Positions 1 to 53,356 of a stretch of 53,356 bases of DNA are shown piece after piece. Both the position numbers and the translations under genes were made by a program. The notes beneath the pieces were generated by a model. The model worked only from the letters and a program-made list of their open reading frames with translations, was not told the DNA's origin and searched no databases. The DNA is taken from contig JANXUD010000116.1 of NCBI GenBank assembly GCA_025352045.1, forward strand, positions 1 to 53,356, written 5' to 3'. Each line of letters begins with the position of its first letter. The stretch's first letter is position 1. Origin of the DNA: Gammaproteobacteria bacterium. Lineage in GTDB: Bacteria; Pseudomonadota; Gammaproteobacteria; Xanthomonadales; Xanthomonadaceae.

Positions 1-347
1 TGCACCGCGGAATCGAGTTCCACCACGCTGCAGCCCGCGGCGCGAGCCTGCTCCATGCACCAGTCAAGCAGCATCTTGCCGAAGCCGCGCGAACGCGCGG
101 CTTCGGCCGAGACCAGGTCGTCGACCTCGAGCATCGCGCCAGTCCGCAGCATGTCGGTGATGCGATAGCCGGCGACGGCCTGCACGCCACCGGCGTCGGC
201 GACGAACGCCAGCCGATAGCCGTGCGCTTCCATGCCGCGGACGCGCGCGACGAACTCCTCGCGCGCCAGGTGCGGCCGCAGCAGGGCCATCACCGGGTAG
301 CAGGCGTCGATCTGGGCATCCGTGCTGGCGGTCTCGACCCCGGGCAT
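1..347 (-). CDS. GNAT family N-acetyltransferase (3' end outside window)
   Basis: The minus-strand frame opens at an ATG at 347 and runs off the left edge after about 115 residues. The visible part carries the GNAT beta-strand pattern and the acetyl-CoA pyrophosphate loop: after a hydrophobic strand (MLEVDDLV, residues about 72-79) comes R-S-R-G-F-G-K (85-91), then an amphipathic helix and an A-x-x-G-C-x-x-V-x-L-D-S strand (103-113). The family moves an acetyl group from acetyl-CoA to an amine; the substrate cannot be read from sequence. It is divergent from the ABC ATPase gene at 453, with about 105 bp between them. The C-terminal quarter is missing only because the window ends. Confidence 0.85.
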   Translation of the reverse strand, partial: MPGVETASTDAQIDACYPVMALLRPHLAREEFVARVRGMEAHGYRLAFVADAGGVQAVAGYRITDMLRTGAMLEVDDLVSAEAARSRGFGKMLLDWCMEQARAAGCSVVELDSAV

Positions 348-422
348 GCGAGGGATTGTAACCCCGGGCCGGCAATCCACCCGTGCCGAAAGTTCATGGC
401 GCCGCGCTGCCGGGCATGGTGA

Positions 423-443
423 AATCCCCCATCCCAGGGGATT
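423..443. promoter_or_regulatory. 7-bp inverted repeat over the ribosome-binding region of the ABC ATPase gene
   Basis: AATCCCC (423-429) is repeated exactly as its reverse complement GGGGATT (437-443) with a 7-nt spacer. The right arm holds the only purine-rich stretch suitable as a ribosome-binding site for the ATG at 453. It could be a hairpin that masks the ribosome-binding site or a repressor site. This is inference from position only. Confidence 0.35.
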
Positions 444-452
444 GGCCAGAAC

Positions 453-1193
453 ATGATCGAAGTCAGCAACCTCACCAAGCGCTACGGTGATTTCACCGCG
501 GTGGACGACCTCAGCTTCACCGTGCGCCCCGGCGAGGTCATGGGCCTGGTCGGCCCCAATGGCGCCGGCAAGACCACCACGCTGCGCTGCCTGACCGGCA
601 TCATCCCGGCCACGCTGGGCCATTCGCGGCTGTGCGGCATGGACGTGGTGGCCGATCCGGTGGGCGCCAAGCGCCAGATGGCCTTCATCCCCGACGAGCC
701 GCGCCTGTTCGACTACCTCACCGTCGCACAGCACCTGAATTTCGTCGCCAGGTTGTACGACCTCGGCGATTACGAGGCGCGCGCGCAGGCGATCCTCACC
801 GACCTGGAGATGGCCGACAAGCAGCAGCTCCTGCCCGCCGAGTTGTCGCGCGGCATGAAGCAGAAGCTCGCCATCGCCTGCGGCCTGCTGCACCAGCCGA
901 AGGTCGTGATCTTCGACGAACCCATGACCGGCCTGGACCCGATCGGCATGCGCCGCATGAAGGGCGTGATGCGCCGGCTGGCGACGGAGGGCGCGGCGAT
1001 CATCCTCAGCTCGCACCTGCTGGGCCTGGTGGAAGAGGTCTGCACCCATCTGCTGATCCTCAAGAACGGCGTCAAGATGGCCGACGGCACCGTGGCCGAG
1101 GTGCGTGCGCGTTTCGCCGACGACGCCGACACCAGCCTGGAAGACGTGTTCTTCCGCGCCACCGGCGAGGCCGACGAGGCGAAGCTGCCTTGA
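453..1193 (+). CDS. ABC transporter ATP-binding protein
   Basis: A 246-residue nucleotide-binding subunit of an ABC-2 type exporter. Walker A is G-P-N-G-A-G-K-T-T (34-42). The signature motif is the variant L-S-R-G-M (131-135) rather than LSGGQ. Walker B is V-V-I-F-D-E-P (151-157), followed by T-G-L-D-P (159-163) and a switch His in S-S-H-L. These motifs couple ATP hydrolysis to transport at the cytoplasmic face of the inner membrane. The membrane partner begins 29 bp downstream (ATG 1223), or at an overlapping TTG at 1190, so the two are surely co-transcribed. The substrate is not evident. The ATG at 453 is the only start that fits the conserved N-terminus. Confidence 0.93.
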   Translation: MIEVSNLTKRYGDFTAVDDLSFTVRPGEVMGLVGPNGAGKTTTLRCLTGIIPATLGHSRLCGMDVVADPVGAKRQMAFIPDEPRLFDYLTVAQHLNFVARLYDLGDYEARAQAILTDLEMADKQQLLPAELSRGMKQKLAIACGLLHQPKVVIFDEPMTGLDPIGMRRMKGVMRRLATEGAAIILSSHLLGLVEEVCTHLLILKNGVKMADGTVAEVRARFADDADTSLEDVFFRATGEADEAKLP

Positions 1194-1222
1194 GTGCGGG
1201 GTTCGCCTCCGGGGCGCGGCCG

Positions 1223-2974
1223 ATGCTGCGCGCCTATGCCTACCTGCAGGCGCTGAGCGTCTACAACGGCGTGCGCGTGCGGCTGCAGCGGCTGCGCCAG
1301 CCGAAGTACCTGTTCGGTGCGCTGGCGGGCGGCGCCTACATGTATTTCTTCGCCTTCCGCCACCTGTTCGAGCGCAATGGCATGCCGGGCGTCTCGGGCT
1401 CCACGCCCGCGGCGTTCGCCGGCGTCGTCGCCGGACTGTTCGCGCTGGGCTTGCTGGTGCTCACGGTGTTGGCCTGGCTGCTTCCAGGGAGTCGTGCCGC
1501 ACTGGCTTTCACCGAGGCCGAGGTGGCGTTCCTGTTTCCCGCGCCGCTGTCGCGCACGGCGTTGATCCAGTTCAGCCTGTTGCGCTCGCAGCTGGCGATC
1601 TTCTTTTCCGCCTTCATCATGTCGCTGTTGCTGCGCCGCGGTGGCTCGCTGGGCTGGCATGCGGTGCAACACGCCTTCGCGATCTGGATCGTGCTGGCGA
1701 CGGCGCGCCTGCACCTGATGGGTGCGTCGTTCGCGCGTGAACGCCTGCTCGATTTCGGCGTGCGACCCTGGCTGCGCCGCGTGCTGGTCGGCGCGGTGGT
1801 GCTGCTGGCAGGCATCGCCACCTGGTGGTGGATCGCCAGCCACGTGCCATTACCCGGCAAGGGCGACCTCGCGGACGCCGCGGCCGTGGCGCACTACACC
1901 GGCAGCATCCTGTCCCAGCCGCCGCTGTCCTGGATGCTGGTGCCGTTCCAGTGGCTGGTCGCGCCCTTCCTCGCTCCTGACCTGCGCGCCTTCCTGCTTG
2001 CACTGGTGCCTGCACTCGGCTTGCTGGTTGCGCACTACCTGTGGGTGGTGCGCTCGCACGTCAGCTTCGAGGAAGCATCCATCGATCGCGCCCGGCAGCG
2101 CGCCGAGCGCCGGCAGGCCCGGCGCGAGGGCAAGCTGGGCAACCAGAATGGGCCGAAGAAGCCGCGCAGCGCGCCGTTCGTCCTGAAGGCGACCGGCTTC
2201 GTGCCGATCGCCTTCCTGTGGAAGGGACTGATCGCGGCCGGGCCGTTCTGGCGGCTGCGCACCTGGTTGATCGCCAGCGCCCTGGTCGTCGCGGGCTCGC
2301 TGTGGATCGGCGCCGATCCGGCGCGCCGCCCCCTGCTGCAAATCCTGGGCAGCTTGGGCGGGATGCTGTGCCTGTGGTTGCTGGTGGCCGGGCCGATGTT
2401 CCTGCAGCGCAGCCTGCGCGGCACGCTGGAATACCTCGATGTGCTCAAGGGCAGTCCGCTGCGTGGCTGGCAGATTGCCCTGGGTGAACTGCTCACGCCG
2501 GTCGCGATGATGGCGTTCGGCCAATGGCTGGGACTGTTGCTGCTGGTGATGGCCTTCGCCCCGCATGCCGGCGCCGGCTTGCTGTCGGGGCCGAACATCG
2601 TCGGCGGCGCGATCGGCATCGCGCTGCTGGCGCTGCCGATGTGCGCGCTGATGCTGTGCGTGCCGTTCGCAGGGATGATCGTGTTCCCGGCCTGGACCGT
2701 GGCCTCGGGTGGCCGCGAAGCCGGCGTCGAGGTGATGGGCCAGCGGCTGATCTTCTTCGGCGCCTACCTGGCCACCATGGTCGTGGCGCTGATCCCGGCC
2801 GCCATCGTCGGCGGCCTCGGCTTCCTGCTGGTCAACTGGCTGGCGCCGATGCCGGCGGCCCTGCTGGTGGCCGGCGTGCTGGCGGGCCTGGCCCTGGCGG
2901 TGGAGCTGGCTGGCGCGGTGGTCTGGCTGGGCGGACGCATCGACCGCTTCGACCTGGCGCAGGAATTGCGCTGA
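1223..2974 (+). CDS. ABC exporter membrane subunit (multi-spanning)
   Basis: A 583-residue, strongly hydrophobic protein with roughly ten to twelve predicted membrane segments. It has one long charged cytoplasmic stretch (about residues 280-315, rich in Arg, Gln, Ala, Gly and Lys). It follows the ATPase gene at 453 and is its likely channel partner. Size and lack of a large extracellular domain recall the putative ABC exporter family (Bacillus YthQ type), but I base this on general resemblance only. ATG 1223 starts M-L-R-A-Y-A-Y-L-Q; TTG 1190 overlapping the ATPase stop (TTGA) is an alternative start adding 11 residues. The DNA glycosylase gene follows 2 bp after the stop. Confidence 0.8.
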   Translation: MLRAYAYLQALSVYNGVRVRLQRLRQPKYLFGALAGGAYMYFFAFRHLFERNGMPGVSGSTPAAFAGVVAGLFALGLLVLTVLAWLLPGSRAALAFTEAEVAFLFPAPLSRTALIQFSLLRSQLAIFFSAFIMSLLLRRGGSLGWHAVQHAFAIWIVLATARLHLMGASFARERLLDFGVRPWLRRVLVGAVVLLAGIATWWWIASHVPLPGKGDLADAAAVAHYTGSILSQPPLSWMLVPFQWLVAPFLAPDLRAFLLALVPALGLLVAHYLWVVRSHVSFEEASIDRARQRAERRQARREGKLGNQNGPKKPRSAPFVLKATGFVPIAFLWKGLIAAGPFWRLRTWLIASALVVAGSLWIGADPARRPLLQILGSLGGMLCLWLLVAGPMFLQRSLRGTLEYLDVLKGSPLRGWQIALGELLTPVAMMAFGQWLGLLLLVMAFAPHAGAGLLSGPNIVGGAIGIALLALPMCALMLCVPFAGMIVFPAWTVASGGREAGVEVMGQRLIFFGAYLATMVVALIPAAIVGGLGFLLVNWLAPMPAALLVAGVLAGLALAVELAGAVVWLGGRIDRFDLAQELR

Positions 2975-2976
2975 CG

Positions 2977-3555
2977 ATGAAGCTTGCGCGTGCGTTCTTC
3001 GCGCGCGATTCGCGCCTGGTCGCGCCCGACCTGCTCAACAAGGTACTGGTCGCCGGCGACGGCCGGCGCGGCCGCATCGTCGAAGTCGAGGCCTATGCCG
3101 AGGACGATCCCGCCGCCCACACCTACGGCGGCCAGACGCCGCGCAACGCCAGCATGTTCGGGCCAGCGGGGCACCTGTACGTGTATCGCAGCTATGGCAT
3201 CCACTGGTGCGCCAACATCGTCTGCGCCGCGGTGGGCAGCGGCGCGGGCGTCCTGCTGCGCGCGCTCGAGCCACTGGACGGCCTGCCCCTGATGCGCGCC
3301 GCGCGCCCACTTGCCCGCAGCGATCGCGACCTGTGCCGTGGCCCCGGCCGGCTGTCGCAGGCCATGGGCATCACCGGCGACGACGATGGCGCCGACCTGC
3401 TGGCGCGCGCGGCGCGCTTTCGCCTGCTCGACGACAGCACGCCGCCGCCGGCGGACGCACACGCGCATGCCACGCCGCGGATCGGCATCAGCAAGGCCGT
3501 GGACCAGCCCTGGCGCTGGATCGTGCCAGGCAACCGCTTCGTCTCGCGCGGCTAG
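2977..3555 (+). CDS. mpg: 3-methyladenine DNA glycosylase (AAG/MPG family)
   Basis: A 192-residue base-excision repair enzyme that flips out alkylated or deaminated purines (3-methyladenine, hypoxanthine, ethenoadenine) and cleaves the N-glycosidic bond. Family landmarks are V-E-V-E-A-Y (35-40), where the second Glu (E38) matches the catalytic Glu of human AAG, then A-A-H-T-Y-G-G-x-T-x-R-N-x-x-M-F, Y-V-Y-R-S-Y-G-I-H-W-C-x-N-I-V, and a late L-C-x-G-P-G-R-L-x-x-A-M-G-I. Its length matches bacterial members. The ATG at 2977 is 2 bp after the ABC exporter stop, so translational coupling is likely; I see no functional link between the two. Confidence 0.95.
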   Translation: MKLARAFFARDSRLVAPDLLNKVLVAGDGRRGRIVEVEAYAEDDPAAHTYGGQTPRNASMFGPAGHLYVYRSYGIHWCANIVCAAVGSGAGVLLRALEPLDGLPLMRAARPLARSDRDLCRGPGRLSQAMGITGDDDGADLLARAARFRLLDDSTPPPADAHAHATPRIGISKAVDQPWRWIVPGNRFVSRG

Positions 3556-3561
3556 CCCGCC

Positions 3562-4503
3562 TCAGTGCAGCCCGATGGTGCGCTCGCGCCAGGTGGCGGC
3601 CGTCTGTGGCTTGACGAACAGCATGCGCACGCTCGGATGCGCCGCCTGCACCGCGAACTCGATCCGGTTGACGCACTGCTCGATGGCCGTGGTGTCCAGC
3701 GCGTCCTCGAACTCGGCGCTGAGCGAGGCGATCACGGTGTCCGGCCCCAACTGCACCGTGATCACGCCATTGGCGCAGCGGATGCCCAGGTCCTGGCCGG
3801 CGATTCGCAGGATCGTATTCCTTACCTTCGGGTGCGCCGCCTCGCCCAGCAGCAAGTCCTTGGTTTCGCGCGCCAGCAGCAGCGACGAGGCCGCCAGCAC
3901 GCAGCCGATCAGTACCGACGCCAGGCCATCGAGGGTCGGCATGTGCCAGTACTGCGCGGCGGCGATGCCAACGAAGGCGATCAGCACGCCGAGCAGGGCC
4001 GCGCTGTCCTCGAACAGCACGGTGAAGGTGGTCGGATCCTTGCTGCGCCGGAACGCCTCGTAGAATCCAAGCTTGCCCTGCGCGGCGCGGAAGGCGCGCA
4101 ATGCGATCCACCACGATGCGCCTTCGACCACGAAGGCGATCGCGAGCACCACGTAGTTGGCCAGCGGACGGGCCATCGCGTGCGGATGCATCATGTGCGC
4201 GACGCCTTCGAACATCGACACGCCGGCCCCCAGAGACAGCACCAGCAGGGAGACGATGAAGCTCCAGAAATACAGCTCGCGCCCGTGCCCGAAGGGATGC
4301 GCGAGATCGGCGGGCAGGGCGGCACGGCGGCGGCCGTAGATCAGCAGGAGCTCGTTGCTGGTGTCCACCAGCGAGTGCACGCCCTCGCTGAGCATCGCCG
4401 AGCTGCCGGTCAGGGCGGCGGCCACGAACTTGATGACGGCGATGGCAAGGTTGGCGGCCAGCGCCGCCCACACCACCCGGTTGCCTCCTTCGCGTTGCGC
4501 CAT
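3562..4503 (-). CDS. Cation diffusion facilitator (CDF) family metal transporter
   Basis: A 313-residue inner-membrane transporter with six predicted membrane segments and a soluble C-terminal domain ending around residue 300. TM2 holds the CDF site in S-E-G-V-H-S-L-V-D (HxxxD). TM5, which in zinc CDFs has a second HxxxD, reads F-E-D-S-A-A-L-L-G, as in the SLC30A9/ZnT9-like branch, so transport of zinc is less certain than for YiiP. ATG 4503 is preferred: the longer frame upstream begins only with TTG and adds 13 non-conserved residues. It converges with the glycosylase gene (6 bp gap) and diverges from the SDR gene at 4609. Confidence 0.9.
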   Translation of the reverse strand: MAQREGGNRVVWAALAANLAIAVIKFVAAALTGSSAMLSEGVHSLVDTSNELLLIYGRRRAALPADLAHPFGHGRELYFWSFIVSLLVLSLGAGVSMFEGVAHMMHPHAMARPLANYVVLAIAFVVEGASWWIALRAFRAAQGKLGFYEAFRRSKDPTTFTVLFEDSAALLGVLIAFVGIAAAQYWHMPTLDGLASVLIGCVLAASSLLLARETKDLLLGEAAHPKVRNTILRIAGQDLGIRCANGVITVQLGPDTVIASLSAEFEDALDTTAIEQCVNRIEFAVQAAHPSVRMLFVKPQTAATWRERTIGLH

Positions 4504-4608
4504 GGCCCCATTCTGCACCCGCCGGCCTCCACGCCAGCGCAATGGCGGGCCAGCCGGGGCCTGCCTGGTTCACGGCGCGCAGACATGGGGGCCTCGTAGC
4601 ATGCGCAC

Positions 4609-5358
4609 ATGCAGACCGCACTGATCACCGGCGCCCGCAGCGGCATCGCCCGCGCGCTCGCCCGCCACCTGTCCGACGCCGGCTGGCGGGTTGCGCTCGT
4701 TTCGCGCGATGCCGCGGCCGATGGCGAACCCGCGCCCGCCGGGGCCTTCATCCTGGGCGCGGCCGACGTGTCCACGGAAGCCGGCGCGTCCCAAGCGCTT
4801 CGCGATGCATCGGACTGCTTCGGCGCCCCGCCGTCGGCCGTGGTCAATTGCGCCGGCAGCACGCTCATCGCCCCGATCACCCGCACCAGCGAAGCGCAGT
4901 ACCGCGCGGTGCTGGCCGCCAACCTGGACACCTGCTTCTTCGTCGCCAAGGCCTATGCCGCGGCCCTGGCCGGCGGCAAGCAGCCGGGCGCGCTGCTGAT
5001 GTTCTCGTCGGTGGTCGCCGGCACGGGCGTGGCCAACCACCCGGCGATCGCGGCCGCCAAGGGCGGTGTCGAAGCGCTGGTGCGTGCGCTGGCGGCGGAT
5101 TACTCGGCGTCGGGCCTGCGGGTGAATTGCATCGCGCCCGGCCTGACCCGCACGCCGATGACCGCGCGAATGCTCGGCAACGAGGCCTCGGTCAAGCAGG
5201 TCGTGGCGCAATATCCGCTCGGTCGCCATGGCGAGGCCGAGGATGCCGCGGCACTTGCCGCCTTCCTGATATCAGATGCGGCTGGATGGATCACCGGGCA
5301 GGTGATCGGCCTGGATGGCGGCTTCGGCGCGGTGCGGCCTTACGTCAGGGCAGGCTGA
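4609..5358 (+). CDS. Short-chain dehydrogenase/reductase family protein, atypical (no catalytic Tyr)
   Basis: A 249-residue Rossmann-fold protein. The dinucleotide motif T-G-A-R-S-G-I-A is at 7-14, the N-C-A-G strand near residue 83, the active-site Ser region F-S-S-V-V-A-G at 132-138, and the helix motif I-A-A-A-K-G-G at 147-153. In classical SDRs this last motif is Y-x-x-x-K. Here the Tyr position is Ile147 (codon ATC at 5047-5049) while Lys151 is kept. The cofactor fold is intact, including the late G-x-x-x-G-G-F-G, so it may bind NAD(P) but use another proton donor or act non-catalytically. A subgroup of bacterial SDRs with an xAAIAAAK motif exists, so this need not be a recent mutation. 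Confidence 0.88.
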   Translation: MQTALITGARSGIARALARHLSDAGWRVALVSRDAAADGEPAPAGAFILGAADVSTEAGASQALRDASDCFGAPPSAVVNCAGSTLIAPITRTSEAQYRAVLAANLDTCFFVAKAYAAALAGGKQPGALLMFSSVVAGTGVANHPAIAAAKGGVEALVRALAADYSASGLRVNCIAPGLTRTPMTARMLGNEASVKQVVAQYPLGRHGEAEDAAALAAFLISDAAGWITGQVIGLDGGFGAVRPYVRAG

Positions 5359-5420
5359 CGGCCTGGGCCGCGCATTCCGTGGCGCCAGCACATTCGTGCG
5401 CCATTCGGATCCCTGGCGAC

Positions 5421-5861
5421 TCAGTGCGGTTTGGCGTCGCCGCCCAAGCCCGCCCCACCGCCGCTGCTGCCGCCCAGCGGCTTGCGCAGGCGCAGCAGGT
5501 TTCGAACCTTCAGCACCAGCTCGGCGGTATCCACGGGCTTGGTGAGATAGTCCTCGGCGCCGGTACCCAGGCCGACGACGCGCGCGCCACGGCCCACCTG
5601 GGCCGACACCATGATGATCGGGATCCGCGCTGTGGCGGGATCGGACTTGACCATGGTCGCGACAGCGTAGCCGTCCATGTCCGGCATGCTGACATCGAGC
5701 AGGATGAGGTCGGGCGCCTCGTTGAGGATGGATGTAATGGCCAGCTTGCCGCTGCTGACGCTGGTCGTGTCGTAACCGGCCGGCCCCAGCACCTGTTCGA
5801 GCATGGCGCAGATGTCCGGCTGGTCGTCGACGATGAGGATCCTGGCGTTGTGCATGTCCAT
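5421..5861 (-). CDS. Stand-alone receiver-domain response regulator
   Basis: A 146-residue protein consisting of one CheY-like receiver and a short Gly-rich tail. The acidic pair D12-D13 and phospho-acceptor Asp56 (in L-L-D-V-S-M-P-D-M-D-G) are present, as are the switch Ser (I-M-V-S-A) and Lys (L-T-K-P-V-D). No output domain follows; the last 20 residues are low-complexity Gly/Ser. It may be a phospho-relay intermediate or act by protein contact, as in PilG/PilH or type IV pilus systems. ATG 5861 has AGGA five bases upstream; a second ATG lies two codons in. It is divergent from the DUF937 gene. Its partner kinase is not in the window. Confidence 0.9.
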   Translation of the reverse strand: MDMHNARILIVDDQPDICAMLEQVLGPAGYDTTSVSSGKLAITSILNEAPDLILLDVSMPDMDGYAVATMVKSDPATARIPIIMVSAQVGRGARVVGLGTGAEDYLTKPVDTAELVLKVRNLLRLRKPLGGSSGGGAGLGGDAKPH

Positions 5862-6017
5862 GCGTTCCTGACGTTCGCTGACCTGCACTATTCGCCCCGG
5901 GCGCTTTGCTGGCAAGGGAGTCTGGCGATTTGCGTTGCCGGCGTGCAGTCGGGGTTCAGCGCGCGAACAGGCGCGCGCGCCTAACATCGGAACTCCCCCG
6001 CTAGAGGACGCCCCGCC

Positions 6018-6710
6018 ATGAGCTCGATCACCGAAGGTTTGCTGTCGCAGCTGCAGGGCAATCCGCTGCAGCAGATCAGCCAGAAGCTTGGCATCGACGC
6101 CGGTACGGCCGGCACGGCCATCGCCGCAGCCCTGCCCCTGTTGATCGGCACGCTGGGCCGCAACGCCAGCCAGCCGCAGGGCGCGAGCGCCCTGTTCGGC
6201 GCCCTGCAGGACCACCGCGGCCAGGACATTGGAAGCGTCCTGGGCAGCGCGCTGGGCGGCGGCGGCCAGGGCAGCGAGATCCTCGGCCACATGTTCGGTG
6301 CACGCCAGGACATCGCGGCGCAAGGCCTGGGCTCGGCGACGGGCCTGGCCCCGGACAAGGCGCACATGTTGCTGCGTTGGCTGGCCCCGATTGCGATGGC
6401 CTACATCGCCAAGCGCATGTTCGACGCGCGCCAGGGGCATGCCGCCGGCGCCGGTGGCCCCGGCAGCATCGTGGCGGCCGACAATCATGCGGCAACCCCG
6501 ACCGCCGACGACCTCGGCCGGACCTTGGGGCACGAAGCCACGCAGATCCAGCAGCAGGGCGGCCTCGGCGGCGGCCTGCTCGGTGCCGTGCTGGATCGCA
6601 ACCACGACGGCAAGGTGGATTTCTCCGACCTCGCCGGAATGGCCGGCAACGGGGGCGACCTGGGCAGCGTGCTGGGTAGTGTCCTGGGTGGCGCCAACCG
6701 AACGTCCTGA
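6018..6710 (+). CDS. DUF937 family protein with C-terminal EF-hand-like loop
   Basis: A 230-residue protein. The N-terminal two thirds is the Ala/Gly/Gln-rich helical DUF937 (YidB-like) domain: repeated L-L-x-Q-L-Q-G-N-P, A-A-L-P-L-L-I-G-T-L, G-S-V-L-G-S-A-L-G-G-G. Near the end, residues 193-204 read D-R-N-H-D-G-K-V-D-F-S-D, a good match to a calcium-binding EF-hand/dockerin-type loop (D-x-N-x-D-G-x-x-D). It is followed by G-S-V-L-G-S-V-L-G-G. No signal peptide is seen. The family's role is poorly known. The stop is 4 bp from the convergent MFS gene. Confidence 0.85.
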   Translation: MSSITEGLLSQLQGNPLQQISQKLGIDAGTAGTAIAAALPLLIGTLGRNASQPQGASALFGALQDHRGQDIGSVLGSALGGGGQGSEILGHMFGARQDIAAQGLGSATGLAPDKAHMLLRWLAPIAMAYIAKRMFDARQGHAAGAGGPGSIVAADNHAATPTADDLGRTLGHEATQIQQQGGLGGGLLGAVLDRNHDGKVDFSDLAGMAGNGGDLGSVLGSVLGGANRTS

Positions 6711-6714
6711 GGCG

Positions 6715-8355
6715 CTAACGCCCCAGGAAGTGCCGGATCACTGCCTGTGACCCGGGCACCAGAAGATGCCGCACGCGCGCCTGCAGGCGCGCTTCCTCGC
6801 CGGTGACGCGGCCATGCTGGCGCAGGTGCTCGAGCCAGGACGCCGCGAAGAAATATTCCAGGAAACGGTTCGGGGCCGCGGTGTCTTCCATCAGGCCCCA
6901 CTCGATCGCGCCGTCACGCTTGCGCGCGGTGCCCAGGTGCTGCATCAGCGCCTGGAACTCGTCCACGTGCGCGGCGGCGACGTCGTATTCCACCGTCACC
7001 ATCACCGGCCCGCGGTCGCCTTCAGCCTCGACCGCCAGCACCGGTTCGGGCCAGTGCGCGGACGGCATCACGTCGAGTGTCTCGGCGCGGCCCAGGCTCC
7101 AGCGCCGTGACCACAGGCCGGACAGCACCGCCACGCCGGCCGCGGAACCCATGGCCCACTGCATCGAGGCATGTTGCGCGACCGCGCCCCAGACCAGGCT
7201 GCCGACCGCCATCGCCAGCGACAGCACCATGATGTAAAGCGCCAGCCCACGCGCCCGCACCCAGGGCGGCAGCGAGGTCTGCGCCGCCATCTGCAAGGAG
7301 CTGAGCACGGTGATCCAGGCAAAGCCGTTGACCAGCATCACGGCGCACAGCAAGGGCACGGAGGCGACCACGCCCGCGAGCGCGGTGCACAGGGCATTGC
7401 CCAGCGCGCCGAGCAGGATCATGCGGTCCAGGTCCAGCTGCTTGCGCAGCCTCGGCATCAGCACCGCGCCGGTGACGGCGCCCACGCCGATGCACATGAG
7501 CAGGATGCCGTAGACGCCGGCCGACTGGCGCAGCGTGGTGTGCACCAGGATGGGCAGCAGGGCCGAGATCGCGCTGCCGGGCAGGAAGAACAGGAAGGCG
7601 CGCGCCAGCACGGCCTGGAAGACCGGCGCATGCACGGCATAGCGCAGGCCCGCGCGCAAGGCGCCGGCGAAGCGTTCCGGCGGCAGCGCATCGGCGCGCG
7701 GCGCTGGCTTCCACCGCCACCAGACGAAGGCGATGCCGACGAAGCTGGCGGCATTGATCACGAAGCAGGCGGCGATGCTGTACTGCGCGACGATGACGCC
7801 GCCCAGCGCCGGCCCGATCGAGCGCGCGATGTTCATGCTCACCGAACCCAGCGCCGCCGCGGGCCCGAGCAGCGAACGCGGCACCAGCTCCGGCGTCGCC
7901 GCGGCCTGTGCCGGCCGCCCCATCGCCGCGCCGATGCCCAGGGCGAAGGTGAGCGCGAGCAGGCTGGTCGCGTCCAGCCTGTGCGCGCCTGCCAGGAGCG
8001 CCAGTCCGGTCGACGCGGCGATCATCCACAGCTGGGTCAGGATCAGGTACTTGCGCCGGTCCACGATGTCGGCCAGCGCGCCGGCGCTCAGCGACAGCAG
8101 CACGACCGGCAGGGTGGTGGCTGACTGCACCGCCGCCACCATCAGCGGCGTGCCGATGCCGGCCATCAGCCAGGCGGCGGCGACATCGTTGACCCAGGTG
8201 CCGATGTTGCCGACCAGCACGGCCAGCCACATCGAGCGGAAGTCGGGATAGCGCAGCGGCGCCCAGGCACCGGTGGTCGGCAGGCCCGGCGCCGTCGGCG
8301 CCGCCGCTCCGGCCGGGCGCGGGGCGGTTGACGGCGGGAGAGGGGGCGCGGCCAT
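6715..8355 (-). CDS. MFS transporter (EntS/MFS_3 type) with C-terminal soluble domain
   Basis: A 546-residue protein. After a Pro/Ala-rich N-terminus (1-30) come about twelve membrane segments (about 35-420) with MFS motif A after TM2 (G-A-L-A-D-I-V-D-R-R). A soluble tail of about 110 residues follows (V-T-V-E-Y-D-V-A-A-A-H-V-D-E-F ... F-L-E-Y-F-F-A-A-S-W-L-E-H-L-R-Q-H-x-R). That tail resembles an antibiotic-biosynthesis-monooxygenase-like ferredoxin fold, as known for the MFS_3 family. Members such as EntS export siderophores; here the substrate is unknown and no siderophore genes are nearby. The ATG at 8355 lies 44 bp from the stop of the upstream exported protein gene, so co-transcription is possible. 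Confidence 0.88.
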   Translation of the reverse strand: MAAPPLPPSTAPRPAGAAAPTAPGLPTTGAWAPLRYPDFRSMWLAVLVGNIGTWVNDVAAAWLMAGIGTPLMVAAVQSATTLPVVLLSLSAGALADIVDRRKYLILTQLWMIAASTGLALLAGAHRLDATSLLALTFALGIGAAMGRPAQAAATPELVPRSLLGPAAALGSVSMNIARSIGPALGGVIVAQYSIAACFVINAASFVGIAFVWWRWKPAPRADALPPERFAGALRAGLRYAVHAPVFQAVLARAFLFFLPGSAISALLPILVHTTLRQSAGVYGILLMCIGVGAVTGAVLMPRLRKQLDLDRMILLGALGNALCTALAGVVASVPLLCAVMLVNGFAWITVLSSLQMAAQTSLPPWVRARGLALYIMVLSLAMAVGSLVWGAVAQHASMQWAMGSAAGVAVLSGLWSRRWSLGRAETLDVMPSAHWPEPVLAVEAEGDRGPVMVTVEYDVAAAHVDEFQALMQHLGTARKRDGAIEWGLMEDTAAPNRFLEYFFAASWLEHLRQHGRVTGEEARLQARVRHLLVPGSQAVIRHFLGR

Positions 8356-8399
8356 GGTCCGGCATTATCGCCGGACCAGGCCCCTGATTTGTCCCGGGA

Positions 8400-9713
8400 T
8401 CAGAACCGTCCGATCGGTTCCTTGTAGCGCAGCATGTCGTAGCCCGTGGTGCCGCTGCCAGTCCGGCAGTGCAGCTTGTAGGGCCTGTTGGCGGCGGAAT
8501 TGGTCTCGCTGTCCTCGACCTCGATGATGGCGCGGCCGTTGGCGCTCTCGCCGTTGGCGCCATTTTGCGTATCGCCCAGGTAGCCGGGGGCTGCTGACGG
8601 CGGCAGGGCGACCGCGTTGTTGCCGCCGCCATAGGTTTCCTCGGCGGGCCCGGCGCTGCGGATTTCCAATCCGTAGGAGGGGTCGGCGCGCAGGCCGGTG
8701 GCCGGGTTGATGATCTCGCAGCTGACGTAGTCGGGGAGGCGGAAGTAAATCACATGCGTGTTGCTGAACACGCCTGGAGGAATCTCGAAGGCCCGGCCGA
8801 GCGCGTCATGGTCGACCAGCACGTCACGGACGGCCAGGATGTCCTTGGCCGACGGCGTCAGGCCCGGGTTGAAGAGCGTGTGCCCGCCGGTCTGCTTGGC
8901 GATGCGGAAGTCGGCACCGAAGCTGGTGTTGTCCTGCACGGTGCAGAAGTTGATCAGCCCGGCCTGGGAAACCGTGGTGAAGTTGATCCGGATCATTCCG
9001 TCGTCGTAGTCCCCGGCAGGGGCCCCGGCGGCGGCGAAGATGTCGAGCAGCCGGGTGAACTGGCCGGGCATCAAGGGAATATCGCCTGCTCCGATCTGGG
9101 ATCCGAACTTGTCGGTTAGCGTGTAATGGACGTTGGTGCTGGCCGGAGTATTCCCGGCATCGAACAGGGGCATGTTGGCGAAGAAGCAGTTGGTCTGGAA
9201 CGACGGCGAACTGGGCGTGGCCGCCAGTCGGCGCAGGCCCACAACGACGAACGCGGCCGAGTTGAACTGGTTCGCCGCGAAGGCCTCCACGCTGAATCCG
9301 TTGCCCTGCGGATTGCTGACCCGCGAGAACCCGGAAAACGTGTTGACACCTGGATTGCCGACGGTCTGGTCGGTCAGCACGAGGAATCCGAACTGCGATC
9401 CCACCGGCAGGGCCGGGCACAGCGCGCGCAGGCTGGTAAAGACCTTCTCGGACGCGAGGTTGATGAAGACGTGCGGGCAGGTGATCGCCACGCCGGTGGT
9501 TCCAGTTGCCGGATAGTAATTGACCCGCAGGTCGATATCGTAGTCGTTGTTGTTCTGCAGGTTGAAGCGCTGCGTGAAGGACGCAGTGTCAACGACCACG
9601 GGGAAGACCTGGATCGAGTGGTAGGCATCGGTGGTCTGTGCGGCCGTGAGCGCGGGCAGGAGGGCGGCGGCGCCGAGCAGGACGCGTGCGGCAATGCGGG
9701 TGAATGTATTCAA
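8400..9713 (-). CDS. Exported protein of unknown function, paralogue 1 of a tandem pair
   Basis: A 437-residue protein with a clear signal peptide (residues 1-25, hydrophobic V-L-L-G-A-A-A-L-L-P-A-L-T ending A-A-Q). It starts at a TTG (9713) preceded by AGGAG at 6-7 bases; no ATG is available. The mature part is rich in Asn, Thr, Phe and Gly, as in secreted beta-sandwich proteins. It has six cysteines (C-P-H-V-F, L-C-P-A-L, N-C-F-F, F-C-T-V-Q-D, S-C-E-I-I-N-P-A-T-G, H-C-R-T-G) placed exactly as in the neighbour at 9766-11067, suggesting three disulfides. The last 16 residues (ending L-R-Y-K-E-P-I-G-R-F) are almost identical in both. I do not recognise a family. Periplasmic or extracellular location is inferred. 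Confidence 0.87.
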   Translation of the reverse strand: MNTFTRIAARVLLGAAALLPALTAAQTTDAYHSIQVFPVVVDTASFTQRFNLQNNNDYDIDLRVNYYPATGTTGVAITCPHVFINLASEKVFTSLRALCPALPVGSQFGFLVLTDQTVGNPGVNTFSGFSRVSNPQGNGFSVEAFAANQFNSAAFVVVGLRRLAATPSSPSFQTNCFFANMPLFDAGNTPASTNVHYTLTDKFGSQIGAGDIPLMPGQFTRLLDIFAAAGAPAGDYDDGMIRINFTTVSQAGLINFCTVQDNTSFGADFRIAKQTGGHTLFNPGLTPSAKDILAVRDVLVDHDALGRAFEIPPGVFSNTHVIYFRLPDYVSCEIINPATGLRADPSYGLEIRSAGPAEETYGGGNNAVALPPSAAPGYLGDTQNGANGESANGRAIIEVEDSETNSAANRPYKLHCRTGSGTTGYDMLRYKEPIGRF

Positions 9714-9765
9714 GGCGTTCTCCTGCCGATCCGTGCCGGCCTCGTGGCGGTTGGGCCGATGGCGG

Positions 9766-11067
9766 TCAGAAACGGCCGATCGGTTCCTTGTAGCGCAGCA
9801 TGTCGAAGCCGGTCGTGCCGCTGCCCGTCTTGCAATGCAGGATGTAGGGTCGCGTTGCCGCCGAATTGGTTTCGTTGTCCTCCACCTCGATGATGGCGCG
9901 GCCATTGGCGCCCTGTTCGCCGTCGTTCTTGTCGCCGGTGTACAGGTAGCCGGTGTCCGGGATGGCCGTGGCGTTGTTGCCGCCGGCGCCGGGTGTTTCG
10001 TCGGGGTCCACGGTGCGCACCTCCAGGCCGTAGGACTGCAGCGCGCGCAGGCCGGTGGCGGGGTTGATCAGCTCGCAGGCCAGGAAATCGTTGCTGTGGT
10101 AGAAAACCACGTGCGTGTTGGAATTCACGCCCGGGCCGATTTCGAACGGCCGGTTCAGCGAATCGTGCGACAGCCAGACGTCGCGGGTGGCGAAGATGTC
10201 CTGGGCGCCGTGGTTGGTGGTCGCGCTCAGCGGCGAGTTGCCGACGAACTGCTTGGCGATGCGGAAGTCGGCGCCGAAGCTGGTGTTGTCCTGGACCGTG
10301 CAGAAGCTCATCAGGCCGGGCAGCTCGGTGCTGGTGGACGTCACGCGCAGGACCATGTCGTTCCAGTCGCCGACCAGGCCCGCCGCGGCGAAGATATCCA
10401 GGATCCGGACGAACTGGCCGGGCACCAGGGGCAGGTCGCCACTGCCGCGCAGGGTCATGACGTTGTCGTAGAGCGCGTAGTGGATGGTGGTCGGCACGTC
10501 CGGCGTGGTGGTGTCGACCTTGGCCAGGTCGGAGAAGAAGCAGTTGGTCTGGTAGGCGGGCGAACCGGCGGTGGCGGAAAGCCGGCGCAGCCCGTGCACT
10601 TCGGACATCGCCGAGGTGAAGGTCGTCAGCGGGAAGGCCTCGACCGAGAACCCGGCGCCGGCCGCGTTGCTGACCCGGGAGTAGGCGGCGAAGGTCAGGG
10701 CGCTGCCGCCGCTCGCGCCGGCACTGAGCAGCTGCAGGTAACCGAACTGGCTGCCCGCCGGCAGGCCGGGGCAGATGGCGCGCAGGCTGGTGAGGGTCCG
10801 GTGGGCGCCCGGGTTGATGAAGATCGTCGGGCAGGCGGTCGCCACGGCGGTGGTGCCGTCCGCGGGGAAGAACTTGGGCGCGATGGTCACCGCGACATCG
10901 TTGTTGTTGCGGAAGTTGAAGCGCTGCACGAACGAGGCGGTGTCCACCACCACCGGGAACACCATCGCCGCGTGGAAACCGTCCGTGCTCTGGGCCTGGG
11001 CGGGGTTGCCGGTCATCCCCAAGACGAGGGCCAGGCAGGGGGCGAGGATCGTGGCGGCGATACGCAT
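9766..11067 (-). CDS. Exported protein of unknown function, paralogue 2 of a tandem pair
   Basis: A 433-residue paralogue of the preceding gene, 52 bp upstream of it on the same strand. The signal peptide is residues 1-26 (A-T-I-L-A-P-C-L-A-L-V-L-G-M, cleavage after A-Q-A). Shared blocks along the whole length include F-P-V-V-V-D-T-A-S-F, L-R-A-I-C-P-G-L, R-I-L-D-I-F-A-A-A-G, S-F-C-T-V-Q-D-N-T-S-F-G-A-D-F, R-I-A-K-Q, E-L-I-N-P-A-T-G-L-R-A and the C-terminal R-A-I-I-E-V-E-D, then E-P-I-G-R-F. All six Cys are conserved. ATG 11067 is followed directly by the signal peptide. Three 10-bp repeats lie 74-103 bp upstream and may control the pair. Confidence 0.87.
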   Translation of the reverse strand: MRIAATILAPCLALVLGMTGNPAQAQSTDGFHAAMVFPVVVDTASFVQRFNFRNNNDVAVTIAPKFFPADGTTAVATACPTIFINPGAHRTLTSLRAICPGLPAGSQFGYLQLLSAGASGGSALTFAAYSRVSNAAGAGFSVEAFPLTTFTSAMSEVHGLRRLSATAGSPAYQTNCFFSDLAKVDTTTPDVPTTIHYALYDNVMTLRGSGDLPLVPGQFVRILDIFAAAGLVGDWNDMVLRVTSTSTELPGLMSFCTVQDNTSFGADFRIAKQFVGNSPLSATTNHGAQDIFATRDVWLSHDSLNRPFEIGPGVNSNTHVVFYHSNDFLACELINPATGLRALQSYGLEVRTVDPDETPGAGGNNATAIPDTGYLYTGDKNDGEQGANGRAIIEVEDNETNSAATRPYILHCKTGSGTTGFDMLRYKEPIGRF

Positions 11068-11140
11068 GGCGGCGTCCGGTCGAAGAATTTGCCTTGGCCG
11101 AGTGTTTCGCCTTCGAACGACCTGCGCCAGATCCAAATCG

Positions 11141-11170
11141 TGAATGTTTCTGAATGTTTCGGAATGATGC
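11141..11170. repeat. Three 10-bp direct repeats (two exact, one degenerate)
   Basis: TGAATGTTTC occurs at 11141-11150 and 11151-11160, and a degenerate copy (GGAATGATGC) at 11161-11170. The period is one helical turn, the arrangement expected for a cooperative protein-binding site. It lies 74-103 bp upstream of the start of the tandem exported-protein genes. Being AT-richer than the surroundings, it stands out. A regulatory role is inferred. Confidence 0.5.
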
Positions 11171-11303
11171 CCCCGCCCGGGCCAACCCCGGGCAGTTTTG
11201 GACGCTGGCGGGCGGTGGTGGTGGAAATGAATCAATGCCAAACGCCATCCCGTTATGTTGGCGAACGCACCGAGCCCTCGGGCCACCCCCGGTAATCTGG
11301 CCG

Positions 11304-11405
11304 CAGATCGAAGGATCGATCGTCGTTACCCCGCCCCTCGGTAACGCTGGTTGGCAAGGAAGCCGACCCCACGCCGCCTGCTAGCCCCAAGCGGCGTTCG
11401 TTTTT
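11304..11405 (+). ncRNA. Structured small RNA, copy B
   Basis: About 100 nt, no credible ORF. A TAATCT box (11293-11298) sits 6-8 nt upstream of the likely 5' end. Elements in order: GATC/GATC mini-hairpin (11306-11309 with 11314-11317); hairpin 1, CGTTACC (11324-11330) pairing perfectly with GGTAACG (11340-11346) around a C-rich loop; hairpin 2, GGTTGGC (11349-11355) with GCCGACC (11362-11368, one G-U) and loop AAGGAA; terminator ACGCCGC (11371-11377) with GCGGCGT (11391-11397) followed by TCGTTTTT (11398-11405). Copy A at about 20884-20980 has the same order of elements and much of the same sequence, with a compensatory pair change in hairpin 1. Sequence upstream (GCGAACG 11261-11267, CCCTCG 11275-11280) is shared too. 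The GGA hexaloop recalls CsrA/RsmA sites and the C-rich loop recalls anti-Shine-Dalgarno sRNAs such as Xanthomonas sX13; the function is inference. Confidence 0.75.
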
Positions 11406-11523
11406 GTGGCGCCAGCTCCCGAAAGCGTGACCGGATGCCGCCGGCATGACTTCTGGCCCATGGAGCGCGGGGCAGCAGGGGCCAGTCTGCCTGCTTTCGT
11501 CCGTTCATCCCCAAAGGTTGCCC

Positions 11524-14202
11524 ATGCCCCGTCTCCTCGTCTCCGCCATTGCCCTGGCGCTGGCCACGCCCTGCCTGTCGCTCGCCGCCGGGGTCGCCCC
11601 GGCCGCCGCTCCGACCGTCCCCGCCGCCCCCGCTGCTGCCGTTTCCACCGTGACCACGCAGTTGCCGCGCAACGTGCGGCCGACCGCCTACACCGTGGAC
11701 GTCACCCCGCACGCGGACAAGATGGCGTTCGACGGCAAGATCGTGATCGACATCCAGGTACTGGAAGCGAGCCGCGTGATCGTGCTCAACGCGGTGGACA
11801 TGCGCTTCGCCAAGGTGGAATTGCGTGACGCGGCCGGCAAGGTCGTGCGCGCGGCGCCCCAGGTGGTGCTGGACGACGCGGCCCAGACCGCCAGCTTCAG
11901 CTTCGACAGGGACATCGTCCCGGGCGCCTACAAGCTGTCGATGGACTACAGCGGCAAGATCGGCACCCAGGCCAACGGCCTGTTCGCCATCGACTACACC
12001 ACGCCCGCGGGCAAGAAGCGCGCGCTGTTCACCCAGTTCGAGAACTCGGATGCGCGCAAGTTCATCCCGTCCTGGGACGAGCCGGCGTTCCGCACGCCGT
12101 TCTCGCTCAGTGCGACCGTGCCGACCGACCAGATGGCGGTCAGCAACCTGCCGATCATCGATCGCAAGGACCTGGGCAACGGGCTGACCCGCGTGCAGTT
12201 CGGCCAGTCGCCGAAGATGTCCACCTACCTGCTGTTCTTCGCGGTGGGCGAGTTCGAGCGCGACACCCGCTTCAACGGCAAGACCGAGCTCGGCGTGGTG
12301 GCCCAGCGCGGGTCGATCGAGAAGGCGCGCTACGCGCTGGACTCGGCCGACGCCATCCTCACCGAATACAACGACTACTTCGGCGTGCCCTTCCCGCTGC
12401 CCAAGCTCGACAACATCGCCTCGCCCGGCCGCAGCCAGTTCTTCAGCGCGATGGAGAACTGGGGCGCGATCTTCACCTTCGAGAACAGCCTGCTGTTCGA
12501 CCCCGACATCTCCACGGTCGGCGACAGCCAGCGCATCTTCACTACCTCGGCGCACGAGATGGCGCACCAGTGGTTCGGCGACCTGGTGACCATGCAGTGG
12601 TGGGACGACCTGTGGTTGAACGAGGGCTTCGCGTCCTGGATGGAAGGCCGCACGACCCAGAAGCTGCACCCGGAATGGAACAGCGTTCTCAACCGCGTCG
12701 GCGTGCGCGAGTCGGCGATGGGCCAGGACGCCGTCGCCACCACGCATCCCGTTGTCCAGCATGTCGAGACGGTCGAGCAGGCCAGCCAGGCCTTCGATTC
12801 GATCACCTATTCCAAGGGCGAGGCCGTGATCGGCATGCTCGAGGACTATGTCGGCGCCGACACCTGGCGCGAGGGCGTGCGCCGCTACATCAAGGCGCAT
12901 GCCTATTCCAATACCACCACCGACGACCTTTGGCGCGAAGTCGAGGCCGCCGCGGGCAAGCCGATCACCAACATCGCCCACCAGTTCACGCTGCAGCCGG
13001 GCGTGCCGATGATCCGGGTCGAGGCGGCGCGTTGCGTCGGCGGCCAGACGGAACTGCAGTTGTCGCAGGGCGAGTACAGCAAGGACCATCCGGACAAGGC
13101 GCCGCTGTCCTGGGACGTGCCGGTCACCGCGGCCTCCATCGGCGGCGCGCCCGCGCGGACGCTGGTGCAGGGCGGCAAGGGCACGCTGCGCGTTCCCGGC
13201 TGCGGCGCCGTGGTGGTCAACTCGGGACAGAGCGGCTATTACCGCACCCTGTACGCGCCTGCGCAGATCGATGCGCTGCGCAAGGATTTCGCCAAGGTAC
13301 CGGCGATCGACCAGCTGGGCCTGATCAGCGACAACTGGGCGCTCGGCATGGCCGGGCAGGAATCGATCAGCGCGGTGCTGGATTTCATTGCCGCCACGCC
13401 GGTGGATGCCGCGCCGGAAGTCTGGTCGCAGATCGCCGGCAACCTCGGCGGCCTGGACGACATGTTCAAGGGTGACCCGGCGGCGCAGGCGCGCCTGCGC
13501 AAGTTCGCGTCGGCCCGGTTGACGCCCGTGTTCGCGCCGCTCGGCTGGCAGGCCAAGCCGGGCGAGTCGAGCTCGACCACCCTGCTGCGCACCCGCCTGA
13601 TCGGCGCGCTAAGCGGCATGGGCGATGCGCAGGTCGTGGCCGAGGCGCGCCGTCGCTTCGCCGCGCGCAACAGCGACCCGACCGCGATGCCGGCGGCGCT
13701 GCGTCGCACCGTGCTGGGCATCGTCGCGCACAATGCGGACGCGGCGACCTGGGACGAACTGCACCGCATGGCGCAGGCGGAGAAGACCGCGCAGATCCGC
13801 GACGAGTACTACGGCCTGCTGTCCCGCGCCGAGGACGAGAAGCTGGCGCAGCGCGCGCTCGACCTGTCGCTCACCGACGAGCCGGGCGAGACCAACAGCG
13901 CGGGCATGCTGCGTGGCGTGGCCGGCGAGCATCCGGACATGGCCTTCGACTTCGCCATGGCGCACCTGGCCCAGATCGACCCCCGGGTGGATACCACGTC
14001 GCGCAGCCGCTACTACCCCGGCCTTGCCGGCGGCTCGCACGACCCGGCGATGGTCGGCAAGCTCAAGGCCTACGCCGACGCGCACGTGGCCGCGAGTTCG
14101 CGGCGCGCGACCGACAGCACCATCGTCAACATCGAGTACGGGATCAAGGTGCGTCGCGAGCGCCTGCCCCAGGTCGACGCCTGGCTGAAGAAACACGGCT
14201 GA
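11524..14202 (+). CDS. Exported M1 family metallo-aminopeptidase
   Basis: An 892-residue zinc aminopeptidase. Signal peptide 1-24 (L-L-V-S-A-I-A-L-A-L-A-T-P), then an Ala/Pro-rich linker. The substrate-binding motif is the variant S-A-M-E-N (308-312, usually GAMEN). Zinc ligands are in H344-E345-M-A-H348 with E367 eighteen residues on (N-E-G-F-A). The C-terminal ERAP1-like helical region completes the usual length of the puromycin-sensitive/ERAP-type branch. It removes N-terminal residues from peptides, here in the periplasm or outside. ATG 11524 (AAAGG upstream) is chosen because it opens directly on the signal peptide; the frame is open 26 codons further upstream. A REP palindrome follows the stop by 14 bp. 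Confidence 0.93.
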   Translation: MPRLLVSAIALALATPCLSLAAGVAPAAAPTVPAAPAAAVSTVTTQLPRNVRPTAYTVDVTPHADKMAFDGKIVIDIQVLEASRVIVLNAVDMRFAKVELRDAAGKVVRAAPQVVLDDAAQTASFSFDRDIVPGAYKLSMDYSGKIGTQANGLFAIDYTTPAGKKRALFTQFENSDARKFIPSWDEPAFRTPFSLSATVPTDQMAVSNLPIIDRKDLGNGLTRVQFGQSPKMSTYLLFFAVGEFERDTRFNGKTELGVVAQRGSIEKARYALDSADAILTEYNDYFGVPFPLPKLDNIASPGRSQFFSAMENWGAIFTFENSLLFDPDISTVGDSQRIFTTSAHEMAHQWFGDLVTMQWWDDLWLNEGFASWMEGRTTQKLHPEWNSVLNRVGVRESAMGQDAVATTHPVVQHVETVEQASQAFDSITYSKGEAVIGMLEDYVGADTWREGVRRYIKAHAYSNTTTDDLWREVEAAAGKPITNIAHQFTLQPGVPMIRVEAARCVGGQTELQLSQGEYSKDHPDKAPLSWDVPVTAASIGGAPARTLVQGGKGTLRVPGCGAVVVNSGQSGYYRTLYAPAQIDALRKDFAKVPAIDQLGLISDNWALGMAGQESISAVLDFIAATPVDAAPEVWSQIAGNLGGLDDMFKGDPAAQARLRKFASARLTPVFAPLGWQAKPGESSSTTLLRTRLIGALSGMGDAQVVAEARRRFAARNSDPTAMPAALRRTVLGIVAHNADAATWDELHRMAQAEKTAQIRDEYYGLLSRAEDEKLAQRALDLSLTDEPGETNSAGMLRGVAGEHPDMAFDFAMAHLAQIDPRVDTTSRSRYYPGLAGGSHDPAMVGKLKAYADAHVAASSRRATDSTIVNIEYGIKVRRERLPQVDAWLKKHG

Positions 14203-14216
14203 CGCAGCAAGCCGAC

Positions 14217-14267
14217 GTGGGAGCGGCTTCAGCCGCGATCCGGCATCGCGGCTGGAGCCGCTCCCAC
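14217..14267. repeat. REP-type palindrome (GTGGGAGCGGCTTCAGCCGCG family)
   Basis: GTGGGAGCGGCTTCAGCCGCGA-like left arm (14217-14239) and its inverse (14244-14267, ending CGCTCCCAC) form a long near-perfect inverted repeat around CCGGC. Elements of this type are dispersed between genes in Pseudomonas and Lysobacteraceae genomes and are often moved by RAYT transposases. It lies between the convergent aminopeptidase and DUF3224 genes. It can act as a transcription end for the former, and it overlaps the last 13 codons of the latter. Confidence 0.85.
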
Positions 14268-14693
14268 GGGCAGGGTGTAGTCGAGATCGTAGAAGTGCGC
14301 GCCAGCGTCGATCCGGATGGCAAGGCTGCCGCGTAGTCCCGCCAGGTCCCCGGTTCCCGAATCGGGGATGACCTGGATCGACAGGGACGGCGTGCCGCGG
14401 TCCATCGAACCGCTGTGCTGCAGGCTGAAGCCGCCGCTGCGTCCGTCCAGCGTGCCCTCGAACCGGTCCATGGCGACATAGCCGGCCGAGCCCGGCGTGT
14501 CGGTGCGCAGCGCAAGCATCTGTCCGCGTGCGATGCCGGCGAGCGGACCGTCGAAGACTTTGTGCAGCCCCATGCGGCCGATCGCCGGATCGCCGATGCC
14601 GTCCTCGGCTGCCTGCGGCGTGAGCGTCACGGTGAATCCGCCGGACGCACGGCGCAGGGCGGAGCGGTCCACGCCGCCCCGACCGTCCTGCAT
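14229..14693 (-). CDS. DUF3224 family protein
   Basis: A 154-residue protein matching the DUF3224 (allene-oxide-cyclase-like beta barrel) pattern: G-F-T-V-T-L-T-P-Q near the start, then I-G-R-M-G-L-H-K-V-F-D-G-P-L-x-G, G-Q-M-L-A, S-A-G-Y-V-A-M-D-R-F-E-G-T-L-D-G-R, F-x-L-Q-H-S-G-S-M-D-R-G, V-I-P-D-S-G-T-G-D-L and H-F-Y-D-L-D-Y-T-L. The biological role is unknown. ATG 14693 shares its A with the stop of the upstream small gene (TGATG), so the two are translationally coupled; GTG 14696 is an alternative start. The final residues after Y-T-L-P (V-G-A-A-P-A-A-M-P-D-R-G) and the stop are encoded by the REP palindrome, so the natural C-terminus was probably replaced. Confidence 0.85.
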   Translation of the reverse strand: MQDGRGGVDRSALRRASGGFTVTLTPQAAEDGIGDPAIGRMGLHKVFDGPLAGIARGQMLALRTDTPGSAGYVAMDRFEGTLDGRSGGFSLQHSGSMDRGTPSLSIQVIPDSGTGDLAGLRGSLAIRIDAGAHFYDLDYTLPVGAAPAAMPDRG

Positions 14694-14938
14694 CACAGGT
14701 TGTGCCCCGGCTCCCAGGTCTTGCGCGGGCGCCGGTCCTTGCCCGAGCGGCGGTCGGGGGTCATGCGGAATTCGACCCGGCGGTCGGCCTGCATGCGCCG
14801 GTCACGGCCGCTGCGCGTGTCCACCTTGAACTGCGCCTTGGCCGGGGGCGGCGCGTCGGCCATCGGCGTGGGACCGGAATCCACCGGCTCCAGGGCGAGC
14901 TTGTCGAGGGAAATGTCGAAAGGATTGGTTCCGCCCAC
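14693..14938 (-). CDS. Small protein with DRR motifs, coupled to DUF3224 gene
   Basis: An 81-residue basic protein. A GTG start at 14938 is chosen because AGGAG lies 6 bases upstream; a TTG at 14968 is in frame but has no such site. The N-terminal half is neutral (N-P-F-D-I-S-L-D-K-L-A-L-E-P). The C-terminal half repeats a D-R-R motif four times (S-G-R-D-R-R, A-D-R-R, P-D-R-R, S-G-K-D-R-R). No signal peptide or membrane segment. I do not recognise a function; the Arg clusters suggest nucleic-acid or acidic-partner binding. It overlaps the DUF3224 gene by TGATG. Confidence 0.65.
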   Translation of the reverse strand: MGGTNPFDISLDKLALEPVDSGPTPMADAPPPAKAQFKVDTRSGRDRRMQADRRVEFRMTPDRRSGKDRRPRKTWEPGHNL

Positions 14939-15070
14939 GGGACTCTCCTGTGCCGTCCCTCCTGCCAACGCAGGCGGGGGCGACGCTCGGTCAGGCAGGC
15001 TGGCCGGCCTTGCCTGGGTGTCGGCCGCAGTTTAAGCGCAAGTTCGGCCGCTTCGGGTAACACTGTTCCC

Positions 15071-15601
15071 ATGAAATCCATCGCCATCGCCCTGCTCGCC
15101 GTTCTCATGGCTGCCGCGACACCGCCAGCGCGGGCCCTGCCGGGCTTCCGCGCCCTGCCTGCCAATTCGCTCGAGCAGCGCAACTACGAGCAGGGCCGCG
15201 GCCTGGCGCTGGACCTCCTGCGGCGTGCGCGCCCCGCGCTGGCCGGGCGCAACGCCCGCATCGCCGACATGGCCGTGTCGCAACTGGCCGCCGCGCGCTT
15301 CCTGGCCTCGAGTGACCGCCTGAGCTTGCGCGCCTGCGCCGCCGGCAGCTACAGCCTGTTCGTGAGCGAGCGGGAACCGGGGCGGATCTTCGTCTGCGAC
15401 GATGTCCGCCCGCACGCGCGCGCCGGTGGCGCCGAGGCCGTGGCCATCCTTGCGCAGGGCTTCGTGCACGAATCGGCGCACCTGGCGGGCGAGCGTGACG
15501 AATGCGTCGCCACCGCCTTCGAACTGGCGGTAATGGACAGCACCATCGGGCGCCGTTCGGCGGGCAGCCGGATCCGCTACGGGGCCCAATGCGGACGCTG
15601 A
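15071..15601 (+). CDS. Exported protein with HExxH motif (putative metallopeptidase)
   Basis: A 176-residue protein with a signal peptide (1-23, I-A-I-A-L-L-A-V-L-M-A-A-A-T-P-P-A-R-A). The mature part contains H133-E134-S-A-H137-L-A-G-E141-R-D-E144, a zinc-peptidase HExxH signature with acidic residues 3 and 6 positions after the second His; E151 is also near. Three cysteines (about C97, C116, C145) could form a disulfide. It is much shorter than most known zinc peptidases, so it may be a minimal or inactive relative. It has its own upstream gap of 132 bp and sits 48 bp before the diguanylate cyclase gene. The function is not established. Confidence 0.75.
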   Translation: MKSIAIALLAVLMAAATPPARALPGFRALPANSLEQRNYEQGRGLALDLLRRARPALAGRNARIADMAVSQLAAARFLASSDRLSLRACAAGSYSLFVSEREPGRIFVCDDVRPHARAGGAEAVAILAQGFVHESAHLAGERDECVATAFELAVMDSTIGRRSAGSRIRYGAQCGR

Positions 15602-15649
15602 GCCGCGGATGTAGACTCCAGCCAGACACAGCCCTGCGGAGCGAGCGCC

Positions 15650-16918
15650 ATGGCCCAGGTCGACGGAGCCGTCGCAGATCGTGGCGCTGCACTGATGCGC
15701 CCGCCCCGCATCGGGCGCGCCATCGCCGCGGCCGCCATGGCGCTGCTGCTGGCCGGGAGCGTGGCGGCGCAGTCGCCTGCGAGTGGTGCTCCACCGCAGC
15801 CGCCGCCTGGCTACCCGCCACCGCCCGGGATGCGGCCACCGCCACCGCCCCCTCCGCCGCCGCCACCGCCGATGCAGTCGCAAGCGCAGGGGCAGTTCCA
15901 GGCGCAAACGCAGCCGCAAACGCCCGCGCCGCCGCCCTCGACACCGACGGTCGTCCCGGCCCCGGTGGCAACGCAGGTGGCGCCCGCATCGGCACCGAGG
16001 ACCGTCGCTGCGCCTGCCGCGCCGCCGCCCGCGCCGCAGTCGCCCTGGGGCGCGATGGCGCCGCCGGCGTCGGCCGATGCCACCAGCGGGCCACCGGCGA
16101 GTGTCGCCGCCGAACCCACGCCAATTACATCGACACCGATCGCCCCGACGGCAAGCGCATCAACCGCGGCACGGGACGCTAGCGCCGCGCGCTTTCCACG
16201 CTGGCCCTGGCTGCTTGCCGGCGCCACCGTCGTGCTGCTGCTCGGCTGGATCGCGGCCTCGCGGCGCACCCGCCTGCTGTCGGACGAAACCGAGCGCCTG
16301 TCCCGCCAGCAACGCCAGCTGCGCGCCGAGCACAGCCAACTGCGCGATCGCTCCGAACAGCTGCGCCAGCTGGCCGTGCACGACCCGCTGACCGGCGCCA
16401 TGAACCGCCAGGCCTTCTCGACCGAACTCAATCGCGTGCTGCAACACCTGGCCCGGTTCCGCCGCCCGCTGAACCTGGTGCTGTTCGACATGGACCACTT
16501 CAAGCAGATCAACGACACCCTGGGCCATGCCATCGGTGACGAGGCGCTCAAGCTGGTGGTGGGCGTGGCGCGCGAGCACCTGGACAGCGAAGACCTGTTC
16601 GGGCGGTTCGGCGGCGACGAATTCCTGATTGCCTGTGCGGACCAGCCGATCGAAGCCACGGCGGCGCTGGCCGAAGCCATCCGCCGCGGCGTCTCGGCGG
16701 CAGCCGCGCGGCACCAGCCGCCGCTCGAGGGCCTCGGCCTGAGCATGGGCATCGCCCAAGCCAATGCCGAGCGCGGCTACGACCCGGCGGACCTGTTCCA
16801 GCGCGCCGACACCGCGCTCTACGCCGCCAAGAAGGGCGGCCGCGACCGGGTGCTGCTGGCCGACGATGCCCTGGCTCCGCCCCCGGTGCTCGAGACCGCG
16901 ACGCGTTTCCTGGGCTGA
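15650..16918 (+). CDS. Membrane-anchored diguanylate cyclase (GGDEF)
   Basis: A 422-residue protein that makes cyclic-di-GMP from two GTP. Order: a hydrophobic segment (about 26-43, A-I-A-A-A-A-M-A-L-L-L-A-G-S-V-A), a long Pro/Ala/Gln-rich region (45-180), a transmembrane helix (about 183-203), a coiled-coil linker (E-T-E-R-L-S-R-Q-Q-R-Q-L) and a GGDEF domain. The D-M-D-H-F-K-Q-I-N-D substrate motif and an intact G321-G322-D-E-F325 active loop are present. The inhibitory I-site (RxxD nine residues before GGDEF) reads D-S-E-D, so product inhibition is probably absent. ATG 15650 has GGAG about 10 bases upstream; ATG 15695 is an alternative. Confidence 0.92.
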   Translation: MAQVDGAVADRGAALMRPPRIGRAIAAAAMALLLAGSVAAQSPASGAPPQPPPGYPPPPGMRPPPPPPPPPPPPMQSQAQGQFQAQTQPQTPAPPPSTPTVVPAPVATQVAPASAPRTVAAPAAPPPAPQSPWGAMAPPASADATSGPPASVAAEPTPITSTPIAPTASASTAARDASAARFPRWPWLLAGATVVLLLGWIAASRRTRLLSDETERLSRQQRQLRAEHSQLRDRSEQLRQLAVHDPLTGAMNRQAFSTELNRVLQHLARFRRPLNLVLFDMDHFKQINDTLGHAIGDEALKLVVGVAREHLDSEDLFGRFGGDEFLIACADQPIEATAALAEAIRRGVSAAAARHQPPLEGLGLSMGIAQANAERGYDPADLFQRADTALYAAKKGGRDRVLLADDALAPPPVLETATRFLG

Positions 16919-17032
16919 GGCAGGCCGATCGGCGCCTCCCCCGCTGAACGGCGGGGGTCGCCATGGCGAACGCGCCCGCCCGGGTTCAGCAGGCGCACCG
17001 CATGCTGGGGCTCCCCCAGCGTGGAGGCTCCC

Positions 17033-17410
17033 ATGCCTTCCCCCCCGATGCGCGTAGCCCATGTGGACGATGACGCCGACCTGCGCCTGCTGGTCCGCCA
17101 TGTGCTCGAGGCGATCGCCGGCTGTGAAGTCGCGTCCTGCGGGTCCGGCCGCGAGGCCCTGTCGGTGATTCCCGGCTTCCGTCCCGACCTGATCCTCATC
17201 GATGCGCTGATGCCCGACATGGATGGCTTGCAGACGGTGCGCGCGCTGCGCGAACGGATGTCGCTGGACGATGTGTCGGTGGTGTTCGCCACCGGGCTCG
17301 ATGACGAGGACAGCCTGGCGTCCTTGCGCACCGAATCCGATGCCCTGATCGCCAAGCCCTTCGACGCGCTTGCGCTGGCCGGGCGGCTCGGGGAGATCCG
17401 GGGACGCTGA
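17033..17410 (+). CDS. Receiver-domain response regulator
   Basis: A 125-residue single receiver: acidic cluster D12-D13-D14, phospho-acceptor Asp57 in L-I-L-I-D-A-L-M-P-D-M-D-G, switch Thr in V-F-A-T-G, Lys in I-A-K-P-F-D. ATG 17033 has GGAGG five to nine bases upstream. Its stop overlaps the start of the HPt-REC-REC-GGDEF gene (TGATG at 17408-17412), so the two products are made together. A phospho-relay through the neighbour's HPt domain is likely. Confidence 0.92.
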   Translation: MPSPPMRVAHVDDDADLRLLVRHVLEAIAGCEVASCGSGREALSVIPGFRPDLILIDALMPDMDGLQTVRALRERMSLDDVSVVFATGLDDEDSLASLRTESDALIAKPFDALALAGRLGEIRGR

Positions 17411-19077
17411 TGGGCCAGTCGCTGCCAGCCGGCCTCGGCGAACTGCGCGATGGCTTCCTGTTGCGCGCGCGCCTCGATGCCGCCACGCTCGCCACCCTGT
17501 GTTCGGAGGTGCAGAAGGCAGCGGGACCGGGCGCGCAGGCCAGCCTGGCGACCATGTCCAACCTGCTGCATCGCCTGGCCGGCAGCGCCGGCACCTTCGG
17601 GCTCGATCGCCTGGGCCTGCGCGCGCGGCGCCTGGAGCGCCTGTGCCGCATGCTGCAGCAGGGCAGCGACGCCGATTACCCGCTGCGGCTGCAGGCCCTT
17701 TGCGAAGGCCTGCACCAGCTACCGCATGACCTCGACGAAGCGCCCGCCACGCCCCTGCGTCGCGTCGAAGCGCCCGTGGCTCCCGCGCCGATCCACCCGT
17801 CCGAGGAGGAGCCGCGTGAGCAACCCGATGTCCTCCTGGTCGCCGTGCTCGCGATGGAAGACGGCTTCCGCTACAAGCTGCGCCAGGCGCTCGAGGGCTT
17901 CGGCTATGCGGTCGAACTGTTCGACACGCTGGATGCCGTCGCATCGCGCGCGGCGCGACCCGGCCTGTCGGCGATCGTCGCGCGCGTGGATCCCGGCGCG
18001 CTCGCCGGCTCCGCACTGCGACGCCTGCGCGCCGGCGATTCGGACCCGGTGCCGCTGGTGCTGGTGGGGCCGCGCGCCGGATTCGAGGACGCGGTCGCCG
18101 CGGTGCGTGGCGGCGCCGACGGCTACTGCGCGGAGCCCGTGGACCTGCCGCGGCTGGAATCCCGGCTCAACTACCTGATCGAGCGCCGCAGCCGCGACGG
18201 CCTGCGCGTGCTGCTGGTGGACGACGACCGCGACCTGCTCGCCGCCTGCAAGGCCATCCTCGAAAACGTGCACATGGAAGTAGCCACGGTGGATGACCCC
18301 TCGTCAGCGCTCGCAGTGCTTGCCGACTTCCGCCCGGAAGTGGTGGTGATGGACATCCGCATGCCGCAGTGCACGGGCCCCGAACTCGCCCAGGTGATGC
18401 GCCTGGACGACGAGTGGCTGCACGTGCCGATCGTCTACATGTCCAGCCAGAGCGACGGCGCCGACCAGTTGCTGGCCACCGGCAAGGCGGGCGAGGCATT
18501 CCTGGCCAAGCCGATCGACGCGCGCGAGCTGATCGCGACCGTCAGCGCCAATGGCCGCCATGCGCGGCAGATGGTGCAGTCCGCGTCGCGCGATACGCTC
18601 ACCGGGCTGCTCAAGCACAGCTTCATCAAGGAACACCTGGCCGCGGAACTGGAGCGCGCACAACGGCTGCGCGCGCCAACCTGCGCGGTGATGATCGACC
18701 TGGACCATTTCAAGGCCGTCAACGACAAGCATGGCCACCCCGCGGGCGACCTGGTGATCCGCACCCTGGCGGCGCTCCTGCGGCAACGCCTGCGCGTGAT
18801 CGATGGCATCGGACGGCTAGGCGGCGAGGAGTTCCTCTGCGTGTTGTCCAACTGCCCCGCGGTCAAGGGGGCGGGCATCATCGATTCCATCCGCCGGCAT
18901 TTCAACCAGGTCGAGTTCGCCGGCCGCGGTGGGCCCTTCCGCGTCAGCTTCAGCGCCGGCATTTCCGAATCTCGGGGCAGCACGCACAACGCCGCCGAGC
19001 TGGTCTCCGCCGCGGACAAGGCCCTGTACCGGGCCAAGCACGAAGGCCGCGACCGGGTGCTGGTGGCGCGCCCCTGA
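17410..19077 (+). CDS. HPt - pseudo-receiver - receiver - GGDEF response regulator
   Basis: A 555-residue multi-domain protein. An HPt domain comes first, with His54 in L-L-H-R-L-A-G-S-A-G (51-60). A degenerate receiver follows (about 137-255), where the phospho-Asp position is not Asp. Then an intact receiver (about 265-380; D271-D272, Asp315 in V-V-M-D-I-R-M-P, K-P-I-D). Last is a GGDEF domain with G-G-E-E-F (471-475), D-L-D-H-F-K-A-V-N-D, and an I-site R462-V-I-D465 exactly placed, so this cyclase is active and product-inhibited. It is coupled to the receiver gene before it and follows the I-site-lacking cyclase, making a local cyclic-di-GMP control module. The sensor kinase feeding the HPt is elsewhere. 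Confidence 0.93.
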   Translation: MGQSLPAGLGELRDGFLLRARLDAATLATLCSEVQKAAGPGAQASLATMSNLLHRLAGSAGTFGLDRLGLRARRLERLCRMLQQGSDADYPLRLQALCEGLHQLPHDLDEAPATPLRRVEAPVAPAPIHPSEEEPREQPDVLLVAVLAMEDGFRYKLRQALEGFGYAVELFDTLDAVASRAARPGLSAIVARVDPGALAGSALRRLRAGDSDPVPLVLVGPRAGFEDAVAAVRGGADGYCAEPVDLPRLESRLNYLIERRSRDGLRVLLVDDDRDLLAACKAILENVHMEVATVDDPSSALAVLADFRPEVVVMDIRMPQCTGPELAQVMRLDDEWLHVPIVYMSSQSDGADQLLATGKAGEAFLAKPIDARELIATVSANGRHARQMVQSASRDTLTGLLKHSFIKEHLAAELERAQRLRAPTCAVMIDLDHFKAVNDKHGHPAGDLVIRTLAALLRQRLRVIDGIGRLGGEEFLCVLSNCPAVKGAGIIDSIRRHFNQVEFAGRGGPFRVSFSAGISESRGSTHNAAELVSAADKALYRAKHEGRDRVLVARP

Positions 19078-19140
19078 CCCCGGCGCTTGCATGGGCGCGC
19101 GGCGTGGCGGATAACACCGGCTCCGGATGCGGAGACCGCC

Positions 19141-20850
19141 ATGCGCCTGCCGACCTTGCTGACCTCCCTGGCGCTGCTGCTCGCGCTCGCCAGCGCGCCA
19201 TCCCACGCCACCGGACCGGAACATGTCGACGGCCTCGGCAGCCTCGACTTCCCGACCTCGTCGTCCTCGGCGCCGGCGCGCGCTGCCTTCCTGCGCGGCA
19301 TGCTGCTCATGCACGTGTTCGAGTACTCGGATGCCGAACTCGCGTTCCGCAAGGCCGAGGCGCTGGACCCCGGTTTCGCGCTGGCCTATTGGGGCGAGGC
19401 AATGTGCGCCACGCATCCGGTCTGGAACCAGCAGGACATGGAACGCGGGCGCGCGGCCCTGGCCAAGCTCGGCCCGACGGCGGAAGCCCGCGCCGCCAGG
19501 GCGCCGACCGCGCGCGAACGCGCCTACCTGCAAACAGCGGAGTTGCTCTACGGCGAGGGCAGCAAGCTGTCCCGCGACGAGAAGGTTGAACAGGCCTTCG
19601 CGCGCCTGTCCGATGCCTTCCCCGGCGACGACGAAGCCAAGCTGTTCCACGCGCTGTGGCTGCTCGGCCTGGGGCAGGGCGAGCGCCAGGCTGCTCCGTT
19701 CGCGCAGGCGGCCGACATCGCCCGCGCCGTCTACCGGCGCAATCCCGACCATCCCGGCGCGGCGCACTACTGGATCCACGGCATGGACGATCCCGAACAC
19801 GCGACGGGCGCACTCGAAGCGGCGGGCACGCTGGCCAGGATCGCGCCGGACGCCGGCCACGCCCAGCACATGACCGCGCATATCTTCATGGCGCTCGGTC
19901 GCTGGGACGACGTTGTCGCAGCCAACGTCAATGCCGAGCGCGTGGTCCGTGCCCAGTTGAAGGCCGCGGGCAAGCCGGACTATGCCTGCGGTCATTACGC
20001 CGAATGGCTGGAGTATGCCTATTTCCAGCAGGGGCGCGAGCGCGACGGCATGCGCGTGCTGGACGATTGCCTGCGGACCGCGCCGACCGCGATCGCCTGG
20101 TCGCAGGCGCATCCCGACCTGGCGATCGGCTCGGCCAGGACGCCGGCCCTGTTCAAGGCGCGGCTTGACACATCGACGGTTGAGATGCGCGGCACGGCGA
20201 TGATCGAGTCACGCGCGCAGCGGGCAGCCGCGGGGTCACGCGACATCGACCTGTCGGACGTGGGCAGCATGCGTGGCTGGGCGGCATTGGCGCGCGGACT
20301 CCAGCGCGCCGGCGATGGCGATGTCGCGCAGGCGCGGCGCCACCTGGCCGCGCTCGAGGTAGTGCAGGCCGACGCCCGTGCCGACGCGGCGGGCGAGGCG
20401 AAGACCAATACGCAGCTGGCGGTGATGCACGACATGCTCGCCGGTGCGATCGCCCAGGCCGCCGGCGACAAGGCCGGCGCGCGGCGCCTGCTGGAGTCCG
20501 CCGATGCCGCTTGGGACACGCTGCCCTTCGACTTCGGGCCGCCCACCACGTCGAAGCCGGCGCATGAATTGCATGGCGACATCCTGTTGGCGCAAGGCGA
20601 ACCAAGGTCGGCGCTGGCCCAGTACGAGATCGTGCTCAAGGCGGCGCCGCAGCGTCGCCTCGCACTGCGCGGACGTGCAAGGGCGCTGTCCGCGCTCGGC
20701 GATCCGGCCGCGCGGGCGGCGTGGGCCCAATTGGCCGGCGTGCTGTCCCGCGCCGACGCAGGCTTGGCGGACGCCGCGCTGGCAAAGTCCTGCGCCGCCA
20801 GCGGCGCGAAGCTTGTCCAAGAACGCTGCGCCGCCGCCACCGACATGTGA
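19141..20850 (+). CDS. Exported TPR-repeat protein
   Basis: A 569-residue protein with a signal peptide (1-22, L-L-T-S-L-A-L-L-L-A-L-A-S-A). Helical pairs match degenerate tetratricopeptide repeats: A-E-L-A-F-R-K-A-E-A-L-D-P-G-F-A-L-A-Y-W-G-E-A (about 61-85) and later A-R-A-V-Y-R-R-N-P-D-H-P-G-A-A-H-Y. Motifs such as H-Y-W-I-H-G-M-D-D and H-A-Q-H-M-T-A-H-I-F are conserved in this group of exported TPR proteins and include several His. The function is unknown; scaffolding in the periplasm is the usual inference. ATG 19141 opens directly on the signal sequence. The gap after it has no matching plus-strand terminator until 21157-21196. Confidence 0.85.
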   Translation: MRLPTLLTSLALLLALASAPSHATGPEHVDGLGSLDFPTSSSSAPARAAFLRGMLLMHVFEYSDAELAFRKAEALDPGFALAYWGEAMCATHPVWNQQDMERGRAALAKLGPTAEARAARAPTARERAYLQTAELLYGEGSKLSRDEKVEQAFARLSDAFPGDDEAKLFHALWLLGLGQGERQAAPFAQAADIARAVYRRNPDHPGAAHYWIHGMDDPEHATGALEAAGTLARIAPDAGHAQHMTAHIFMALGRWDDVVAANVNAERVVRAQLKAAGKPDYACGHYAEWLEYAYFQQGRERDGMRVLDDCLRTAPTAIAWSQAHPDLAIGSARTPALFKARLDTSTVEMRGTAMIESRAQRAAAGSRDIDLSDVGSMRGWAALARGLQRAGDGDVAQARRHLAALEVVQADARADAAGEAKTNTQLAVMHDMLAGAIAQAAGDKAGARRLLESADAAWDTLPFDFGPPTTSKPAHELHGDILLAQGEPRSALAQYEIVLKAAPQRRLALRGRARALSALGDPAARAAWAQLAGVLSRADAGLADAALAKSCAASGAKLVQERCAAATDM

Positions 20851-20883
20851 GGGCAGGTGGGCACGGAACCCCTGCATTCGCGC

Positions 20884-20980
20884 AAAAAAAAGCCGCCTGG
20901 GCGAGCAGGCGGCGGTTTGTTGGCTTCCATGCCAACTCGCTTCCCTCTGGGAGGAAACGTCCTACGATCATCTTGATCTG
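20884..20980 (-). ncRNA. Structured small RNA, copy A
   Basis: About 97 nt on the minus strand. A TAACCT box (20991-20986) precedes the likely 5' end near 20980. Elements 5' to 3': GATC/GATC mini-hairpin (20978-20975 with 20969-20966); hairpin 1, CGTTTCC (20959-20953) with GGAAGCG (20944-20938, one G-U) around a loop containing TCCC; hairpin 2, GTTGGC (20936-20931) with GCCAAC (20924-20919), loop ATGGAA; terminator GCCGCCTG (20913-20906) with CAGGCGGC (20899-20892) and eight T (20891-20884). Relative to copy B, the fifth pair of hairpin 1 is U-A here and A-U there, so base pairing is selected. The ATG inside gives a short frame without ribosome-binding site that runs through the terminator, so it is not taken as coding. 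Confidence 0.78.
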
Positions 20981-21156
20981 CGCCTAGGTTAGTGCTGGCG
21001 CGCGAGGGTCTCCGTTCGCTTGCGCACACAGCGATCGGCAGATTCTGGCTTGGTTCATGCACCGGCGCCCGGCATCTGCTGCCGACGCAGGTCCCGCGCG
21101 TGCGTCGCACCATCGTCCCTTCCAACAGCGGCGCGCGCGGCCCCGTCCTGGCCGGT

Positions 21157-21196
21157 CCGGCGCGCCGGTTGCGTTGCGGCGCGCCGGGCCGTTTTT
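21157..21196 (+). terminator. Intrinsic terminator, plus strand
   Basis: CCGGCGCGCC (21157-21166) pairs perfectly with GGCGCGCCGG (21178-21187); five T follow at 21192-21196. No gene lies immediately before it, so it either ends a long 3' tail of the TPR gene or isolates the HU-like gene from read-through. Confidence 0.75.
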
Positions 21197-21267
21197 GCAG
21201 GTGCTGGAAAAAAACCTGCACTTTTCCCGCGAAAAGACTTGGCGACGGCCCTTTCTTGGCCTACATT
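21197..21267 (+). promoter_or_regulatory. Putative promoter and palindromes of the HU-like gene
   Basis: TTGGCG (21239-21244) and TACATT (21262-21267) are 17 bp apart, a plausible -35/-10 pair giving a leader of about 60 nt before ATG 21333. Just upstream lie two palindromes: GCAGGT...ACCTGC (21197-21202, 21214-21219, A-rich spacer) and CTTTTC-CCGC-GAAAAG (21221-21236). They could bind a regulator, or the HU-like protein itself. Confidence 0.5.
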
Positions 21268-21332
21268 TCGCCTGCCTAGGGGAATTCCAGGTAAACCTTT
21301 CCACCCACCCAAGTCACACGGGACCTTTCCAT

Positions 21333-21716
21333 ATGAAGACAAGCAAGAAGACTGCGCCGAAGAAGGCTGCCGCCAAGCCCGCCGCCAAGCCCGCCGCTCC
21401 CAAGCCCATCAAGGAAGCGCTGAGCAAGTCGGGCCTCGTCGCCCACGTGTCGGAGACCAGCGGTGTTGCCGCGCGCGATGTGCGCGCCGTGCTTTCCGCA
21501 CTCGAAGGCGCTGTCGCCAACTCCGTGCACAAGAAGGGCGCCGGATCCTTCACGTTGCCGGGCTTGCTGAAGATCACCGTCGTCAATGTGCCGGCCAAGG
21601 CCAAGCGCAAGGGCATCAACCCGTTCACCAAGGAAGAGCAGTGGTTCGCCGCCAAGCCCGCCTCGGTGAAGGTCAAGGTCCGTCCGCTCAAGAAGCTGAA
21701 GGACGCCGCCGCCTAA
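21333..21716 (+). CDS. HU-like DNA-binding protein with Lys/Ala/Pro-rich N-terminal tail
   Basis: A 127-residue nucleoid protein. Residues 1-25 are a histone-like tail (K-T-S-K-K-T-A-P-K-K-A-A-A-K-P). Residues 26-120 follow the HU/IHF fold: helices with L-V-A-H-V-S-E-T-S-G-V-A-A-R-D-V-R-A-V-L, the G-A-G-S-F-T-L-P-G-L strand, and the DNA-embracing arm with A-K-R-K-G-I-N-P-F-T-K-E-E-Q (HU has R-N-P-x-T-G). HU proteins bind and bend DNA as dimers. The end (V-R-P-L-K-K-L-K-D-A) is basic. A strong terminator at 21770-21795 follows, and the upstream promoter is readable, so it is probably monocistronic. Confidence 0.9.
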   Translation: MKTSKKTAPKKAAAKPAAKPAAPKPIKEALSKSGLVAHVSETSGVAARDVRAVLSALEGAVANSVHKKGAGSFTLPGLLKITVVNVPAKAKRKGINPFTKEEQWFAAKPASVKVKVRPLKKLKDAAA

Positions 21717-21769
21717 TGACGCCGGCGCGCCTTGCGCGCGCCGCCTGCGGGATCGGGTAGCAGCAAAGG

Positions 21770-21795
21770 AAAAGGGCCGCGAAAGCGGCCCTTTT
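21770..21795. terminator. Intrinsic terminator after the HU-like gene (bidirectional)
   Basis: AAAAGGGCCGC (21770-21780), loop GAAA, GCGGCCCTTTTC (21785-21796). T-rich on both strands, so it can stop the HU-like gene from the left and the small gene at 21811-21999 from the right. Confidence 0.85.
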
Positions 21796-21810
21796 CTTGT
21801 CCAGCGCAGC

Positions 21811-21999
21811 TCAGTGGCCGGGGCGATCGATTGTCTGCGGCGCAGGACGCTCATCCTGACGCTGCGGGTCCGGGACCGGGGCGGCGTCGGTGTTCCAGCC
21901 CGTGCCGGGCGGGAAGAAGTCCGTGGCGTCCAGGTGTTCGGTCAGGCTGCGGTCCTGCTTGCCCTTGCGGGGGGACTGGCGATCGGTTTCCGTGCTCAT
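21811..21999 (-). CDS. Small hydrophilic protein, unknown function
   Basis: A 62-residue protein with no membrane segment or signal. It is rich in Asp, Pro, Arg and Gln, with an aromatic core A-T-D-F-F-P-P-G-T-G-W-N-T-D-A-A. ATG 21999 has AGGAG six bases upstream, the main support for it being a gene. It shares a bidirectional terminator with the HU-like gene. I recognise no family; intrinsic disorder is likely. Confidence 0.65.
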   Translation of the reverse strand: MSTETDRQSPRKGKQDRSLTEHLDATDFFPPGTGWNTDAAPVPDPQRQDERPAPQTIDRPGH

Positions 22000-22198
22000 C
22001 TGCCTCTCCTTCGAAGTCGTCGTTCGCGGGCCGGGAACGTCCCGTGGCCTGCGAATCCACCATGGGCCCGCGGCGGTTAATTGCTCCTGAAGCGCGGCCG
22101 GATTTCCATACTCCGGAAGGACGGCAGTCAGGCAGGTGACGGAGTTGAGAAGCGCGCGTTATCGGCGCGTTGCGCACCCTGTGCGATCATGGCTGCCC

Positions 22199-22843
22199 AT
22201 GAAACGCCAAACCACAAGCAGCATGGACCTGGTCGACCGCCTGCCGCGCTTTGCCCGCCTCGGATTCCTCGGCAAATACCAGGGGCCTGGCCGGCTGGTC
22301 GCGGCGGGCTTCATCGCGGGCTTGCTGCTGTTCCTGGGCTGGTGGGCGTTCCAGCCGTCGCTGGGCGCAGGTTCGGGTGCGAACGCAACCGTCGCCGCCG
22401 GCCAGGCTGCCGATCAGGCGATCGGCGACGGTGGCGGCGTGCTCGATGGCATCACCGGCGCCCCCACGCCTGGCCGCACGGCCGATATCTCGACCGCCGA
22501 CGCCGACGCCACTGGCGCCGACCCGGCGGTCATGGACGCCGACGCGCCCGCGCTCGATGCCGACGGCAATCCGGTAGCCGCCGATGCGCCGGTGCCCGAC
22601 GCCGACAGCGCCGCCGGCGATTCCGGCGGCGGCGCAGATACCGCGCAGGCTGGCGATGCGCCGGCGCCGCCCGCCGATGCCGCCGCGCTGGTTTCCTATT
22701 ACGTGGAAGTCGAGCGCAGCCCGGGCGTCAGCGAAATCCTGCGCATCGACGCGGACTCGCCCGACCAGGCGCTTGGCATCGTGCGCGACTATCGCGGCAA
22801 TCCGCACGTGCTGCGCGGCCCTTCCACCCAGCCGCTCGACTAG
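22199..22843 (+). CDS. Membrane-anchored Asp/Ala-rich protein, unknown function
   Basis: A 214-residue protein. A short cytoplasmic part (1-30) precedes one transmembrane helix (about 32-52, L-V-A-A-G-F-I-A-G-L-L-L-F-L-G-W-W). A low-complexity, acidic Asp/Ala/Gly/Pro region follows (about 60-160), then a compact C-terminal segment (165-214: Y-Y-V-E-V-E-R-S, L-R-I-D-A-D-S-P-D-Q-A-L). Topology suggests a periplasmic disordered spacer carrying a small domain. ATG 22199 is chosen; ATG 22223 is an alternative. No family recognised. Confidence 0.7.
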   Translation: MKRQTTSSMDLVDRLPRFARLGFLGKYQGPGRLVAAGFIAGLLLFLGWWAFQPSLGAGSGANATVAAGQAADQAIGDGGGVLDGITGAPTPGRTADISTADADATGADPAVMDADAPALDADGNPVAADAPVPDADSAAGDSGGGADTAQAGDAPAPPADAAALVSYYVEVERSPGVSEILRIDADSPDQALGIVRDYRGNPHVLRGPSTQPLD

Positions 22844-22864
22844 CGTCGCGACGACGCCCGCCCG

Positions 22865-24073
22865 CTAGGGTTGCGCGGACGGGGGATTGCTCAGCTTGAG
22901 CATGCGCGCGTTGGCGCCATCCTCCAGCAGCATCAGCGCGCCATCGGGCGCCTGTTCGATTTCGCGGATGCGCTTGCCCATCGGATAGCGCGCCGCTTCG
23001 CGTGCGCGTTCGCCATCGAGCTGCACGCGGACCAGCGCTTCCGACTTCATGCCTGCGATCAGGGCCTGGCCCCGCCACTGCGGGAATTGCCTACCCGAAT
23101 AGATGATGAAATCGCCCGGCGCGATCACCGGCGTCCAGGCGATCGCGGGAGCGTGGTACTGCCGCGCACTTGCGTGGTTGGGGATCTTGCGGCCGTCGTA
23201 GTGCTCGCCCTCGGACACGCGCGGCCAGCCGTAGTTGTCGCCGCGCGCAAGGACATTGAGTTCGTCCCCGCCCTGCGGACCCATTTCCAGCTCCCACAAG
23301 CGGCCTGCGGCGTCGAAGGCCAGGCCTAGCGGATTGCGGTGGCCGAGGGTCCAGACCTGCGCGGCCACGCCGCCCTGGCTGGCGAAGGGATTGCCGGCGG
23401 CCGGCGTCCCGTCGTCATTCAAGCGCAGGATCTTGCCGAGGTTGCCGCCCATGTCCTGCGCGGGATCGAAATGCTGGCGCTCGCCCGAGCTGATCCACAG
23501 CTTGCCGTCGGCGCCAAACAGCAGCCGGTGGCCGAAATGCCCGCGGCCATCCACTTTCGGTTGCTGGCGCCAGATCACCTGCAGGCCGTCCAGGCGCGCT
23601 CCCGTCGCATCCTCCACCAGGGTCGCGCGCGCGACGGCGGCGCCGCGGGTGTCGTGCTCGCCGGCTTCGACGAAGCTCAGGTACACCAGGTGGTTGTCGG
23701 CGAATTTCGGATGCAGGGCCACGTCGCCCAGCCCGCCCTGGCCGCCGTAGTCCACGGCCGGTACGCCGGCGACGGGAGTTCTTGCACCGGCGCTGTCCAC
23801 CAGCAGCAGGCGGCCCTTTTTTTCCGTGACCAGCATGCGGCCGTCGGGCAGGAAGGCCATCGCCCAGGGTTCGTCGAAGTCGGCGACCTCGGCGATCGCG
23901 AACGGCGGCGAGGCGCTGTCGTCAGGTGACACCACCGCGGTCCAGGCTGCTGCGCCCTCGGGTGCAGCGCCGGGCGTCACGGCGGCTTTCGCCGCGCCGG
24001 TTCCGGCGTCGCTGCCGCAGGCGTCCAGCACGAGTGCACCCAGCAAGAGCAGGCAGGCGGTGCGCAGTGGCAT
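22865..24073 (-). CDS. PQQ-dependent sugar dehydrogenase-like lipoprotein (glucose/sorbosone dehydrogenase fold)
   Basis: A 402-residue six-bladed beta-propeller protein of the soluble aldose dehydrogenase (Asd/YliI) type. It oxidises sugars in the periplasm with PQQ as cofactor. A lipobox L-D-A-C19 with Gly at +2 predicts an outer-membrane lipoprotein. Family motifs: P-W-A-M-A-F-L-P-D-G-R-M-L-V-T-E-K, G-Q-G-G-L-G-D-V-A-L-H-P-x-F (catalytic His region), G-R-G-H-F-G-H-R, W-T-L-G-H-R-N-P-L-G-L-A-F, E-M-G-P-Q-G-G-D-E-L-N and N-Y-G-W-P. ATG 24073 is chosen since it opens on the lipoprotein signal. It diverges from the small membrane protein at 24241. Confidence 0.92.
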   Translation of the reverse strand: MPLRTACLLLLGALVLDACGSDAGTGAAKAAVTPGAAPEGAAAWTAVVSPDDSASPPFAIAEVADFDEPWAMAFLPDGRMLVTEKKGRLLLVDSAGARTPVAGVPAVDYGGQGGLGDVALHPKFADNHLVYLSFVEAGEHDTRGAAVARATLVEDATGARLDGLQVIWRQQPKVDGRGHFGHRLLFGADGKLWISSGERQHFDPAQDMGGNLGKILRLNDDGTPAAGNPFASQGGVAAQVWTLGHRNPLGLAFDAAGRLWELEMGPQGGDELNVLARGDNYGWPRVSEGEHYDGRKIPNHASARQYHAPAIAWTPVIAPGDFIIYSGRQFPQWRGQALIAGMKSEALVRVQLDGERAREAARYPMGKRIREIEQAPDGALMLLEDGANARMLKLSNPPSAQP

Positions 24074-24240
24074 GGCGGCACTCCGACGCGGGCCTCCGAC
24101 GATAGCAGCCGCGCGCCGCGTCGGCGTGAATCGCCGCTGCCGCCGCCCGTCGCAGACCGTCGCAGGCCGTCGACGCGACGGCCGCGCTTGCGGCCTGCGC
24201 GGCCGGGTGCCAAAGTTGGTGACAGGCAACGGAGACTGGC

Positions 24241-24600
24241 ATGGACGCAATGTCGATGGTGCGGGCAGCGTTCTGGATTTTCGGGACCGCCGCGGCTGGT
24301 GGCCTTTTGATGGCTGGCATCCGCCTTGGCGGCAACCGCAATCCGCCCATCGCGATCGCCTACGCGCACGGGTTGCTGGCCGGCGCCGGATTGACCTTGC
24401 TGCTCTACGCGGTCATCGCCGGTGGTATCGGTGGCGTGGTGGCCACCGCGACCTGGATCCTGCTCGCCGCCGCGGCCGGAGGCAGTGCCTTGAACCTGCT
24501 CTACCACTGGCGGCAGCAGCCGTTGCCCAAGGGCCTGATGTTTGGCCACATCGCGCTCGCGCTGGTGGGCGTGGGACTGCTCTACAGCGCGACGTTCTGA
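24241..24600 (+). CDS. Small four-helix membrane protein, unknown function
   Basis: A 119-residue protein, almost all of it membrane. Four predicted helices lie around residues 7-27, 38-60, 62-82 and 97-117, with a conserved-looking G-N-R-N-P-P-I-A-I-A-Y-A-H-G-L-L-A-G-A-G loop between the first two and H-W-R-Q-Q-P-L-P-K-G before the last. It sits 32 bp before msrB, so co-transcription is likely. No function can be assigned. Confidence 0.75.
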   Translation: MDAMSMVRAAFWIFGTAAAGGLLMAGIRLGGNRNPPIAIAYAHGLLAGAGLTLLLYAVIAGGIGGVVATATWILLAAAAGGSALNLLYHWRQQPLPKGLMFGHIALALVGVGLLYSATF

Positions 24601-24632
24601 GTCGCATCGCCGTGGCAAACGAGGGAAACACC

Positions 24633-25094
24633 ATGCCGACATTCGACCTCAGCCCGCCGGGTGCGGAACAGCGCAAGGTCCTGGAACAGGGCCTGTCCGG
24701 CGACGAGCGGCGCGTGCTGCTCGAGCACGGCACCGAAGCAGCCTTCTGCGGCGTGTTCCTGGACAACAAGCTGGACGGCGTCTACTGCTGCCGGCTGTGC
24801 GGCCTGCCGCTGTTCCGCTCCAGCGCCAAGTTCGACTCCGGCACGGGCTGGCCCAGCTTCTTCGCGCCGTACGACGACGCGCACGTGCGCACCATCCGCG
24901 ACACCAGCTACGGCATGATCCGGACCGAGATCGTCTGTGCGCGTTGCGGCAGCCACCTTGGCCACGTTTTTCCCGACGGGCCACCGCCCACCGGGGAGCG
25001 GCACTGCCTAAACTCGGTATCGCTCAGCTTCACCGAAGTGGGCGAGGCGATGCCCGACCTGCTGTCGCGCAACGAGTCCGCGCCCGCGGCATAG
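24633..25094 (+). CDS. msrB: Peptide-methionine (R)-S-oxide reductase MsrB
   Basis: A 153-residue repair enzyme reducing methionine-R-sulfoxide in proteins, usually with thioredoxin. Structural zinc is held by two CxxC pairs, C53-R-L-C56 and C102-A-R-C105. The catalytic Cys125 is in R-H-C-L-N-S-V-S-L-S-F. Also present are the hallmarks F-D-S-G-T-G-W-P-S-F and H-L-G-H-V-F-P-D-G-P. There is no signal peptide, so it is cytoplasmic. The resolving Cys candidate in the N-terminal region (C52 or C43) is less clear. GAGG lies about 8 bases before ATG 24633. Confidence 0.96.
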   Translation: MPTFDLSPPGAEQRKVLEQGLSGDERRVLLEHGTEAAFCGVFLDNKLDGVYCCRLCGLPLFRSSAKFDSGTGWPSFFAPYDDAHVRTIRDTSYGMIRTEIVCARCGSHLGHVFPDGPPPTGERHCLNSVSLSFTEVGEAMPDLLSRNESAPAA

Positions 25095-25139
25095 GCTGCG
25101 CGTTCCGTTCCGCCGGGACGTCGCCGCCGGGGCGCTGGT

Positions 25140-25649
25140 TCAGCGATGCATCGCCAGCGGATCGATGCGGTCCAGCGCCGAGCAGCCCGCCGCGATCAGC
25201 GGGCGTGCCTGCGTCCAGCCCAAGCGGGACTCGCCGCGGATGCGGTCCCAGTGCCGTTCCAGCAAGCGCTCCTGCGCTTCGTCGAAGCTCACGCACAAGG
25301 CGGCATGCGCCGCGAGCGCGATCGCATAGGCCGGACAGGCATCGATCCATTCAAGGGTCGGATGCAGGCGGCGGACCGAGGCGAAATGCGTGTGGCAGAA
25401 CCGGTCGTACGCTGGCGGCACGTCCATTGGCGCGAGCTGCATCCCCCGTCGACCCAGCACGTGCAGTTCGAGCTGGTCCTGGTGTCCGAGCAGCACCGCG
25501 CGGCAATGCGCCAGCCCAGCGAGGTCCACGAACCAGTTGGGGCGGTCCCCGCCACCGGCCTGGGGCGGCAGGCCAGCCGCGCCCACAGCTCGAGGATCGC
25601 GGGCGCGCGGACGTGGCGAGGGAACGAACTGGTGGACGGAGGCGGACAT
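25140..25649 (-). CDS. Hypothetical protein
   Basis: A 169-residue soluble protein, start chosen at ATG 25649 (M-S-A-S-V-H-Q-F-V); the open frame continues 76 codons upstream without conserved character. It has Trp-rich and Cys-bearing helices (P-N-W-F-V-D-L-A-G-L-A-H-C-R-A-V-L-L-G-H; T-L-E-W-I-D-A-C-P-A-Y; L-E-R-H-W-D-R-I-R-G). No signal peptide or known motif. It converges with msrB (45 bp apart). I do not recognise a family. Confidence 0.6.
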   Translation of the reverse strand: MSASVHQFVPSPRPRARDPRAVGAAGLPPQAGGGDRPNWFVDLAGLAHCRAVLLGHQDQLELHVLGRRGMQLAPMDVPPAYDRFCHTHFASVRRLHPTLEWIDACPAYAIALAAHAALCVSFDEAQERLLERHWDRIRGESRLGWTQARPLIAAGCSALDRIDPLAMHR

Positions 25650-25827
25650 GACGGCAATCCTTTGCGCGCGGTCGGTCGCGCTGGCAAACGGCCGCGCGTG
25701 GCTCCAATCTGCCCAAGCATGGTTTAACAGGCACTGAAGCCGGCGCCTGCCGCCATTCAGGCCAGCGCCCTTGCAGACCGGGCGACCGGCGGCCACCATC
25801 GCCGCATCACCGCCGCGAGATTCCACG

Positions 25828-26367
25828 ATGCCCGCCAAGTCCCAGATCGCGCCGCCCCGGGCCAGTCGCCGCGCCATCGCGCTGTCGGTGCTGGTCGCGT
25901 TCGCCCTCCTGCCTGTCGTCGCGACGGCTGCCGCCGGGTCGCATGTGCTCTACAAGTGCGTGGACAGGGCCGGCGTGGTCAGCATCCAGTCGAATGCCTG
26001 TCCTGCGGGCGCCACCACCAGTTGGCGGCGCGACGCCACGCCGGATGCGCCGCCTACCCCCGAGCAGGCAGCGCAGGCCGAGGCCAGGAAGTTGCGCGAC
26101 CAGCAGTCGGTGCGCGAGCTGTCGGCGCAGGTCCAACGCCAGCTCAAGGAAGAACGGGACGGACAGGCCCTTGCACAGAAGGATGCCGATCTCCCGCCGC
26201 CGCCGGCCGCTGCCGCCACGCCCAACCCCGACCTGCAGGCCTGCCAGGACGCGCAGGCCTTCGCCAACCAGGTGCGCGACAAGGATTGGCTTGGCCTGAG
26301 CGAGGAACAGGTGCGACGCCTGTACGCCTGGGTCGCGCAGCAGTGCAAGGTGCCGTCGTCGGGTTGA
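25828..26367 (+). CDS. DUF4124-like exported protein
   Basis: A 179-residue protein with a signal peptide/N-terminal hydrophobic segment (about 15-36, A-L-S-V-L-V-A-F-A-L-L-P-V-V-A-T-A-A-A). A DUF4124-like motif follows: L-Y-K-C-V-D-R-A-G-V-V-S-I-Q-S-N-A-C-P-A-G. A charged Gln/Glu/Arg coiled coil (about 75-120) and a C-terminal C-Q-D-A-Q-A-F ... A-W-V-A-Q-Q-C end it. A second protein of the same build lies at 46709-47338. The family role is unknown; cell-envelope location inferred. Confidence 0.75.
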   Translation: MPAKSQIAPPRASRRAIALSVLVAFALLPVVATAAAGSHVLYKCVDRAGVVSIQSNACPAGATTSWRRDATPDAPPTPEQAAQAEARKLRDQQSVRELSAQVQRQLKEERDGQALAQKDADLPPPPAAAATPNPDLQACQDAQAFANQVRDKDWLGLSEEQVRRLYAWVAQQCKVPSSG

Positions 26368-26419
26368 AGCGCGCCAGCCGACGCGGTGCGCGGCCGACGG
26401 CGCGCGCGCGACCGGAAAC

Positions 26420-27238
26420 TCAGTGCGGGTGGCCGCCCAGCAGCGGATAGGGATTCATCGCCGTGCCCTGCCACCACTTCTTGTCCGGCCCCAGCGCAAA
26501 GATCGCGAAGTGCAGGTGCGGCGCCGACGGATCGGCATTGCCCGTGCTGCCCACGTAGCCGATCAGCTCGCCGCGCTTGAGCAGCTTGCCCTCGACGATG
26601 CCGTCTGCGTAGGCGTCCAGATGCGCGTAGTAATACGCCAGCCGCTCGGACGGATCGAACTGGTACAGCGTGATGCCGCCGGGCTTGCTCAGGAACAGCT
26701 TGGCCACGCGGCCGTCCTCGACCGCGTACACCGGCGTGCCGCGCGGCGCCATGATGTCGATCGCGTCATGGCTGCGGCCGGCGCCGCGGCTCTGCGTGTA
26801 GGTGTCCACCAGTTGCGCGGGCTGCACGCCCGCTACCGGCAACAGCAGGCCCTGGCTTGGCAACGGCGCGCTCGCCGTCCCCATCGCCGTTCCGGCCGCA
26901 CCCGCTTCGGTGCCGGGCAGGGCCGCGGCCGGCTGTGCTGAGGCGGGGCCCGCGGGATCGACGCCATGCATGCCCAGCACGGGCGGGGCAGCAACGGGCG
27001 GAGCGGCCGCTGCCGTCGCCGCTGTCGCGGGGCCCGGCTTTGCGGCGACCGGCGGCGGCCAGGCGGCCGCGTCCATCTCCGACTCCATCCGCACGTTCGC
27101 CGGAATCGGCGGCACGGCGGACGGCGACGTGCGCGCGATGGCCGGCTGCGTAGCTGGCGCGGCGCCATGGCGGTCAACCCATGCCACCGCCACTGCACCG
27201 AGCGCGAGTCCCAGCAGGAAGCTCAGGAACGTTCGCAT
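26420..27238 (-). CDS. M23 family (LytM-type) peptidase
   Basis: A 272-residue envelope protein. An N-terminal hydrophobic anchor (about 4-20, F-L-S-F-L-L-G-L-A-L-G-A-V-A-V-A-W) and a Pro/Ala-rich spacer (25-130) lead to a LytM domain. Zinc ligands are H157 and D161 (S-H-D-A-I-D-I) and the H241-L-H243 motif (P-H-L-H-F-A). These are the residues of active peptidoglycan endopeptidases that cut cross-bridges, so it is probably catalytic rather than an EnvC-type activator. It starts 4 bp after the L,D-transpeptidase stop, forming a peptidoglycan-remodelling pair. Confidence 0.9.
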   Translation of the reverse strand: MRTFLSFLLGLALGAVAVAWVDRHGAAPATQPAIARTSPSAVPPIPANVRMESEMDAAAWPPPVAAKPGPATAATAAAAPPVAAPPVLGMHGVDPAGPASAQPAAALPGTEAGAAGTAMGTASAPLPSQGLLLPVAGVQPAQLVDTYTQSRGAGRSHDAIDIMAPRGTPVYAVEDGRVAKLFLSKPGGITLYQFDPSERLAYYYAHLDAYADGIVEGKLLKRGELIGYVGSTGNADPSAPHLHFAIFALGPDKKWWQGTAMNPYPLLGGHPH

Positions 27239-27242
27239 GCCG

Positions 27243-28382
27243 TCAATCCTGCAGTTGGGCGGTCATGCCGGGCTTGGCATGCCTGGCCAGGATCAGCGCG
27301 TCCCAGTTGGTCAGGCGGATGCAACCGTGCGATTCGGTCTTGCCGATCTTGGACGGCTCGGGCGTGCCGTGGATGCCGTAATGCGGCTTCGACAGGTCCA
27401 CCCAGACCACGCCGACCGGATTGTTGGGGCCGGCCGGGATCTTGGCCTTGCTGTGCGTGGGATTGGCGTCCCAGAACAGCGCGGGGTTGTAGTTGAAGCT
27501 GGGATCGCGGGCGATGCCCTGAATCTTCCAGTTGCCGATCGGCAACGGGTCGTGTTCGCTGCCGGTGGAGGCGGGGAACTGCGCCAGCGTCTTGCCGGCG
27601 GAATCCACCAGCGAGACGGTGTGTTCGGACCTGTCCACCACCACCTTGTCCACCGCGCCGATCGCCGCCGCGTCGGTAACGGCTGGCACCACCAGCGCTT
27701 CGCCGGCCGTGCTGAAGGTCGCAGCCGGATTGAGCTTCTGCAGCAGCTTCGGGCTGGCGTGGAATTTCTCGGCCAGTCCCTCCAGCGCCGAGGTGTAGCC
27801 GAGCGAAGGCAGCTTGGATTTTTCCATCATGTCGGTCGGGATGACCGCGAACGGTCCTGCGACATCAGCGGCAGAGGTCGTGTAGCGCACCAGCACCGGC
27901 GCGCCGTCCTTGTTCAACGCCGCCCAGGTGGCCGCATCCACGCGGCCGGTCACCGGCACGCCGGCGCTGGCCTGGAAGCCGCTGATGGCGCGGCCCATGT
28001 TGCTGCCGAAGGCGCCGTCGATCTCGCCCGGCGCGAAGTTGGCGCGGTCGAGCAGGATCTGCGCGCGCAGTACCGACGCACCCTTCGAAGCGGGACCCAC
28101 GGCGCCGGTGAGGCTGGCATCGTTCGCCGCCTGGTTGGCGGCGGCCTCTGCCGCAGTCGACGCGGGTGCGGCAGGGGTGGCGGCCTGCACTGGCGCAACG
28201 GTTTGCGCCGGCGGAGCGGGCTTCGCGGGCGCGGTGGCGGGCACGGCGGGCACGGCGGGCTTCACCATCGGCGCCTTCGCGACGGGTGGTTCGGCGGCAG
28301 CGGTGGATTGCGCCAAGCTGGCGGGCGCCTGCAGCATCATTCCCGCCGCGAGCACCGCGGATTGCAAATAGTCCCTGCGCAC
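27243..28382 (-). CDS. L,D-transpeptidase with peptidoglycan-binding domain
   Basis: A 379-residue exported protein. Signal peptide 1-25, then a Pro/Ala/Val-rich linker (30-85). A PG_binding_1-like helical domain (about 100-165: A-Q-I-L-L-D-R-A-N-F-A-P-G-E-I-D-G-A-F-G, G-F-Q) follows. A YkuD catalytic domain (about 240-370) has H-G-T-P-E-P and the active-site S-H-G-C354-I-R-L-T-N. Such enzymes form 3-3 cross-links in peptidoglycan or attach lipoproteins to it. The start is GTG 28382 with AAGGAGAGG just upstream. Operon with the M23 peptidase. Confidence 0.92.
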   Translation of the reverse strand: MRRDYLQSAVLAAGMMLQAPASLAQSTAAAEPPVAKAPMVKPAVPAVPATAPAKPAPPAQTVAPVQAATPAAPASTAAEAAANQAANDASLTGAVGPASKGASVLRAQILLDRANFAPGEIDGAFGSNMGRAISGFQASAGVPVTGRVDAATWAALNKDGAPVLVRYTTSAADVAGPFAVIPTDMMEKSKLPSLGYTSALEGLAEKFHASPKLLQKLNPAATFSTAGEALVVPAVTDAAAIGAVDKVVVDRSEHTVSLVDSAGKTLAQFPASTGSEHDPLPIGNWKIQGIARDPSFNYNPALFWDANPTHSKAKIPAGPNNPVGVVWVDLSKPHYGIHGTPEPSKIGKTESHGCIRLTNWDALILARHAKPGMTAQLQD

Positions 28383-28492
28383 TACACCTCTCCTTGGCTA
28401 CCCGGATAGGCTGGACACTACCTGAGCGTTCGTGAACGGCCGCTTGGCCTGCTGAATTTCTGGCAACATGCCGCCGTCCCCCGGAGTCGCCC

Positions 28493-29506
28493 ATGCCCTC
28501 GCCGCGCCCTGCCGTCCGTTTGCCCCTCTTGCTCGCTGCACTGCTTTGCCCGATCGCCCTAGGGGCGCAGGCGGCGGCGCCGATCAAGCTGCCGCTGCCC
28601 TGGACCAAGGGCGCGCAGGTGGCCTATCGCTCCGAGGCCGTGAGCGAGAAGTCGCGCGCCGGCACGCACCAGGAATTGCGCACCACCGAGACGCTGCGCA
28701 TCGAAGTCACCGAGGCCGGCGATGACGGCATCGTGCAGGTCTGGCACAACGACGACCCGGTGGTGGAAGGCAGCGGCGACGCGCCCAACCTGGCGCGCGA
28801 ACTGGCGACCGCGCAGGCGCTGGCGAAGAACGTCGGCGCCATTCCCTACGAGGTGCAACTGAACGCCCGGGGCGAGTTCCAGGGCCTGCGCAACTGGGAG
28901 GCGCTGTCGACGGCCATGCGCGCCGTCCTGTTGCCCGCGCTGGTGGCGCAGGCCCATGAGCGGCCGGAGACCGCCACGATCGACGAAGCGACCCTGCGCG
29001 CCCGGATCGAACCGGTGCTGGTGCGCAACAGCGGCCGCAATGCGACCAATGCCAGCCTCGGCCGCGAGGCCGCGATCTTCAACTACTTCACCGGCGCAGG
29101 CATGACCCCGGGGGAGACCCGCGACTATGACGACAACGTCGCCAGTCCCTGGAGCGGCGACTTGATCCCGACCCACGGCAGTTTCGAGATTGCCGCAGTG
29201 GACAAGCAGGCCGGCACGGTGAGCATCCGCTGGACCCAGGACATGGATCCGGAGAAGGCGCGCGAGGTCGTGATCAGGAACGTGGAGGCGGCGACGGGCA
29301 AGCCGATCCCGCCCGAGGCCCGCGACAAACTGCCGGCTGGCGTGAAACTCAGTGACCGGGCCCTGGTCGTGCTCGACCTCGCCACCGGCCTGCCGCTGTC
29401 GCTGGACCATGTGCGCGAGGTCGAGTTCGGTGGCGGCAGCAGTCGCAACCACTGGACCCTGTCGCGAATTTCCGAACCGGCCGTTCCGCCCGCCGCCACG
29501 CCCTGA
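28493..29506 (+). CDS. Exported protein, unknown function
   Basis: A 337-residue protein with a signal peptide (1-27, L-P-L-L-L-A-A-L-L-C-P-I-A-L-G-A-Q-A). The mature part looks like alternating beta strands (A-Y-R-S-E-A-V-S; R-I-E-V-T-E-A-G-D-D-G-I-V-Q-V-W; G-S-F-E-I-A-A-V-D) with one helical middle section; no cysteines in the mature protein. It stands between two promoter-bearing gaps and is followed by a strong terminator at 29613-29639. No family recognised. Confidence 0.75.
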   Translation: MPSPRPAVRLPLLLAALLCPIALGAQAAAPIKLPLPWTKGAQVAYRSEAVSEKSRAGTHQELRTTETLRIEVTEAGDDGIVQVWHNDDPVVEGSGDAPNLARELATAQALAKNVGAIPYEVQLNARGEFQGLRNWEALSTAMRAVLLPALVAQAHERPETATIDEATLRARIEPVLVRNSGRNATNASLGREAAIFNYFTGAGMTPGETRDYDDNVASPWSGDLIPTHGSFEIAAVDKQAGTVSIRWTQDMDPEKAREVVIRNVEAATGKPIPPEARDKLPAGVKLSDRALVVLDLATGLPLSLDHVREVEFGGGSSRNHWTLSRISEPAVPPAATP

Positions 29507-29612
29507 TGGCGATGGCCGCTCCCGGCGCGCGGCAGCGTTACAAGGGATGGGCAAGCGCGACCCAGAGCGCGCCACCCACGATGCGCACTCGCAACTCCAT
29601 ATTTGAAACGGA

Positions 29613-29639
29613 CAGGCCGGCCCCGCCGGCCTGCTTTTT
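29613..29639 (+). terminator. Intrinsic terminator
   Basis: CAGGCCGG (29613-29620) pairs with CCGGCCTG (29626-29633), followed by CTTTTTG. It ends the exported-protein gene at 28493-29506, 107 bp after its stop. Confidence 0.85.
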
Positions 29640-29717
29640 GTCGGGGGGCCGGGGCTCTTGTCGTGAGCAAGGCGTTTGCGATAGCAATGTCGAGCACTGG
29701 CATGCGGGGAGCCTGGG

Positions 29718-30437
29718 GTGATCGAAATGGTCGGTTTCGACGGCGACGACACGCTCTGGCACAGCGAAGGCTATTACCAGGCCGTGCACGCCGACTTCGA
29801 GCAATTGCTCGGCCGCTACGTCGACCTGTCGGACACGCGCGTGCACGAGCGCCTGCTGGCCACCGAGCGGCGCAACCTTCGCCTGTTCGGCTACGGCGCC
29901 AAGGGCATGACCCTGTCCATGATCGAGACCGCCATCGCGATCACCGGCGCACGCATCGACGCGGCGGGCATCCGCCGCCTGCTCGACCTGGGCAAGGGCG
30001 TGCTGGCGCATCCGGTCGAGCTGCTGCCCGGCATTCGCGACGCGGTCGAGGCGGTCGCCTGCGATTGCCGCGTGGTGCTGGTGACCAAGGGCGATCTGTT
30101 CCACCAGGAGGCCAAGGTGGCGCAATCCGGACTGGGCGACCTGTTCCACCGCATCGAGATCGTGTCCGAGAAGGACGATGCGACTTATCGCCGCCTGCTC
30201 GCCGAATTCGAGCTGCCCGCCGCGCGTTTCGCGATGGTGGGCAATTCCCTGCGTTCCGACATCGAGCCGGTGGTGGCGCTGGGCGGCTGGGGTATCTACA
30301 TGCCCTACCACGTCACCTGGGCGCATGAGCGTGAGTCAGGCATCGATGCCTCGCACGCGCGCGTGCTGCAGGTGGACGCCCCGGCGGCCATCCCGACGGC
30401 CCTGGCACGACTTCAGGCATTGGCGGCCGCGGGCTGA
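29718..30437 (+). CDS. HAD superfamily hydrolase
   Basis: A 239-residue phosphatase-type HAD protein. Motif I is F-D-G-D-D-T-L-W with nucleophile Asp8 and acid/base Asp10. Motif II is V-L-V-T-K-G-D, motif III the Lys in V-S-E-K-D-D, and motif IV G-N-S-L-R-S-D-I (acidic Mg2+ ligand). The helical cap lies between motifs I and II. The substrate is unknown. GTG 29718 is the assumed start; ATG 29727 (M4) would remove three residues without harm to motif I. Confidence 0.9.
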   Translation: MIEMVGFDGDDTLWHSEGYYQAVHADFEQLLGRYVDLSDTRVHERLLATERRNLRLFGYGAKGMTLSMIETAIAITGARIDAAGIRRLLDLGKGVLAHPVELLPGIRDAVEAVACDCRVVLVTKGDLFHQEAKVAQSGLGDLFHRIEIVSEKDDATYRRLLAEFELPAARFAMVGNSLRSDIEPVVALGGWGIYMPYHVTWAHERESGIDASHARVLQVDAPAAIPTALARLQALAAAG

Positions 30438-30525
30438 GCGGGCGAGAATCGCGGGGCGCCCGCACCCGGCACACGCGAACCCGCCTTCCCGCACCCGGCT
30501 TCCCGCACCGACTTCCGGAGTTTCC

Positions 30526-31605
30526 ATGCCCCTGCAGGACAAGGCCGCACGTCGCCGGCGTCGTTGGCGCATTCGCCTCCTGGTCGCCACGACGTTCGCG
30601 ATCGGCCTGTTCGTGTACACACGGCAGTTCCATCCCGAGGCGGAAGCCGTTCCGGCGCAGCGCGCCCAACTCGCGCAGCGTAGCCGCGCCGCCCTGCCGC
30701 CGCGCGTGGATGCCGCCGTGCTGCTCGGCGACCAGGATGCATTGGCCGATCCGTCCATGGAAGGCCGCGGGGTCGGCACGCCGGGCGGTGTGCGCGCGCG
30801 CGATTTCCTGCTGGCGCGCTTCACCCGCATCGGCCTGGCGCCGGCGGCAGGACAGTCGTACGCGCAGCCGTTCCAGTTCGCGCCCGGGCGTGGCATCCGT
30901 TTCTGGCGCAAGGCCTGGTGGCAGGCGCATCCGCCGGTCGCTGGCGTCAACCTGCTGGGACGGATCCCGGGCAGCGCCGAACCAGGCAAGGTGATCGTGG
31001 TCAGTGCGCATTACGACCACCTCGGCATCCGCGACGGCAGGATCTATCCGGGCGCCGACGACAACGCGTCGGGCGTCGCGGCGATGCTGGCGGTGGCGAC
31101 CTGGTTCAAGGCGCATCCGCCGCGGCATACGCTGCTGTTCGCGTCCTTCGACGGCGAGGAGGCGGGGTTGCGCGGTTCGCGGGCCTTCGTCGCCCGGCCG
31201 CCGGTGCCGCTGGCATCGATCGTCGCAAACATCAATTTCGACATGCTCTCCCGCAATCCGCACGGCGAGCTCTTCATGTCGGGCCTGTACGCCAATCCGC
31301 AACTGCAGGCCGTGATCGACCCGGTGCGCGCGCGCGCGGTGCCGACCATCCTCTACGGACACGACCATCCACGCCCGGTCTGGGACGACGACGACTGGAC
31401 CCGGAGCTCCGACCAGGGACCCTTTGCGGGCAAAGGCATTCCCTGGCTGTATTTCGGCGTCGAGGACCACCCCGACTACCATCGCCCCACCGACACCTTC
31501 GCGCGCGTGGACCGCGACTTCTATGTGTCGGTGGCCAACGCCATGGTGGATGTCGTGGCCGCGCTCGATGCCACGCCCGATGCACGGATCGCGCGCGCGC
31601 GATGA
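30526..31605 (+). CDS. M28 family zinc peptidase, membrane-anchored
   Basis: A 359-residue protein. A basic start and one membrane segment (about 17-33) place the catalytic domain outside the cytoplasm. Zinc ligands of the M28 fold: H162 in S-A-H-Y-D-H, bridging D178 in G-A-D-D-N-A-S-G, catalytic/ligand E211-E212 in F-D-G-E-E-A-G-L-R-G-S, D239 in N-I-N-F-D-M, and H319 in Y-H-R-P-T-D-T. It is likely an aminopeptidase. ATG 30526 has CCGGAG eight bases upstream. It overlaps the next small membrane gene by ATGA. Confidence 0.92.
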   Translation: MPLQDKAARRRRRWRIRLLVATTFAIGLFVYTRQFHPEAEAVPAQRAQLAQRSRAALPPRVDAAVLLGDQDALADPSMEGRGVGTPGGVRARDFLLARFTRIGLAPAAGQSYAQPFQFAPGRGIRFWRKAWWQAHPPVAGVNLLGRIPGSAEPGKVIVVSAHYDHLGIRDGRIYPGADDNASGVAAMLAVATWFKAHPPRHTLLFASFDGEEAGLRGSRAFVARPPVPLASIVANINFDMLSRNPHGELFMSGLYANPQLQAVIDPVRARAVPTILYGHDHPRPVWDDDDWTRSSDQGPFAGKGIPWLYFGVEDHPDYHRPTDTFARVDRDFYVSVANAMVDVVAALDATPDARIARAR

Positions 31606-31850
31606 GCCTGGCAGACCTGCCCTGGTGGCTGTTCGCGCTGGCCACCCTGGCCGCCGGGTTGAGTGCGGCCGGCTTTGCCTTCCTCGGCCTTTCGGCGGGC
31701 ACCGCTTATGGCAGCAACTACCACGTGCTCAGCCGGGCGCAGCGGCGGATGGCGAAGCTGCTTTACCTCGGCTCCCTCGTCGCCGCGCTGGCATTCGGGC
31801 TGGCGGCCCTGTGCCTGGGCGCATGGACCCTGCGCATGCTGTTTGGCTGA
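31602..31850 (+). CDS. Small two-helix membrane protein
   Basis: An 82-residue protein with two predicted membrane helices (about 7-27 and 55-79) around a short loop with N-Y-H-V-L-S-R-A-Q-R-R-M. The ATG overlaps the M28 peptidase stop (ATGA), so it is translationally coupled and may help that enzyme. No family recognised. Confidence 0.75.
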   Translation: MSLADLPWWLFALATLAAGLSAAGFAFLGLSAGTAYGSNYHVLSRAQRRMAKLLYLGSLVAALAFGLAALCLGAWTLRMLFG

Positions 31851-31925
31851 GCCCGGCCGACCGCGGTCGCCACCCGGAGCGGGCGACCGCGGCGGCGCCG
31901 GCGTGGCGCCTGGATCGATGCCTGG

Positions 31926-32594
31926 TCAGCGCGGAAGCGTGTAGTTGATCGGCAGCAAGGCAAACGCTTCCACCGCGCGGCCGTCCTGCATCGCCGGCAC
32001 GAAATGCCAGCGCGCCTGGACGAATTTCCGCGCCGCTTCGTCCAGGAGGGTGGACCCGCTGCTGCGCTCGATGGTCACCTCGACAGGATGGCCACCGGCA
32101 TCCACGCGGATGCGCAGCACGACTTCGCCGGCCAGCCGGCGTGCGATGCCCTGCGCCGGATAAGGCGGCACCGGGGCGATGTCCGCGGCGATCTGGGCGA
32201 TCACCGGTTCGCTCGACGGGCTGCCGAAACCCGTCGGCGGTAGCGCGGGCGTGGGGTCCACGTAGGGATCGATCGGCGAGGTCGAGTCATCGACGGGAAC
32301 CTGCGGCGGATCCTGGATCGGCACCGGCGCGGCACGCGGCCTGGGCAGGGCCTGCGTGGTGACCGGATGCGGGGGGAGCGGAACCGGGATCAGCGTCTTC
32401 GGCTTGAAGATCGGAACCACGACGATGTCCTGGTCGTCGACGCTTGGCGCCGGCGCCGTCGCCACCGGCATCAGCAGGGTCATCAGCACCACCACGTGCA
32501 CGGCGATCGCCACGCTGGTGGCGGCGATGCGCTTGGGATCGAGCTGCGCCAACGCGGCGAGGGGCGAGGCGGGCAGGGCGAGGGCGCGTTCCAT
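31926..32594 (-). CDS. TonB family energy-transducer-like protein
   Basis: A 222-residue protein. One N-terminal membrane helix (about 24-44, with an internal His) and a Pro-rich periplasmic spacer (50-135: P-V-P-L-P-P-H-P, P-R-P-R-A-A-P) lead to a TonB C-terminal domain (about 140-222: P-P-Y-P-A-Q-G-I-A-R-R-L-A-G-E-V-V-L-R-I-R-V-D-A-G-G). TonB proteins pass inner-membrane energy to outer-membrane receptors. No ExbB/ExbD or receptor gene is adjacent, so it may be an accessory TonB paralogue or a TonB-like structural protein. Confidence 0.88.
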   Translation of the reverse strand: MERALALPASPLAALAQLDPKRIAATSVAIAVHVVVLMTLLMPVATAPAPSVDDQDIVVVPIFKPKTLIPVPLPPHPVTTQALPRPRAAPVPIQDPPQVPVDDSTSPIDPYVDPTPALPPTGFGSPSSEPVIAQIAADIAPVPPYPAQGIARRLAGEVVLRIRVDAGGHPVEVTIERSSGSTLLDEAARKFVQARWHFVPAMQDGRAVEAFALLPINYTLPR

Positions 32595-32725
32595 GGCAGG
32601 GCTCTCCGCGGTGGGTTCAAGGCGGTGAACGCGCGTGCGCGCCCGATGGGGTTGGCGATCCCGCGCCCGGTCCGCGCCGCAGCGGAATCGGTGGCGACGC
32701 GCTAGGATGTGGCCGAGGTCTTCCC

Positions 32726-33253
32726 ATGCGCCGACGCTGTGTTTCCCGATTGCATTCGCCGAACTCCGCCCGGTCCGGGGGCGGCCTCGACCGCGTGGCC
32801 GCCGCGCTGCTGGTCGCCGGCCTTCTGCTGGCCGGCTGCGGGCGCGAGGCTGCACCGAATGGACAGGCTGCCGGCGCGGCAAGCGATGGCGCGGGTCCCG
32901 CCGGGCCAGCGCTCGCCGAGGGCGACACCGAACGCACCTGGGTCGGCCTGCTGCCCTGCAGCGATTGCCAAGGCGTGGACACGCGCCTGGTGCTGCGCGT
33001 GCAGGGCGCGCGCCGCGATTACCTGATGACCGAAACCTACCTCGCCAGCGATGGCGGCAAGCGTTTCAGTCGCGCGGGCGCCTGGACCGAGGCGCAGGTC
33101 CCCGCCGATGGTGGAGCGACCATCGTCTACCAGCTCGATCCCGAGCGCGCAGGCGAGCGCTTCTCGCTGCAGCCCGATGGCGCCCTGGAACTGCTGGATG
33201 GCGACGGCAAGCCGCCCCCCGACGTCCTGGCCTATCGCCTGCAGCGGCTCTGA
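32726..33253 (+). CDS. NlpE-like lipoprotein (copper-resistance/envelope-stress type)
   Basis: A 175-residue lipoprotein: lipobox L-L-A-G-C at about 35-39, then the NlpE N-terminal pattern W-V-G-L-L-P-C-S-D-C-Q-G-V-D-T-R-L-V-L. It includes the C-x-x-C pair that in E. coli NlpE senses copper and redox stress. The C-terminal OB-fold of E. coli NlpE is absent, so this is the short form. The copper operon lies 5 kb downstream, but no direct link can be seen. Confidence 0.83.
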   Translation: MRRRCVSRLHSPNSARSGGGLDRVAAALLVAGLLLAGCGREAAPNGQAAGAASDGAGPAGPALAEGDTERTWVGLLPCSDCQGVDTRLVLRVQGARRDYLMTETYLASDGGKRFSRAGAWTEAQVPADGGATIVYQLDPERAGERFSLQPDGALELLDGDGKPPPDVLAYRLQRL

Positions 33254-33341
33254 AGCGGCCATCGGGACGCTGCTGGACTGACTTAAGGGCGGTTCATCGC
33301 ACCCGTTCAGACTTCTCCCGACCCCAAGGAGGGACCGTCCC

Positions 33342-33986
33342 ATGAACACTAACAAGATCTTGCTCGCCTTTGCGCTCGGCCTCGGCGTTGCCGGCGCGGC
33401 CAACGCGCAAGTCATCAGCTACAACCCCCGTAGCGGCGACGTGTGGGTGGACAACCAGCTCGGCTACATGAATGACTACGGCCGCAGCTACAACGACAAC
33501 TTCGTGGACGACATCGTCTCCAACTTCGGCGCGCCGCGTTACCTGGTCAACGACCTGCTGACCACCCGCCGCTGGAACCCGGGCGACGTCTATTACGCTT
33601 GCGCGATCGCCTACCAGGCGCGCCGCCCCTGCGGCGATGTCGCCAACATGTACGAGCAGAACCGCGGCCAGGGCTGGGGCGTGGTTGCCCAGCGCATGGG
33701 CATCAAGCCGGGCTCGGCCGAGTTCCACGCGCTGAAGGGACAGTTGGGCAAGTCCCATGGCCGCTACTCGAGCTATTCGGGATCGCACCCGATGCGCATG
33801 GACGACAAGCACGGCAACCCGCACAAGGCCATGAACACCCAGTACGACGACGGCGGCCCGGGCAAGTCCGGCAAGTCGCACGGCAATGGCAATGGCGGCG
33901 ACGAGGACAAGGGAAACGGCAAGGAACACGGCGAGGAACACGGCAATGGAAACGGCCAGGGCAAGGGCAAGGGCAAGAACCATTGA
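33342..33986 (+). CDS. Exported protein with Gly/Lys/His-rich tail
   Basis: A 214-residue protein with a signal peptide (1-22, ending A-N-A-Q). A compact domain (about 25-140) has many Tyr and Asn (Y-N-P-R-S-G-D-V-W-V-D-N-Q-L-G-Y; Y-Y-A-C-A-I-A-Y-Q) and two Cys. The tail (about 165-214) repeats G-N-G-x-G/H/E/K units and ends G-K-G-K-N-H, suited to polyanion or metal binding. AAGGAGG lies just before ATG 33342. The function is unknown. Confidence 0.75.
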   Translation: MNTNKILLAFALGLGVAGAANAQVISYNPRSGDVWVDNQLGYMNDYGRSYNDNFVDDIVSNFGAPRYLVNDLLTTRRWNPGDVYYACAIAYQARRPCGDVANMYEQNRGQGWGVVAQRMGIKPGSAEFHALKGQLGKSHGRYSSYSGSHPMRMDDKHGNPHKAMNTQYDDGGPGKSGKSHGNGNGGDEDKGNGKEHGEEHGNGNGQGKGKGKNH

Positions 33987-34390
33987 CCGAGCTTGCACCT
34001 GAACTGGTGACGCATCGCGGCGGCTGTCATTGCCGCCGCGTGCGTTTCGAAGTCGATGCGCCCGCGCGCCTGCAGGTGCAGGACTGCAACTGTTCGCTCT
34101 GCCGCATGAGTGGCTTCCTGCACCTGATCGTCCCGGCATCCCGGTTCCGGCTCCTGTCCGGCGCGGGGGACCTCAGCGAATACACCTTCAACACCGGCGT
34201 GGCGAAGCACCGCTTCTGCCGCGCCTGCGGGGTCAAGAGTTTCTACATCCCGCGCTCCAACCCCGACGGGGTGGACGTCAATGCGCGCTGCCTCGACCCC
34301 GGCACCGTCGAGTCGCTCGACATCGAGGCCTTCGACGGCGTGCGCTGGGAAGACAACGCCGGCACGCTGGAACACCTCAGCCGCATCTGA
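33983..34390 (+). CDS. GFA family protein (glutathione-dependent formaldehyde-activating enzyme-like)
   Basis: A 135-residue zinc-binding protein. The GFA signature is clear: G-G-C-H-C near residue 15, C-N-C-S-L-C (about 35-40), F-C-R-A-C-G-V-K-S-F-Y (about 76-86). Gfa-type enzymes were proposed to form S-hydroxymethylglutathione; most homologues have untested functions. A TTG (33983) overlapping the previous stop (TTGA) is the likely coupled start; GTG 34007 is an alternative. Confidence 0.85.
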   Translation: MTELAPELVTHRGGCHCRRVRFEVDAPARLQVQDCNCSLCRMSGFLHLIVPASRFRLLSGAGDLSEYTFNTGVAKHRFCRACGVKSFYIPRSNPDGVDVNARCLDPGTVESLDIEAFDGVRWEDNAGTLEHLSRI

Positions 34391-34402
34391 ACCGGCCCCG
34401 CC

Positions 34403-35488
34403 CTAGTCCAGGCGCTTGCTGATGCGCAGCGTCGAGATGGTCAGCAGCACCGCACCGATCGCCGCCAGCGCGAGCATGTCGTTGGGCAGGTCCGACAAGC
34501 GCGCCCCGCGCACCATGATCCCGCGGATCAGGCGGATGAAGTGGGTCATCGGCAGGATTTCCGACAGCCACTGCGCCTCGCGCGGCATGCCGGCGTACGG
34601 GAACATGAAGCCCGACAGCAGGATCTGCGGCAGGAAGGTGAAAAACGCCAGCTGCATCGCCTGGAACTGCGACTTGGCCAGGGTCGAGATCAAGATGCCA
34701 AGCGACAGGTTGGCGATGATGAAGAGCAGGGCCGAGGCATAGACCTCGACCAGCAGGCCGCGGATCGGCACCGCGAACACCAGCTTGCCCAGCACCAGCA
34801 CGACCGTCACCTGCACCAGCCCGATGGCGACGAAGGGCAGCACCTTGCCCAGCGTCAGCTCCCAGGGCGACACCGGGGTGGCGATCAGCATCTCCAGGTT
34901 GCCGCGTTCGCGCTCGCGCACCAGGGCCATGCCAGTGAACATCACCAGAGTCATGGTCAGGATCAACCCGATCAGCCCGGGCACCGTGTTGACCGGCGCC
35001 CGGCGCTCCGGATTGTAGAAGTTGACGACCTCGACGCCCTGGTAATTGGCGCGCCCGCCCGGCAGCGGCAGGGCCGCCAGTTGCCGCGCCGCCGACTGCA
35101 CGGTCGGGTCAGAGCCGTCGACCATCACCTGCATGGCCGCGCGATCGCGGAGCTCCAGGCGGCGGTCGAGGTCGGGTGGCAACACGATGCCGACGCTGAT
35201 CCGTCCGCGACGCAGGGCATCCCCGAGTTGCTGCGGCGTGTCCGCCGGCACGTCCTGCAGCGTCAGCAACCCGGTAGCCTCGATGGACGCCACGATCTCG
35301 CGCGATCGGGCGGTCTGCGCCTGGTCGACGATGGCCGCGTCGATGTGCCGGATGTCCAAATTAATCGCGAAACCGAACAGCAGCAGCTGCATGGTCGGGA
35401 TGCCGAGGATCATGGCGAAGGTCAGCCGGTCCCGGCGCAGTTGCCGCAGTTCCTTGACCACGATCGCGAGCAGGCGGGTCGTGTTCAT
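34403..35488 (-). CDS. ABC-2 type efflux permease
   Basis: A 361-residue inner-membrane permease of the YhhJ/YbhR type: an N-terminal helix (about 23-45), a periplasmic domain (50-170), then five helices. It has the ABC-2 signature E-R-E-R-G-N-L-E-M-L-I-A-T-P-V. ATG 35488 overlaps the ATPase stop (ATGA). It is the last gene of the tetR-hlyD-ABC-ABC2 operon. Related E. coli operons have two permeases; here one gene must give a homodimer. Confidence 0.92.
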   Translation of the reverse strand: MNTTRLLAIVVKELRQLRRDRLTFAMILGIPTMQLLLFGFAINLDIRHIDAAIVDQAQTARSREIVASIEATGLLTLQDVPADTPQQLGDALRRGRISVGIVLPPDLDRRLELRDRAAMQVMVDGSDPTVQSAARQLAALPLPGGRANYQGVEVVNFYNPERRAPVNTVPGLIGLILTMTLVMFTGMALVRERERGNLEMLIATPVSPWELTLGKVLPFVAIGLVQVTVVLVLGKLVFAVPIRGLLVEVYASALLFIIANLSLGILISTLAKSQFQAMQLAFFTFLPQILLSGFMFPYAGMPREAQWLSEILPMTHFIRLIRGIMVRGARLSDLPNDMLALAAIGAVLLTISTLRISKRLD

Positions 35489-36510
35489 GCCGCGGCCTTG
35501 CCACGACCGCTGCCGCTGTCGTCGCCACCACCGCCGCCGACTGCGCGCACCGCTGCGCCATCGCCCGGAGGCGCGCGCGTCGCGGCGACGAACACGTCTT
35601 CCAGGTTGGGCGCCACCAGGTCGATCGCCCCCAGCGGCGCGTCACCCGCCAGGGCCTGCAGCGCTGCTTCATCGATGGACGATGCGGCCAGCACGCGCAG
35701 GTCGTTGCCGATCTGTGCCACGCCCAGCACGCCCGGCGCGTCGCGCAGGCGCTTGTCCAGGACGCGGGTCTGGGCGCTGCGCAGCCGCCAGACGCGGCCG
35801 GGCAGGGCGGCGGTGAGTTCGGCCGGGGTGCCATCGGCAACCAGGCGCCCGCTCTCCAGGATCGCCAGGCGATGGCAGCGCTCGGCCTCGTCCATGTAAT
35901 GCGTGGACACGAGCAGGGTGGTGCCCGCATCGGCGAGTTCGAACAGGCTGGACCAGAACTCGCGCCGCGATTCCGGATCCACCGCGCTGGTGGGTTCGTC
36001 CAGCAGCAACAGCTCGGGCTCGTGAAGCACCGAGCCGGCCAGCGCGAGTCGTTGCTTCTGGCCGCCGGACAGGGTGCCGGCCAGTTGCTTCAACCGGTCG
36101 CCGAAGTGGTAGCGCGCGATGGCCTCGTCGATGCGCCGCCTGGCCAGGGCGCGCGGCAGGTCGTGCACCGCCGCGAGGAACTGCAGGTTCTCCAGCACCG
36201 TGAGGTCTTCGTACAGCGAGAACTTCTGGGTCATGTAGCCGATCCGGCGCTTGAGCGCTTCGGCCTGCGCGGGGATCTTCAGCCCGAGCACTTCCACCTC
36301 GCCCTCGCTGGGCGTCAGCAGGCCGCATAGCATGCGCAGCGTGGTGGACTTGCCCGAACCATTGGGCCCGAGGAAGCCATAGACCTGCGAGCGCGGGATC
36401 GACAGGTCCACGTGGTCCACCGCCACCAGGGTGCCGAAACGTCTGGTCAAGCCGCGCGCCGTGATGGCGACGGGTTCCAGGAAGCGTGGCGGCGCCGCGT
36501 GGCCGGCCAT
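35485..36510 (-). CDS. ABC transporter ATP-binding protein (multidrug efflux type)
   Basis: A 341-residue ATPase with Walker A G-P-N-G-S-G-K-S-T (near 49-57), signature L-S-G-G-Q-K-Q-R and Walker B L-L-L-L-D-E-P-T-S-A-V-D-P. The switch His is in S-T-H-Y-M-D-E. A DUF4162-like C-terminal domain follows, then a Gly/Asp-rich tail (D-G-A-A-V-R-A-V-G-G-G-G-G). ATG 36510 lies 1 bp after the HlyD stop. It works with the permease at 34403 and the adaptor at 36512. Confidence 0.94.
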   Translation of the reverse strand: MAGHAAPPRFLEPVAITARGLTRRFGTLVAVDHVDLSIPRSQVYGFLGPNGSGKSTTLRMLCGLLTPSEGEVEVLGLKIPAQAEALKRRIGYMTQKFSLYEDLTVLENLQFLAAVHDLPRALARRRIDEAIARYHFGDRLKQLAGTLSGGQKQRLALAGSVLHEPELLLLDEPTSAVDPESRREFWSSLFELADAGTTLLVSTHYMDEAERCHRLAILESGRLVADGTPAELTAALPGRVWRLRSAQTRVLDKRLRDAPGVLGVAQIGNDLRVLAASSIDEAALQALAGDAPLGAIDLVAPNLEDVFVAATRAPPGDGAAVRAVGGGGGDDSGSGRGKAAA

Positions 36511-36511
36511 G

Positions 36512-37504
36512 TCAGCGCGCGACCTGCGCCTGCACGGGGACGCCGGCGGGCAGGCTGGCGGCATCGGCGTCGGTCAGCACCAGCTCGGCGCGATAGACCA
36601 GGCGGCTTGCGTCGTCGCCGGTCAGCGCGTAGTAGGGCGTGAACGCGGGCTCGCGCGCGATGCTGCGCAGGCTGGCGTGGCGCAGCGCGGTGCTGCCCTG
36701 CACGTGCAGGTCGAAGCGCTGGCCTTCGTGCAGCCCGACGCGGCGCGACTCCGGCACGTAGACCCGCGCATACGGCGCGTCGCCGACCAGCAGGCTCACC
36801 AGGGTGGCGCCGACCGGCGGCTGGTCGCCTTGCTTGAAGGGCAGGGCATCGATCCGGCCGGCGCGCGGCGCATGCAATTGCAGGCGCGCGCGGTCCAGCG
36901 CCAGCGCCTGCTGCGCCGCCTGCGCACTGGCGAGCGCGGCCTCGGCCTGCGCGACCTGTTCCGGGCGCGTGCCGTGGGTGAGTTCGCGCAATTGCGCCTG
37001 GGCCGCGGCGACCTGCGCGGTGGCGCGGTCGCGGGTGGCTCGCGCGGCGTCCAGGCTGGCGCGGGCGACCAGTTGCTTCGCCGCCAGGTCGGCCTGGCGC
37101 GCGTACTGCTTCGCCGACTCGACCTGGCTGGCCTGGGCACTGGCGAGCGCCGCACGCGAGGCATCGAGCTGCTCGACGCGGCTGCCTTGGATGAGTTCGG
37201 CGACCCGCGCCCGGGCCTGCGACACCGCCGCATCGGCTTGGGCCAAGCGCGCCTGCATGCGCCGGTCGTCCAGCACCAGCAGCAGGTCGCCCTGCTTCAC
37301 GGCCTGGCCCTCGTGCACCGCGATGCGCAGGATCGGCTCGCTGGCTTCGGCCGGCACGCCGATGCGGTCCCACTCGAGCGTGCCGAGCAGGGGCGCGTCG
37401 GCCTGGTCCTGGTGGCAAGCGGAGAGCAGCGCGATGCCGGCGATGGCCAGGACCGCGGCGGCGGAAGCGCGCCGCGCGGGCGCGGGCGTGTCAGGTGCGT
37501 GCAT
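36512..37504 (-). CDS. HlyD/MFP-type periplasmic adaptor lipoprotein
   Basis: A 330-residue membrane-fusion protein linking an ABC exporter to an outer-membrane channel. A lipobox L-L-S-A-C (about 28-32) suggests lipid anchoring. A biotinyl-lipoyl-like half (V-H-E-G-Q-A-V-K-Q-G-D-L-L-L-V-L-D) is followed by a long coiled-coil hairpin (about 75-200: repeated A-x-A-x-x-x-L-A-x-A-Q-A) and the second lipoyl and beta-barrel parts. ATG 37504 lies inside the end of the tetR gene (14-bp overlap). Confidence 0.9.
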   Translation of the reverse strand: MHAPDTPAPARRASAAAVLAIAGIALLSACHQDQADAPLLGTLEWDRIGVPAEASEPILRIAVHEGQAVKQGDLLLVLDDRRMQARLAQADAAVSQARARVAELIQGSRVEQLDASRAALASAQASQVESAKQYARQADLAAKQLVARASLDAARATRDRATAQVAAAQAQLRELTHGTRPEQVAQAEAALASAQAAQQALALDRARLQLHAPRAGRIDALPFKQGDQPPVGATLVSLLVGDAPYARVYVPESRRVGLHEGQRFDLHVQGSTALRHASLRSIAREPAFTPYYALTGDDASRLVYRAELVLTDADAASLPAGVPVQAQVAR

Positions 37505-38159
37505 CGCGATTCTCCAGTCCGGCATCGAGCAGGGCGAGGGTGTGCTGGCGCAACAGGGCATGGTCGAGCCCGGCATCGGGAAACACCCGGCGCCAAATGC
37601 CCTCGGCGGCGAGCGGGAACAGGGTGAGTCCGACCAGGGACACCACCAGCAGGCGCGGGTCGAGTCGCGGGTTGATGGCGCCCTGTGCCTGGGCGCGTGC
37701 GAATCGTTCGGCCAGTGCCCGGGGCACCATCGGCGCCACCCGCGACAGCAGCATCTCGCGCAATGCACCACCCTCGGTGAGGATCTCGCGCACCCAGATC
37801 ACCGGCAGCCAGGGGAAGCGCTCGACGAGGGCATGCACCCCGGCCACGAAGCTGGCGATCAACTCGCGCGGTGGCTGGTCGGGCGCACCCAGCAGCGTGC
37901 GCAGGCCAAGCGCGACCTGCATGAAGCGCTCCTCCACGACAGCGTCCTGGAGCGCCTGCTTGCTGCCGAAGTAATAGTGCACCAGCGCAGGCGTGACGCC
38001 GGCGCGCGCGGCGATGGCTTTCAGCGAGGTGGCGCGGATGCCTTCAGCGGCGAAAGCGGCCAGCGCCGCGTCAAGCAGGTGCTCGCGCAAGTCCGCATCG
38101 CCCTGGGCCGGCCGGCCGGGGCGGCGACGGGGCGGGGAACGGGTCCGGGCAGCAGGCAT
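37491..38159 (-). CDS. TetR family repressor of the efflux operon
   Basis: A 222-residue regulator. The N-terminal helix-turn-helix is typical (L-L-D-A-A-L-A-A-F-A-A-E-G-I-R-A-T-S-L-K-A-I-A-A-R-A-G-V, then L-V-H-Y-Y-F-G-S-K). A CecR/YbiH-type C-terminal domain follows. Gene order tetR-hlyD-ATPase-permease parallels the E. coli cecR-ybhGFSR operon, whose repressor is relieved by drugs. The promoter at 38166-38194 puts the transcript start at or next to ATG 38159, so the mRNA is probably leaderless. Confidence 0.93.
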   Translation of the reverse strand: MPAARTRSPPRRRPGRPAQGDADLREHLLDAALAAFAAEGIRATSLKAIAARAGVTPALVHYYFGSKQALQDAVVEERFMQVALGLRTLLGAPDQPPRELIASFVAGVHALVERFPWLPVIWVREILTEGGALREMLLSRVAPMVPRALAERFARAQAQGAINPRLDPRLLVVSLVGLTLFPLAAEGIWRRVFPDAGLDHALLRQHTLALLDAGLENRDART

Positions 38160-38165
38160 CGGAAA

Positions 38166-38194
38166 ATATTAAATCACAAATTAATAACTGGCAA
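38166..38194 (-). promoter_or_regulatory. Promoter and TetR-type operator of the efflux operon
   Basis: On the minus strand TTGCCA (38194-38189) and TAATAT (38171-38166) are separated by exactly 17 bp. The spacer and -10 are covered by a palindrome, TATTAA (38167-38172) and TTAATA (38181-38186), AT-rich in a GC-rich genome. A repressor bound there would block polymerase. The initiation point falls at about 38159-38160, the ATG itself. Confidence 0.75.
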
Positions 38195-38281
38195 GCGCTT
38201 GCCACGGGCCAGCCAAGCGGGGGGGTGAATGGCCGGGCGCGCGATGACACGGCGCCGACGTGGTGGCGCTAGACTGGTGGC

Positions 38282-38734
38282 ATGTCCCCCGCGTCCATCC
38301 TGCTCCGCGTGTTCCTCAGCCTGTCCCTGGCGCTGGGCGGTGCCGCGCCGGCGATGGCGCGGATCGGCAGCGGCGGCGCCCACGTCGCCGCGGCGGCCAA
38401 TGCGCATGCCACGGCGTCGCGGACACAGGCGTCGACGCAGGTGTCGATGCCCTGCCACGCGCACGGTTCCATGGCCGCTGCCGCAATACCCGCCGCCGCG
38501 GCCCCCATCGCTGCAGGCAAGCACATGCCGCGCCACGGCGATGGCTGTTGTCCCCCGGGCAAGTGTGACTGTGCCTTCGTCCAGGTCGCGCAGCTGGGCA
38601 CTGGCACCGCCACCGCCCTGCCCGGCGCCCTGCGTCACCCAGCGGTTGCGACCCGCCTGCGCATGGGTCATCGCGAGCCCCTGCTGCCCAGCCTCATCCG
38701 ACCTCCGAGCGCACCGGCCGTCCAGGGCGCCTAG
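38282..38734 (+). CDS. copL: CopL-family metal-binding regulatory protein
   Basis: A 150-residue exported protein: signal peptide (1-26, L-L-R-V-F-L-S-L-S-L-A-L-G-G-A), then His/Met/Cys-rich metal-binding stretches (S-M-P-C-H-A-H-G-S-M; H-M-P-R-H-G-D-G-C-C-P-P-G-K-C-D-C) and the typical end L-P-S-L-I-R-P-P. CopL precedes copAB in Xanthomonas and Stenotrophomonas and is needed for their copper-induced expression. It is 76 bp before copA. Confidence 0.88.
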   Translation: MSPASILLRVFLSLSLALGGAAPAMARIGSGGAHVAAAANAHATASRTQASTQVSMPCHAHGSMAAAAIPAAAAPIAAGKHMPRHGDGCCPPGKCDCAFVQVAQLGTGTATALPGALRHPAVATRLRMGHREPLLPSLIRPPSAPAVQGA

Positions 38735-38810
38735 CGCCCGTCCCGCCGCGCCCGCGCCCGCCGCGGGCGCAGCCACGGCGTCATGCCGTCCGTCCTCCCG
38801 GAGCGTCAAC

Positions 38811-40598
38811 ATGTCCATTCGTGATTCCGATGCCGCGCGCGCGGCCAGTTCGCGTCGCCGCTTCCTGCAGGGCCTGGCCGCCGGCGGCGCCGTCGCCGGG
38901 CTCGGCCTTTGGCCGCGTGCGAGCTGGGCCTTGCAGGCGCCCGCGCAACCCGGCGTCCTCGCTGGCACCGAGTTCGATCTCAGCATCGGTGAAACGCCGA
39001 TGAACTTCACCGGCCGCACCCGCGCCGCAATCACCGTCAACGGATCGCTGCCGGCGCCGATCCTGCGCTGGAAGCAGGGCACGACGGTGAACCTGCGCGT
39101 GCGCAACGTGCTTCCGGAAGGCTCGGTCCACGGCCACATGGCCTCGATCCACTGGCACGGCATCCTGCTGCCGGCCAACATGGACGGCGTACCCGGCCTG
39201 AGCTTCGACGGCATCCATCGCGGCGAAGCTTATGCCTACCGCTTCGACGTGCGCCAGGCGGGTACCTACTGGTACCACAGCCATTCCGCCTTCCAGGAAC
39301 AGTCCGGCCTGTACGGCGCGCTGGTGATCGACCCGGTCGAGCCCGAGCCCTTCAGCTACGACCGGGACTATGTCGTCCTGCTCAGCGACTGGACCGACCT
39401 GGCTGGCGAGGCGCTGTTCGCGCGCCTGAAGAAGGACTCCAGCTACGACAACCTGCAAAAGCGCACCGTCGGCGACTACCTGCGCGACACGCGGGCGAAC
39501 GGCGCGGCGGCCACCCGCGCCGATCGCGCCATGTGGGGCCGCATGCGCATGACGCCGACCGACCTGTCCGACGTCAATGCGCACACCTACTCCTACCTGA
39601 TGAACGGGACGACGGCGGTCGGCAACTGGACTGGACTGTTCCGAACCGGTGAAAAAGTCCGGTTGCGCCTGATCAACGGTTCGTCGATGACCCATTTCGA
39701 CGTGCGCATCCCCGGCCTTCAGCTGACCGTGGTCGCGGCCGACGGCCAGCTCGTGCATCCGGTGACGGTGGACGAATTGCGCATCGCCACCGCCGAGGTG
39801 TTCGACGTGATCGTCGAGCCGAGCGGGCAGGACGCCTTCACGGTTTTTGCCCAGGACCTCGGGCGAACGGGCTACGTGTCCGGCACGCTCGCGGTGCGCG
39901 AAGGACTTCGCGCGCCGGTGCCGCCAGTGGATGCGCGCCCGATCCTGTCCATGGCCGACATGGGCATGGGCATGGGCGGGATGGCCGGCAAGGGCGGCAT
40001 GGAAGGAATGGCTGGCATGGAAGGAATGGAAGGAATGGCTGGCATGGAGCACGCTCCCGTCGCATCGCCCGTCCATCCAGCGAGCAAAGCGCACAACCCG
40101 CTGGTGGACATGCAGGCCACGGCGCCAACGTCGCGGCTGGACGATCCGGGCATCGGCCTGCGCGACAACGGCCGCAAGGCGCTCAGCTATTCCATGCTGC
40201 GCAGCAAGTTCGACGACCCGGACGGCCGCACGCCCGGGCGTGAGATCGAGCTGCACCTCACCGGGCACATGGAAAAATTCGCCTGGAGTTTCAATGGCCA
40301 GGATTTTGCCGGCGCCGAACCGCTGCGCTTCACCTATGGCGAGCGCCTGCGCATCGTCCTGGTCAACGACACGATGATGAGCCATCCCATCCACCTGCAC
40401 GGCATGTGGAGCGACCTGGAGGACGCCGACGGCGCCTTCATGCTGCGCAAGCACACGATCGACATGCCGCCCGGCACGCGGCGCAGCTATCGCGTGCGCG
40501 CCGATGCGCTGGGCAGCTGGGCCTACCACTGCCACCTGCTCTACCACATGGAGGCCGGCATGATGCGCACGGTGCAGGTCGGGGAGGGCAAGGCATGA
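38811..40598 (+). CDS. copA: CopA multicopper oxidase (copper resistance)
   Basis: A 595-residue periplasmic oxidase, exported by the Tat path (S14-R-R-R-F-L-Q). Copper ligands: H114-W-H116-G, H156-S-H158, H525-P-I-H528-L-H530, and H573-C574-H575 with H579 and M584. So type 1, 2 and 3 sites are complete. A Met-rich segment M381-M412 (repeats of M-E-G-M and M-G-M) is the expected copper store. It oxidises Cu(I) to the less toxic Cu(II). Its stop overlaps copB (ATGA). Confidence 0.95.
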   Translation: MSIRDSDAARAASSRRRFLQGLAAGGAVAGLGLWPRASWALQAPAQPGVLAGTEFDLSIGETPMNFTGRTRAAITVNGSLPAPILRWKQGTTVNLRVRNVLPEGSVHGHMASIHWHGILLPANMDGVPGLSFDGIHRGEAYAYRFDVRQAGTYWYHSHSAFQEQSGLYGALVIDPVEPEPFSYDRDYVVLLSDWTDLAGEALFARLKKDSSYDNLQKRTVGDYLRDTRANGAAATRADRAMWGRMRMTPTDLSDVNAHTYSYLMNGTTAVGNWTGLFRTGEKVRLRLINGSSMTHFDVRIPGLQLTVVAADGQLVHPVTVDELRIATAEVFDVIVEPSGQDAFTVFAQDLGRTGYVSGTLAVREGLRAPVPPVDARPILSMADMGMGMGGMAGKGGMEGMAGMEGMEGMAGMEHAPVASPVHPASKAHNPLVDMQATAPTSRLDDPGIGLRDNGRKALSYSMLRSKFDDPDGRTPGREIELHLTGHMEKFAWSFNGQDFAGAEPLRFTYGERLRIVLVNDTMMSHPIHLHGMWSDLEDADGAFMLRKHTIDMPPGTRRSYRVRADALGSWAYHCHLLYHMEAGMMRTVQVGEGKA

Positions 40599-41665
40599 GC
40601 CGTGCGCACGCGACTTCGCGCAACGGCCTGCGGGCCGTTGCGTTCTGCGCTTTCGCCTCGCCGTCGCTGCTGCTCGCGCAGGCGATGGACCCGAACATGC
40701 CGATGGACATGCCGATGCCGGCACCGAAGAGCGTCGCGCCCGCCAAGCCGCCAGTGAAGCATCCGGCGGCGAATAAGCCGGCGGCGAAGAAACCGGCAAC
40801 CACGAGCGCGTTTCCAGCGCCCCCGGCCGGACAGGAAGGCACGGATCACGCCGCGATGGACCACGCGGCCATGCCAGGCATGGAGGGAATGGAGGGAATG
40901 GAGGGCATGCAAGGCGTGGACCACGCCATGGCACCATCGGCCGGTGGCAAGCTGCCGCGGACGCCGATCCCCGAACTCACCGACGCCGATCGCGCCGCCG
41001 CGCGTCCGCCGGCGGGCGGCCATGCGATGGACGCGTCGCGCGTGCACAGCTACGTGCTGGTCGACCAACTGGAAGCCTGGGACGCCAGTCCCGGACGCGG
41101 CCAGGCCTGGCGCGGCCAGGCCTGGATCGGCGGCGACATCCAGCGCCTGTGGCTGCGCAGCGAGGGTGAGCGCGTCGGCGGCGCCTCGCGACGCGCCGAA
41201 CTCGAAGTCCTGTATGGCCGCGCGATCTCGCCCTGGTGGACGGCGCTTGCGGGGCTTCGCCACGACTTCGATCCGGGCCACGCGCAGGATGTCGCCGCGA
41301 TCGGGATCATGGGGACCGCACCCTACAAATACGAAGTCGCGGCGACTGCCTACCTCGGCGGCGACAGCGGCGCGGCGCTGCGCCTGGAAGGCGAGTACGA
41401 CGTGCTGCTCACCAACCGCCTGATCCTGCAGCCGCACCTCGAACTCAATGCGTCCGCACGCGGCGACGCGGCGCGCGGGCTCGGCGCCGGGCTGGACAGC
41501 GTCGAGGCGGGCCTGCGCCTGCGCTACCAGGTGAGCCAACGCGTCGCGCCCTACATCGGCGTGGTGCGCGAGCAGTCCTTCGGCGGCACGGCAGGCCTGC
41601 GCCGTGCTGCCGGCGACGAGGCAAGCGATACCCGCGTCGTCGCGGGCCTGCGGTTCTGGTTCTGA
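40595..41665 (+). CDS. copB: CopB outer-membrane copper resistance protein
   Basis: A 356-residue protein with a signal peptide (1-29), a Met/His-rich leader (M-D-P-N-M-P-M-D-M-P-M-P; D-H-A-A-M-D-H-A-A-M; M-E-G-M-E-G-M-E-G-M) and a CopB-type beta-barrel from about 130 to the C-terminal Phe (R-F-W-F). It works with CopA to sequester or pass copper at the outer membrane. The ATG overlaps the copA stop. Confidence 0.93.
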   Translation: MSRAHATSRNGLRAVAFCAFASPSLLLAQAMDPNMPMDMPMPAPKSVAPAKPPVKHPAANKPAAKKPATTSAFPAPPAGQEGTDHAAMDHAAMPGMEGMEGMEGMQGVDHAMAPSAGGKLPRTPIPELTDADRAAARPPAGGHAMDASRVHSYVLVDQLEAWDASPGRGQAWRGQAWIGGDIQRLWLRSEGERVGGASRRAELEVLYGRAISPWWTALAGLRHDFDPGHAQDVAAIGIMGTAPYKYEVAATAYLGGDSGAALRLEGEYDVLLTNRLILQPHLELNASARGDAARGLGAGLDSVEAGLRLRYQVSQRVAPYIGVVREQSFGGTAGLRRAAGDEASDTRVVAGLRFWF

Positions 41666-41675
41666 GGAGATCGCG

Positions 41676-42367
41676 ATGCCCATCGTCACCCGCGGAAGCC
41701 TGTTCACCCTGACCACCGTTGCCATCGGCGCCGTGCTGGCCGGCGCTGCGTTTGCCTGGTCGGGCCTGTACGACATCGGCGCCGACGACACCCACACCCG
41801 GCCCGTCGCCATGGTGTTGCAGACCCTTCGCGAGCACTCGATCAGCCACCACGCGCGCGGCCTGGCGGTGCCCCCGTTGGGCGATGAGGCCATGATCCGC
41901 CGTGGCGCCGGCAACTTCGAGGCCATGTGCTCGCAATGCCATACGCCGCCCGGCGAGGAACAGGGCGAGCTCAGCCGCGGACTCTACCCGGCGCCGCCCA
42001 ACCTGACCGCCGCGGTCGGTGATCCCGCACGCGAGTTCTGGGTCATCAAGCACGGCATCAAGGCCTCGGGCATGCCGGCCTGGGGCAAGAGCATGGATGA
42101 CGCGTCGATCTGGGGCATGGTCGCCTTCCTGCAGCAGCTACCGCGCCTCGACGCCGGCCAGTACGACGCCATCGTCGGTGCAAGCGGGGGGCTTTCGCAC
42201 GGCGGCGGGGACCCCCACGACGAGCACATGCATGCGGCGGCCGAGGCGATGCAGGCGCACGATGCCCACATGCGCGCCGCGGGTGAGCCGGTTGACGGCC
42301 AGGGCATGCACGACATGCCGGGCATGCATGGACACCAGGCCACACCCGAACCCAAGGCGACAAGACC

Positions 42368-42371
<4 letters not shown>
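41676..42371 (+). CDS. Cytochrome c with His/Met-rich C-terminal tail, in copper operon
   Basis: A 231-residue protein. An N-terminal helix (about 8-28) anchors or exports it. The class I cytochrome c domain has C85-S-Q-C88-H89 and the axial Met133 (A-S-G-M-P-A-W-G). The last 60 residues carry many His and Met ([23 protein letters not shown]), a likely copper-binding tail. The start has GAGGAG seven bases upstream, 10 bp after copB, and it overlaps the P-type ATPase start (ATGA). It may take electrons from CopA or deliver copper; this is inference. Confidence 0.9.
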
Positions 42372-44545
<2,174 letters not shown>

Positions 44546-44616
44546 ATGCCTGGCGCAACCGGCCGGTTTCAGCGCGGGTCGTTGCTATCATCCGCGGACG
44601 ATTTCCCGGAGCCGAC

Positions 44617-45375
44617 ATGGACGCCCTCTCCCGCGACACCCTGGCCAAGGTCCCGGCCGTCACCCTTGTGTTCTGGATCATCAAGGTCTTCGCCACCACC
44701 CTTGGCGAAACCGGCGGCGATGCCGTGTCCATGTCGATGAACCTGGGCTACCTGGCGGCGACCGGCATCTTCGCAGTGATCTTCGTCGTCGCCGTGTGGG
44801 CGCAGGTGGTCGCCAGGCAATTCCACCCGGTGCTGTACTGGGTGACGATCATCGCAACCACCATGCTGGGCACCACGCTGGCCGATTTCGCCGACCGTTC
44901 GCTCGGCATCGGCTACCCGGGAGGCAGCGCCCTGTTGCTGACCCTGCTGCTGGCCTCGCTGTTCGCCTGGCACCGGACGCTCGGCTCGATCGACGTCAAC
45001 ACGGTCAGTTCACCGGCGACCGAAGGTTTCTACTGGATGACGATCATGTTCTCGCAGACGCTGGGCACGGCGCTTGGGGACTGGACGGCGGACACGCAGG
45101 GCATGGGTTATGGCGGTAGCGCGATCCTGTTCGGCGGCCTGCTGGTGCTGCTCGCGCTGGCCTACAAGTTCACCCGGGTGTCGCACACCGCGCTGTTCTG
45201 GGCCGCCTTCATCCTGACCCGGCCGCTGGGCGCGGTGGTGGGCGACCTGCTGGACAAGCCGATCGACCACGGCGGCCTCGCGCTGAGCCGATACACTGCC
45301 TCGTTCGTCCTGCTGGCGGTGATCGCGGCGCTGATCGCCTTCGTGCCGCAGCGTCCGGCAGCGCGCGCGCACTAG
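44617..45375 (+). CDS. COG4705-like membrane protein with fourfold repeat
   Basis: A 252-residue inner-membrane protein with about eight to nine helices. A motif recurs four times: T-T-L-G-E-T-G-G-D (27-35), T-M-L-G-T-T-L-A-D (about 87-95), Q-T-L-G-T-A-L-G-D (about 147-155) and R-P-L-G-A-V-V-G-D (about 202-210). Each ends in a membrane Asp, about 55-60 residues apart. This looks like a quasi-symmetric channel or carrier, perhaps of metal ions. It follows the copper ATPase by 71 bp, with a possible TATCAT promoter box between, so it may not belong to that operon. Confidence 0.83.
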   Translation: MDALSRDTLAKVPAVTLVFWIIKVFATTLGETGGDAVSMSMNLGYLAATGIFAVIFVVAVWAQVVARQFHPVLYWVTIIATTMLGTTLADFADRSLGIGYPGGSALLLTLLLASLFAWHRTLGSIDVNTVSSPATEGFYWMTIMFSQTLGTALGDWTADTQGMGYGGSAILFGGLLVLLALAYKFTRVSHTALFWAAFILTRPLGAVVGDLLDKPIDHGGLALSRYTASFVLLAVIAALIAFVPQRPAARAH

Positions 45376-45410
45376 CTGGTCGCGGGACGCCCGATGCGTC
45401 TCGCGGCGCG

Positions 45411-45596
45411 TTACGCGGCGCGGGTGCCTGCCGATTCGAAATAATCGTCGAGCGATGCAACGAAGGGGCCGACCTGGACGACGGCTGCCTGCAATTCATC
45501 CTCTGTCGCCCCGAAGAAACCGCACCAGAAGGCGCGTTCTTCCGCGTCCTGCATGTCGACGCGGCTGTGGGCAGTGAGGGGGCGGGGGACCGACAT
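45411..45596 (-). CDS. DUF3606 family small protein
   Basis: A 61-residue protein. The DUF3606 core is E-R-A-F-W-C-G-F-F-G-A-T-E-D-E-L-Q-A-A-V, followed by V-G-P-F-V-A-S-L-D-D-Y-F. ATG 45596 has GGAG six bases upstream, better than GTG 45626. The function of the family is unknown; many members are stress-linked. It converges with the COG4705-like gene. Confidence 0.8.
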   Translation of the reverse strand: MSVPRPLTAHSRVDMQDAEERAFWCGFFGATEDELQAAVVQVGPFVASLDDYFESAGTRAA

Positions 45597-45750
45597 GGAC
45601 AACTCCGGGGGCTGGGGTGTGAGCACGCTAGCGCCACGCGGGGCGCCTGTCGTGGTACTTCATCACCATGCACCCGCGCACTGGTTCACGTTTCCGCATG
45701 CCGGACGGGCGCAAATCGCGGAACCGGGATGCAGGTCTCGCGACCCACGC

Positions 45751-46581
45751 TCAACCCGCCGCGCCACTTTCCTTCGCCGACCTGGCGGTGGCCGAGCGCG
45801 CAATCATGTCCGGCGTGGCCGCAGCCTTGCCGGTGGACGGCGGCGCCGGCGCATGGCCCGCCACCGCCTGGTGCACGAAGAACACCCACGCAGCGCCCGC
45901 GGTCCAGCCGGCCAGGATGTCGGACGGAAAATGCACGCCAAGGTAGACGCGCGACGTTCCGACCAGTCCCACGAACAAGATCGACCCGGCGAACACCCAC
46001 CAGCGCCAGCGCGTGTTCCACGCCAGCAGGATCAGCGCAACGCCCAGGGTCACCGACGCCATCGCATGGCCGCTCGGGAAGCTGAAGCTCATCTCCGGCG
46101 CGATCGAGGCCCACAGGTTGGGGCGTCCGCGCGCGAAATGATTCTTCGCCGCCATGTTCAACACCAGCGAGCCGATCACCGACAGGCCGAAGAACAGCCC
46201 GTCGCGATAACGACGTTTCCAGACCAGGAACAACAGCAGCAACGCGTCTACCGGCACGACGCCCCATTGGTAACCGAGCTTGGACATGGCCACGAAGAAG
46301 GCGTCCACGCCGGGCGTCGCCAGCTTGTGCAGGGCGACCTGGATCGGCATGTCGAAGAAGAAGCCCGTGCCCTCGCGCAACTCGTCCACCAGGCTGGCGA
46401 AGCCAAGCAGCGGCAGCAGGATGCCGACGAAGGCAAGTCCGATGCGCCAGCCATGCTTGCCGAGGAAGCGCGCGCCGTAGCCGAGCTGGCTGGCCGCTGC
46501 GGGCACGACCGCGGCCGCGCCGTCAGCCGCCTTGGCGATCGCTTCAACCGCTGGGGAGTCTGATGCCATGGCCGATGCCAT
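45751..46581 (-). CDS. PAP2 family phosphatase
   Basis: A 276-residue membrane phosphatase with about six helices. The three catalytic motifs are complete: K-N-H-F-A-R-G-R-P, F-P-S-G-H-A-M-A and S-R-V-Y-L-G-V-H-F-P-S-D. It probably dephosphorylates a lipid phosphate such as undecaprenyl pyrophosphate or phosphatidic acid on the outer face of the inner membrane. The extended tail (about 240-276) is Ala/Pro/Ser-rich. ATG 46581 or ATG 46569 are possible starts. Confidence 0.92.
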   Translation of the reverse strand: MASAMASDSPAVEAIAKAADGAAAVVPAAASQLGYGARFLGKHGWRIGLAFVGILLPLLGFASLVDELREGTGFFFDMPIQVALHKLATPGVDAFFVAMSKLGYQWGVVPVDALLLLFLVWKRRYRDGLFFGLSVIGSLVLNMAAKNHFARGRPNLWASIAPEMSFSFPSGHAMASVTLGVALILLAWNTRWRWWVFAGSILFVGLVGTSRVYLGVHFPSDILAGWTAGAAWVFFVHQAVAGHAPAPPSTGKAAATPDMIARSATARSAKESGAAG

Positions 46582-46708
46582 CCCTGGCTGCCTGGAGGGG
46601 CTGACAGCTTACCGTCCGGTCCGGCATCCGATCGCCACGCCGGGAAGCGGCGTTCATCCGCCAGCAGAACGCAAGTTAAGATGCGCGCATTGTCGGCCGG
46701 AGCGCGCC

Positions 46709-47338
46709 ATGCACCAACATCGCCGCAGGCATCGACATCGCGCCCGGTCGTCCGGTGGCGCGCTGGTCCGGCTGCTTGCCTGCGTGCTCGTGCTGGTGCT
46801 CGCATTTGCCGCCTGGCGCCAGCACGAGCGCAGCGCGCTGCAGCACCAGGCCGTCGCTGCATCCGCGCCCGCGGCCGGGCCGCCTGCGGCGGCCCAGGCG
46901 CCGATCCGCCTGGTCATTCCCACCCAGCCACCCGCCGATGATCCCTGGGCAGGGACGCCGCGGCCGCCTGGGCAGACGGTGTACCAGTGCGCGAGCGCGG
47001 CGGGCCAGAATTTCCAGACCGACCCCTGCCCGGAAGGCGCCGTCACCGAATGGAGCCGCGAGGCCACTCCCGACGACCTGGCGCTGATCGCCCAACACCA
47101 GGCCGCCGTGGTCCAGGCCCAGCATGCGGCGGACGTGGCCCGTTACACGCAGATGTACGGGGATGCATCGGCCCCGGCGGCTCCGCGCCAGCCCACGGCG
47201 GGCGAACAGCGTGCGGCCAACTGCGCCGCGGCTAGGCAGTACCGCGACGCGCAACTCGGGCAGTCCGGGCTCAACCGCAACTTCGACCAGATCCGTCGAC
47301 TCGACGACATGGTCTACGACGCCTGCAAGTCCGGCTGA
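46709..47338 (+). CDS. DUF4124-like exported/anchored protein
   Basis: A 209-residue protein with a basic, His/Arg-rich start (H-Q-H-R-R-R-H-R-H-R), a membrane segment (about 20-38, L-V-R-L-L-A-C-V-L-V-L-V-L-A-F-A), a Pro-rich linker, and Y-Q-C-A-S-A-A-G-Q-N-F-Q-T-D-P-C-P-E-G-A-V. It ends in a short helical region with two Cys. It has the same build as the protein at 25828-26367 (Y-x-C ... C-P-x-G-A-x-T), so a scattered family. The role is unknown. Confidence 0.75.
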   Translation: MHQHRRRHRHRARSSGGALVRLLACVLVLVLAFAAWRQHERSALQHQAVAASAPAAGPPAAAQAPIRLVIPTQPPADDPWAGTPRPPGQTVYQCASAAGQNFQTDPCPEGAVTEWSREATPDDLALIAQHQAAVVQAQHAADVARYTQMYGDASAPAAPRQPTAGEQRAANCAAARQYRDAQLGQSGLNRNFDQIRRLDDMVYDACKSG

Positions 47339-47495
47339 CTGCCCGCCCTCGGTCATCGGGCACGCGGCAATGCGTCCTGGCGACCTTGAACAGGATGCCG
47401 CGGCGGGCCGGCAGCATCGCGTCGGCGCTGGATCCGCGCCCAATGCGCTTTTTCGCAAGTTTGATGAAAGAGTCGGCTGCGCGTGACACCTTCTC

Positions 47496-47520
47496 TATAA
47501 TTCCAAAATAATGGAACTAT
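47496..47520 (+). promoter_or_regulatory. Promoter -10 box and ArsR-type operator of the arsenic cassette
   Basis: A consensus TATAAT (47496-47501) is overlapped by an inverted repeat, ATAATTCC (47497-47504) and GGAACTAT (47513-47520), one mismatch. It runs into the arsR start codon. No good -35 is seen at 16-18 bp, as usual for activated or weak promoters. ArsR repressors bind such sites over the -10. Confidence 0.6.
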
Positions 47521-47856
47521 GGAAACCGACGCCGCGCTGGCCGCGCTCACGGCCCTCAGCCACCAGATCCGCCTCCAGGCCTTCCGCGAGTTGGTCCAGG
47601 CCGGCCCGGATGGACTGAACGTGGGCCAGCTGCGCGTTCGGCTGCAGATCCCCCGGCCACGCTCAGTGCCTACCTCAATACGCTCCGCGCATCCGGCCTG
47701 GTTGCCGATACGCGGGAAGGGCGCGTGATCCGCGTGCGCGCCAGCTTCGAACAGATGGACTCGCTGCTGGGCTACCTGACCCAGAACTGCTGCGGCGGCG
47801 CGCCCTGTGCGCCCGCCAGACTCTGCGAGCCGACCCGGAAGCAGGCAAATCGATGA
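47519..47856 (+). pseudogene. arsR: arsR-type repressor gene with one-base frameshift
   Basis: Reading from ATG 47519 gives M-E-T-D-A-A-L-A-A-L-T-A-L-S-H-Q-I-R-L-Q-A-F-like ArsR sequence up to L-Q-I-P (about 47655). There the frame goes wrong at a run of five C (about 47651-47655) and stops at 47728. Moving frame by one base restores P-A-T-L-S-A-Y-L-N-T-L, then R-A-S-G-L-V and a Cys-rich end (C-C-G-G-A-P-C-A-P-A) to TGA 47854-47856, which overlaps arsC (ATGA). One lost C is the simplest cause. A real mutation and a sequencing error in the C-run cannot be told apart here. Confidence 0.8.
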
Positions 47857-48335
47857 AGCCGACGTACAACGTCCTGTTCCTGTGCACCGGCAACTCGGCC
47901 CGAAGCATCATGGCCGAAGCCCTGGCGACGCTGGTCGGCAAGGGCAGGCTGCATGGATTCAGCGCGGGAAGCCATCCGTCCGGCGTCGTCCAGCCGCTCG
48001 CCGCGAAGCTCGCCATCGACGCGGGCTATCCCGCGGAGAAGCTGCGCAGCAAGAACTGGGATGAATTCGCCGCGCCCGGCGCGCCCGGCATGGACATCGT
48101 CATCACCGTCTGCGACAACGCCGCCGGCGAGCTCTGCCCGATCTGGCCCGGCCATCCGGTGACGGCGCACTGGGGTATTCCAGACCCGGCGCTCGTGCCC
48201 GACGACCCGGAAGCATTCGCGCGTGCCTGGAACCTGCTGCGTCGTCGGATTGATTTGCTCCTGGCGCTGCCACTCGAGACGCTGGATCGCCTCGAGCAGC
48301 AAACGGCGATTCGAAATATCCCGAAGGACGCCTGA
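47853..48335 (+). CDS. arsC: Arsenate reductase ArsC (low-molecular-weight phosphatase fold)
   Basis: A 160-residue enzyme that reduces arsenate to arsenite, the form exported or detoxified. The P-loop is C11-T-G-N-S-A-R17-S. The two further redox cysteines of the thioredoxin-coupled type are C87 and C95 (T-V-C-D-N-A-A-G-E-L-C-P). The W-G-I-P-D-P loop supplies the Asp general acid. It is intact although both flanking ars genes are damaged. The ATG overlaps the arsR stop. Confidence 0.95.
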   Translation: MKPTYNVLFLCTGNSARSIMAEALATLVGKGRLHGFSAGSHPSGVVQPLAAKLAIDAGYPAEKLRSKNWDEFAAPGAPGMDIVITVCDNAAGELCPIWPGHPVTAHWGIPDPALVPDDPEAFARAWNLLRRRIDLLLALPLETLDRLEQQTAIRNIPKDA

Positions 48336-48611
48336 TGCACGCTGTGCCAGCGGCTGGTGGCGGAATTCGTCGGAACGCCGGCGCTGTCGGCCGCGGTGGT
48401 GGGCTCGGGGATCATGGGCATGCTCTACATCCTGATCGTCGTGCTCGGCCCGATTGCTGGCGCACACCTCGATCCGGCAGTGACCCTGGTGCTCAGGCTG
48501 GAACGCGCAATCTCCACGCGTGACGCCACTGTTCGTTCTCGCGCAGCCGGTGGGTGCCTTGGGCGGGCTGTGGCCGTCGAGCCGACTCCGGCCGGCCTTG
48601 CTGCTTTCTAA
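48335..48611 (+). pseudogene. Decayed aquaporin (MIP/GlpF-like) gene of the ars cassette
   Basis: Pieces of a MIP channel can be read: V-A-E-F-V-G-T-P-A-L then V-V-G-S-G-I-M-G (48357 onward), I-L-I-V-V-L-G-P-I-A-G-A-H-L-D-P-A-V-T-L-V (with the NPA-type box as D-P-A), and in another frame L-F-V-L-A-Q-P-V-G-A-L-G-G-L-W. Against family members the ATG at 48335 is out of frame with the body, the segment between the first and second helices is missing, a second frameshift follows the D-P-A-V helix, and the C-terminal half is absent. Aquaglyceroporins in ars operons (AqpS) conduct arsenite. Confidence 0.75.
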
Positions 48612-48808
48612 CCGCTCCGACTCGAGACATCGTGGATCCGGTCCAGCGTGAGCGCGGCAATCTCTCGCTCGGTCCTGGAAACCCACTCGGCGTACGTGGC
48701 GGCATGTCGGCATACCGTGCAGGCCAGCGTCTCGTTCGGGGCGGGCACGGGCGGTGGGAGGTAGCGCTCGCTTCCGCAATGCGAGCAGACGAGAGTGAGC
48801 AGCGCCAT
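48608..48808 (-). CDS. Small zinc-ribbon protein
   Basis: A 66-residue protein with two CxxC knuckles (V-C-S-H-C-G-S-E and L-A-C-T-V-C-R-H-A), 22-25 residues apart, the layout of a zinc ribbon, followed by a helix (E-W-V-S-R-T-E-R-E-I-A-A-L). ATG 48808 is chosen; the ribosome-binding site is weak. It converges with and just overlaps the aquaporin remnant. The function is unknown. Confidence 0.55.
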   Translation of the reverse strand: MALLTLVCSHCGSERYLPPPVPAPNETLACTVCRHAATYAEWVSRTEREIAALTLDRIHDVSSRSG

Positions 48809-49071
48809 TTCTGCGAATCCCGGGGGAGGAGACGACCAAAAGCGTACACGTCGAAATCTGAATGGCGCCGCGCCGCGCGGCATCCACCCCTGAGAGATTT
48901 GCCCTGGGTGCGTCGATTCGCCGGACGTACGCGCGTCTGCTTGCTCGAGCGCTTGCTCGCCAGGCGTCCCGGATTCGGTGTGTTTCGGCGTGCCGTCCCG
49001 GGTGACCCGAATCTGCGCGATGTATCCTGTGGCGAGGCAGACCTACCGACGATTCCGCAGGCAGCAACCCC

Positions 49072-50115
49072 TTGATTCCAGCGTCCAACCCGCGCCAGGC
49101 CCACGGTCCACCCCTCCCGCGCCTTGCCGTCGCGCCGATGATGGACTGGACCGACCGCCACTGCCGGCGCTTCCACCGCGTGCTCGCCCCCGACGCCGTC
49201 CTCTACACCGAGATGGTGCATGCCCAGGCCGTGCGCCACGGCGACCGCGAGCGCCTGCTCGGCTTCGACGCCGCCGAACATCCCGTCGTGCTGCAGCTGG
49301 GCGGCAGCGAGCCGGCCGCGCTGGCCGAGGCCGCGCGCATCGGTGCGGACTGGGGCTATGACGAGGTCAACCTCAACGTCGGCTGTCCGTCCGACCGCGT
49401 CCAGGCCGGGCGCTTCGGCGCCTGCCTGATGAAGGAGCCCTCGCTGGTGGCCGATTGCGTGTCCGCGATGCGCGCGGCCGCGGACATCCCGGTGACGGTG
49501 AAGTGTCGCCTGGGCGTGGACGAGCAGGAGGACTACGACGGCTTCGTCGCCTTCATCGACACGGTGGTGCGCGCGGGCTGCGCGCACTTCGTCGTGCACG
49601 CGCGCAAGGCCTGGCTCAGCGGGCTGTCGCCGAAGGAAAACCGCGAGATCCCGCCACTGCGCTACGACTGGGTGCACCGGCTCAAGCGGGAGCGACCGCA
49701 GCTGCGGGTGACCCTCAATGGCGGGCTGTCCACGGTGGAGGATAGCGTCGCGCAACTGGCGCAGGTGGATGCCGTCATGCTCGGGCGCCTGGCCTACCAC
49801 GAACCGTATCGCCTGCATCTGCTGGACTGCGCGCTGTCCGGGCGCGCGCCCAAGCCGCGCGAGCAGCTGCTGCGCGAGTATCTTCCCTACGTCCAGGCGC
49901 AGCTGGACGCGGGCATCGCGATCAAGCACATCACCCGGCACATCCTGGGTCTGTTCCACGCCCAGGCGGGCGGGCGCGCGTTCCGGCAGGTGCTCAGCGA
50001 GGGCGCGCCGCGCGCCGGGTCGGGGCTGGAGCTCATCGAGCAGGCGCTTGCACCCACGCGCAGCGCGCCGACGGCGACCGCAGCAACGTCGGCAGCGGCG
50101 GGGGCGTCCGCATGA
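49072..50115 (+). CDS. dusA: tRNA-dihydrouridine(20/20a) synthase DusA
   Basis: A 347-residue flavoprotein reducing uridine in the tRNA D-loop with NADPH and FMN. Hallmarks: A-P-M-M-D-W-T-D-R-H-C-R (about 22-33), T-E-M-V, L-Q-L-G-G-S, N-L-N-V-G-C105-P-S-D-R-V, G-A-C118-L-M (expected proton-donor Cys), V-K-C-R-L-G-V-D, and H-A-R-K-A-W-L-x-G-L-S-P-K-E-N-R. The only start before the conserved N-terminus is TTG 49072. It overlaps the next gene by ATGA. Confidence 0.95.
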   Translation: MIPASNPRQAHGPPLPRLAVAPMMDWTDRHCRRFHRVLAPDAVLYTEMVHAQAVRHGDRERLLGFDAAEHPVVLQLGGSEPAALAEAARIGADWGYDEVNLNVGCPSDRVQAGRFGACLMKEPSLVADCVSAMRAAADIPVTVKCRLGVDEQEDYDGFVAFIDTVVRAGCAHFVVHARKAWLSGLSPKENREIPPLRYDWVHRLKRERPQLRVTLNGGLSTVEDSVAQLAQVDAVMLGRLAYHEPYRLHLLDCALSGRAPKPREQLLREYLPYVQAQLDAGIAIKHITRHILGLFHAQAGGRAFRQVLSEGAPRAGSGLELIEQALAPTRSAPTATAATSAAAGASA

Positions 50116-51023
50116 TCACGCGCGATCCAGCGGAATTCTTCGCCTTCGCACGCAGCCTGACCGTGCGCGGCGAGGCGACGACGGCCAAGGCGGCCTTCCT
50201 GGTCGCGCCCGAACAGTTCCAGCTTGCCGACCAGAGCGCCAGCGACAACCGCTACATGGACCTTGGCGCCGCCGTGGATCCGGCGCGCGCCGCGGCCCAG
50301 CATCGCGCACTGCACCAGGCGATGGCGCAGGCGCTGCCGACCATTTGCTTCCCGGGTGATGCGCGCACGCCCGACGCGATCTTCCCGAACAACGTCTTCG
50401 CCACCGTGCCCGGTGCGCTGATCCTCGGGCACATGCGCCATCCGGTGCGCCAGGCCGAGCGCGAACGCGCGGACATCCGCGGCTTCTTCCGCGATGTGCT
50501 CGGCTACGCGGAGATCGACCTCGGCAAGCAGCCCGGCGTGTGCGAACTCACCGGCGCGCTGGTGATCGACCATGCCCGCGGCATCGGCTACTGCGGCTTG
50601 TCCGAGCGCTGCGACGCCGCCGGTGCCCAGGCCATGCACGCGGCGTTCGGATTGCGTGCGACCCTGCTGTTCGACCTGGCGCCGGGCGAATACCACAGCA
50701 ATGTCGTGCTGGCCGTATTGGCAGGCCGCGCGGTCGTGCTCGCGCCCGATGGCTTCGCCGACGCCGCCATCGCCCGGGCCATCGCGAGCTTCTACGCCCC
50801 GGCGACTGTGACCCTGGGCCGGGCGCAGAAGGCGGCCTTTGCGGGCAACTGCATCGCCCTGGCCCCCGACCAGGCATGGATGAGCGAGCAGGCGGATCGC
50901 AGCCTGGCCAACGCGCAACGGGACGTGCTGGCTAGGGCGGGCTTCAGCGTGCGGAGCGTATCCTTGGATGAACTCGAAAAGGCTGGCGGCTCCTTGCGCT
51001 GCTGCGTGGCCGAGCTCTATTGA
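50112..51023 (+). CDS. Arginine-deiminase-related (amidinotransferase fold) protein
   Basis: A 303-residue protein of the COG4874/amidinotransferase superfamily. Conserved features: D-A-I-F-P-N-N-V-F (about 95-103), E-L-T-G-A-L-V-I-D, the catalytic His region E-Y-H-S-N-V (about 193-198) and a C-terminal Cys nucleophile (G-G-S-L-R-C-C-V-A-E, about 290-299). The family acts on guanidino compounds; the real substrate is unproven. Coupled to dusA by ATGA. Confidence 0.88.
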   Translation: MITRDPAEFFAFARSLTVRGEATTAKAAFLVAPEQFQLADQSASDNRYMDLGAAVDPARAAAQHRALHQAMAQALPTICFPGDARTPDAIFPNNVFATVPGALILGHMRHPVRQAERERADIRGFFRDVLGYAEIDLGKQPGVCELTGALVIDHARGIGYCGLSERCDAAGAQAMHAAFGLRATLLFDLAPGEYHSNVVLAVLAGRAVVLAPDGFADAAIARAIASFYAPATVTLGRAQKAAFAGNCIALAPDQAWMSEQADRSLANAQRDVLARAGFSVRSVSLDELEKAGGSLRCCVAELY

Positions 51024-51029
51024 GCCGCC

Positions 51030-51049
51030 CTGAACCTGTTCAGGTTCAG
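51030..51049. promoter_or_regulatory. Perfect 9-bp palindrome before the phoP operon
   Basis: CTGAACCTG (51030-51038) and CAGGTTCAG (51041-51049), spacer TT. TTCAG occurs twice in direct order inside it. It lies 6 bp after the stop of the previous gene and 80 bp before the phoP-operon start. With no T-run it is a poor terminator, so an operator is the better reading, perhaps for PhoP itself. Confidence 0.5.
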
Positions 51050-51129
51050 ATCGGATTCACCGCAGCGACAGCAAACTACGCGGCAACTAGGCCACGTAGC
51101 ACACCTGCACCCCCGGAAAACCTGTGTCC

Positions 51130-51519
51130 ATGACCCGCACTCGCACCCTGCGCCAGGCAACGCTGCTGCTCCTGATCCTGGCGGGTTCGGGCGGCGTCTG
51201 GGCGCAAGCGCAGCCGGCCAACCCCCCGCCCGAGCGCCAGCGCGGCGACAAGCGGGAGGCCCTGCCTGACTCGGTCCGCCGGGTGGAACGGGAGACCGGT
51301 GGCGAGGTGCTGCGGGCCGAGCCGATGCAGCGCGACGGGCGCGAGGTGTACCGGCTCAAGGTGCTGACGGCCGATGGTCGGGTACGGGTCATGCAGGACG
51401 ACCCGAACGCCCGGCCCGAGGACTCGCCCCCCGCGAGTCGCGGCAACGGACATGGCAATGGCGGCACCAAGGAAAAACGACCGTCCAGGGATCCGGACGG
51501 GGAACCGCAACAGTTCTGA
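51130..51519 (+). CDS. Small exported PepSY-like protein before phoP
   Basis: A 129-residue protein: signal peptide (about 1-25, L-L-L-L-I-L-A-G-S-G-G-V-W-A-Q-A), an amphipathic, Arg/Glu-rich middle matching a half PepSY domain (D-S-V-R-R-V-E-R-E-T-G-G-E-V-L-R-A-E; R-L-K-V-L-T-A-D-G-R-V-R), and a Gly/His/Asn-rich tail. Such proteins often precede phoP in this family and may sense ions or inhibit proteases. ATG 51130; GTG 51124 possible. 32 bp before phoP. Confidence 0.8.
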   Translation: MTRTRTLRQATLLLLILAGSGGVWAQAQPANPPPERQRGDKREALPDSVRRVERETGGEVLRAEPMQRDGREVYRLKVLTADGRVRVMQDDPNARPEDSPPASRGNGHGNGGTKEKRPSRDPDGEPQQF

Positions 51520-51551
51520 TCCGGCCGCGGCCGGATCCGCAAGGAGACGAC

Positions 51552-52232
51552 ATGCGTATTTTGCTGGTCGAAGATGAAGCCCCGCTCCGCGAGACCCTCA
51601 CCGCCCGGCTGAAGCGCGAGGGCTTTGCCGTGGACGCCGCGGCCGATGGCGAGGAAGGCCTGTACCACGGCCGCGAGTTGCCGTTCGACGTTGCCGTGAT
51701 CGACCTCGGCCTGCCCAAGATGTCGGGCATGGACCTGGTCCGCAACCTGCGTTCGGAAGGCAAGAAATTCCCGATCCTGATCCTGACGGCGCGTTCGAGC
51801 TGGCAGGACAAGGTCGAGGGCCTCAAGGCCGGCGCAGACGACTACCTGGTCAAGCCCTTCCACGTCGAGGAGCTGCTGGCGCGCATCAACGCCCTGTTGC
51901 GCCGCGCCGCCGGCTGGAGCAAGCCGGCGCTCGACTGCGGTCCGGTCAGCCTGGACCTGTCGGCGCAGACCGTCAGCGTCAACGGCTCGGGCGTGGACCT
52001 GACCTCCTACGAATACAAGGTGCTCGAGTACCTCATGTTGCACGCCGGCGAGCTCGTCTCGAAGGCCGACCTGACCGAGCACATCTACCAGCAGGACTTC
52101 GACCGCGATTCGAACGTGCTCGAAGTGTTCATTGGTCGGCTGCGGAAAAAGCTCGATCCGGAAGGCGAACTGAAGCCCATCGAGACGGTCCGTGGCCGCG
52201 GTTATCGGTTCGCAATCCCGCGCAGCGAGTAG
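51552..52232 (+). CDS. phoP: PhoP-like OmpR-family response regulator
   Basis: A 226-residue DNA-binding regulator. Receiver: E7-D8, phospho-acceptor Asp51 (V-I-D-L-G-L-P-K), Thr in I-L-T-A-R, Lys in L-V-K-P-F-H. The winged-helix domain follows (about 130-224) with the PhoP-like stretch L-T-S-Y-E-Y-K-V-L-E-Y and S-N-V-L-E-V-F-I-G-R-L-R-K-K. AAGGAGA lies seven bases before ATG 51552. Paired with the kinase that follows. Confidence 0.94.
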   Translation: MRILLVEDEAPLRETLTARLKREGFAVDAAADGEEGLYHGRELPFDVAVIDLGLPKMSGMDLVRNLRSEGKKFPILILTARSSWQDKVEGLKAGADDYLVKPFHVEELLARINALLRRAAGWSKPALDCGPVSLDLSAQTVSVNGSGVDLTSYEYKVLEYLMLHAGELVSKADLTEHIYQQDFDRDSNVLEVFIGRLRKKLDPEGELKPIETVRGRGYRFAIPRSE

Positions 52233-52242
52233 GCCTGCGGCA

Positions 52243-53356
52243 GTGGCGCGGCGTGCGCTCTCGCTGCACGCCCGCCAGCTGCTGGCGGCCAGCCTCGGGC
52301 TGGTCGCCTTCCTTGGCTTGACCGGAATCGCGCTCGACCAGGCGTTCCGTGACACGGCCATCAGCAACCTGCACGAGCGCCTGCAGAGCGACGCCTACGC
52401 GTACGTCAGAGTGTTCGAGTTCGCGCGCAACAACGTGCTGATCGAGCCTTCCGATCTGGAAACGCCCGATTCGCGCTTCATACGCCCGGGCAGTGGCCTG
52501 TATGCGGTCGCGCGCGGGCGCAACTTCCACTGGAATTCGCCGTCGGCCCTGGGTCGCCAACTCCCTGAGCCGGAAATGCTCAAGCAGGGCGAAAAGGAAT
52601 TCAGCGACAAGCCGCTGTCCTTCGTCGATCCTGATGGCGTCTCGCACCAACTCTACGCCTTCAGGTATGGCCTGGCCTGGGAGCAGGGCGAAACCGGTGG
52701 CGAAAGCACGGTCACGCGCTTCACCCTGGCAATCTACGAAGATTCGGAACAGCTCGACCGGCAGGTTGGCGTGTTCCGCCGCTCGCTGTGGGGCTATCTC
52801 GGATTGGCGGCGGCGCTGTTGCTGGTGATGCAGATGGCCGTGCTGCGCTGGAGCCTGGAGCCGCTGCGCGACCTGGAGAAGGAATTGTCCCGCGTGCGGC
52901 GCGGTGTCAGCGACCGGCTGTCGGGCGAGCATCCGCCGGAATTGCAGCAGATCACCGACAGCATCAACGGCCTGATCGAGAGCGAGCACACCCACCTCGA
53001 GCAGAGCCGCAACACCATGGCGGACCTGGCGCACAGCCTGAAGACGCCGCTGGCGGTGCTGCGCTCGCGCCTGGACTCGGGCGCGCCGGAGTCGCAACTG
53101 CGGGAGGAAGTCTCCGCGCAGGTGCAGCGCATGACCGAGATCGTCTCCTACCAGCTCACCCGCGCCTCGCGCAGCGGCCACGCGCTGTTTTCCGCGCCGA
53201 TCCCGATCGAGCCGCGCGCCGAGGAAATCGTCAACAGCCTGGAGAAGGTCTACCACGGCCGCGGCGTCGTCTGCGAGTTCGAGATGGATCCGACGGCGAG
53301 CTTCTACGGCGAGTTGGGCGACCTGCAGGAACTGCTCGGCAACCTGCTCGAGAACG
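52243..53356 (+). CDS. phoQ: PhoQ-like sensor histidine kinase (3' end outside window)
   Basis: The frame starts at GTG 52243, 10 bp after phoP, and runs off the right edge after about 371 residues. Helix 1 (about 14-30), a periplasmic sensor domain (30-175) and helix 2 (about 180-200) precede a HAMP-like linker. The DHp helix with His264 in D-L-A-H-S-L-K-T-P-L-A-V-L is nearly that of E. coli PhoQ. The N-box is just reached (G-N-L-L-E-N). The remaining ATPase domain is outside the window. Confidence 0.92.
   Translation, partial: MARRALSLHARQLLAASLGLVAFLGLTGIALDQAFRDTAISNLHERLQSDAYAYVRVFEFARNNVLIEPSDLETPDSRFIRPGSGLYAVARGRNFHWNSPSALGRQLPEPEMLKQGEKEFSDKPLSFVDPDGVSHQLYAFRYGLAWEQGETGGESTVTRFTLAIYEDSEQLDRQVGVFRRSLWGYLGLAAALLLVMQMAVLRWSLEPLRDLEKELSRVRRGVSDRLSGEHPPELQQITDSINGLIESEHTHLEQSRNTMADLAHSLKTPLAVLRSRLDSGAPESQLREEVSAQVQRMTEIVSYQLTRASRSGHALFSAPIPIEPRAEEIVNSLEKVYHGRGVVCEFEMDPTASFYGELGDLQELLGNLLEN

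Follow-up and report, generated by a model that had tools for sequence, protein, structure and literature searches.

Does the window (the whole stretch of 53,356 nucleotides that was analysed) hold genes for structured small RNAs, as a sequence-only reading had proposed, and what might such RNAs do? Our analysis identified two homologous, unannotated small-RNA genes, copy A (20991-20882, minus strand) and copy B (11293-11405, plus strand), which have in common an upstream box, a -10-like TAAYCT element, three hairpins and a terminator. Aligned with about 45 nt of upstream DNA, the two copies are 72.5% identical across ~150 nt, with an alignment score of 146, where 200 shuffles reached no more than 79. 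Both RNAs are predicted to fold more stably than dinucleotide shuffles (z = -3.2 for B and -2.9 for A; -2.1 and -2.5, respectively, with slightly different ends), and the order of the fold is the same in each: a 5' GATC hairpin, a middle hairpin, the GUUGGC hairpin and the terminator. It is very likely that A and B are real small-RNA genes.

Parts of copies A and B

The sequence-only reading had described one order of elements for both copies (TAAYCT, GCAGATC, a GATC/GATC hairpin, a 7- or 8-bp hairpin, the GUUGGC hairpin, CGCCGCCTGCT and a T-run). Direct reading confirmed this order, together with the loop of the GUUGGC hairpin (AAGGAA in B, AUGGAA in A) and the covariation claimed for the middle hairpin, in which B has A-U as the fifth pair and U-A as the third, and A has U-A and U-G at these places. 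The TAAYCT box is likewise present in both copies, but is best read as a -10 element that lies outside the predicted RNA, which places the predicted starts of the RNAs near 11305 (B) and 20979 (A).

In copy B, on the plus strand, the upstream box TGTTGGCGAACGCACCGAG (11256-11274) lies 18 nt 5' of the -10-like element TAATCT (11293-11298), a position and spacing shared by all four copies of the family (A, B, and copies C and D of a related genome, described below). The predicted small RNA spans 11305-11405, with a putative 5' end 7 nt past the -10. Its predicted fold consists of a 5' hairpin, GAUCG-AAGGAU-CGAUC (11306-11321), with the first CsrA-type ANGGAN loop; a middle hairpin, CGUUACC/GGUAACG, with a C-rich loop (11324-11346), for which there is also covariation; the hairpin GGUUGGC-AAGGAA-GCCGACC (11349-11368), which carries the second CsrA-type ANGGAN loop and is the only such hexaloop on a perfect 7-bp stem in the window; and a terminator hairpin with its T-run (11372-11405). 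Both ANGGAN loops were also recovered in the motif count given below.

Copy A is laid out in the same way on the minus strand, with the upstream box TGTGCGCAAGCGAACGGAG (21010-21028) at the shared position and spacing, and the -10-like element TAACCT (20986-20991), read directly, at the same distance from it. The predicted small RNA (20884-20979, putative 5' end) folds into a 5' hairpin, GAUC-AAGAU-GAUC, whose loop has no GGA (20966-20978); a middle hairpin, CGUUUCCU/GGGAAGCG (20938-20959), also marked by covariation; the hairpin GUUGGC-AUGGAA-GCCAAC with a CsrA-type ANGGAN loop, found by both folding and motif count (20919-20936); and a terminator hairpin with a T-run (20884-20913).

Further copies, distribution and covariation

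A DNA search of 61 genomes, the genome of the window (G000) included, gave matches in three genomes with copy A and in one with copy B. The search with copy A found copy C in the related genome G025; the third genome it matched (24 bases, L011) contains an unrelated stretch. A covariance model built from A, B and C (R1) matched copy A at 20882-20991 (115.8 bits) and copy B at 11293-11405 (114.5 bits), both sequences being part of the model. Among 27 genomes of the genus, R1 identified copy D (33.6 bits, E = 6.6e-7), also in G025; the other 25 genomes gave no match at E <=1e-6, with up to 140 candidates scored per genome. In 247 genomes of the family other than G025, with 15 candidates scored per genome, 26 genomes had matches at E <=0.01; apart from A and B, the 26 matches listed all reached at most 30.9 bits, and by eye 26/26 were terminators or unrelated stretches. 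A model R2, run over 40 genomes other than G025 with up to 94 candidates scored per genome, gave matches in 23 of them. Of the 38 R2 matches besides A and B, 28 that were read included no homolog by eye, and one more, of 19 bits (G000:C25), looks coding. Since few candidates per genome were scored with R1 and R2, weak members may escape these searches. An exact GATC-anchored pattern searched in GTDB contigs returned copy C alone, in Gammaproteobacteria bacterium RIFCSPHIGHO2_12_FULL_63_22.

By sequence search, the family is known in two of the 27 genus genomes, with A and B in one and C and D in G025, so that the check for further copies in related genomes was positive but narrow. The two carriers are sisters (support 100/99) in a tree of 27 GacA/UvrY orthologs and E. 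coli UvrY. To judge from these comparisons, the family is real but narrow, with two species and two copies in each as far as the searches reach.

Copies A and C are syntenic orthologs, as a TPR-like gene (its TPR scores are under the Pfam cut-offs), an HU-like gene and a GSDH-type dehydrogenase gene occur in the same order around both; around C, an MBOAT gene sits between the TPR-like gene and the RNA. The dehydrogenases near A and near C are 67% identical. No common neighbours were seen for B and D. At the loci of the GSDH orthologs of two further genomes (G010 and G012), the neighbours are not kept and the best R2 match scored 6.6 bits.

Across the four copies, 93.5% of the cells at paired positions can pair and 9 of 25 pairs are changed on both sides, compared with a mean of 3.1 in shuffles (0/500 reach 9) and with 0 to 3 when the partner is slid; the alignment had been adjusted to the structure model and is empty for D at the pairs of the middle hairpin. 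The middle part of D folds differently, and its middle hairpin does not align with those of A to C. In a sequence-only MAFFT alignment of three copies, read against a hand-written structure, 93.2% of the cells pair and three pairs are changed on both sides, a number reached by 39 of 500 shuffles. The covariation among three copies is thus weaker, and the statistical case depends much on D. RNAalifold recovered the same four hairpins from the three-copy alignment. The proposal of a family of ~100-nt RNAs is therefore supported by the two additional copies, the synteny of A and C, and covariation.

The Rfam comparison also favours the proposal: a scan of the whole window with 4227 Rfam models reached no gathering cut-off, and scans at E <=10 of B, A and the loci of C and D returned none of the Csr/Rsm families (RsmY, RsmX, PrrB/RsmZ, CsrB and CsrC). 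The best weak match was anti-hemB on copy A (E = 0.063), whose 17 bits fall short of the cut-off of 49.5. Our search of the open-licence full-text literature returned no description of an RNA of the A/B type.

Hairpin loops and promoter region

The loop of the third hairpin is AUGGAA in A, AAGGAA in B, AUGGAC in C and AAGGAC in D, that is, ANGGAN in all four copies, each with six bases closed by a C-G pair; the A and the GGA are fixed and the N positions vary, and three pairs of the stem below are changed on both sides in the structure-fitted alignment. According to a review, RsmE binds a hairpin with an ANGGAN loop of six nucleotides, and of 55 CsrA ligands obtained by SELEX, 44 had loops of six bases flanked by AC and GU pairing (PMC7652899). 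In sequence and predicted pairing, the third-hairpin loop fits this published CsrA/RsmE binding hairpin. A second ANGGAN loop is found in the 5' hairpin of B and D, and the 5' loop of A and C has no GGA. In total, the RNAs have three (A), two (B), one (C) and two (D) GGA motifs. The key stem of copy C has an A-C mismatch next to the closing pair, where the predicted fold of C itself differs, and C consequently has no ANGGAN hairpin on a perfect stem in the motif count.

In this count, ANGGAN hexaloops on perfect stems (G-U allowed) were sought on both strands of the 53-kb window. Two have stems of >=6 bp, one in A and one in B, and four have stems of >=5 bp, of which three are in A and B. In 100 shuffles the mean numbers were 1.02 for 6 bp and 2.59 for 5 bp, so the totals of 2 and 4 are no enrichment of the window as a whole, and the argument rests on where the hairpins are located. 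When each RNA was shuffled, 0.08-0.4% of 20,000 shuffles held an ANGGAN hexaloop on a stem of >=5 bp, a figure to be read with the motif having been chosen after the loops were seen and the four copies being related, not independent.

The box TGTGCGNAAGCGMACSGAG is found upstream of every copy, 18 nt before the TAAYCT-like hexamer, with B departing from it more than the others. GCGAACG and CCCTCG had been noted upstream of A and B: the block is common to the copies, but it is longer than was described, and CCCTCG is absent as a conserved motif from C and D. Copies A and C have TAACCT as the hexamer, B has TAATCT and D has GATCCT. The box and the hexamer are conserved at a mean pairwise identity of 0.78 and 0.75, respectively, against 0.38 for the 18-nt spacer between them. 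Inside the box lies an imperfect inverted repeat, GTGCG-N4-CGMAC, with complementarity of 5/5 in D, 4/5 in A and C, and 3/5 in B. Its centre is ~29 nt 5' of the start of the -10, which corresponds to a position near -41, where class II activators bind. A consensus scan found no sigma-70 promoter at copy A or copy B. From its sequence, the A/B promoter looks activator-dependent.

As a search pattern, the promoter region matched in seven of the 27 genus genomes, and its reversed control gave one match, in G025. The five matches outside G000 and G025 have two to three mismatches and, by eye, no such RNA downstream. Across 395 genomes of the family, at least 182 had matches, as did the reversed-pattern controls; many of these matches represent a single recurrent, apparently coding sequence, and none of 8 further places that were read is a homolog.

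The genome has one csrA (84.8 bits, G000:C53), in which L4 and R44 are present, and a GacA/UvrY ortholog, 46% identical to E. coli UvrY (E = 2.6e-55; the runner-up in the genome has 1.8e-25). A strong GacA/UvrY match is present in 27/27 genus genomes and the RNA in 2/27, so that co-occurrence lends no support to GacA control. In E. coli, uvrC follows uvrY; near the ortholog here (L184, L185), uvrC had no match within the stretches read, up to ~5 kb per side. The Pseudomonas GacA box is TGTAAG-N6-CTTACA, from which TGTGCGNAAGCGMACSGAG differs.

A candidate role in CsrA antagonism, and alternatives

Based on the loops and the promoter region, we propose that A and B are likely to encode RNAs of the Csr/Rsm type that stand alone, act in trans and bind CsrA, in competition with its mRNA targets. 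CsrA binding taken alone appears quite likely, and control by GacA is a tentative suggestion. On receipt of a signal, a response regulator, for which GacA is the natural candidate, would bind GTGCG-N4-CGMAC near -41 and activate A and B; transcription would proceed from the -10; the RNAs would bind CsrA (RsmA) through their ANGGAN hexaloop hairpins and keep it off mRNAs; and CsrA repression would be relieved once the RNAs accumulate. With two ideal loops, B could bind one CsrA dimer on both of its faces, and A, with one ideal loop and two other GGAs, would be a weaker partner. B and D, each with two ideal loops, would be the better antagonists; A and C could serve as weaker partners or do something else. 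The single ideal site in A and in C speaks against a CsrA decoy. Further points against it are the low numbers of GGA motifs, the stem mismatch in C, the 5' loops of A and C that have no GGA, the middle hairpin of D that fails to align, the origin of all members in two genomes and the negative sigma-70 scan. In P. fluorescens, RgsA is similarly a 120-nt RNA with an ANGGA motif, although its single ANGGA lies in an unpaired region; it failed to relieve the repression of a gene under RsmA control, and the conclusion drawn was that several GGA motifs are needed (PMC2375449).

A base-pairing small RNA, with or without Hfq, would pair with its mRNAs through a seed either in the C-rich loop of the middle hairpin or in the A[UA]GGA loop, as sX13 of Xanthomonas does through its C-rich loops. 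Like A and B, sX13 has three stable stem-loops, and it differs in loops with CCCC/CCCCC motifs (PMC3771888), which C and D do not have. The middle hairpin does hold CCUCCC in A and CCCCGCCCC in B, but the C-rich loop occurs in A and B only, and there is no Rfam match to sX13, whereas ANGGA is present in 4/4 copies; moreover, one would not expect a base-pairing seed to vary at position 2 and yet hold exactly A, G, G and A constant. This makes a purely base-pairing role quite unlikely. A dual-function RNA, which would combine base-pairing with CsrA binding as proposed for McaS and titrate CsrA only at a high level, seems unlikely too. McaS has few GGA motifs, and the few such motifs here would suit this alternative. 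Both McaS and GadY act by base-pairing and have been proposed as CsrA antagonists (PMC7652899); the likeness of A and B to McaS is one of description, both being small RNAs proposed as CsrA antagonists, and McaS differs as a base-pairing RNA of E. coli. Against dual function, the predicted RNAs are nearly all hairpins, with no conserved unstructured seed region.

If each copy were a cis-acting leader or attenuator, that of B would act on an M1 aminopeptidase gene (likely ATG at 11524), and same-strand frames do follow B, C and D after ~75 to 135 nt (putative starts). These downstream genes are unrelated (M1 peptidase, MBOAT and Fic), which argues for a trans-acting product, and every copy ends in a terminator-like hairpin and T-run of its own. 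Copy A is flanked by a convergent gene, whose end is at 20850, and on its other side by the divergent HU-like gene starting at 21333, so it is no leader; we regard this explanation as very improbable. Even less credible is a mobile or degenerate repeat with a terminator and no regulatory role: two dispersed copies per genome and a narrow distribution would agree with it, but the box-to-start spacing is constant, compensatory changes have occurred, and the synteny of A and C was retained though the adjacent dehydrogenase diverged to the level given above.

The proposed CsrA-binding RNAs would be of a known kind and form a new sequence family. Rsm RNAs are near 100 nt in length with an upstream activator site, and Csr/Rsm systems, as here, have csrA and GacA/UvrY in the genome. 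RsmX/RsmY/RsmZ of Pseudomonas and CsrB/CsrC of enterobacteria are, like A and B, paralogous sets of intergenic RNAs whose hairpin loops contain ANGGA (PMC2375449). Copies A to D differ from them in having no Rfam match and one to three GGA motifs, compared with many in the known RNAs (22 in CsrB; PMC7652899). RsmU of Xanthomonas campestris, which binds RsmA and has three to four GGA motifs, also falls outside the Rfam families; compared by description, it is processed from the 3' UTR of the comEA mRNA and reported in Xanthomonas only (PMC7694677), whereas A and B are separate genes with a promoter-like region. Upstream of A lies the divergent HU-like gene and upstream of B a divergent 433-aa frame with no Pfam match, so that, as far as read, no same-strand mRNA ends just upstream of either.

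CsrA/RsmA orthologs are widespread, and the RNAs that restrain them are described as unknown in several species (PMC5568370); in Xanthomonas, homology searches with known Csr/Rsm RNAs are reported to have found none (PMC7694677). If the proposal is correct, the pair would be a stand-alone set of CsrA antagonists from a new sequence family, the promoter box would provide a handle on the activator, and the RNAs would test the minimum number of binding sites for a CsrA antagonist. A bolder version, which we consider doubtful, is a new family of paired, GacA-switched antagonists in which two ANGGAN hexaloops at a fixed distance clamp one dimer (one RNA per dimer, not a many-site sponge), with an activator box of its own that differs from the GacA box already known. 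In sister species, other RNAs that have gone unrecognised would stand in its place, since RNAs of this sort turn over fast.

Other features were observed in the neighbourhood of the two copies. The HU-like gene next to A (21333-21716, plus strand; Bac_DNA_binding, 50.8 bits) has a Lys/Ala/Pro-rich start, and divergent from B are two adjacent, secreted-looking, similar proteins (8400-9905 and 9766-11067, minus strand) that have FPVVVDTASF in common and no Pfam match. ARAGORN called a 97-nt tRNA-Gly(gcc) at 19798-19894 (minus strand), inside the frame 19087-20850 (plus strand); the frame has a homolog in G025, 55% identical over 474 aa, and the tRNA call is probably false. Between A and B, two plus-strand frames (15650-16918 and 17410-19077) encode GGDEF proteins, one of them an Hpt-REC-GGDEF fusion.
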